The notes beneath the pieces are model-generated. The model saw nothing but the letters and a program-made list of their open reading frames with translations. It had not been told where the DNA came from and did not search any database. This document shows positions 1 to 40,713 of a stretch of 40,713 bases of DNA, in pieces. Numbering within the stretch: position 1 is the stretch's first letter; the number at the start of each line of letters is the position of its first letter. The position numbers and the translations under genes were made by a program. Origin of the DNA: Candidatus Gastranaerophilales bacterium (GTDB taxonomy: Bacteria > Cyanobacteriota > Vampirovibrionia > Gastranaerophilales > Gastranaerophilaceae); the NCBI GenBank assembly GCA_947626645.1, contig CANQSZ010000003.1, forward strand, positions 1 through 40,713, read 5' to 3'.

Positions 1-75
1 TCTACCGAAATCGACGCGGTTAAAAAAGTTATTTCCAAAAACGTTGAATCTTCATTCAAAACATTCAATGCTTAA
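1..75 (+). CDS. 3' end of a CDS truncated by the window edge (…STEIDAVKKVISKNVESSFKTFNA*)
   Basis: Open frame 1 to TAA at 73-75, followed by an intrinsic terminator at 115-143. Confidence 0.6.
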   Translation, partial: STEIDAVKKVISKNVESSFKTFNA

Positions 76-114
76 AAAGATTAATTTCCTTTCCCTTTTT
101 CCTATTGATTTTCC

Positions 115-143
115 AACGACTCGTAAAACAGTCGTTTTTTTTT
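115..143 (+). terminator. Intrinsic terminator
   Basis: AACGACT-N8-AGTCGTT stem followed by a T run. Confidence 0.8.
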
Positions 144-254
144 GAGATAAATATTATTATTTTAACAAACATGAATATAAATATTTGTAATATTATGAAA
201 TGAAATTTGGACAAAAAAGTAACTTAAAAAATATGTTAATGTTAAAATTTTAAT

Positions 255-2147
255 ATGGCAAGCAGTTGGGAAGAATTAACACAAGAAATCAAAAGCCGTT
301 TGGATATTGTGGAAGTGATATCCGAACAGGTAGTTCTTAAAAAGAAAGGGAATAATTACTGGGGATTATGTCCGTTTCACAAAGACAAGAATCCGTCGTT
401 TTGTGTAACACCGCATTTGGGGATTTATAAGTGTTTCAGCTGCGGGGAAGCCGGTGATGCTTTGAAATTTATAATGAAAACAAAAAACATGGATTTCAAA
501 GAAGTAATAACCGACCTTGCCGAAAAATTCGGGCTTGAACTTCCCGTATCGTTCAAAAAATCAGACGGCTCCGCTAAAGATACAAAAGAGAAAATGCTTA
601 AAGCAACTATGATTGCGGCAGAATTTTATAACGATTTACTTATAAGAAAAAAAGAGTCCAATTCTCAAACGGCACTTGATTATTTGACAAAACGCGGTAT
701 CGGGCTTGACATAATCAAAAAATACCACATCGGAATTGCACCAAAAACATACACAACGCTTTATGATGAATTAAGAAAAGATTTCTCAAACGATATTCTC
801 GAAAAAGCGGGGTTGATACTGAAAAGCGACAAAGGCGGCTACATTGACAGATTTCGCAATCGTGTAATAATACCTATCCAAAACGAAAACGGCGAATTTG
901 TGGCATTTGGCGCAAGAGCTTTGGAAAAAGACCAAAACCCGAAATACTTAAACTCGGCAGATTCGCTTATTTACAACAAAAGCCGAATTTTGTACGGACT
1001 TTATACCGCCAAAGATGCAATAAAAGAAAACGATTCGGTGATATTAATGGAAGGTTATTTTGATGTAATCTCATCCCAAGCCCACGGAATAGAAAACTGC
1101 GTTGCATCTTGCGGAACTTCACTCACCGCAGACCATGTAAAATTGCTTTCCAGATACACCAAATCAAGAAGGATATATCTTTCTTTTGATACCGATTCGG
1201 CAGGACAAAAAGCCACAGCCAGAGGTGCGGAAATTATTAAAGAAGTTTTTGCGGGATTAGGCAATATTAAACAATTTGACGAAAGCTACATTTCATCAAA
1301 CAAAGACAACTACGCTTGCGAAATCAGAGTAATCTCGCCGCCGGAAGGAAAAGACCCCGATGAATTTGTACGCTCGGCGGGCGCTGAGGCATATAAAAAA
1401 TACATGGAAAAAGCACCTTTGTTTATTGATTTTCAAATCAATAATATTCTCAAAAATAAAGACAAATATACGACACCTCAGGAAAAAGCACGCTATATAA
1501 GCACTTTCATTCCATTTCTTGCGGAAATTCAAAATAAAATTATCCGCAGCGAATATGTCGATATGATTGCCCAATCGCTCGGTTTAGACCCGCAGGCACT
1601 AAATTCCGAAATAAAATCTTTTGAATATTCCAACCTTCCGAAAGTTGAACGAATTGTTAAGAATGTAACAAAAAATGAAACAATTTTAAAAAAAGCGCAA
1701 AAAAATTTATTGAGCGTTTTTCTTGTAAATGACAGTCATATACCATTGAAAAAAATTAATGAAATGATTGCCGACGTTACATTTGATGATGAAATATTAA
1801 TAATTGTAAAATCTACAATTGACAAATTATCATGTACCGTAAATAATGTGAAAGAATTAATCGAACATTTATATACTGAATTTGTTGATAACCCTGAAGC
1901 ACAGGCAATTCTACCCGAATTGATAACAGCATCGGAAGCGTATAAAGGTCTGAGTGAAGAAGATTTTGGAAGTGTAATTCAAGAAACCATTAACAAAATT
2001 AATCAATGCAGACAGGTTAAAGAAATCGAACAAATAAAAAAAATGTACAAAGGGATTGACGATAACGATCCCGAAGCCCTTAAAATTCAGATACAACTTA
2101 GAGATAAAATAAAGAAAAAAAGACAACAATCGGAGAAAATTAAATGA
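255..2147 (+). CDS. dnaG: DNA primase DnaG
   Basis: CHC2 zinc finger ([25 protein letters not shown]), TOPRIM motif ([18 protein letters not shown]); followed directly by rpoD. Confidence 0.97.
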
Positions 2148-3241
2148 CAAAAAAAAGACAATCAGGCTCCTCAATAGTAAGCGTAATGGAAGATGAAAAT
2201 CTTGATTTACAAGACTTGAGTGAGGATTCGGTTTTAAGCCCCGACAATGATGACATTAATTATATGAATGTAGATATTTCGACCGACAACATCGAAGACA
2301 TTGTTACGTCTAAAATGGGCGACAAACTTTCTCAAGAAGATATCTATATGATGCACTCATCCGACGAACCGGATGTTAATGATTTGGAATTGCCGAAAAA
2401 TGTTGCAATAGACGACCCCGTAAGATTATATCTTCGCGAAATCGGAAGAATTAAACTTTTGAGCGCTAACGAAGAAATCGAACTTGCAAGAAAAATTCTC
2501 GAAGGCGGCACCCCCGGTGCGATTGCCAAAAGAAAACTTGTTCAAGCAAACTTGCGTTTGGTTGTAAGTATTGCCAAAAAATACGTCGGACGCGGAATGT
2601 TGTTCTTAGACCTTATTCAAGAAGGTAATCTCGGTTTAATCAGAGCGGCTGAAAAATTTGACCACGAACGCGGGTTCAAGTTTTCAACTTATGCAACATG
2701 GTGGATTAGACAAGCCATAACCCGTGCCATCGCTGATCAGGCAAGAACAATAAGAATCCCCGTTCACATGGTCGAAACTATTAACAAATTGAAAAAAATT
2801 ACAAGAAAACTTGCCCAAGACCTTTCAAGAAAACCGACCGAAGACGAATTGGCAGCAGAAATGAACGTTTCTATCTCTAAACTTCGCGAAATTATCAAAA
2901 TTGCCCAAGAACCTCTATCTTTAGAAACTCCGATTGGTAAAGAAGAAGATTCACGTTTGGGTGATTTCATAGAAGATAAAGAGGCTGATGCTCCGGTTAA
3001 AATGGTTGCATCGGAACTTCTGAAAGAAGATTTGGCAGAAGTTTTGTGTACCCTTTCCCCTCGTGAACGCGACGTTTTAAGATTACGTTTCGGTATGGAC
3101 GACGGACGCCAAAGAACTTTGGAAGAAGTCGGTCAACTGTTCGGCGTTACTCGTGAACGTATCAGACAGATTGAGGCGAAAGCTCTGCGAAAACTTCGCC
3201 ACCCGAACCGCAAAAAACGTTTGGAAGAATACGTTGAATAA
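2144..3241 (+). CDS. rpoD: Primary sigma factor RpoD/SigA
   Basis: [68 protein letters not shown]-terminal region 4 HTH; ATGA overlap with dnaG. Confidence 0.98.
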
Positions 3242-3247
3242 AACTCT

Positions 3248-3280
3248 AAAAAACATTACGTTATTGCGTAATGTTTTTTA
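3248..3280 (+). terminator. Intrinsic terminator of dnaG-rpoD
   Basis: AAACATTACG (3251-3260) / CGTAATGTTT (3267-3276) followed by T run. Confidence 0.85.
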
Positions 3281-3374
3281 TTTACATTTCTTAAAAATTT
3301 ATAATAATTTAGCAACTTATAAAATTTTTGCATATTAATACATGCAAACGGCGAAAAAACAGGCAGAAGTATTT

Positions 3375-4352
3375 ATGAGTAATCTCATTATCACAAACGA
3401 TGGAAAACAATATAAATCTGTGAACGGTTTTAACGGTTCAATCGGCATAATAGCGGGTTTAACAGGCAGCACTGTCTTATCAACACAATTAAAAAAACAT
3501 ACTTTAAAACCGGTTTGCATCAAAATGACTAAGCTCTACAAATCCGTACCGTTTAGCGAAATTGGTTATCCTGCAATAGAGAAAGCAAAAAAGATTGCCC
3601 AACTTGATAAAAAGGGGGTTAAAATCGTTAATGCCGCCGATATAAATTATGATGAATATTTAAAAAATTTAAACATGATTGAATTAAACACAATGAATAA
3701 ATCGATTTGTAACCGGTTATTATCGTTGAACGGTACGGATATAGAAGGATTTAAAAAGCTGCCTTTCAAAAATCAATTTAAGTTATTAAAAGAAATAATG
3801 AAAAAACACTTTCAAGCCGTACACATAAAACACGTAATTAAAGGCAATGTTTCTTCTTATATGGAAACGAAGACAGTAGTAACAAACTTCAATAATCGCG
3901 GCTTAGCTTTAACCCACGAAATCGGGCATGCCATTCACCATAACTCAAAAGGATTATGGAAAAATATAATGATTAAATATAAAAAGAATGTTCCTCTTTT
4001 ATCCGCAATATTTTTGACCGCCGCATTAATTAAGCGCAAAAAAGCCGATGGTGAAGGATACAAAAATAAATTCGACAAAGCGACAACTTTTGTGAAAAAC
4101 AATATCGGTCTTATTTCAACAGGGCTTTATGTTCCGACAATTGCCGAAGAAATCCACGCATCCGTATTGGGAAACAGAATAGCTAAACAAATATACTCCC
4201 CCGAACTTTATAAAAAGACCGTGAAAATTACAAAATTCGGAGCTTTAACCTATATCATAACCGGCATTATATCCGGTTTAAGTGCTTGGACGGCAGTAAA
4301 AATCAAAGATTTAATCGCCAAACCCAAGCTGATTAAAAATTCCGACAAATAA
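3375..4352 (+). CDS. Uncharacterised membrane-associated gluzincin-like zinc metalloprotease
   Basis: HEIGHAIHH (HExxH) motif, downstream IAEEIHAS as candidate third ligand, several hydrophobic segments; ORF track starts at 3342 but ATG at 3375 is an alternative start. Confidence 0.6.
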   Translation: MSNLIITNDGKQYKSVNGFNGSIGIIAGLTGSTVLSTQLKKHTLKPVCIKMTKLYKSVPFSEIGYPAIEKAKKIAQLDKKGVKIVNAADINYDEYLKNLNMIELNTMNKSICNRLLSLNGTDIEGFKKLPFKNQFKLLKEIMKKHFQAVHIKHVIKGNVSSYMETKTVVTNFNNRGLALTHEIGHAIHHNSKGLWKNIMIKYKKNVPLLSAIFLTAALIKRKKADGEGYKNKFDKATTFVKNNIGLISTGLYVPTIAEEIHASVLGNRIAKQIYSPELYKKTVKITKFGALTYIITGIISGLSAWTAVKIKDLIAKPKLIKNSDK

Positions 4353-4401
4353 TTTTATTTTCCCTCAGCTTAATAATTCTTTATAAAATGATTTTTTTCA
4401 T

Positions 4402-4432
4402 GCAATTTTTACAACCGAAATGTTTTTATATA
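4402..4432 (+). promoter_or_regulatory. Candidate promoter GCAAT-N18-TTTATATA
   Basis: gcaatttttacaaccgaaatgtttttatata; same register as the elements at 10032, 11553 and 6270. Confidence 0.5.
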
Positions 4433-4474
4433 TAAGTAAGGGAAATTTAACACGGGAAAAAAAGGAGTTTTAAA

Positions 4475-5131
4475 ATGACATTCAATTACAATATTGGTCT
4501 TAGCCCGATTTCAACGGGAACAACAGGTGCAAGCAGAACTTATTCAAGCAGAAAACCATCTGCAAACTTAATATTTTCTCCGGAAAATGCGGCATATTAC
4601 AGGGGTGAAACCCACACTACCGTTAATGAAATTTCGGATATACCTTTGCCTGAGGTGAAAGGTTCGGATGATCCAGCGATTTTGGCACAAGCACCGACCT
4701 CCAAGATAAAAATTAACGGGGAAGACAAAAATGCGGTTATAATTGTTGATACCGAAAGAAATATTTTGTATCACTACGACGAAAACGGCAAACCCGATAT
4801 GGCATATTTGGTTGCCACGGGAAAACCGTCAACCCCGACGGATAAAATGGTAAAAGTTGTTTCTCATATCGAAAATTATCCGTATTCAAACGCACCGGCT
4901 GCGACAAAAAGACGCAACGACCCAAATTCATACGGACCAAAAATCATAATACTTGATAAAATTGACCCCGAAACGGGAAAAAGAAGCTACCACGGCGAAT
5001 TTGTACACGGAAACAGTAACCCGTCATGCCTTGGCAAACACGCTTCTCACGGATGCGTAAGAACGGATAACGAAGTTATAAAAATTCTTGCCTCTCAGGT
5101 CAAACGCGGTGATATCGTTATATTTCAATAA
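4475..5131 (+). CDS. L,D-transpeptidase (YkuD family) without an evident Sec signal peptide
   Basis: Catalytic motif HGEFVHGN…SHGCVRTDNEV; SD aaaggag upstream. Confidence 0.85.
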   Translation: MTFNYNIGLSPISTGTTGASRTYSSRKPSANLIFSPENAAYYRGETHTTVNEISDIPLPEVKGSDDPAILAQAPTSKIKINGEDKNAVIIVDTERNILYHYDENGKPDMAYLVATGKPSTPTDKMVKVVSHIENYPYSNAPAATKRRNDPNSYGPKIIILDKIDPETGKRSYHGEFVHGNSNPSCLGKHASHGCVRTDNEVIKILASQVKRGDIVIFQ

Positions 5132-5141
5132 AAAAATCAAA

Positions 5142-5162
5142 AGACCGGTTTATAACCGGTCT
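5142..5162. terminator. Bidirectional intrinsic terminator
   Basis: AGACCGGTT / AACCGGTCT stem flanked by A-rich and T-rich tracts; between convergent genes. Confidence 0.85.
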
Positions 5163-5171
5163 AAAATTTTC

Positions 5172-5181
5172 GTGTGAGTAA
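5172..5181 (-). repeat. 3'UTR arm (TTACTCACAC in mRNA sense) complementary to the 5'UTR of the same gene
   Basis: GTGTGAGTAA on + strand, pairs with the 5631-5640 arm over 9 nt. Confidence 0.6.
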
Positions 5182-5201
5182 CCATAGTATATTTATAAGT
5201 C

Positions 5202-5612
5202 TTAAATAAATAAATCCGCAAACGGTCCTTTGGGGTCTTGAATACGAGCAGCCACTGCGCTGTCTGTTACCGATTCCAACCCCGGAATAACTACCGTTTT
5301 TAATCCGTTTGTTACGCTTGCAACCTGTGCTGCCGTAACTTTGTAGGTATAACCTAAATCGGCAAGTATTGCGTTGGTCTCATCTGCCAAATCCTTATCT
5401 TCTGCCGTGAATTTACCTAACTTAACTCCGTAAAGACTCTGTGTGGATTTGGTCAATAAGTCCGTTTCATTTTCCAAACCCTTAAATTCTGTGCTACTTT
5501 TCTCAATTTCCTTTGATTCTTTTGATTTTTCGGCATCTTTTACATTTTGATGTCCTACAACAAGGTTGTAATTCTTATAGTTGCTGTTAAAATCATTAAA
5601 TTTAATTACCAT
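5202..5612 (-). CDS. Small hypothetical protein (136 aa), C-terminal GPFADLF motif
   Basis: SD aaggag 8 nt upstream of ATG; downstream terminator. Confidence 0.75.
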   Translation of the reverse strand: MVIKFNDFNSNYKNYNLVVGHQNVKDAEKSKESKEIEKSSTEFKGLENETDLLTKSTQSLYGVKLGKFTAEDKDLADETNAILADLGYTYKVTAAQVASVTNGLKTVVIPGLESVTDSAVAARIQDPKGPFADLFI

Positions 5613-5630
5613 TTTGGTACTCCTTGTACT

Positions 5631-5640
5631 TTACTCACAT
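5631..5640 (-). repeat. 5'UTR arm (ATGTGAGTAA in mRNA sense)
   Basis: TTACTCACAT on + strand just upstream of the SD. Confidence 0.6.
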
Positions 5641-5732
5641 GAGTATTTACGGCATAAGTTTAATAATCTTTAGTAAATTCTCAATTTTTTTCCAAATTTG
5701 TTACATTTGTTTACAATTCACAAAACCAAAAT

Positions 5733-5757
5733 AAAAGGTCGGATTGACCGACCTTTT
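5733..5757 (-). terminator. Intrinsic terminator
   Basis: Perfect 10-bp stem AAAAGGTCGG / CCGACCTTTT with 5-nt loop. Confidence 0.9.
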
Positions 5758-5759
5758 TA

Positions 5760-5772
5760 TATGTGAGTAAAA
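5760..5772 (-). repeat. 3'UTR arm (TTTTACTCACATA in mRNA sense)
   Basis: TATGTGAGTAAAA on + strand; exact reverse complement of 6198-6210. Confidence 0.65.
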
Positions 5773-5788
5773 TTTATAAACAAACAAA

Positions 5789-6181
5789 TTATGTATATAA
5801 TTCGGAAAATGGGGATTGTGATTTTTGCAGATGTTCTGCAACCGATTTACCGTCGCGAAGGACATACATGTAAGTATTTAAAGTTGAAGCTGCATTATTG
5901 GGGTCATTCAATGCAAAATTGCCATGCCATTTACCTAATTCCGGTGCAGCTTGCGCAAAGAATTCAACCGTTCCCGATGAGGGTTTTTTAATATCCAAAC
6001 CCATTACCCCATAGGGATTTTGTAAATCTAAATCTTTTCTTCCGACTTTATCATCATCAGATTTAAAACTAACCAGCTGAGTGGATTCAGTCTGTGATGT
6101 TGAAGTTGTTTTGTCGGGTTTGTGTACATTGTTAACGCCGTTAAAGTTTGTAAATGCACTGTTAATTCCATCTGGTATCAT
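5789..6181 (-). CDS. Small hypothetical protein (130 aa), C-terminal SPFSELY motif, possible distant paralogue of 5202-5612
   Basis: SD aaggag; C-terminus VAEHLQKSQSPFSELYT resembles VAARIQDPKGPFADLFI. Confidence 0.75.
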   Translation of the reverse strand: MIPDGINSAFTNFNGVNNVHKPDKTTSTSQTESTQLVSFKSDDDKVGRKDLDLQNPYGVMGLDIKKPSSGTVEFFAQAAPELGKWHGNFALNDPNNAASTLNTYMYVLRDGKSVAEHLQKSQSPFSELYT

Positions 6182-6197
6182 TTGTAAATCTCCTTTT

Positions 6198-6210
6198 TTT
6201 TACTCACATA
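6198..6210 (-). repeat. 5'UTR arm (TATGTGAGTAAAA in mRNA sense)
   Basis: TTTTACTCACATA on + strand immediately upstream of the SD. Confidence 0.65.
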
Positions 6211-6269
6211 CTCTTAAATTGTATGTTTCCTATTGTTGAATCATCCTAATATGATTTTCCATCTGTATA

Positions 6270-6300
6270 TATATAAAGTATTTATCGCTTAAATAATTGC
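6270..6300 (-). promoter_or_regulatory. Candidate promoter GCAAT-N18-TTTATATA
   Basis: Minus strand gcaattatttaagcgataaatactttatata. Confidence 0.5.
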
Positions 6301-6366
6301 TTAATTTAAGAAAAATTTTAATATTTCTTAACATTACCCAAAACAAAGAGTACAACAGGAAAATAA

Positions 6367-6397
6367 AATGACTTCCGTATTTTGTACAGAAGTCATT
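6367..6397 (-). terminator. Intrinsic terminator of the ferredoxin gene
   Basis: AATGACTTC / GAAGTCATT stem, T-rich flank on the minus strand. Confidence 0.7.
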
Positions 6398-6445
6398 TAT
6401 TATTTACCTCTTGAAAGAGGTTTTATTTTGAATATTTTTTATAAG

Positions 6446-6622
6446 TTATTCAACTTCGATAGCTCCGACCGGGCAAGCATCTGCTGCTTCTTTTACAGCA
6501 TCAATGTTGTCAGCTACTGCCGCATCATTTACAACTGCTTTGTCATCGATTGAAAATACAGCGTCGCAGATTGATTCGCATGCGCCGCATGAAATACAAC
6601 TATCATTTACTTTTACTGCCAT
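6446..6622 (-). CDS. 4Fe-4S ferredoxin (58 aa)
   Basis: CISCGACESIC…ACPVGAIEVE; start trimmed to ATG at 6622 preceded by SD aaggag. Confidence 0.9.
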   Translation of the reverse strand: MAVKVNDSCISCGACESICDAVFSIDDKAVVNDAAVADNIDAVKEAADACPVGAIEVE

Positions 6623-6670
6623 CTTATTTCTCCTTACTTTTTTAACTCGTGAAATTTCTTTCACAACGAT

Positions 6671-6699
6671 ATTCTATAATAAACATCATGAAATTTCAA
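6671..6699 (-). promoter_or_regulatory. sigma70-like promoter of the ferredoxin gene
   Basis: TTGAAA-17-TAGAAT on the minus strand. Confidence 0.6.
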
Positions 6700-6798
6700 G
6701 AAATTATTAATGTAAATAATCTTAATCAAAACCCCCGCCAAGTGTAACAAATTGTAAACTTGAATCAGTGTGGATTTTGTTAAAAAATTTGCATTTTG

Positions 6799-7980
6799 TT
6801 ATGCCAAAAATTCTCTGACAATTTTTGCAATATAGTCAAATCCGTTTATTTCACCTAAGTTTTCCGGTTTGATATTTTTTGAATAGATAATAACGGGAAC
6901 TTTTTCTCTGGTATGGTCAGTTCCTTGAACTGTCGGATCGCAGCCATGGTCTGCGGTTATTACAAGCAAATCGTTTTCACCCATGGCAGACATTATCGGT
7001 TCAAGATAGGTGTCAATTTCTTCTATCGCCTTTCCGTAACCTGCGGCATCATTTCGGTGTCCGTAAAGCATGTCCGTATCAACAAGGTTTGTGAATATTA
7101 TTGTTTTGTTGTTGTAATTTTTCCCTTTGATATAAGAAATATCTTCAAGCGGGAGTTCGTTTTTAACGGCTTTGAGCGTTAATTCAAGCCCTTCTTTGTT
7201 TGAACCGGTGTGAATAGCATGGGTTATGCCCGATTTTGAAAATATATCTTCAATTTTGCCGATTCCTATTACTTTTCCGCCGTTGTCTTTAATTTCATTT
7301 AAAACCGTCGGTCTTACAGGTTCTATTGAATAATCTCTGCGGTCTTTGGAAATTCGTGTCGGTTTTGAGTCAATAATTTTATAAGGTCTTGCAATTACTC
7401 GCGAAACGTAATAATTTCCGTCGGTTAAAATTTTTCTTGCGATTTTACACCAGTCGTATAAAGTTTCCAAAGGAATCAAATCCGTATCGAGTGCAATTTG
7501 AAAAACACTGTCAGCCGATGTGTAAACAATCGGAAATTTGGTTTTGTGGTGTTCGTCGTTGAGTTTTTCAATAATAGCGGTTCCGCTTGCGGGGCAATTT
7601 GCCAAAACTCCGCCGCAACCTGTTTCTTCTATAAATTTATCAATAATTTCAGACGGAAAACCGTTCGGAAATGTTGCAAATGCTCTATCTAATGTTATTC
7701 CCGCAATTTCCCAGTGTCCGGTTGTGGTGTCTTTCCCTTTTGATTTTTCCGTCAATGTTGCGTATTGTGCAATCGGGTTTGCGGTCTTTTTTATCCCCTC
7801 AAAGTCTTGAAGATTCCCAAGCCCCATTTTTTCCAAATTCGGAACATTCAATCCGTGGTTAAATTTACAAACGTTTCTTAACGTATTACATTCCGGTACA
7901 TCCCCAAAATCGCGGCAATCAGGCATCGCACCTATTCCCATCGAATCTATTACCGCTATTATTACTCTTTTTTCGCTCAT
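6799..7980 (-). CDS. deoB: Phosphopentomutase
   Basis: MSEKRVIIAVIDSMGIGAMPD…; DTTTGHWEIAG; VITADHGCDPT; SD aaggag. Confidence 0.96.
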   Translation of the reverse strand: MSEKRVIIAVIDSMGIGAMPDCRDFGDVPECNTLRNVCKFNHGLNVPNLEKMGLGNLQDFEGIKKTANPIAQYATLTEKSKGKDTTTGHWEIAGITLDRAFATFPNGFPSEIIDKFIEETGCGGVLANCPASGTAIIEKLNDEHHKTKFPIVYTSADSVFQIALDTDLIPLETLYDWCKIARKILTDGNYYVSRVIARPYKIIDSKPTRISKDRRDYSIEPVRPTVLNEIKDNGGKVIGIGKIEDIFSKSGITHAIHTGSNKEGLELTLKAVKNELPLEDISYIKGKNYNNKTIIFTNLVDTDMLYGHRNDAAGYGKAIEEIDTYLEPIMSAMGENDLLVITADHGCDPTVQGTDHTREKVPVIIYSKNIKPENLGEINGFDYIAKIVREFLA

Positions 7981-8073
7981 TTTAACTCCTTTTTCTCTAT
8001 TTTAATTGTTATGAGCCAAAAATTCAACTTTTAAATAAATCCGTTTTGTACGGTTTGTTTTATCCTTTACAAA

Positions 8074-8102
8074 TTGCCTTAAAAACTTGTTAGGGCTATA
8101 AT
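8074..8102 (+). promoter_or_regulatory. sigma70-like promoter placed for a leaderless transcript
   Basis: TTGCCT-17-TATAAT, 6 nt before the ATG at 8109. Confidence 0.6.
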
Positions 8103-8108
8103 TTTACT

Positions 8109-9767
8109 ATGAAAAAGTTTGACTTTTTTAATCAGTACAGAGATCCGGTTATTGTAATAAGGGATTATGAGGAAGTTGTTTTTAAAAACAACACGTTTTG
8201 TCGTGTGTTTCAACAGTTTGGGGATATAAGAAAATTCGCACACAAAATGACTTTCGACATGTGTCCGATGGATAGCGAAAATGTCGATATGTGTTCCCCT
8301 ATTTTTCAGGCAATCGTTTCAAAACAAAACTTTTTTGCAAGAGTTTCTTACATTTCTTCTTCGGGTCAAACCTATTACTACGATTTAACCGCCGTTAAAC
8401 GCGGGTCTTATACGATAATTTTTCTTGCTGATGTAACTTCAGACGTTCTTTTACGGGACAATCAAAAAGAACAGGCGATTTTTAAAGACAAATTGTCCAA
8501 GCTCGAAGAAGAAAACGATGAACTTCAAAAAATCCGTCAAAAAGCACAATCGCAGGCTTTCAGAATAGCTTTAATCAACAAAGTGTCAAATATTATAAGA
8601 GAATCAATGGACATTTCAATGATTTTAAATTCGGCACTCAAAGAATTGGCGATAATGTTCGGGTGTTTCAGAGCATACTATGCTTCCTCGGGTGATGACG
8701 GGTTCTATATAGAAGAAACCTACGGCGAAAATAACGACGGAAAAAATATTTGCATAACTTTTGATGAACATGTTATGAACAGCTTGAAAACAGAACATAT
8801 TTCAATAAGTTACTGCCTTATGGAATATCAAAAAGCCGAACCCTTTAAACAGTCCGTCTTAAGAGTAATCGTTCCGGTTTTTCATCTTCAAAAGATGATA
8901 GGCGTTCTTGTTCTGTTAAGCTACCAAAAACGCGAATTGAATGAGGAAATAGAAATTTTGGATGCGGTTTCTTCGCAGCTGGGCAACGCAATTATAAGAG
9001 CCGAACTTTATCAGAAAAACGCCCAAAACGTCAGAGACTTGAAAAAAACTTTGGAAGAATTGAAAGAAACACAATTGCAGCTTATAAATTCCGAAAAAAT
9101 GGCATCTTTAGGTCAATTGGTTGCGGGAGTTGCCCACGAAATTAATACCCCCGTTGCCTCTATAAAATCCAACAACAGTATAATCTCTAAACTCATTTCC
9201 CAAATTGAACAGGACGATTTGCGAGAAACATTCGCCCAAATAAATACAATCGACCAAGAGGCAATCCAAAGAATAAGCAATATCGTCGTTTCTTTGAAAA
9301 AGTTTGTACGTCTTGATGAGGCGGAACTTCAAGAGGCTAATATCAATAAAGAACTGGATTTGACCCTCGATTTAATCAGCCACGAAATAAAAAATAAAAT
9401 TGAAATAATAAAACATTACGGCGATATTCCGCCCATAAAATGCTACCCGAACATGCTTAATCAGGTTTTTACAAATATTTTGGTAAATGCCTGCCAAGCA
9501 ATTAGCCAAAAGGGTATAATCGAAATAACAACCGAGTTTGATAACGGAATATTGAGCGTAAAAATAAAAGACAACGGTCATGGCATAGCTGCCGAAAATA
9601 TAAACAAAATTTTCACCGCCGGATATACTACAAAAGGTGTAGGAGTAGGTACAGGACTCGGACTTGCAATCAGTCAAAAGATTATCGACAAACATAACGG
9701 CAAAATCCACGTCAATAGTGCCGTTGGAGTCGGTACGGAATTTATTATTACTATCAAAAGCGAGTAA
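8109..9767 (+). CDS. Sensor histidine kinase with GAF-like region
   Basis: HisKA GVAHEINTPVASIKSNN; HATPase NACQAI…DNGHGI…GVGTGLGLAISQKII. Confidence 0.92.
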   Translation: MKKFDFFNQYRDPVIVIRDYEEVVFKNNTFCRVFQQFGDIRKFAHKMTFDMCPMDSENVDMCSPIFQAIVSKQNFFARVSYISSSGQTYYYDLTAVKRGSYTIIFLADVTSDVLLRDNQKEQAIFKDKLSKLEEENDELQKIRQKAQSQAFRIALINKVSNIIRESMDISMILNSALKELAIMFGCFRAYYASSGDDGFYIEETYGENNDGKNICITFDEHVMNSLKTEHISISYCLMEYQKAEPFKQSVLRVIVPVFHLQKMIGVLVLLSYQKRELNEEIEILDAVSSQLGNAIIRAELYQKNAQNVRDLKKTLEELKETQLQLINSEKMASLGQLVAGVAHEINTPVASIKSNNSIISKLISQIEQDDLRETFAQINTIDQEAIQRISNIVVSLKKFVRLDEAELQEANINKELDLTLDLISHEIKNKIEIIKHYGDIPPIKCYPNMLNQVFTNILVNACQAISQKGIIEITTEFDNGILSVKIKDNGHGIAAENINKIFTAGYTTKGVGVGTGLGLAISQKIIDKHNGKIHVNSAVGVGTEFIITIKSE

Positions 9768-9892
9768 TAAATTGTTAAGTTTTGTTAATAATGATTTTAA
9801 TTTATTCTTGAATTACAATTATATTTATAAAAACATTTATAAAAATTTTTAAAATAATTCATAAAACTGAGGAAAAAATTATAATTTTGTGT

Positions 9893-9959
9893 TATAATAG
9901 TAGTACAGATTGAATAAGTGTCAGAATTACCCTTAATAATACAACTGACGGTTCAGTAC
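9893..9959 (+). promoter_or_regulatory. Extended -10 promoter (TGTTATAAT) followed by a structured leader
   Basis: Nested complementarity GTAC/GTAC, TGAA/TTCA, GTCAG/CTGAC at 9903-9959. Confidence 0.35.
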
Positions 9960-10031
9960 AGTAATAATAGGAAAAATCGAAAAACAATTTATGAATTGTA
10001 AACAAATATGAACTAAAAATACACAAAAAAG

Positions 10032-10062
10032 GCAATAATATTCGCAAAAATGTTTTTATATA
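10032..10062 (+). promoter_or_regulatory. Candidate promoter GCAAT-N18-TTTATATA
   Basis: gcaataatattcgcaaaaatgtttttatata. Confidence 0.5.
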
Positions 10063-10106
10063 GAAGTAAGGTGTGTGAATATTTATTGTAGTGTCGGAGG
10101 AAAATA

Positions 10107-10964
10107 ATGACAATTAGTGTGAACAGCAAGAAAAAACAAGTAAAAAAGACATTTGACGAGTTATTGAACGACTTACAAACGAGCAATTCGGAAAAAGTCA
10201 GATACAATGCGGCTCGTATTTTAGGTGAATTGGGCGATGCAAAAGCAGTCGAACCATTAATCGAAGTTTTAAAACATGACAAAAACGGTTCCGTAAGATT
10301 GTATGCGGCAAGAGCATTGGGTGAATTGGGCGATTCATCGGCAACAATTCATTTGATAGAATCGTTGCGTGAGGACAGAAACGTTGACGTGCGTGTTCGT
10401 GCGGCAAGAGCATTAGGTCGTTTGGGCGGTGCTATTGTTGTTGAACCGCTTGTTGAATCTTTAAACGATGAAAACCCGCAGGTTTGTATCACCGCAACGG
10501 ATGCGTTAATTGAAATCGGCGATGTTGCAACCGATGCTTTAATCAAATCACTTGATCACGAAAAAGTTAATGTAAGATGTGATGCGACAAGAGCGTTAGG
10601 CGAAATCGGAAACAAAAAAGCGGTTGACAAGATTATCAATATGCTTTATGACGAATGGGTTAACGTAAGAATATACGCGGTAACTTCGTTAGGAAAATTA
10701 AACGATACAAAAGCGGTACCTGCATTGATTGATGTAATGAAAAACCGTTCCGAAAACGAATTAGTCAGAGCCGGCGCAGCAGCAGCTTTGGGTGTTTTAA
10801 GAGACACAAGAGCTTTGATGCCGTTGAGAGAACTGATTATGGAAGCTGAAGAACTCGGTGAGCTTGAAGATACGGCTTTAAAATCATTCAAAAAGATTAT
10901 GGCTGCAAACTGGCAGTCTATCCCGGGGGCTACGGCTCAGAAAAAACCGGCAGGTTCTTTTTAA
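10107..10964 (+). CDS. HEAT-repeat protein (PBS lyase HEAT-like)
   Basis: Tandem repeats of type VRYNAARILGELGDAKAVEPLIEVLKHD / VRLYAARALGELGDSSATIHLIESL. Confidence 0.92.
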   Translation: MTISVNSKKKQVKKTFDELLNDLQTSNSEKVRYNAARILGELGDAKAVEPLIEVLKHDKNGSVRLYAARALGELGDSSATIHLIESLREDRNVDVRVRAARALGRLGGAIVVEPLVESLNDENPQVCITATDALIEIGDVATDALIKSLDHEKVNVRCDATRALGEIGNKKAVDKIINMLYDEWVNVRIYAVTSLGKLNDTKAVPALIDVMKNRSENELVRAGAAAALGVLRDTRALMPLRELIMEAEELGELEDTALKSFKKIMAANWQSIPGATAQKKPAGSF

Positions 10965-10990
10965 TTGATGGGTTAGATTATATATAACAG

Positions 10991-11020
10991 AAAAAAGCGG
11001 TTTTTATAAACCGCTTTTTT
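10991..11020 (+). terminator. Intrinsic terminator
   Basis: AAAAAAGCGGTTT / AAACCGCTTTTTT perfect 13-bp stem. Confidence 0.92.
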
Positions 11021-11115
11021 AAGTTTATAGAACTCTCAGTTTAAAAACGCTTAACAGTTAAAAAAAAATGCTTAACACAAGGTAAGCATTTTATGGGATA
11101 AATAATAAGAGATAA

Positions 11116-11523
11116 TTATGGAGTTTTTTTGAATTTAGCGCCAATCCATAGGAAGGGTTTTTTGATATAATTCCAAGTTGTTGAGGCTAAGGATTTTAAA
11201 TTTTTCATATTAAGTCCGGACAGTTTTTTTCTAAAAACCAGCGCAGCGGCACTTAACAGTAGCACTGATGCGAATGCCCATTTTTTCCAGCGTTTTGGTT
11301 GAACCAAGCCTTTTTTATTTGAGTTTTCGTATTCATCAACATTCGGGATATCTTTAAGTTTAGTTCCCGGGGGCAGAAGTGAGATATCAGTCATCGGCAA
11401 ATCAACCATGGCGGGATTTCCGACAAATCTTGCCGGTTGGTCGAGTATATATGCCGCAGCATCATAGTCTATAACTCCGTTTGCTGCCAAAGAATCTAAT
11501 GCAAATACCCAATTTAATGCCAT
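11116..11523 (-). CDS. Hypothetical protein with one C-terminal-half transmembrane segment
   Basis: 135-aa ORF; hydrophobic WAFASVLLLSAAALVF. Confidence 0.7.
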   Translation of the reverse strand: MALNWVFALDSLAANGVIDYDAAAYILDQPARFVGNPAMVDLPMTDISLLPPGTKLKDIPNVDEYENSNKKGLVQPKRWKKWAFASVLLLSAAALVFRKKLSGLNMKNLKSLASTTWNYIKKPFLWIGAKFKKTP

Positions 11524-11552
11524 AATACTTTTCCTTTATTTTCTGCCTTATT

Positions 11553-11583
11553 TATATAAAGTATTCTTTGAGCAAAAAATTGC
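11553..11583 (-). promoter_or_regulatory. Candidate promoter GCAAT-N18-TTTATATA
   Basis: Minus strand gcaattttttgctcaaagaatactttatata. Confidence 0.5.
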
Positions 11584-11611
11584 GTATTTTTAAATTTTTG
11601 TAACAATAAGT

Positions 11612-12370
11612 TTAGAAAATCTTTTCGCACATGCCGGCTTTGACGTGTTTATCAACTGTTTTCATCAAGTTAGCACCTATGCCTTTTGAGGGTTCGTTTG
11701 AACATTTAACCTCATAACCGCCTTCTCCCAACTTGGTATAGTAGCAAGTTGCATCGGCATATTCGCAAGCATATTTGGCAAGTATTTTTTGTCCCTGCGG
11801 GTCGTCATTGTCATAGCTTATACACGAACCCATATTCATCATCAACTTATCATACGAACTCATTTTTTCCGAACTGAAAGATACTTTAATCTGATTTTCG
11901 GTAACTTTTGCGGGAGGATTTTGGTTGTCGTGTTTTAAGTAGGCTCTGTAAAGTTGGGCACGTTCGGAGTTATTAAATTTACACTTGGTAATATTCATTT
12001 CTTTTATAGCCTGTGCCATCATTTGTTGTTGGGTAGGAAATTCAATTTCGTTAGGATTTTCTTTTGAAAAGGAGTTGATAACAGCACCGGATAATCTTTT
12101 ATAATTTTCGTAAACTTTGGGGTCTGAAAAATCCGTATAGCTTCTTATTTCGACTTCGCATCTTCCCGATGGGAGAGCGCCTTTTATGGTATATTCGAAT
12201 ATTTCTCCGTTACCGCTTCGAAATGTTCCTTTTGTGCAGGTTTTTAAATTATTTATGTACTGTGCGGGAGGTTCTGTACCTACAGTTATTGCTTGCGCCA
12301 ATTCTTTTAATTGAACGGCACAAATACTTAGAATGCTTAATATTCCCAATATTATCAAAACTCTTTTCAT
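11612..12370 (-). CDS. Hypothetical exported protein
   Basis: N-terminal hydrophobic signal MKRVLIILGILSILSICAVQ; SD gggga; cysteine-containing exported domain. Confidence 0.75.
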   Translation of the reverse strand: MKRVLIILGILSILSICAVQLKELAQAITVGTEPPAQYINNLKTCTKGTFRSGNGEIFEYTIKGALPSGRCEVEIRSYTDFSDPKVYENYKRLSGAVINSFSKENPNEIEFPTQQQMMAQAIKEMNITKCKFNNSERAQLYRAYLKHDNQNPPAKVTENQIKVSFSSEKMSSYDKLMMNMGSCISYDNDDPQGQKILAKYACEYADATCYYTKLGEGGYEVKCSNEPSKGIGANLMKTVDKHVKAGMCEKIF

Positions 12371-12488
12371 AATCTTCCCCTCAATATCTTTATTTTATCA
12401 TATTATTCGGTTCAAATCAAATGGACTATTTAAGATTTTTTATGATAAAATTTTTTTATAAACACTAAGCAGCGAGGTATAAACAGTT

Positions 12489-14063
12489 ATGGAAAAATAT
12501 TATTTAACAACGGCAATAGACTATGTGAACGGTGCACCGCATATCGGGCATGCGTATGAAAAGATTCTGACCGATATTATAGCAAGACATTATTCGCAAA
12601 GAACCGATAACATGTTTTTCCTGACAGGAACAGACGAACACGGAATTAAAATACAAAAAACTTCCGCAGCGCAGGGTAAAACTCCAAAACAGTTGTGCGA
12701 TGAGAATGCCCAAAAGTTTAAAGATGCTTGGAAAGCTCTTGATATTAACTACAACAGATTTATAAGAACAACCGATGAAGACCACGAAAAAATTGTTCAA
12801 AAAATATTTAAAAAACTTGTTGAAAAAGGTGATATTTATAAACATGAATATGAAGGTCTATATTGTTCCGGCTGCGAGTGTTTTCTGAATCCGAAAGATT
12901 TAACCGAAGACGGTTTATGCCCCGATCATTTGAAAAAGCCCGAAGTTGTGAAAGAAGAAAATTATTTCTTCAAATTATCTTCGTATAAAGATGCGATAAT
13001 CAAACACATCAAAGAAAATCCGGAATTTATCGTTCCGAGTTTCAGGGCAAACGAAGTATTGAACCAGCTTGAGGATATTCAAGATATTTCTGTTTCCCGT
13101 AACAAATCGAATGTAGGCTGGGGAATAGATGTATTGGGCGATGACGAACAGTCAATATATGTTTGGATTGACGCCCTTTCAAATTATATAACCGCAATCG
13201 GTTACGATACGGAAAACCCCTCGGAACAGTTTAAAACTCTTTGGCCGGTTGATGTTCATGTTATCGGTAAAGATATTTTGAAATTCCACAGTATTTATTG
13301 GATAGGAATACTTATGGCATTGGAATTACCTTTGCCGAAACATATTTTCGCCCACGGCTGGATAACGATTGATGAAACAAAAATGTCAAAATCTTTGGGG
13401 AATGTAGTTTCACCGACATCTGTTTTGGAAAGTTTTGAATTATCACAACCCGATGCGTTCAGATATTATATGGCAACATCGGCTCCTTGCGGGCGCGACG
13501 GCAATTATTCCGATCAGGATTTTAAAGAAAAAGTTAATGCACATCTTGCAAACAGTATGGGCAACCTTTTGAACAGAAGTCTGTCAATGCTTGTAAAATA
13601 TTTTGACGGCGAAGTGAAGGAAGAATTTTTGACCAATCGTTCAAACCAAGCGCAAAGCCTTTTGAGAACCGCGTTGGGTACGGTTAAAACAGTCGAAAAT
13701 CATTTTAACCATTTTGAAATACAAGAAGCGGCACAGGAAATTATATCGCTTGTCGATGCCGCAAATAAATTTGTAACCGATACCGCGCCTTGGACACTGG
13801 CAAAAGAAGATAAAACGGTTGAATGCGGACAGGTCTTAACAACTGTTTTTGAAGTTATGTGTGTGGTTTCTTCATTGATTTATCCGTATTGTCCGAATAT
13901 CGCTTCTGATATGGCAAAACAGTTGTCTTATGATATCAATACAAAACTTGATGATATTACAACTTCAAATATAAAAGCCGGAAAACTTATTACAAAAGAA
14001 GAAATACACCCCGTATTTTTAAGAGTGGATAGCGAACTTGCCGACAAAAGCGTAAAATTATAA
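12489..14063 (+). CDS. metG: Methionyl-tRNA synthetase
   Basis: AIDYVNGAPHIGHAYEKILTDIIARH; KMSKSLGNVVSP; CSGCECFLNPKDL…CPDH. Confidence 0.97.
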   Translation: MEKYYLTTAIDYVNGAPHIGHAYEKILTDIIARHYSQRTDNMFFLTGTDEHGIKIQKTSAAQGKTPKQLCDENAQKFKDAWKALDINYNRFIRTTDEDHEKIVQKIFKKLVEKGDIYKHEYEGLYCSGCECFLNPKDLTEDGLCPDHLKKPEVVKEENYFFKLSSYKDAIIKHIKENPEFIVPSFRANEVLNQLEDIQDISVSRNKSNVGWGIDVLGDDEQSIYVWIDALSNYITAIGYDTENPSEQFKTLWPVDVHVIGKDILKFHSIYWIGILMALELPLPKHIFAHGWITIDETKMSKSLGNVVSPTSVLESFELSQPDAFRYYMATSAPCGRDGNYSDQDFKEKVNAHLANSMGNLLNRSLSMLVKYFDGEVKEEFLTNRSNQAQSLLRTALGTVKTVENHFNHFEIQEAAQEIISLVDAANKFVTDTAPWTLAKEDKTVECGQVLTTVFEVMCVVSSLIYPYCPNIASDMAKQLSYDINTKLDDITTSNIKAGKLITKEEIHPVFLRVDSELADKSVKL

Positions 14064-14071
14064 ATGTGGTG

Positions 14072-15418
14072 TTAAATATCGACTCCTTCCATCATATCGA
14101 CAAGTTGTTTTATGGTGCCGTCCATTGTTACGCTGTCAGATGTTCTTTGCTGCAAGAAGGCATTAACTTTGGGCATCATCTCAATTGCGATATCAAGTTT
14201 GGGGTTTGAACCGGGTTGATACATACCCACATCAATCAGGTCTTTGTTTTCGCGATACATAGACATTATTGTACGAAGTTTTGCGGCGGCGGCTTTATGT
14301 TCCGGGGTTGCAATCGCGCTCATCAAACGTGAGATACTTCCTAAAACATCAATTGCGGGGTAGTGGTTTGATTCGGCGACTTTTCTTGATAAGAAAATAT
14401 GCCCGTCAACAATACCGCGGACAATATCGACAATCGGGTCTGAAATATCGTCTCCTTCCATTAAAACGGTGTAAAGAGCGGTGATAGAACCTTTCGGACT
14501 GTTTCCAGCACGCTCTAAGGCTTTTTGCAGCCATGAAAAAATTGATGGCGGATAACCTTTCATAGTCGGCGGTTCGCCCAATGATAACCCGACTTCTCGA
14601 CCTGCCATTGCACATCGGGTTATTGTATCGGTCATTAAAAATACTTTTTTCCCTTTGTCTCTAAAGTATTCGCAAACGGCGGTTGCCGTAAGGAGTGCTT
14701 TTTGCCTGATTAAAGGCGGCTGATCGCCCGTTGAACATACAAGAACCGATTTTGCCATGCCTTCTTCACCAAGCGAATCTTCAACAAACTCTTTAACTTC
14801 ACGTCCGCGTTCTCCGATTAGTGCAACGACGTTAACATCGGCATCGGAATTTCTTGCAATCATCCCGAGCAGCGTACTTTTACCGACTCCGGAACCCGCA
14901 AATAAACCCAAACGCTGCCCGCAACCCATTGTCATACAACCGTCAATCGCTCGAACTCCGGTTGAAAAAATTTCTGTTATAATCGGTCTTTCAAAAGGTC
15001 CCGGCGGAGGTCCTTCAATCGGGCGCCATGTGGCATCGGTTGTGTCTATCGGTTTTCCGTCAAGCGGATTTCCCAGCGGGTCTATCAATCTTCCGAGTAA
15101 AAAATCTCCGACGGGTACCGTTATCGGACGTCGGGTGGTTGTTACCAAACTGCCTTGTCCTATTCCGCTTCCGTCTAAAAGTAACGACAATTGCGCCACT
15201 TCACCTTTGAACGCTTGAACTTCTGCGGGTTTTTGTTTTCCGTCGTAGGTTTCTATATAGCACAAATCACCGATTTTTAACCCCGGAAGTTTTACCTCTA
15301 CCGTTAACCCCAAAAGTTTCGATACCGTTCCTTTATAAGAATACAGGCTCGTTTCGTCAAGTTTTTGCTTAACTTTTTGTTTTAATTCTTCTATACTGCT
15401 TTTGTCGATATCAACCAT
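14072..15418 (-). CDS. FliI/SctN-family export ATPase
   Basis: GLFAGSGVGKSTLLGMIARN Walker A; GERGREVKEFVED; YPPSIFSWLQKALERAGNSPKGSITALYTVLMEGDDISDPIVD. Confidence 0.93.
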   Translation of the reverse strand: MVDIDKSSIEELKQKVKQKLDETSLYSYKGTVSKLLGLTVEVKLPGLKIGDLCYIETYDGKQKPAEVQAFKGEVAQLSLLLDGSGIGQGSLVTTTRRPITVPVGDFLLGRLIDPLGNPLDGKPIDTTDATWRPIEGPPPGPFERPIITEIFSTGVRAIDGCMTMGCGQRLGLFAGSGVGKSTLLGMIARNSDADVNVVALIGERGREVKEFVEDSLGEEGMAKSVLVCSTGDQPPLIRQKALLTATAVCEYFRDKGKKVFLMTDTITRCAMAGREVGLSLGEPPTMKGYPPSIFSWLQKALERAGNSPKGSITALYTVLMEGDDISDPIVDIVRGIVDGHIFLSRKVAESNHYPAIDVLGSISRLMSAIATPEHKAAAAKLRTIMSMYRENKDLIDVGMYQPGSNPKLDIAIEMMPKVNAFLQQRTSDSVTMDGTIKQLVDMMEGVDI

Positions 15419-15424
15419 ATTTCC

Positions 15425-15452
15425 ATTATACTTATTTTTTGGTTTATATCAA
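15425..15452 (-). promoter_or_regulatory. sigma70-like promoter placed for leaderless export-ATPase mRNA
   Basis: Minus strand TTGATA-16-TATAAT, 6 nt before ATG 15418. Confidence 0.55.
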
Positions 15453-15467
15453 TTTATTAAGCTGATG

Positions 15468-16124
15468 TTACCGAACAACTTCTAAAAGTCTTTCCCAAAC
15501 TTCGTCAATTGTTCCTTGCGCATTGATTGTTTTTAAGTTTCCTTTGTTTTTGTAGTAATCAATCAAGGGTGCAGTTTCATTGAAATATGTTTCAAATCGT
15601 GCTTTTGCGGTTTCTTCGTTGTCATCTTTTCTTTGAGTTAATTCTGTTGCACATTTGTCGCATTTGCCTTCAATTTTCGGAGGTTTTGATTTTAGGTTGT
15701 AAATCTCTCCGCAATTCGGGCATGAACGACGGTTTACAATTCTTGATATCAAAATGTCGGGATTGAGTTCAAAATATATTGCTCTGAAACTTGTGCTTTG
15801 ACCGTTGTCAATTTCGGAGTTTATTTTTTCAAGCATTTGTGCCTGTTCAACACTTCTGGGGTAACCGTCAAGTATATACCCGTTTTTGCAATCGTCTTGC
15901 GAAAGTCTGTTTTTAATTATTCCCCCGACAAGCTCAACCGGAACAAGCTGCCCTTTGTCAATGAAGGATTTTGCAATTTTTCCGTTCTCGGTTTCGTTTT
16001 TAATCTCCGCTCTTAACAGTGAACCCGTGTCAATGTGGGGAAATCCGAAATGTTGTGCAAGTTTCGATGTTTGTGTGCCTTTTCCGCAAGCCGGAGGTCC
16101 TAAAAATATAAATTCTCTTTTCAT
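15468..16124 (-). CDS. adk: Adenylate kinase, zinc-LID type
   Basis: FLGPPACGKGTQTSKLAQHFGFPHIDTGSLLR; CPNCGEIYN…CDKC. Confidence 0.97.
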   Translation of the reverse strand: MKREFIFLGPPACGKGTQTSKLAQHFGFPHIDTGSLLRAEIKNETENGKIAKSFIDKGQLVPVELVGGIIKNRLSQDDCKNGYILDGYPRSVEQAQMLEKINSEIDNGQSTSFRAIYFELNPDILISRIVNRRSCPNCGEIYNLKSKPPKIEGKCDKCATELTQRKDDNEETAKARFETYFNETAPLIDYYKNKGNLKTINAQGTIDEVWERLLEVVR

Positions 16125-16225
16125 AGTTTTGCTCTTTTTATGTCTGTTTACAAAAGAATTTTACATTAATCTTTGGTTTTATTCAATAATTTATTTTTTT
16201 GTAAAAAGATGTACATATATGGCTA

Positions 16226-16254
16226 TTTACTATATAAAAGAAAAAAGTTATAAT
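16226..16254 (+). promoter_or_regulatory. sigma70-like promoter placed for leaderless mRNA
   Basis: TTTACT-17-TATAAT, 7 nt before ATG 16262. Confidence 0.55.
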
Positions 16255-16261
16255 AATTTTG

Positions 16262-17218
16262 ATGTCAATTTTAGAAGTAAAAAATTTGAATTTGGGATTT
16301 CAAACGGAAGAAGTATTTCGTCAGGCGATATTTGACGTTTCATTCAATCTTGAGAAAGGTAAAATGCTTTCGCTGGTAGGGGAATCCGGATGCGGGAAAA
16401 CAATGAGCGCGATGAGTATTCTCGGGCTTATTCCCAAAACGGCAAGAATTACCGGCGGTGAAGTCTGTTTTAACGGCGAAAACCTATTAACAAAAACCCA
16501 AAAAGAAATGCAAAAAATTCGCGGCGGAAAAATCGCACTTATTCCGCAAGACCCGATGACATCTTTAAATCCTCTATACACCGTAGGCGACCAGTTATTG
16601 GAGGTTATAAAAATACATCAGGGCTTGTCGGGTGATGAGGCTTTAAAAAAGGCAAAAGAAGCGTTTGATGCCGTTCAAATTCCTGCCGCACAATCACGCT
16701 TGAAAAACTATCCGCACGAATTTTCCGGAGGCATGAAACAACGCGCAATTATTGCCATGGCACTTGCATGTAACGCCGAAATCCTTATCGCAGACGAGCC
16801 GACAACCGCATTAGACGTTACAATCCAAGCTCAAATTATGAAACTTTTGAATGAAATTAAAATAAATCAAGCCACATCAATACTTCTTATAACGCACGAT
16901 TTGGCTTTGGTAAGCGAAAATGCCGACGATATTGCCGTTATGTATGCGGGAAGAATTGTCGAAACCGCACCTTCTGCGGAGTTTTTTAACAACCCCAATC
17001 ATCCCTATTCAAAAGCGTTGTTAAATTCTTTGCCCTCATTTGGTGCGGATAAGTTGAAAACCATTAAAGGTCAACCGCCTGCTCTTTCTCAAATTATTGA
17101 CGGTTGCAGATTTAATCCAAGATGTGATTTTTGTACGGAAGTTTGCACCAAAAATGTTCCTGATTTGAAACCTGTTGCACAAAACCATTTGAGCGCCTGC
17201 TTTTTGAACGATAATTAG
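16262..17218 (+). CDS. Oligopeptide/dipeptide ABC transporter ATP-binding protein (OppD/DppD-like)
   Basis: [56 protein letters not shown]-terminal oligopeptide-type CRFNPRC. Confidence 0.93.
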
Positions 17219-17754
17219 TACAAAGATTTTAGTGCAAGCAGAATTAATATTATCCCGCCTGTTATTTCAAGATATTTTGTCGGAATTTGCTTTATTAAAT
17301 TCCCGCCGAAATAACCCGCGGTTGACATCAAAAATGACGCTATTCCAATTAATACAGCGGATAACAGCAGATTTGTTTGTGTAAGTTTGAGCGTTGCGCC
17401 CGATACTAAAGCGTCAATACTTGTCGCTATTCCTAGCCCTATAAGACATTTCATATCCAAACATTCGATTTTTTCTTCTTTTATATTGAAGGCTTCCAGT
17501 ATAAATTTGATACCGAGTACAAAAAATATGGCAAAAACGATTTTGCTGCTGTAAGGGAGAATAATTTTGTATAACGAGTTTGTTCCGACATATCCGATAA
17601 TCGGCATTAATCCTTGGAATAACCCCATTGTAAACGCAAGTCGCAGCGCGGTTTTTATCCTGTCGGTTTTAAATATTAAGCCCTGTGAAAAAGAAACCGC
17701 AAAGCAATCTATACCCAGTGCAATTGATAGTAAAACAATCTCAACTAAAGTCAA
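17215..17754 (-). CDS. mntP: Manganese efflux pump MntP-like
   Basis: SIALGIDCFAVSFSQGL and GIATSIDALVSGATL repeats; TTG start overlapping the upstream gene by 14 nt. Confidence 0.88.
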   Translation of the reverse strand: MTLVEIVLLSIALGIDCFAVSFSQGLIFKTDRIKTALRLAFTMGLFQGLMPIIGYVGTNSLYKIILPYSSKIVFAIFFVLGIKFILEAFNIKEEKIECLDMKCLIGLGIATSIDALVSGATLKLTQTNLLLSAVLIGIASFLMSTAGYFGGNLIKQIPTKYLEITGGIILILLALKSLY

Positions 17755-19084
17755 TTTCTACCTCAAACAATCTGTTCCAAGGGAATTTGTAACCGATTTC
17801 CGTTTTTATATTCAAAACATTTTTCACGATATTTTCAAAATTTTTCATCTCTTTTTTAAGAATATTCAAATCGGTATTTCTGACAGTTTGGCGAACATTG
17901 GATTGATATGCCCAATCATCAAGCAATCTTGTCATCTGCAATTTGAGGAAGTTGTTTTTGTCGAAATTTTTTGCAAAAAATTTCATTTTAGCGGCGCAAA
18001 TTAAACTTCCCAAAGTATTTGCGGTCGTGTTCCAACCGGAATATCCGTAGAAATTTTCTTTTGTAAGGTCATTTTTGAAAAGTTCTCTTATAAAATTGTT
18101 ATCCGCACCGTTTGCAAACCTTACATCCGCTATCATATACGGTTTTTGAGGCAGTGTGAATGTTTTTGAAAACCCTTGTGTTCCGATTTTCATAACAATT
18201 TCACCCTGATTGTTTTTAAAATTGTTAACATATAAAATTAAATCAGCCACATTTTCGTCAGCAACTTCGCATCCGGCAAGCTCGATTTGATTTTTTACGG
18301 AATTTTCGACCGAAATATCTTCATAGTTGGAAATCAAATGTGTCTGCTGCGGCTCGGCAAATATCGGACAAATTTTCAAACTGCCTTCGATTGCTCTTGA
18401 TAAAAGGCTCAGAGGAATTTCATCAGCACCTGTTTTTACCGTTGCCCCTTCTTTTTCCAAAAATTTTGCCTCTTGAACATTAAATCCGTATTCGGCACAA
18501 TCGTCTTTCGAAAATATCAAACAGTCAAACAGTCCTTCTTTTTGCCATTCGAGGTAAATTTTATTTATTTCAAAGTTTCTTTTTCTTGTTGCGATGTAAT
18601 CGTCAAGTATTTCCGAGGGGATTGTGTTTGATATGCAGCTTTCGCAGCCGAGTTTGTGGGTTTGATAGGAGTAATCAAAAATTCTTTTTCCCCATTTTGA
18701 CCAATACTCTTTTTCTTCTTCGTTGCAATTGTTGTTTGAAATTCGCATTATGCTTGAAAAAGCATAAACTTTAGCTTGTTTGTTTTCTAAAATTTGTTTC
18801 AATTTTTCTATTCTTGATTTAATTTCATCAAAAGTATCGTTTGAGCGTCTTGAGGGAATTAACCCGCCGTAAGCTATCGTATCGAGTGAAAGAATTATTG
18901 CATCGGGGTTTTCAAGGTTTTCAAGCCAGTCAAAAAGTTTTTCTATATCGGCAGTTTTTATTAAGTCTCCCAAGTATTTTCTTTCGGGGATATGAAAATT
19001 AATGTTTTTATCCATGCCCGCAATCAGCTTGGGAAGCGTGTAGCAAACCGGTCTGTTATCTATCGGTAAAAATCCAATTTCCAT
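17741..19084 (-). CDS. DUF4127 family protein
   Basis: MEIGFLPIDNRPVCYTLPKLIAG…LSLDTIAYGGLIPSRRS. Confidence 0.85.
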   Translation of the reverse strand: MEIGFLPIDNRPVCYTLPKLIAGMDKNINFHIPERKYLGDLIKTADIEKLFDWLENLENPDAIILSLDTIAYGGLIPSRRSNDTFDEIKSRIEKLKQILENKQAKVYAFSSIMRISNNNCNEEEKEYWSKWGKRIFDYSYQTHKLGCESCISNTIPSEILDDYIATRKRNFEINKIYLEWQKEGLFDCLIFSKDDCAEYGFNVQEAKFLEKEGATVKTGADEIPLSLLSRAIEGSLKICPIFAEPQQTHLISNYEDISVENSVKNQIELAGCEVADENVADLILYVNNFKNNQGEIVMKIGTQGFSKTFTLPQKPYMIADVRFANGADNNFIRELFKNDLTKENFYGYSGWNTTANTLGSLICAAKMKFFAKNFDKNNFLKLQMTRLLDDWAYQSNVRQTVRNTDLNILKKEMKNFENIVKNVLNIKTEIGYKFPWNRLFEVEIDFS

Positions 19085-19091
19085 ATTAATA

Positions 19092-19120
19092 ATTCTATGC
19101 TAAAATATTATTTTAGTAAA
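19092..19120 (-). promoter_or_regulatory. sigma70-like promoter placed for leaderless mRNA
   Basis: Minus strand TTTACT-17-TAGAAT, 7 nt before ATG 19084. Confidence 0.5.
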
Positions 19121-19131
19121 TGGAGTAAATT

Positions 19132-19806
19132 ATGCTCGATAATAAAAATCCGCAAAAAGTAAGAGAGATATTTGAAGAAATTTCACCATATTACGATTTT
19201 ATGAACAACATAATATCTGTCGGGTGTCATCTTTTGATAAAGTTTTTGTCAATAAAAGAACTTAATCCGCAACCGAATACAATGCTTTTGGATTTGTGCT
19301 GCGGAACGGGTGATTACACAAAAATTATTTCAAAATTTTATCCGAAAGTTAAAACAATAGGTCTTGATTTTTGCGATAAAATGCTTAAAATCGCGAAATT
19401 AAAAAATCCCAAAGGAACGTTTATGCGCGGCGATTGCACAAGTTTGCCGTTTAGGGATAACGAATTTAATTATGTAACAATGAGTTTCGGGCTCAGAAAC
19501 ATTCAAGACCGCAAAGCCGCGTTGGAAGAAATCTATCGCGTGTTGGATGTCGGCGGATTGTTTTTGCATTTGGATTTTGGCAAGCATAACTTTTTAAGCA
19601 AAATTTTTAACATCTTGGTACCGATTGTTGCGATGTTTTTTGGAAAAAATAAAAATCATTATGAGTATTTAATAAATTCCAAAGAGGAATTTCCACAGCC
19701 GACGGCTTTAATCAGAGAATTTAAAGCCGTTGGGTTCAAGTATAAAAAAAGACGCGATTATTTGTTTGGGGTTATATCCTTACAAATTATGGAAAAAGTA
19801 AATTAG
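19132..19806 (+). CDS. ubiE: Demethylmenaquinone/ubiquinone methyltransferase UbiE/MenG
   Basis: VREIFEEISPYYDFMNNIISVG; LDLCCGTGDYT; SFGLRNIQDRKAALEEIYRVL. Confidence 0.94.
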   Translation: MLDNKNPQKVREIFEEISPYYDFMNNIISVGCHLLIKFLSIKELNPQPNTMLLDLCCGTGDYTKIISKFYPKVKTIGLDFCDKMLKIAKLKNPKGTFMRGDCTSLPFRDNEFNYVTMSFGLRNIQDRKAALEEIYRVLDVGGLFLHLDFGKHNFLSKIFNILVPIVAMFFGKNKNHYEYLINSKEEFPQPTALIREFKAVGFKYKKRRDYLFGVISLQIMEKVN

Positions 19807-20825
19807 ATAACTCTGTTTTGTTTTCCTCCGTAAAGAAAATCAGAAAGCCCGTCAAAGGTTGCTTCAAGAATATAATCGATTGATTCTTGTGTTTCGTAGG
19901 CAATATGCGGGGTTATAATTACGTTGGGGTAAGAATTTAATTCCTTTACAATTTTGGATTCTTCCAAACACATCAACGATGAGCGTTCCAATTTTTTTAT
20001 GTCGTCCATACAAGAAGAATCGATGCAAGCTACAACGTCTAAACCTACCCCGCAAAGTTTTCCGTTTTTTACGAATTTAACAAGCGATTCGATGTCTATA
20101 AGTTCACCTCTTGAAACATTTATTAAGTATGAATTTTGTTTCATTTTCTTGAATTGGTTAGTTGATAGCATGTGGTAATTATTTTCGTTGTAAGGTACGT
20201 GAAGTGAAATTATATCGGCATTTTCAAGCAAATCGTCAAGGTTTGTGTATTGAACATTGTATTTTTCTTCGAGTTCCTGTTTTGGGAATAAATCGTAGGC
20301 AATAATTTTCATTCCGAAAGCGTGCGCAATTGTGCAAACTCCGGCTCCGATTGCACCTGTTCCTATTACACCGAGGGTTAAGGCGTTCAGGTTTCTTCCC
20401 GTGTAATTTGTTTGAATACATGTTCCGCTTTTAACGGCTTGCATGGCAGGGTATAAGTTTCTTACAAGCGATAGTATCAGCGCAAACGTAAATTGGGCAA
20501 CCGATATATTTCCGTAAGATTCCACGTTTATCAGTGCGATGTTTTTGTCTATCAACGGCTGCAAATCTATGTGGTCATACCCTGTTGAGCGGGTCGAGAT
20601 TATTCTTAAATTCTTAAACTTGCTTACAACTTTTTTTGTAACTTCCGAGGTTATAAAAACACTGATTACCATTGTTTGTTCAAGTTCTTCTGGGGATAAT
20701 GTTTCCACCGTTTCTTCGTTTAAACTTTCCCTGAAGTATTTTATATCAAAGTTGTCCGGTTTATGTTTATTCAAAAAATTTTTTTCATCTTCTCTTAAGT
20801 CAAAAAAAAGCATTTTACAAGACAT
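19803..20825 (-). CDS. D-isomer-specific 2-hydroxyacid dehydrogenase
   Basis: GVIGTGAIGAGVCTIAHAFGMKIIAYD; STRSTGYDHIDL; VSRGELID; start trimmed to ATG 20825 with SD aaggag. Confidence 0.93.
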   Translation of the reverse strand: MSCKMLFFDLREDEKNFLNKHKPDNFDIKYFRESLNEETVETLSPEELEQTMVISVFITSEVTKKVVSKFKNLRIISTRSTGYDHIDLQPLIDKNIALINVESYGNISVAQFTFALILSLVRNLYPAMQAVKSGTCIQTNYTGRNLNALTLGVIGTGAIGAGVCTIAHAFGMKIIAYDLFPKQELEEKYNVQYTNLDDLLENADIISLHVPYNENNYHMLSTNQFKKMKQNSYLINVSRGELIDIESLVKFVKNGKLCGVGLDVVACIDSSCMDDIKKLERSSLMCLEESKIVKELNSYPNVIITPHIAYETQESIDYILEATFDGLSDFLYGGKQNRVI

Positions 20826-20975
20826 AAGTTTTCTCCTTTTTTCAACATTATTCTTTTTTAAACAAAAAAATCCATTGTACAAAAGTGTAAGATATTGACT
20901 AAAAAATTGACTGAAAAGGCAATGAAAAGCATTTCAAAAAGTTTTATCTTAATAAAGAAAGAAAGGAGTGAAGGT

Positions 20976-21458
20976 ATGAATCACGATTTAACAGTAAGAG
21001 AGCCTGAACTTTATTTTGACAGTATCCACAGGGAACTGGACAGTTTTTTACGCGATACGTTTTTTGAACACGCTTTTGCCCACCCTCTAAATGTTATAAA
21101 AAATACAACTTTACGCCCCGCCGTAGAAGTTATCCAAAATAAGGACAATTATAAAGTGAAAGTCCAATTACCGGGGGTGAAAAAAGACGATATAGAAGTC
21201 GAACTTGATAACGATTTTATGACGATAAGTGCTGTTATACACGAAGAAAAAGAACAGGAAGAACAAGCCGAAAACAATGCCCGTTATCATACAAGCGAAT
21301 TTCGTTACGGAAAATATCAGCGCACAATATCGTTTGATTGTCCGGTAAAATTTGAAGACACAAAAGCCATATACGAAAACGGAGTGCTTAATATAACAGT
21401 TCCAAAACAAAATATCGAGGCTGCAAAACCAAAAAAATTAACAATAGAAACGAAATAA
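20976..21458 (+). CDS. Small heat shock protein Hsp20
   Basis: LRPAVEVIQNKDNYKVKVQLPGVKKDDIEVELDNDFMTISA; GVLNITVPK; start trimmed to ATG 20976 with SD aaaggag. Confidence 0.93.
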   Translation: MNHDLTVREPELYFDSIHRELDSFLRDTFFEHAFAHPLNVIKNTTLRPAVEVIQNKDNYKVKVQLPGVKKDDIEVELDNDFMTISAVIHEEKEQEEQAENNARYHTSEFRYGKYQRTISFDCPVKFEDTKAIYENGVLNITVPKQNIEAAKPKKLTIETK

Positions 21459-21472
21459 ATTTTGAATCTGTT

Positions 21473-21617
21473 GCCGAAATCTCCCGCAGTTCATTGCGGG
21501 CATGCACACCATAGCGGCGCGATTCAAACGGTTGTTTCGACAGAGAGCATGAACTGTCGTGGTTGAACAACCGATATAAAGGAAATCGACTTTTAACTTT
21601 TTATAAAGTCGATTTCC
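21473..21617 (+). ncRNA. Candidate structured ncRNA or hsp20 3'UTR element of unknown family
   Basis: Hairpin 1 GCCG[CCCGCA-gttcat-TGCGGG]CGGC; hairpin 2 CGGTTGTT[CGACAG…CTGTCG]AACAACCG; closing 13-bp hairpin GGAAATCGACTTT/AAAGTCGATTTCC. Confidence 0.5.
21581..21617 (+). terminator. Long hairpin, possible terminator
   Basis: 13-bp perfect stem followed by gctttta (weak T tract). Confidence 0.6.
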
Positions 21618-21689
21618 GCTTTTATGTATTTATTGCCTTTATTACTTATTTTTTGTAAAATAATTTTATTGAAAGAAAAGGAGAAAGCT

Positions 21690-21938
21690 ATGGCACAACA
21701 ATTTAATCCGCAAAATATTAAAAAACGTTATTCTGTTTTGGTATTTATTAAAGGTTCAACCGCTCCGTTGGTTTTGTACGTAAAAGAACACGAAACCCTT
21801 TATAAAGAGTTGGTTGAAAAAATGCAATCATCTCAGGCAGTTTTGATTGAAAAAGAAACCGAAGGACCTCTTAAACAGGTTTGTTTCTTGTCTAATCAAA
21901 TCGCAGCCGTTGCGGTTCAGGAAGAACAGTACGTTTAA
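21690..21938 (+). CDS. Small conserved hypothetical protein (82 aa)
   Basis: SD aaaggag before ATG 21690; MAQQFNPQNIKKRYSVLVFIKG…. Confidence 0.7.
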   Translation: MAQQFNPQNIKKRYSVLVFIKGSTAPLVLYVKEHETLYKELVEKMQSSQAVLIEKETEGPLKQVCFLSNQIAAVAVQEEQYV

Positions 21939-21943
21939 CAATT

Positions 21944-22444
21944 ATGGAAAGAATATTATTACTTGAAGATTTGGAAAATGCACAAAACAAAACCCTTTGT
22001 TGTACTTTCGATGAAAAAATAGACGGTATAGAGTCTGTCGGGAATATTCATGCCGATTTGACCGCGAAATCTCTCGATGAATTTGTGCAAATTACGGGAC
22101 ATGTTAAGGGAATTGTAACATTAGAATGCGATTTGTGTCTTGAAAAATTTGAGCATAAATTGGATTTTGACATAAATGAATTATACTCAAAAGGCTCACT
22201 ATTCGGGGATTATGAGGAGTCGGGTCAAGAGTTTGAAATTAAAGAAGGTCAATTTGTAACAGACTTAAACGGCGCAAAAGAGATTAATATTTATGACTTA
22301 TTGTATCAATCTGTAATATTAAGTTTTCCAAATAAAAAAGTTTGTGGTATTAATTGTAAGGGGAAGGAAATTTTTTCACAAGAAAATATCCCTGACCCGA
22401 GGTTAGATGTTTTTAACAATATAAACATTGACCTGAAAGATTAG
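21944..22444 (+). CDS. YceD/DUF177 family protein
   Basis: LECDLCLEKFEHKLDFDINELY; immediately upstream of rpmF as usual for this family. Confidence 0.85.
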   Translation: MERILLLEDLENAQNKTLCCTFDEKIDGIESVGNIHADLTAKSLDEFVQITGHVKGIVTLECDLCLEKFEHKLDFDINELYSKGSLFGDYEESGQEFEIKEGQFVTDLNGAKEINIYDLLYQSVILSFPNKKVCGINCKGKEIFSQENIPDPRLDVFNNINIDLKD

Positions 22445-22479
22445 TTAGTAAGTACAGAAAATAAAAAAGGAAAAACAAA

Positions 22480-22842
22480 ATGGCAGTACCAAAGAAAAGA
22501 ACAGGACATTCCGCACAAGGGAGCAGAAGGGCGAATTGGAAAGCTACCAAGCCTGAAACAACAAAATGCCCGAATTGCGGCGCAACAGTATTAACACATA
22601 CAGTATGTACGGCCTGCGGCACATATAAAGGACAACCTGTCAAATTGGCAGACAAAGCGGCAGCAGCAACCGTATCGGAACCGGCTAAAAAACCGGCAAA
22701 GAAAACTTCAGCAAAGAAAACAGCTTCTAAATCAACCAAAGCTAAAAAATCAACTCCCGTTGAAGAAACAAAAGTTGAAGAAGTTAAGGTTGAAGAAGTG
22801 AAAGCTGAAGAAACAACTGTAGAAGAAAAAACAGAAGAATAA
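22480..22842 (+). CDS. rpmF: 50S ribosomal protein L32 with a C-terminal extension of about 60 residues
   Basis: MAVPKKRTGHSAQGSRRANWKA…CPNCGATVLTHTVCTACGTYKG then Lys-rich and Glu-rich tail. Confidence 0.95.
   Translation: MAVPKKRTGHSAQGSRRANWKATKPETTKCPNCGATVLTHTVCTACGTYKGQPVKLADKAAAATVSEPAKKPAKKTSAKKTASKSTKAKKSTPVEETKVEEVKVEEVKAEETTVEEKTEE
22771..22815 (+). repeat. Tandem 15-nt repeat x3 encoding KVEEV-KVEEV-KAEET
   Basis: aaagttgaagaagtt / aaggttgaagaagtg / aaagctgaagaaaca. Confidence 0.8.
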
Positions 22843-22850
22843 CGAAAAAA

Positions 22851-22880
22851 GCGGAAAAGCGGTGCAAATCGTTTTTCCGC
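22851..22880 (+). other. Hairpin between rpmF and plsX
   Basis: GCGGAAAA / TTTTCCGC, no T tract after it. Confidence 0.45.
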
Positions 22881-22916
22881 CGAATATACTTGCAGACTTT
22901 GAGAGAGAATAAGGAT

Positions 22917-23981
22917 ATGTCAAGAATAGCAATAGATGTAATGGGTGGAGATTATGCTCCGAAAGCGATAATGGAAGGTGCTTTATGGGCAGCACAAGAT
23001 TACGGCGTCGGTTTGGAGCTTGTCGGCAGGGAAGATGCCATAAATGCCGAGTTGGCAAGAATTAAGTCTGCCGGTTGCATTTATTCCGATTGCGGTACTA
23101 AAGGTCATAAAAGAAAGATAAAAATTGATATTGATAAAATAGATTACACGATTACAAACGCTTCGGAGGTAATCGGTATGGGCGAAGCGGTCGGACAATC
23201 AATCAGAAGAAAGAAAGATTCTTCGATTGTTGCCTCAGTAAGAGCGGTAGCGGAAGGCAGATGTGAGGCGGTAGTTTCGGCAGGTTCAACCGGAGCTGCG
23301 ATGGCAGCAAGTTTATTCGGACTCGGCAGGATTCACGGGGTACAAAGACCCGCCATTGCCGTTACTTTGCCGACGATGAAAGACCCGATTGTTCTTATTG
23401 ACGGCGGAGCTAACAGTGATTGCACTCCCGAAATGCTCGCTCAATTTGCCGAAATGGGTTCTGCTTATGCCGAAAATATTATCGGCATTGAAAATCCTAA
23501 AGTCGGGATTTTAAGTATCGGCGAAGAAGAAGGCAAAGGCAACGCTTTGGTTAAAGAAACTTACCCCATTTTAAAAGATATGCACGAAAAAGGCTATATA
23601 AATTTTGTAGGAAACATTGAAGGTAAAGAGTTATTTATAAACAAGTGTGATGTTTGTGTTTGCGACGGTTTTGCGGGAAATGTCGCATTGAAAGTAACCG
23701 AAGGCACTGCATCAATGCTTTTGAAAATGATTGCATGCGAATTTAAGTCGGATTTTGTCGGATGTTTCATCGGTTTGATGGCTAAACCGTTTTTAAGAAG
23801 AATCCTTAAAAAAATTAATTGGGAAGTGTTCGGCGGAATGTTACTTTTGGGCGTTAAAGGTATTTCGGTAATTGCACATGGCAGAAGTTCGTCTTATGCT
23901 ATGAAAAATGCCGTAAGAGCTGCCGTAAGAGTTCTTAATAAAGATATCAACTCTAAAATCGCAGAAAATATTAACAGATAG
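22917..23981 (+). CDS. plsX: Phosphate acyltransferase PlsX
   Basis: MSRIAIDVMGGDYAPKAIMEGALWA; start trimmed to ATG 22917. Confidence 0.97.
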   Translation: MSRIAIDVMGGDYAPKAIMEGALWAAQDYGVGLELVGREDAINAELARIKSAGCIYSDCGTKGHKRKIKIDIDKIDYTITNASEVIGMGEAVGQSIRRKKDSSIVASVRAVAEGRCEAVVSAGSTGAAMAASLFGLGRIHGVQRPAIAVTLPTMKDPIVLIDGGANSDCTPEMLAQFAEMGSAYAENIIGIENPKVGILSIGEEEGKGNALVKETYPILKDMHEKGYINFVGNIEGKELFINKCDVCVCDGFAGNVALKVTEGTASMLLKMIACEFKSDFVGCFIGLMAKPFLRRILKKINWEVFGGMLLLGVKGISVIAHGRSSSYAMKNAVRAAVRVLNKDINSKIAENINR

Positions 23982-23992
23982 GAAATTAATCA

Positions 23993-25006
23993 ATGACAAA
24001 TAACAAAATACCCATAAGAATTGCAGGTTTAGGATATAGCGTACCGAAAACGGTTGTTACAAACGACGATTTGACAAAACTGTATGAAACATCCGATGAA
24101 TGGATTTATACAAGAACGGGTATTAAAGAAAGAAGGATTGTATCGGGTAATGAAGATGCCATTGATTTGGGATATAAAGCAGCACAAAATGCCATGAAAA
24201 AATCGGGGTTAAAACCCGAAGATATAGATTGCGTAATAGCTGCCTCGTCAGCTCCGCCGCAATTGTATCCGGCTTTGGCATGTCATATTCAGGCAAGATT
24301 AGGAATCCCCGATTTTGTTCCTTCGTTTGATTTAACTGCCGCTTGTACGGGTTTGATTTATTCTTTGCAGGTTGCAAGAGGACTAATCGGTGCGGGTTTA
24401 TATAAGAATATTTTAATTGTTGCATCTGACAACAATTCACGATTGCTTGACTGGACAGACAGAGGAACGTCGATATTATTCGGCGACGGAGCGGGTGCAA
24501 TGGTTGTTGAGCCGGCTCAAGACGGAATTGACGATGTTTTGGCTCTCGATATAAGAGCAGATGGGGTTATCGGTCAATATATTTACATGAACATGCCGGG
24601 GAAAAACTGCCCTCTTGTTGAACAAGCAGAAATTGAACAAAATCCGAAAATTCACATGGCGGGTCGTGATGTTTATAAATTTGTTGTTTCAACCCTTCCT
24701 CAATATGTTGATAAATGTATTGAAGATGCGGGAAAAATACCCGAGGATATTGATTATTTAATTCCTCATCAGGCAAACCAAAGAATTATCGAGGCTTTGC
24801 AGCAAAGACTTAATTATTCCGATGATAAAGTTATTTCAAATATAAAATATTACGGAAACACATCGGCTGCATCAATTCCTATCGCGCTTGTTGAAGGGGT
24901 TGAACAGGGAAAAATAAAACTTGGTTGTACGGCGATATTGTGCGGATTTGGTGCCGGCATGACTTGGGGTACGGCGGTTGTTCGCCTCAGAGAAGGTATT
25001 TGTTAA
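23993..25006 (+). CDS. fabH: 3-oxoacyl-ACP synthase III
   Basis: TSDEWIYTRTGIKERRI; DLTAACTGLIY; PHQANQRIIEAL; GFGAGMTWG. Confidence 0.97.
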   Translation: MTNNKIPIRIAGLGYSVPKTVVTNDDLTKLYETSDEWIYTRTGIKERRIVSGNEDAIDLGYKAAQNAMKKSGLKPEDIDCVIAASSAPPQLYPALACHIQARLGIPDFVPSFDLTAACTGLIYSLQVARGLIGAGLYKNILIVASDNNSRLLDWTDRGTSILFGDGAGAMVVEPAQDGIDDVLALDIRADGVIGQYIYMNMPGKNCPLVEQAEIEQNPKIHMAGRDVYKFVVSTLPQYVDKCIEDAGKIPEDIDYLIPHQANQRIIEALQQRLNYSDDKVISNIKYYGNTSAASIPIALVEGVEQGKIKLGCTAILCGFGAGMTWGTAVVRLREGIC

Positions 25007-25019
25007 GGAGATTGATGTT

Positions 25020-25967
25020 ATGATTAAAAAAACTGCATTTTTGTTTCCGGGGCAAGGTGCTCAATTTGTAGGTATGGGTAAAGACTTATACGAAAACTAC
25101 GATGTGGCTAAGAAAGTTTTTGATACCGCCGATAAGATTTTAGACAAAAGTATTACGAATTTATGTTTTGAAGGACCCGAAGAAGATTTAAAACAAACCG
25201 TAAATACTCAGCCGTCAATTGTTGCAATGTCAATTGCGGCTTTAGAGGTTTTTAAATCACAATTAAATATAACCCCAAAATTTACGGCAGGACACAGTTT
25301 GGGCGAATATTGCGCAATGTATTGTTCGGGGGTTATGGATTTAGAAACAACATTTAAAGCAATACAAAAGAGGGCTGATTTAATGGGCGCAGTCAAAGGC
25401 GGTGCAATGTCGGCGGTTTTGAACGCTCCCGTCGGAAGTTTGGAAAAAATATTAAAAGAGGCATCAACCGTCGGTTATGTTGATGTGGCAAATTACAATT
25501 CACCCGCGCAAGTTGTGCTCACGGGGGATAACAAAGCCGTCGAAAAAGCAGGCGAATTACTTTTGGCAGAAGGTGCAAAAAGAGTTGTTCCGCTTGCCGT
25601 TTCGGGAGCTTTTCATTCCAAGTTTTTGGAAGATGCGGGCAGAGAGTTTGCTAAATTCATTGCTGATTTTGATATTTCCAGTGCATCAATTCCGGTTGTA
25701 ACAAACGTTGATGCCGCTGCTACTATTTCGGCGGACGATTTTAAAAACAAAATGCCCAGACAAATTTATTCTTCCGTTCATTGGACTCAAACTATTGAAA
25801 ATATGATTGAAAACGGAGTGGATACGTTTATTGAAATCGGCCCCGGGAAAGTTCTTGCGGGCTTGAACAAAAAAATAAATGCTGATGTAAAAACGTATAA
25901 TATTTATGATAAAGAATCTTTGGAAAATACTGTATCCGAACTGAAATCGGAAATGGTCGGTGTTTAG
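25020..25967 (+). CDS. fabD: Malonyl-CoA-ACP transacylase
   Basis: KKTAFLFPGQGAQFVGMGKDLY; GHSLGEYCA; start trimmed to ATG 25020 with SD aaggag. Confidence 0.97.
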   Translation: MIKKTAFLFPGQGAQFVGMGKDLYENYDVAKKVFDTADKILDKSITNLCFEGPEEDLKQTVNTQPSIVAMSIAALEVFKSQLNITPKFTAGHSLGEYCAMYCSGVMDLETTFKAIQKRADLMGAVKGGAMSAVLNAPVGSLEKILKEASTVGYVDVANYNSPAQVVLTGDNKAVEKAGELLLAEGAKRVVPLAVSGAFHSKFLEDAGREFAKFIADFDISSASIPVVTNVDAAATISADDFKNKMPRQIYSSVHWTQTIENMIENGVDTFIEIGPGKVLAGLNKKINADVKTYNIYDKESLENTVSELKSEMVGV

Positions 25968-26006
25968 TTAAAATTTTTATAACTTAAATAATAAGGAGAA
26001 ATAATT

Positions 26007-26738
26007 ATGACAGAAAAAAAAGTGGCATTGATAACGGGAGCATCTCGTGGTATCGGAAAAGCGTGCGCACTTGAGCTTGCAAAAGCAGGGTGCGACATTG
26101 TTATTAACTATGCGGGAAATGACGATGCCGCAAATAAAACGGTTGAGGAGATTAAGGCTTTGGGAGTTGACGCTCAGGCTTTTAAATTCGATGTTTCCAA
26201 TCAAACGGAAGTCGATGAATCGATTGCCAAAATTATAGAAAAATTCGGCAGAATAGACATTTTGATAAATAATGCCGGAATCACAAGAGATGATTTGTTT
26301 ATCAGAATGGACTCGGATAAATGGAATGCGGTTATAAATACAAACCTAAACAGTGTATTTTACGTATCAAAACCGGTAGTAAAATTGATGATGAAACAAA
26401 GAAGCGGTGCGATAATAAACACAACATCAGTTGTAGGGTTGTACGGTAATGCGGGACAGGCGAATTATTCGTCTGCCAAAGCGGGATTGGTCGGGTTCAC
26501 AAAATCATTGGCAAAAGAACTCGGTTCAAGAGGAATAAGAGTTAATGCGGTTGCCCCCGGATTTATTGCAACCGATATGACCAAAGATTTGGGCAATACT
26601 GATGAGTATATGAAATTAATTCCGCTTAAACGTATGGGACAAGCCGAAGATGTTGCTAAAGCGGTTAAATTTCTCGCGCTTGACGGTGAATATGTAACCG
26701 GTCAGGTTTTGCAAGTTGACGGCGGATTGATTATTTAA
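26007..26738 (+). CDS. fabG: 3-oxoacyl-ACP reductase
   Basis: ALITGASRGIGKACALELAKAG; YSSAKAGLVGFTKSLAKE; SD aaggag. Confidence 0.97.
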   Translation: MTEKKVALITGASRGIGKACALELAKAGCDIVINYAGNDDAANKTVEEIKALGVDAQAFKFDVSNQTEVDESIAKIIEKFGRIDILINNAGITRDDLFIRMDSDKWNAVINTNLNSVFYVSKPVVKLMMKQRSGAIINTTSVVGLYGNAGQANYSSAKAGLVGFTKSLAKELGSRGIRVNAVAPGFIATDMTKDLGNTDEYMKLIPLKRMGQAEDVAKAVKFLALDGEYVTGQVLQVDGGLII

Positions 26739-26786
26739 TCAAAAAGTAAAGAATATTTACAAAACCCTTGATAAAATGTAAATTTC

Positions 26787-26815
26787 TTGCAAAAAAATAT
26801 TCAACAAGTTATAAT
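26787..26815 (+). promoter_or_regulatory. sigma70-like promoter of acpP
   Basis: TTGCAA-17-TATAAT. Confidence 0.7.
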
Positions 26816-26872
26816 ATTTACATAAAAGTATTAGTAATACAAAAATAAAATTAAAAAAAGAGGAAAAAAAAG

Positions 26873-27109
26873 ATGAGTACATTAGACACAGTAAAAAAAG
26901 TTGTAGTAGATCAATTAAGTGTTGACGAAAAATTAGTTACACCTGAAGCACGTTTTACCGATGACTTGGGTGCTGATTCTTTAGACACTGTTGAATTGGT
27001 TATGGCTTTGGAAGAAGAATTTAAGTGCGAAATTCCTGACGAAGACGCAGAAAAAATTCAAACAGTTCAAGATGCTGTTTCTTATATCGACAGCAAATTA
27101 TCTCACTAA
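26873..27109 (+). CDS. acpP: Acyl carrier protein
   Basis: [21 protein letters not shown] (phosphopantetheine DSL motif). Confidence 0.98.
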
Positions 27110-27202
27110 TTTGAGTTAAAAAATTGAATTTTATAAATATGAGAGTGGGATGTTTCATTTCGCTCTCATATTATTTATACACACAGTAAAAGGGAATAAA
27201 CA

Positions 27203-28462
27203 ATGACAAAAAGAAGAGTAGTTATTACAGGTCTTGGGGCAGTTACACCTTGTGGAATAGGAGTAAGCAATTTTTGGAAGGCAATGCTTGAAGGTAAAAG
27301 CGGCGTTTCTTTGATAGAAAGAATTGATACCGAAAAACAGACGGTAAAAATTGCAGCGGAAATTAAAGACAAAGATTTCAATCCGGAAGATTATATTGAT
27401 CCCAAAGAAGTAAAAAGAATGGATAGATTTACTCAATTTGCGATGGTAGCGGCAGATGAGGCGATAGAAGATTCGGGGATAGAAAAGACAAATATTGACC
27501 CTTACAGAATCGGTGTAATAGTCAGCTCTGCTGCCGGCGGTTTTCACACGTTTGAAAAAAACCACATTGCCATGATTGAAAAAGGACCTACAAAAGGTTC
27601 ACCGTTTACTGTTCCGATGTTGATTGTTGATATGGCATCAGGTCGTATTTCAATAAAACACGGATTTAAAGGGGTTAATAAGGTAGTAGTATCCGCTTGT
27701 GCAACAGGCACACATTCAATCGGCGATGCTTACAGAAGTATTCAATACGGTGATGCCGATGTAATTGTAGCGGGCGGTTGCGAGGCAACGATTACAACTT
27801 TGGGTGTCGGGGCATTCACAGCTTGCAGAGCGTTATCAAAACGTAACGATGAGCCGCAAAAGGCTTCTCGTCCTTATGACAAAGACAGAGACGGATTTAT
27901 TATGGGCGAAGGTGCCGGTGTTCTTATTCTTGAAGAATATGAACATGCTAAAGCACGCGGTGCAAAAATTTATGCAGAAGTCGTAGGATATGGTCAAACT
28001 GCCGATGCACACGATATTGTTGCACCTGATCCCGAGGGTAGGGGTGCATTAAAATCGATGGAATTTGCACTAAAAGATGCCGGCATGAAACCTGAAGAAA
28101 TTGACTATATCAACCCGCACGGAACAAGTACGGGCTTGGGCGATATGGCTGAATCTCAAGCTATTGCCAAAATCTTTGGCGACAAAGAGAAAAATCCGAA
28201 CTTGCTCGTCAGTTCCACAAAAAGTATGCACGGGCACATGCTCGGTGCAACCGGTGCTGTTGAGGCTATTGTCTGTATTAAGGCGATTACAGAGGGCAAA
28301 GTTCCTCCGACAATTAATCTTGATAATCAGGATGAAAACGTCGCTAATCTTGACTATGTTCCGCACAAAGCAAGAGATAAAAAAGTTCATGCGGCTTTGT
28401 CAAACTCTTTCGGGTTTGGCGGACATAATACAACTTTGATTTTTAAAGAAGTTGTTGATTAG
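27203..28462 (+). CDS. fabF: 3-oxoacyl-ACP synthase II
   Basis: RRVVITGLGAVTPCGIGV; VVSACATGTHSIGDAYR; NPHGTSTGLGD; NSFGFGGHN. Confidence 0.97.
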   Translation: MTKRRVVITGLGAVTPCGIGVSNFWKAMLEGKSGVSLIERIDTEKQTVKIAAEIKDKDFNPEDYIDPKEVKRMDRFTQFAMVAADEAIEDSGIEKTNIDPYRIGVIVSSAAGGFHTFEKNHIAMIEKGPTKGSPFTVPMLIVDMASGRISIKHGFKGVNKVVVSACATGTHSIGDAYRSIQYGDADVIVAGGCEATITTLGVGAFTACRALSKRNDEPQKASRPYDKDRDGFIMGEGAGVLILEEYEHAKARGAKIYAEVVGYGQTADAHDIVAPDPEGRGALKSMEFALKDAGMKPEEIDYINPHGTSTGLGDMAESQAIAKIFGDKEKNPNLLVSSTKSMHGHMLGATGAVEAIVCIKAITEGKVPPTINLDNQDENVANLDYVPHKARDKKVHAALSNSFGFGGHNTTLIFKEVVD

Positions 28463-28488
28463 TTAAAGTATCAAATAAAAACAAAAAT

Positions 28489-28521
28489 AAAAGGGTGCAT
28501 TTTTTAAAAGTGCATCCTTTT
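28489..28521. terminator. Bidirectional terminator between convergent genes
   Basis: AAAAGGGTGCA / TGCATCCTTTT. Confidence 0.8.
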
Positions 28522-28543
28522 ATTTGCAGAATTTAAATCCGAT

Positions 28544-29365
28544 TTATACTCCCGAAACATCGGGTAAATCAATTCTTTTCAACCTTTGTTCAATTCTTCT
28601 GTACCATTTCAAATGCTGCTTAAACAGAATTTTATAATTATCAATTTCGCCTTGAGAAATCTTTTTGAATTGTTCATCGCAAGTTTCGGTTAATTTTGCC
28701 TCAAGGAATTTGGTGTAGTCTTTTCTGTCAATATTTTTATCCGTAAGTTCAATACGTCTGCCAAAGTCAACAATAACTTCGGGGCGGTTATCTCTAAGAA
28801 AGCAGTAATCAATCGAAAGTGGAATCAGGTTAACTTTTCCGTATTTTTTAACCGCATTTTGAGCGATATAAGTTAATCCGGTTTGGAATTTAAACGGTCT
28901 GAAATGCGGGGGTCTTATTATACCTTGCGGGAAAATACACAAGACATTTCTCAAATCGCCGAGCAAATCGACCGAGTATTGAAGTGCTTTCATAGCTGAT
29001 TGTGCCGATTTTTTGTTAACCGAATACGCACCTCCTCGTCTTAGCAGAGGAAACCTGTTTAATTCTTCTACCATAAGACGAATTTCTTTATGACAAATTC
29101 TATGGGTGATGTTATAAAGTACAATTCCGTCCCACCAGTTGCAATGAGGAGAAAAAAGTATTGTCGGATACTTGTTATCGCGTTCGGTGTAATTTTCATC
29201 ACCCGAATATCTGAATGCGTAAAACCTGTTTTGAAGCATATTGAAAAAGAACAAACTTGCCACAGTCAACCAGAACCGGTTTGTTTTTGCCGGTTTAAAT
29301 TTCTCCTCTTTGTTTCGTAATTTTGTCGGAGGTATATCCGAATATAGTTTTTCCTCAGTTGGCAT
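28544..29365 (-). CDS. PlsC-like lysophospholipid/glycerol acyltransferase
   Basis: HCNWWDG (HX4D), FPQGIIRPP. Confidence 0.8.
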   Translation of the reverse strand: MPTEEKLYSDIPPTKLRNKEEKFKPAKTNRFWLTVASLFFFNMLQNRFYAFRYSGDENYTERDNKYPTILFSPHCNWWDGIVLYNITHRICHKEIRLMVEELNRFPLLRRGGAYSVNKKSAQSAMKALQYSVDLLGDLRNVLCIFPQGIIRPPHFRPFKFQTGLTYIAQNAVKKYGKVNLIPLSIDYCFLRDNRPEVIVDFGRRIELTDKNIDRKDYTKFLEAKLTETCDEQFKKISQGEIDNYKILFKQHLKWYRRIEQRLKRIDLPDVSGV

Positions 29366-29533
29366 ACACTTATTTTACCCTAAATACTATGAATATAAAA
29401 CTTTTGATTAAGAAAACTTAACCCTTTTATAATACGATTAGTAATGAAAAAAAGCAAGTTACTCGAAAGGATTAATTTTGCGGTGAAAGATTTGTGAAAT
29501 GTTACAAAGTTTTTTCAAAAAGTTTAAGTATGT

Positions 29534-29562
29534 TTGACAAGTAACTATGCTTAAATTACTAT
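29534..29562 (+). promoter_or_regulatory. sigma70-like promoter of the uORF/membrane-protein operon
   Basis: Consensus TTGACA-17-TACTAT. Confidence 0.6.
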
Positions 29563-29581
29563 CAAGAAAAGAGGAAATGAA

Positions 29582-29668
29582 GTGAATATCTTCAACTGTA
29601 GCCGCAGCCGTAAAAGTCGGAACACTCAAAGAAAAACCTTAATCTTACGCGCTTATGGGATGGGGTAA
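29582..29668 (+). CDS. Candidate small basic uORF/leader peptide (28 aa)
   Basis: SD gagga at 29571; GTG start; (M)NIFNCSRSRKSRNTQRKTLILRAYGMG*. Confidence 0.35.
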   Translation: MNIFNCSRSRKSRNTQRKTLILRAYGMG

Positions 29669-29712
29669 TAATTTTCTTAAGAAGTGTCCTCTTTTTAAAA
29701 GGGGATTTTTTA

Positions 29713-30438
29713 ATGTCACTCGGAGCAACAGCAGTACATAACCATACACACGCATCAAAAGTCGGAACATGTCCGCACGGATTGCCGTTAGGGGCATGCC
29801 CGATATGTAACGGCATGGCAGGCGGAAATTCAACCACAAAACGTGATATTCCGCGTAACGTCGGTGAAATGACTTACAATCAGTGTGCCGCAATCGGCGC
29901 AATGTTAAAAGCTCAAAAGCATGCCGCACAACAAGCGCAACTTGCTCAGCAAAATTATCTGCTCTCAATTGCAAACTTTCAAAAAACCATTGCAAATATT
30001 CATCAAAAAATCTTGGATTTAGCGGCTTCAATTTCAAATAAATTGCCACCAATCATCGCTAAACCCGTGAATTTTGTTTTAACCAAAATTGTTGCCGGCG
30101 TTTTAAATGTTATCCGAAATATTCCGAATGCAATAACTGATTTTACCCAAAGTTTAACTCAAAAATTTGCCGACATTTCGGATAAATTAAGTGCGGTTTA
30201 CGGTGAATTGAAAGCGGCAATTAATGAAAAAGTTTCTAAATTTGTTTCAAATTTTAAAAAGAAAATTAAATCATTATTTTTTGTTTTTGCCGCAGAAGAC
30301 TCTGATGATGAGGATAAGAAAATTGACGAGGCAAAAAGAACTTTTGAATTGAAAACATTTATACATAAACTATATAAAAAACTTAAAGGAAAAGATGAAA
30401 AGGAAATAGAAAACGATGAAAGTAGTTCCGTTCAATGA
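29713..30438 (+). CDS. Hypothetical protein with N-terminal Cys-rich CPHG motif and amphipathic helical body
   Basis: KVGTCPHGLPLGACPICNGMAGGN; SD aggggat. Confidence 0.75.
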   Translation: MSLGATAVHNHTHASKVGTCPHGLPLGACPICNGMAGGNSTTKRDIPRNVGEMTYNQCAAIGAMLKAQKHAAQQAQLAQQNYLLSIANFQKTIANIHQKILDLAASISNKLPPIIAKPVNFVLTKIVAGVLNVIRNIPNAITDFTQSLTQKFADISDKLSAVYGELKAAINEKVSKFVSNFKKKIKSLFFVFAAEDSDDEDKKIDEAKRTFELKTFIHKLYKKLKGKDEKEIENDESSSVQ

Positions 30439-31918
30439 CAACGAATCGTTAAGACAACAAAGAAATCTTACAAATTCGCAAAGAAAAAATATCAGAACAA
30501 CCAGAGAAGGTGTGGTTGTAAATACTCTTATAAAAGATAAAGAGGTAAACTTGAACGACACCAAGGACTTGTATATGATATCGGATGAAACAAAATTGCC
30601 CGACGAATTGTATCGCGATAATAAAATTATAGACAAAAAACTTATACCGCTAAGCGGGGTAACATTGGGTGTGATGTCTGCGATAGCGATATTGACGGGT
30701 TTTGCTCGCCGCAGTGCAAAGATTGCAAAAAATTTACCGAGTGAAAAGTGGCTTCCGACAGTTTTAAGAAATGTGCAATTAAGTGATGAACTTCATCAAA
30801 TTACATATCAGGTTGTGCAAAATCCTAATAAAAAGACGTTTTTAGCGGCATCGGGGGTCTTAACTCTTTCTGCCATGGCATTTATGGGCAAAACTTTTTT
30901 TGACGGGTTTAAAGAAGTCTGGGTTAAACGTAAAGAAGCTGAGATTCAAAAAAATCTTCAAGAAAATTTAATTGCTGTCGAAACATCCTCTTTTTCAGGC
31001 AAAATGCAAATTATAAGAAGTATGCTTTCAAAATATACAACGGATTTTGAAAAATATATTTCACCTGATGAAAAGATTTTAACAAATTTTGGAACAAACA
31101 AAATTTTACCCGTTCCGTTTACTTCCAAAAATAAATCGGCTCAAAACAAAAAGCATTCCGATTTTGTTAATATAATGCTCGGAATTGCCACATTCGCAGG
31201 TATTATCGGTTTGGGATTTGTTTCTATGCGAAATCTCTCAACGGGGAAAAAATACCTCAACCAAGGTTATGAAAATACAAAAAAACTTATACAAAATCTT
31301 GTTGATGTCTCGATGGAAAAAACAAAAGAAAAGGATAAAGACATACTTCAGCACTTGTTTTTTGCAATCGATGACGGCTCGGAAAGGATAAGAGAATTTA
31401 TAACTTCGCAAATTAATAAACTGAATTGGGCAAATTCGGAAGAAAAAACGGAATTTTTAAACGGTGTCTTAACGAAATTGAAAACTTCCGCCACAAAAGC
31501 AAACCCGAATTATGCGGGAGACGGAACGCCAAAGCCTGCGTTTAATTCCTTTGTACAGGATTATCGGGCATTTTTCTACAATTGGCTTTTAGATACAACC
31601 AATCCGCAGTTTAAACACTTATTCCTCGGCATAACCGGACTCACTGCGGTAAGTTACGGCGGAAAACTCGCGGGTGATGCAATAAAAGAGGTTCAGGTAA
31701 AAAAAATAAATGCCGAAACCGAGTTGGAGCTGCAAAAACGTCTTGTATCGACCGAGCTTCGGAATTTCAAATCCAAAAAAGATTCGGCAATTCAGCCGCT
31801 GGTTGAAGAATTTTATAAACAGGTCGATAGCGGAAACCGCTCTAAATCCGAGTTAAAATCGATGGCGGAAAATATTCTGTCGGAAATTAAAAACGGTCCT
31901 CCGTTTGTTTATTCATAA
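30416..31918 (+). CDS. Hypothetical multi-pass membrane protein with internal duplication
   Basis: Overlaps the upstream gene by 23 nt; hydrophobic segments; repeated module. Confidence 0.75.
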   Translation: MKVVPFNDNESLRQQRNLTNSQRKNIRTTREGVVVNTLIKDKEVNLNDTKDLYMISDETKLPDELYRDNKIIDKKLIPLSGVTLGVMSAIAILTGFARRSAKIAKNLPSEKWLPTVLRNVQLSDELHQITYQVVQNPNKKTFLAASGVLTLSAMAFMGKTFFDGFKEVWVKRKEAEIQKNLQENLIAVETSSFSGKMQIIRSMLSKYTTDFEKYISPDEKILTNFGTNKILPVPFTSKNKSAQNKKHSDFVNIMLGIATFAGIIGLGFVSMRNLSTGKKYLNQGYENTKKLIQNLVDVSMEKTKEKDKDILQHLFFAIDDGSERIREFITSQINKLNWANSEEKTEFLNGVLTKLKTSATKANPNYAGDGTPKPAFNSFVQDYRAFFYNWLLDTTNPQFKHLFLGITGLTAVSYGGKLAGDAIKEVQVKKINAETELELQKRLVSTELRNFKSKKDSAIQPLVEEFYKQVDSGNRSKSELKSMAENILSEIKNGPPFVYS

Positions 31919-31937
31919 TTGAGTGAGGAAAAGTCTT

Positions 31938-32426
31938 ATGATTTCACCTTTAATACAGTACAATTATAACAATAACCGATATATCCCGAAATACATCTGT
32001 GCTTCGGCTTGTCCGGTGCAAAGCGGCAAAAATTACTGCGTTTTTAATTCTGATGAGGTCGATTATTTTGTAAAATGCGGGGAAAATTCTTTGCCTTACT
32101 TAACGGATATTTTGCAAAATTCCGATAATGAAATGCAAATAACCGAGGTTCTTTATATTATGAACAAATTATACGATAGCGGGGTAAAAGGCATTGACAA
32201 GTTATATCCTGTTTTTTCAAGATTTAACAACACGCAATCAGCGAATATACAAACATTTTTGGCAGGAATTTATCGCAAAATTCAAGTTCCCGATGCTTTC
32301 GGACCACTTGTTAAAATGCTTATACAAAACTCAATAAAATTAAATACTTCGCCCCAACCGTTTGACCCCAACGAAGAAATCGGCGGTGCAATATTGAGTT
32401 TTTTATCCGACAGGTTTAAAAACTAA
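31938..32426 (+). CDS. Hypothetical alpha-helical (HEAT-like) protein
   Basis: ATG 31938 with SD gaggaaaag (ORF track starts at a GTG 15 nt upstream); LPYLTDILQNSDNEMQITEVLYIMNKLY helical repeat character. Confidence 0.65.
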   Translation: MISPLIQYNYNNNRYIPKYICASACPVQSGKNYCVFNSDEVDYFVKCGENSLPYLTDILQNSDNEMQITEVLYIMNKLYDSGVKGIDKLYPVFSRFNNTQSANIQTFLAGIYRKIQVPDAFGPLVKMLIQNSIKLNTSPQPFDPNEEIGGAILSFLSDRFKN

Positions 32427-32440
32427 ATCAGCTTTTATAC

Positions 32441-32469
32441 TTGAAAACTGTTTTGAAAAATTGTATAAT
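32441..32469 (+). promoter_or_regulatory. sigma70-like promoter of the pilin-like gene
   Basis: TTGAAA-17-TATAAT. Confidence 0.65.
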
Positions 32470-32501
32470 CTTTTTATAAGAAGAAATCGGAGTCAGAAAA
32501 T

Positions 32502-33179
32502 ATGAAAAAAGGTTTTACTCTGTCAGAAGCACTTATTACACTCGGTATAGTCGGATGTATTGCGGCTTTGACTATTCCTTCAATTATGAAGAATTATAAA
32601 AAGAAAGTATATGTTTCCCAATTGGAAAAAGCATATTCTCAAATAACCGATGCGGCGCAGGCTGTAATCAATGACGAGTTTGCAGACAGTTTTTATATGT
32701 CAACCGCGGGTGTTCCGAGCTCGTGCAATTCTGATATGACCAAGTCAAAAGGTGCTTGTTACTTTTTAAACAGTTATTTTAAAACCGTAAAAACGGATTG
32801 TCAAAGTGCAGATTCTAAAGACGGCGGATGTCTCGGTACGGATTACAAAAGTTTAGACGGTTCCGGCGTTGTAAACAGTTCGGGTATTAATGCTGAATAT
32901 TGTATCCAAACCACGAATAATGCAACAATATGTATATATTTTGATAAGGATAAGGGAAAGACTTCCGCGCTGGTCGATGTTAACGGTCCGGCAGAGCCTA
33001 ATATGGCGGGCTTGGACACTTTCTCAATGGATATATCATCTAACGGTTTGGTTACGGATTACGATAACGGCAGTGTTGAAGCTAAAGATTGCGGTAAGAA
33101 AAACAGCGGCTCTATTTATGAAATGGCTGCCGGATGCTTGAATGCTGTTATGGAAGCCGGTTGGAAAATGAAATACTAA
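32502..33179 (+). CDS. Type IV pilin-like / pseudopilin protein
   Basis: MKKG|FTLSEALITLGIVGCIAALTIPSI prepilin peptidase site with Glu5. Confidence 0.88.
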   Translation: MKKGFTLSEALITLGIVGCIAALTIPSIMKNYKKKVYVSQLEKAYSQITDAAQAVINDEFADSFYMSTAGVPSSCNSDMTKSKGACYFLNSYFKTVKTDCQSADSKDGGCLGTDYKSLDGSGVVNSSGINAEYCIQTTNNATICIYFDKDKGKTSALVDVNGPAEPNMAGLDTFSMDISSNGLVTDYDNGSVEAKDCGKKNSGSIYEMAAGCLNAVMEAGWKMKY

Positions 33180-33200
33180 TCGAAGTTTTTGATAATAAAA

Positions 33201-33230
33201 AATGCACTAAGAAAATAATCTTAGTGCATT
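33201..33230. terminator. Bidirectional intrinsic terminator
   Basis: AATGCACTAAGA / TCTTAGTGCATT with A/T flanks. Confidence 0.9.
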
Positions 33231-33248
33231 TTTGTTGTTAATAATCAA

Positions 33249-34931
33249 TTAGACAGAGGCTAAGGATTTGCTCTTTTCCAATTGTAAAGTAACGGTTGTG
33301 ATATCGCAAACGGAGCTCGGACCGAAGTATTGAACTGCTCCGGGGAATAAATATCTGTCATTCATTGCCCAATCTTCTCTGTTATCTTGAAGTTTTTTGA
33401 ACACCGCGCCGTCAAGTTTAACCAACGCTTTTTGGATAACCGGTTTCATTTCACCGTGGCGTTTTTCCATATTCATCATCATTGTAAGCGGAACACCGCC
33501 GGCAATCCATTTATCAGCACTTTCGGTTAAGTTTCTGATTGAGGACAGATATCCTGTCAAGCCGTTTGCGATTAATGCAAATGCGTTGTAACCCAGCGAA
33601 TAGCAATAATCGGCATCAAAGTTTGACGGGAACGCACAGCGTCCTTCATATCCGAAGAAATGTGATTGAGCGGAGAATTTGCCTATAAAATCACCCTGTT
33701 TTTTCAAATCTTCAAGACGTGAATCAATCATTTGGATAAGCAATTTTTCCGTTTCAATCTTTGAAACTTGAACATTACCATGCGGGTCGCGGTCAGCCAA
33801 AAGTTGTTCTTTAATTATTGAAGGCAAAGAGCTGTAAACCCCTGCGTTTGCCGCATCTAATCTGTTTTCAACGATATCAAATTTTTCTCTCATAGATGTT
33901 GCGTTAACAAATGAAGCATCTGTTTCAAGGTTTGCCATTATATCGTTAAGATTGGAAATCATAGTGCCCATTTCGGGGATAAATTCAATCAAACCTTCGG
34001 GGATAACGGCGATACCGAAATTTTTGCCGTTGTTGGAACGTTTGACGATGATATCTGTCATATAGTCAATGATTGACGATAGAGACATTTTTTTCGCCTC
34101 AATTTCTTCCGAGATTAGAGTGATGTTTGGCTGAGTTTGCAATGCCGCTTCCAAAGCAACGTGCGAAGCACTTCTTCCCATAATTTTGATAAAGTGCCAG
34201 TATTTTTTAGCGGAATTTGCGTCTCTTTCGATGTTTCCGATAAGTTCGGCATAAGTTTTTGTGGCTGTGTCGAAACCGAAAGAAATTTCGATTTGTTCAT
34301 TTTTCAAATCACCGTCGATTGTTTTGGGGCAGCCGATTACTTGGATGCCTGCGTTGTTTTTGACGAACCACTCTGCAAGCAGTGCGGCATTTGTGTTTGA
34401 ATCGTCGCCGCCGATTATAACAACTGCGGTGATTCCGAGTTTTTGACATACAGCCAAAGATTTTTGGAACTGTTCTTCTGTTTCAAGTTTTGTTCTGCCG
34501 GAACCTATAATGTCAAACCCGCCCGTATTTCTGTAAGCGTCGATAAATTCGTCGGTAAATTCGACATATTTTCCGTCAATGATACCTGAGGGGCCGCCTA
34601 AAAATCCGTAAAGTTTGTTAGCGGGGTTAGCGTTTTTTAATGCGTCATAAAGCCCTGCGATAACGTTATGCCCGCCGGGGGCTTGCCCGCCCGAGAGAAT
34701 AACTCCGACGTTTCTTGGTTGCGAAGTTTTTTCTGTCGGGGAAGATTCAAATGTAACGGTAGGTTTGCCGTAAGTGTTTTTAAACAGAGCCTGAATTTGT
34801 TCTTGGTCGCGCACCGATTGAGTGGGCGAGCCTTCGACCATTTCAAGCGAGTTAACGCCTTTGCGTAAACTTGCGGGAAGTTTCGGCTCATACTTTAATC
34901 TTTCAATTTGTAATGGTGAAAGTTTTGTCAT
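33249..34931 (-). CDS. pfp: Pyrophosphate-dependent 6-phosphofructokinase
   Basis: [54 protein letters not shown]. Confidence 0.93.
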
Positions 34932-35056
34932 CTGTTTTTCCTTTCGTTAAGTAACCTTGTACTCAAACATTTTAACATAAAAAGACGGCAAAAGATATTT
35001 GAAAATATCGGATTTTTCAGTATATGTCCTGTTACTCACTTGAAGTAAGGAATTTT

Positions 35057-35737
35057 TTAATAATTTCTTTTTAGCGGAACAATGTGGTAAATGACCAAAA
35101 GGGTCAATATAAATATTACTCCGTAGCTTTGAAATTTAAGAATTAAAAACGAAACGATTGTGCTGATTACCACAAAAAGCATGCCATAAAACAGTACGAT
35201 TTTTATGTTTGCGGAAATTTGACGCACTTTTTGATATTCTTGAGCCATAATAGCAATATTTGATTGTTCTTTTGCTTTTTCTTCGGTTTCTTCATCAATC
35301 AACTGCTGTTCTTTCAATTCCTCTACCGAATCTTTATAACATCTGTTGACAAATCTTTCGACAAGCGAAAGTACCGCTGCTTGCGGCGCGTCGTTTTTTA
35401 CGCACGCATACATGACTTCCCAAATGGTGTACCAAATTTTTTGCATTACTGTTTTCCAGTATTTCGGAGGGATTCCCGAACGAAACAGGTCTATTTCTTT
35501 GTGGAATGACCATTCTGCCATTACCTGTATGTAAAAACATTGATTCTCAAAGTCCAGTTTTGAAAATTCCTCGTTTTCTTCCATGGAAGATGCTAACATA
35601 CTTGCCGATTTTTTTATGTTGTTTATCAGATAATCCTGTTGCAATTTATTAACATCTTTTGGCAAAAGTGGTTCTATCTGCGCTAAAAGACCGTCGATAA
35701 ATTCGGTGTATTTTTTGTCTAATGCTTTTTCTTCCAT
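35057..35737 (-). CDS. Hypothetical protein with two C-terminal transmembrane segments
   Basis: IVLFYGMLFVVISTIVSFLIL and YGVIFILTLLVIYHIVP. Confidence 0.7.
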   Translation of the reverse strand: MEEKALDKKYTEFIDGLLAQIEPLLPKDVNKLQQDYLINNIKKSASMLASSMEENEEFSKLDFENQCFYIQVMAEWSFHKEIDLFRSGIPPKYWKTVMQKIWYTIWEVMYACVKNDAPQAAVLSLVERFVNRCYKDSVEELKEQQLIDEETEEKAKEQSNIAIMAQEYQKVRQISANIKIVLFYGMLFVVISTIVSFLILKFQSYGVIFILTLLVIYHIVPLKRNY

Positions 35738-35759
35738 TCTTTTATTATAGAAAATAATT

Positions 35760-35774
35760 TGACAGAATTTGTCA
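35760..35774. promoter_or_regulatory. Palindromic operator-like site near the 35737 promoter
   Basis: TGACA-GAATT-TGTCA just upstream of TATAAT (35744-35749, minus). Confidence 0.3.
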
Positions 35775-35793
35775 TATATATAGACTAATTATT

Positions 35794-37350
35794 TTAACCG
35801 ACTTTATTTTCCTGTTCTCTGTATTGAGCAGTTCCGGGGAAATCATCGGAACCCGTTCTGAGTTTTGTTATCAAATATTGCATTTTCGGTATAAGCGTTG
35901 ATAAGAACAATGCCGAGATTGCAAATCCTGTTCCCCAGTTAAATGCGTTCATTTTCAGGTTTTTCTTTGATGCTTTTGTTAACATCTTGTGTGTTACTTC
36001 TTTTGCATCGGTTTTTCTTGCCGTGTCTATTATTGATTGTACGTAGTCAATCAGTTCTTTTTTCATCGCATCAAGGTCATTTTGCGCTACGTATTTATAT
36101 TTTTCCATAAACTTCGTGCCAAATCTGTTCTTGTAAAATTCCTGTAAAAATGCGGGGTTGTTAATGTGTCCGCCTGAAAGTACGTCTTTAACCTGATTTT
36201 CGGTCAATATCGACATGCCCTTAATCTTTGGCTGCAATTTGGACATATCATCGGCAATCTTTTCAAATTCGGCATATTCATTTTCCGCAACAATTGTTCT
36301 CAATTCTTTCTTGAACTTGTCTAAAGATATTATTTTTATGCCTTTTCCTTCAAACTTATCTTTGAGCGTTTTAGGAAGTGTTATTTCTTTACCTAACATG
36401 TCTTTGGCGAATTTATCAACGTCAACCTTTATGTCAGCGATTTTTGTATCAACATCGGCGGTTGATTGCAGGTAATTTTTCATATATTGCGTTGTAAATT
36501 CGGCCGAAACGGGGTCTAATCTTTTTGCGTTGCCGTTTTGTTCAAGTTTATTCAACCATTTGTTCATGTTGTACATATTAAACATATAGAAATAAATTGA
36601 ACTTAAATCTCTAAACAGAATTTCGACTCTTTCATCGTTGTTTCTTGCCGAAATCGCTCTGCCTGAAGCTGTTCCGGCATCTACCGCAAGAAGTTTGTAG
36701 TTCCTGTTGTTCTCAAATTTATCCGCTATACTCAATAAATTGATACCAAACGAGATGTCTTTTTTGGTTTCATCTTTGTCTTTTTTATTGTCCAAAAAGT
36801 CTTGCATAGAAGTTTTATTAAACCTTAAATCAATATCATTTTGGTTAAGCGGTTGTTGAGGTTTATTTTTGTGATATGAACGTGTTATTGCCTGATTAAT
36901 TTTTGGAAGAACAAAGCCGATAAAGGCATTGGCAACCAACACGCTTGAAATAACCTTGATAAACTTAAACCTTGCCATTGTTGATTCCAAAATCTTGGCA
37001 CCCGATTTTGTTGTTTCGTTCTCAAGGAAGTTTGCAAGCGGTTTTCTGACTTCATCGCTTGCAATGTCAACAGCTTTGTTCGGTAATTTAAGGATTTTTT
37101 GCCCTATTTTTTCAAACAGTGCATTCAAAGCCGTAACCCCGCCGAGCCAAAATACCGCGCCCGAAAATTCTTCCGTGATACGCTCTCTTGCTTCATCAAA
37201 CCCGCCGCGCTTGTATGCCTGATAAGTTCTTCCCGCTTCCACGCATGCTTCCAATGCTATTACCGGCAAAAAACCGTCTTTGGCTATTTGAGACACAAAG
37301 TTTCTTGTTATTGAGCTATTCGTTTTTACGGTGGGTATTTTTATTGACAT
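35794..37350 (-). CDS. Hypothetical membrane protein (518 aa)
   Basis: Long ORF with hydrophobic segments (FSGAVFWLGGVTALNALF, VISSVLVANAFIGFVLP, GFAISALFLSTLIP). Confidence 0.75.
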   Translation of the reverse strand: MSIKIPTVKTNSSITRNFVSQIAKDGFLPVIALEACVEAGRTYQAYKRGGFDEARERITEEFSGAVFWLGGVTALNALFEKIGQKILKLPNKAVDIASDEVRKPLANFLENETTKSGAKILESTMARFKFIKVISSVLVANAFIGFVLPKINQAITRSYHKNKPQQPLNQNDIDLRFNKTSMQDFLDNKKDKDETKKDISFGINLLSIADKFENNRNYKLLAVDAGTASGRAISARNNDERVEILFRDLSSIYFYMFNMYNMNKWLNKLEQNGNAKRLDPVSAEFTTQYMKNYLQSTADVDTKIADIKVDVDKFAKDMLGKEITLPKTLKDKFEGKGIKIISLDKFKKELRTIVAENEYAEFEKIADDMSKLQPKIKGMSILTENQVKDVLSGGHINNPAFLQEFYKNRFGTKFMEKYKYVAQNDLDAMKKELIDYVQSIIDTARKTDAKEVTHKMLTKASKKNLKMNAFNWGTGFAISALFLSTLIPKMQYLITKLRTGSDDFPGTAQYREQENKVG

Positions 37351-37427
37351 AGGTTTAAAACTTCTTTCAATTATTTTAATATCCCTAAAAAAATATATTT
37401 GCCTGTTTTTGTATAAACTTTAATATT

Positions 37428-37475
37428 TTGTTACAATTAATTATATCAAATACACTTATTATTGGATTGTAACAA
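37428..37475. repeat. Inverted pair TTGTTACAA / TTGTAACAA in a divergent intergenic region
   Basis: 37428-37436 and 37467-37475, 78 and 76 bp from the two divergent start codons. Confidence 0.5.
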
Positions 37476-37550
37476 ATAGTAACAAAAATAATTAACATTA
37501 GCAATAGTTTTTTTGTTTGGTTTTTGATATTGTTGAAGTAGGAAACGATT

Positions 37551-38357
37551 ATGATAAACCCTGTAACCGGTTATAAAAACTCAAATAACAATCAGTCATT
37601 GGCTTTCGGGCATGGCGGAAGTTCGGATTGTACATTATCCCGCAAAAAGAAGGCGGTAATTTTAGCGTCTTCCGCGTTGGGTATGGCTCCTGTTTTGGCT
37701 GTTATGGCTAAACGTAAAGGGTTTTCGCTTAATCCGTTAAAAATATTCAAGACTCCCGTTAAGGATTGGGCATTATTCAAGTGTACCCCAAAAGAAAAAT
37801 CCTTGGAATTTGAATCCCCGCTATCAATTTTGGCATTGGCAAGCGGTTCTGTTGTCGGCGGGTTTGTTGGTGGTGCGCTTGTTGATGATAAATCCAACCT
37901 GTCTGCCAAAAAACGTGAAGTTTTGAGCCAAATTTTGGGAAATGTTTCCGTTCCCGTTGCCTGTGTCGGTTTGGGTGCTTCGATTTACAAAAAATACGGT
38001 CATATAATAGAAAATATAATGCCGCAATTTAAGAAGGATAACAAGGTTTGTCATGTTTTTAATAATGTTATGAAAAAGTTACCTAATGCCGTTACAACTT
38101 TGGGGTTGTTGGGAGTTGGAATTTATCTTGGCAACAGGGTTTCTAATCTTATAAACGAAAAACTTTATCATAAAAAAGTAGAAAGAAATATTAAGGCAAC
38201 GGATTTTGCTCCGCACGTTGATGATGTTTGTCTTGCGGTTTCTATGATGAATCAGGAAACCAAATTCGGTACAAAATTGGGCAAAATTATTCCTTTGGCA
38301 CTTTTGGTTCCCGGGTATCAAACCGGTATCGCTCAAGAAAAACCGGAAAATGTTTAA
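37551..38357 (+). CDS. Hypothetical membrane protein (268 aa)
   Basis: SD aggaaa; hydrophobic segments; N-terminus MINPVTGYKNSNNNQSLAFG. Confidence 0.75.
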   Translation: MINPVTGYKNSNNNQSLAFGHGGSSDCTLSRKKKAVILASSALGMAPVLAVMAKRKGFSLNPLKIFKTPVKDWALFKCTPKEKSLEFESPLSILALASGSVVGGFVGGALVDDKSNLSAKKREVLSQILGNVSVPVACVGLGASIYKKYGHIIENIMPQFKKDNKVCHVFNNVMKKLPNAVTTLGLLGVGIYLGNRVSNLINEKLYHKKVERNIKATDFAPHVDDVCLAVSMMNQETKFGTKLGKIIPLALLVPGYQTGIAQEKPENV

Positions 38358-38367
38358 TTTTTGTTGT

Positions 38368-39849
38368 TTAGATTTCGCCTAAGCTGTCTATCTTAAACGT
38401 GCAGCCGATTTCTTCCTGCGCAAGCACTGTTATATCGTTTATGTATATTGATAACAGTGTGAAAAATATTTGCCTGTATTCCATCGGTACAATTAATTTT
38501 GGCGAATGGATATTTAATTTTTTCGATTTTTTAACGATTTTATCGGCAAGTTTTTCAGCGAGTGTTCCGTCAATTCTTATCATTGATTCTTCGGTATCAT
38601 CGCATCCTAAAACCATTTCGGTGTAAGTTTTTTCGGACAATTCAAATGCGCTGATTGTTTCGTTGTCAGTGTTTGTGTATTTGCGGCATATCTGTTTGGC
38701 AAGCGATAATCTTATTTTATTGAGGATGTCGCTTTTTGAACTGTCATCTGCATAATCGTTAATTTTTTCAAATAAGTACGTAATATTTTTTATCGACACT
38801 TTTTCTTTTATAAGGCTTGTCATCAAATATTTTATGTCGGCATAATTCAACACATCGGGAACGATGTTTTCGATTAAAAATTCGTTTTCCTTTTCAACCA
38901 CCTCAAGATATTTGTCGATATCTTCATAATCCAATAAATCATCAACGTATTTAATTGCAACGTATTCAAGAGCTTTTGCAATATATTCCGAGGGGGAAAT
39001 TCCTTGTTGCCAAAAATCTTTTGATTTATCTTTTTCAATCCAAACGGCTTTTCTGCCGGTTATTTCATCAATTACGTTAATTGAATTTTTTATTTTATGC
39101 TCGGTGTGAAGTTCGTCTGCGTAAAACATTACGTAATTCGGGCATACTCCCGCTCTGAAAACTTCCATACCTCTTATTCTTATGCTAAATTCGCAAGGAT
39201 TTAAGTTGTCATCGTCTTTGAATATAACTTTAGGTATCACATATCCGATTTCTTCGGTGAGTTTAATACGTGATTTTACGGTTTGTGCGATAAGTTCTTC
39301 TCCGGAATTGTCCCTATCGGAATCCACAAACCCGAGTAATTCCTCGCTTAAATATATGGTCAATTTTTCTTCGTGTAATTTTGAATACATTAAATCAGGC
39401 GAAGTTGCTTTTGTTAATTGACTTTTTAAGTCCTCAAGTTCTTTTAATCCCGCTGAAATTTTGTCGTTTAATCTTTTTCTTGAAACGGAATTTGCCGTTT
39501 CCGCATCAAGTGCCGATTTAATCTTGTTGATTTTTTCTTTCTGATGTCTTATTTTTGACTGAATTTCAAGACAGGTTTCGTATTCTGTCAGTTTTGGAGA
39601 AAGCATTTTCTCCATTTGGCTTTTGAAATCGGAAATATTAATTATATCAGATTCGGAATTGTTTTCGGATTTAGCCTGACGCATAAAGATGCAGTTAAGT
39701 TCTGACCCTGATTCTTCATCTCCGATGTCGTGCATGCTGTATAATTCCCATCCGTTCATTGACATTTCGTTCAAAAGATTTTGCAATTCCTGAGCGTTGT
39801 CTGCCGAACAGGTTTTTATAACATATTCCATTCTGTTTTTACCGAACAT
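38368..39849 (-). CDS. Hypothetical protein, N-terminus resembling DUF4177, long uncharacterised C-terminal region
   Basis: MEYVIKTCSADNAQELQNLLNEMSMNGWELYSMHDIG; SD aagga. Confidence 0.6.
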   Translation of the reverse strand: MFGKNRMEYVIKTCSADNAQELQNLLNEMSMNGWELYSMHDIGDEESGSELNCIFMRQAKSENNSESDIINISDFKSQMEKMLSPKLTEYETCLEIQSKIRHQKEKINKIKSALDAETANSVSRKRLNDKISAGLKELEDLKSQLTKATSPDLMYSKLHEEKLTIYLSEELLGFVDSDRDNSGEELIAQTVKSRIKLTEEIGYVIPKVIFKDDDNLNPCEFSIRIRGMEVFRAGVCPNYVMFYADELHTEHKIKNSINVIDEITGRKAVWIEKDKSKDFWQQGISPSEYIAKALEYVAIKYVDDLLDYEDIDKYLEVVEKENEFLIENIVPDVLNYADIKYLMTSLIKEKVSIKNITYLFEKINDYADDSSKSDILNKIRLSLAKQICRKYTNTDNETISAFELSEKTYTEMVLGCDDTEESMIRIDGTLAEKLADKIVKKSKKLNIHSPKLIVPMEYRQIFFTLLSIYINDITVLAQEEIGCTFKIDSLGEI

Positions 39850-39853
39850 ATAT

Positions 39854-40612
39854 TTATCCTTTTAAAATTTTTATTGCCTCAATTGCAGTTTTAATAGCTT
39901 TTTCAGTGTCGTGAACAACGGGATTTTCCAAATTATTTTTTTCTCTTTCCTGATTGGCAACCGTCAAAAATACCGAGCCGACCTTGACATTAAGATAACT
40001 TGCAACAATAAACAATGCCGCCGATTCCATCTCAGATGCCAGACATCCGAGTTTTTTCCACGCTTCCCACTTATTCATCAGCTCGTATCCGACAGGCTTT
40101 GACTCGGGGTCATGCTGACCGTAGAAAGAATCTTTACATTGCACAACACCTGTGTGATAGTCGTAGCCTAATTTTTTTGCGGCAGAAACTAAAGCATTTA
40201 CCACATCCAAATCAGGAACTGCCGGAAATTCAATCGGAGCATACTCTTTACTTGTTCCTTCCATACGAATTGCACCTGTTGCAATGACGATATCACCGCC
40301 TTTAACATCAAGCGCCATACCGCCGCATGTTCCTACTCTTATAAATACTTCCGCTCCGACTTTTACAAGTTCTTCCATTGCAATGGATGCCGAAGCTCCG
40401 CCTATACCGGTTGAGGTAACGCTGACTTTTTCTCCGCCAAGATAGCCTGTATAAGTAACAAATTCCCGTCTGTCTGCAATTAAACGGGGATTGTCTAAAT
40501 ATTGTGCAATTTTTTCGCATCTTTTCGGGTCTCCGGGTAATATCACGTATTTCCCGATATCACCCTGTTCTAACCCGATATGATACTGTTTTCCATCTTC
40601 TGAATAGTGCAT
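39854..40612 (-). CDS. udp: Uridine phosphorylase
   Basis: [61 protein letters not shown]. Confidence 0.93.
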
Positions 40613-40620
40613 ATTACTTT

Positions 40621-40713
40621 TTATTGTCCTTTAAGTTTTTTGATAATTAAATCGGTAACATCGACACCGCCGACAAAAATTACCTGATCGGACAATATTG
40701 CATCAAGTTTTTG
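40621..40713 (-). CDS. 3' end of an OmpH/Skp-like gene truncated by the window edge
   Basis: [30 protein letters not shown] resembles OmpH C-termini (GVDVTD..I..L). Confidence 0.5.

Follow-up and report, generated by a model that had tools for sequence, protein, structure and literature searches.

To our knowledge, base pairing in cis between the 5' and 3' UTRs of a bacterial mRNA has been described for only a few individual genes. In the Bacillus subtilis hbs mRNA (Braun et al. 2017), as outlined in PMC7821165 and PMC8406224, a 5'/3'-UTR pairing of ~14 nt shields an RNase Y site and stabilises the message. In the Staphylococcus aureus icaR mRNA, an anti-Shine-Dalgarno UCCCCUG motif in the 3' UTR blocks the Shine-Dalgarno (SD) sequence and recruits RNase III (PMC3868564). 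A review of the field points out that these 3' UTRs lack conservation between species, and raises the question of whether other genes use the mechanism (PMC7821165). Here we describe two neighbouring genes, and their many relatives, in which short complementary stretches ("arms") lie shortly before the SD sequence and shortly before the terminator.

Two small-protein genes with complementary UTRs

The window (the whole stretch of DNA analysed, 40.7 kb) comes from a Gastranaerophilales bacterium with an assembly of 155 contigs and 1.6 Mb; its genus includes Candidatus Gastranaerophilales Zag_111 together with MAGs from ruminant and other guts. The two genes, here called A and B, and the elements around them are as follows, with SD sequences, arms and terminators located from the sequence itself:

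5202-5612, minus strand: gene A, 136 aa; N-terminal half predicted to be disordered, C-terminal helices, C-terminus GPFADLFI
5620-5625, minus strand: SD sequence AAGGAG of gene A
5630-5640, minus strand: 5' arm of gene A, ATGTGAGTAAA (ATGTGAGTAA at 5631-5640); predicted mRNA 5' end
5647-5672, minus strand: sigma-28 (FliA)-type promoter of gene A, TAAA-N15-GCCGTAA; sole match to this pattern in the window
5191-5201, minus strand: conserved 3' UTR box (G)ACTTATAAAT, upstream of the 3' arm; present in most A-type genes, in several genera
5173-5181, minus strand: 3' arm of gene A, TTACTCACA (TTACTCACAC at 5172-5181)
5139-5161, minus strand: intrinsic terminator of gene A (GACCGGTTATAAACCGGTC + TTTT)
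5789-6181, minus strand: gene B, 130 aa; fast-evolving paralogue of gene A
6190-6195, minus strand: SD sequence AAGGAG of gene B
6198-6211, minus strand: 5' arm of gene B, GTATGTGAGTAAAA (TATGTGAGTAAAA at 6198-6210)
6253-6263, minus strand: short leader hairpin GAT-GGAAA-ATC of gene B; recurs in B leaders, as AGATGAAAATCT in other genera
6265-6300, minus strand: conserved upstream element of gene B, GCAATTATTTAA..AAATACTTTATATATATAC; probable promoter
5759-5772, minus strand: 3' arm of gene B, TTTTACTCACATAT (TTTTACTCACATA at 5760-5772)
5733-5757, minus strand: intrinsic terminator of gene B (AAAAGGTCGGTCAATCCGACCTTTT)

As originally observed, the arms are exact complements over 13 nt in gene B (14 with one G.U pair) and over 9 nt in gene A, and a terminator lies directly 3' of each 3' arm, the arm being roughly 8-15 nt before the terminator stem. 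The complementarity exceeds chance. Four copies of the 9-mer TGTGAGTAA are present in the window, where 0.21 are expected; all four are the arms, and this count was reached in none of 100 shuffles of the window. When 5'UTR-3'UTR complementarity was scored for the 40 window ORFs of at least 120 aa, genes B and A took the top two places with 29.5 and 21, compared with 19.5 for the next ORF and a mean of 15.6. Across the host genome, the 9-mer was not enriched (13 copies versus 15 for a reversed control), so it is not a general repeat; its resemblance to a conserved stretch of 16S rRNA (GTGAGTAAC) we take to be coincidence. An Rfam scan of the region returned nothing near the gathering score.

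The proteins of genes A and B matched no Pfam or NCBIfam family above cut-off, and a fold search with the predicted structure of the gene A product (mean pLDDT 62.7) matched no known fold (best PDB match, E 4.9). Several proteins match both A and B, which are divergent paralogues, and many A and B proteins end in a (G/S)PFA(D/E)LF-like motif. Gene A homologues were found in 45 of the 147 genomes searched, the host included, all within the host genus; one of these genomes (G005) has a divergent paralogue only and was left out, leaving 44 A genes for study, namely that of the window and its orthologues in 43 other species. Gene B evolves faster, with BLAST matches in 19 genomes; extra genes in the B slot were found by their 5' element alone (TGTGAG-N-AGGAG-N-ATG), and their proteins, of 88-170 aa, are dissimilar. 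At L169-L179, a conserved leader and 3' UTR surround dissimilar B-slot proteins, which suggests that the coding part evolves very fast or has been replaced.

Predicted transcript ends

The original prediction presupposed that the 5' arm is transcribed. In gene A, this arm lies 6 nt past the -10 element of the sigma-28-type promoter, which is the predicted +1. With the T of TGTGAG as the reference, the 44 A orthologues have TAAAG at -33..-30 and GCCG at -14..-11, and 42 genes of other genera have a similar promoter, with CCGAT, at the same spacing from the arm, as measured with a promoter position profile. Given the usual geometry of sigma-28 promoters, A-type transcripts would start at, or one base before, the T of TGTGAG. 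The promoter position thus places the 5' arm inside the predicted transcript, and in A-type genes at its very 5' end; because the 3' arm sits just before the terminator, the two arms would lie near both ends of the mRNA. The sigma-28 pattern TAAA-N15-GCCGATAA is found in A-type genes only, and B genes have a different upstream element. The B-type leader (6253-6300 in the window) also has several GGA motifs, and a GCAATTATTT element similar to that of the B leader is found upstream of unrelated genes (L185, L186). For the 3' UTR box ACTTATAAAT, no pairing partner was found in the 5' UTR; pairing of its CTTAT with ATAAGG before the SD in A genes of the genus was considered and dropped, as other genera keep the box without a 5' match.

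These flanking elements bear on one of the alternatives raised at the outset, that the arms are the inverted ends of a mobile gene cassette. Similar flanks do surround dissimilar B-slot proteins, at different places in some genomes. However, conservation continues outside the arms, through promoter, leader and terminator, gene A is orthologous throughout the genus, and no target-site duplication was seen when the sequence was first inspected; we find a cassette origin scarcely credible.

Conservation and decay of the arms

The arms are a real conserved feature. Within the host genus, both arms are found, changed slightly at most, in 39 of 44 A genes, and a paired 5' and 3' arm is present in 41 of 42 B-slot genes, the 3' arm being missing from the other (L178). 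Eleven other genera have the pair too, on small proteins that can barely be aligned. It takes the form of a family-wide pair of tags, with (A)TGTGAGTAAA on the 5' side a short way ahead of the SD and TTTACTCACA on the 3' side immediately ahead of the terminator. The presence of the arms in orthologues, on which the original prediction depended, is thereby borne out.

A profile search brought up remote homologues in four further genera, all of them with arms. The pattern of 5' arm plus SD, searched in 239 family genomes, matched in 99 of them, with few matches for a reversed control, and at the matching loci that were read, in the eleven other genera, TTTACTCACA precedes the terminator in nearly all. 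When 3' regions of 111 A-type and other-genus genes were compared, TTTACTCACA was exact in 80 and present with one mismatch in 23 (103 of 111), against 0 exact and 1 with one mismatch in shuffled 3' regions; at the other-genus loci, 5' arms had been picked by sequence and 3' arms had not. Elsewhere in the class, outside the family, the 5' arm pattern occurred at background only.

In one clade of four genomes (G003, G006, G020 and G025), decay of the two arms is coupled: gene A has lost its 3' arm, and its 5' arm has decayed as well, to TGTAAGTAA in three genomes and TGTGAGTGA in the fourth. Speaking against an RNA helix, the gene A of G019 keeps its 3' arm alongside a broken 5' arm. Natural variants of this kind, including genes in which both arms are lost, make the mechanism directly testable. 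Two (partial) tandem copies of the 3' arm were seen in 3' UTRs of genus g38, L122, L236, L237, L260, L261 and L275. Two further TGTGAGTAA/TTACTCACA pairs, 1086 bp apart in G002, were judged to be a duplicate around an apparent duplicated pseudouridine-synthase-like gene, and not an instance of the present element.

Pairing in cis, its alternatives and known systems

Complementary stretches are thus present in the 5' and 3' UTR of one predicted transcript, its limits being those expected from promoter and terminator, and we regard a cis helix between the two UTRs within one mRNA as the best explanation of the arms and, on balance, a probable one. In B genes, 22 cells are changed on both sides of the helix compared with 9.8 +- 2.4 in shuffles that ignore phylogeny (1/500), and the covariation score of 0.095 was reached in 0/500 shuffles, a slide of -2 giving a similar 0.089. 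Each B 5' arm pairs better with its own 3' arm than with swapped ones (10.75 bp versus 9.88 bp; permutation p 1e-4, phylogeny ignored). In B genes, upstream and downstream pairing trade off (rho -0.61, p 3e-5, n=40) at a total of 9-14 bp, such that the length of the B helix is kept while its register shifts. Some arm changes give G.U pairs (G011, L243, G035). Pairing extends upstream of TGTGAG in B genes and not in A genes, that is, only where RNA is predicted to exist. We counted this in favour of an RNA helix, together with the coupled decay of both gene A arms in one clade and the recurrence of the arms on proteins that hardly align. The A-type core hardly varies, and there is therefore no covariation in A genes (permutation p 0.88). 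Covariation between the arms, for which the original prediction suggested looking, is thus limited, being seen in B genes and not in A genes, and the prediction is supported in part, with pairing within one mRNA as the best explanation. When 145 full mRNAs were folded, the core pairs were predicted with P>0.5 in 141 (0.99 and 0.9997 for the window genes), a consistency check only; the high probability comes in part from the perfect duplex, and ribosomes are ignored.

GTGAG is more invariant, both inside genera and from one genus to another, than pairing alone would require, and a sequence-specific partner may also be involved in A-type genes. Alternatively, the arms might not act as RNA and might instead be paired DNA sites: a DNA-binding protein would recognise (A)TGTGAGTAA at +1 and its inverted copy ahead of the terminator, and might loop the gene. 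The invariance of the A-type core without covariation agrees with this, as does the operator-like fixed distance of the 5' arm from the sigma-28 -10 element. Yet the B arms covary and shift register at a kept pairing length, the flanks of the A and B arms differ per genome and match their own partner (34/35, in part reflecting the descent of two classes), further sites are not enriched in the genome, and no known promoter lies close to the 3' site of gene A; paired DNA sites therefore seem unlikely to us.

On average within genomes, cis pairing (AA 9.3, BB 10.5) is longer than cross pairing (9.0 bp for 5'A-3'B and 7.9 bp for 5'B-3'A), even with the cis values lowered by mis-anchored rows for G023, G029 and G038; cis exceeds A/B cross pairing in 34 of the 35 genomes, which in part reflects two inherited classes. 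The longer cis pairing, and flanks that follow their own gene in B genes, argue against pairing in trans, in which the 3' end of one mRNA, perhaps as a 3'UTR-derived sRNA with the terminator, would bind 5' arms elsewhere, on other copies, the paralogue or additional genes. The common GTGAG core nevertheless permits the cross pairing just given, a terminator and U-run come after each 3' arm, as they do in 3'UTR-derived sRNAs, and in several species a YtxH-like gene carries ATATGTGAGT ahead of its SD but lacks a 3' arm. Overall, we hold trans pairing to be decidedly unlikely. The ATATGTGAGT of this YtxH-like small-protein gene (L309, L310, L311) could pair in trans with B 3' arms.

The 5' arm might also be kept for some other reason, such as a 5'-terminal start-stop AUG-UGA mini-ORF, with the 3' arm a separate 3'-end signal: ATG TGA is present in nearly all 5' arms, with TTG TGA in a few A genes. 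But some B genes without it (TACGTGAG, TTAAGTGAG) still pair over 10-11 bp, and the exact complementarity of the 3' arm would be left unexplained, which makes such a signal very improbable.

If the arms do pair in cis, they would be the two strands of a long-range RNA helix joining the 5' leader to the mRNA's own 3' UTR, right before the terminator hairpin. A start from the sigma-28 promoter at the arm itself would leave the extreme 5' end of A-type transcripts base-paired, and in B genes the arm would lie deeper in the leader, adjoining the SD. The stretch complementary to the core 3' arm lies upstream of the SD, so that in nearly all genes the SD is outside the helix. The helix would keep end-dependent or leader-cutting ribonucleases away from the 5' end or the leader and, its 3' strand being found on complete transcripts only, full-length mRNAs alone would be stabilised, as in hbs. 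We favour protection over repression because the base-paired 5' end and the leader helix most resemble hbs, and consider a protective role plausible, somewhat short of probable. An effect on translation, positive or negative, is possible.

The sigma-28 promoters also set these genes in a wider context. In the host genome (G000), a flagellin N-domain search detected no flagellin, and FliA (TIGR02479) is over cut-off. Among the 239 family genomes, 229 have FliA above the cut-off and 238 have an FHIPEP (FlhA/SctV) protein. The strict 5' element ATGTGAGTAA..GGAG..ATG occurs in 85 of the 239, and a flagellin N-domain match is absent from 84 of these, the single match (G077) resembling a chance hit in a reading frame; the genomes without the element divide into 92 flagellin-positive and 62 flagellin-negative (Fisher p 6e-23, phylogeny uncorrected). 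That lineages lacking flagellin have kept a sigma-28 factor suggests a regulon that has yet to be described. The window also encodes two relevant proteins:

14072-15418, minus strand: FliI/YscN-family ATPase
38368-39849, minus strand: FlhA C-terminal-domain protein, without the membrane part

A sigma-28 regulon and export-apparatus proteins, together with the lack of flagellin, suggest that the small A and B proteins could be exported products. A more speculative and rather improbable reading is a portable module that would lock mRNA ends by means of fixed tags (AUGUGAGUAAA / UUUACUCACA), with a dedicated duplex-binding factor probably recognising them in addition to base pairing. The tagged mRNAs would belong to a sigma-28 regulon put to new use in gut Cyanobacteria that have lost the flagellum and keep FliA and a type-III-like export apparatus, of which the small, fast-evolving products may be substrates.

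Among known systems, icaR shares long-range pairing of 3' and 5' UTR in the same mRNA (PMC3868564), whereas here the 3' strand is not on the SD, and the arm lies upstream of an SD that is free. In S. aureus RNAIII, too, a short helix joins both UTRs of a small-protein mRNA, but RNAIII is also a trans-acting regulatory RNA and a single locus (PMC7821165). The sigma-28-dependent UTR-derived small RNAs of flagellar systems, as presented in PMC10578931, likewise combine a sigma-28 regulon with UTR-based RNA regulation; those are small RNAs that pair with other mRNAs, and the present host is without detectable flagellin. As in hbs, the 5' and 3' UTR of one mRNA would pair, but hbs is a single gene with a 3' UTR reported not to be conserved in close relatives (PMC7821165), whereas here one arm pair extends over many genera and genes of little similarity, and coincides with the +1 predicted for sigma-28 promoters. 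In the present case conservation is family-wide, and a single fixed sequence is shared by many different small genes.
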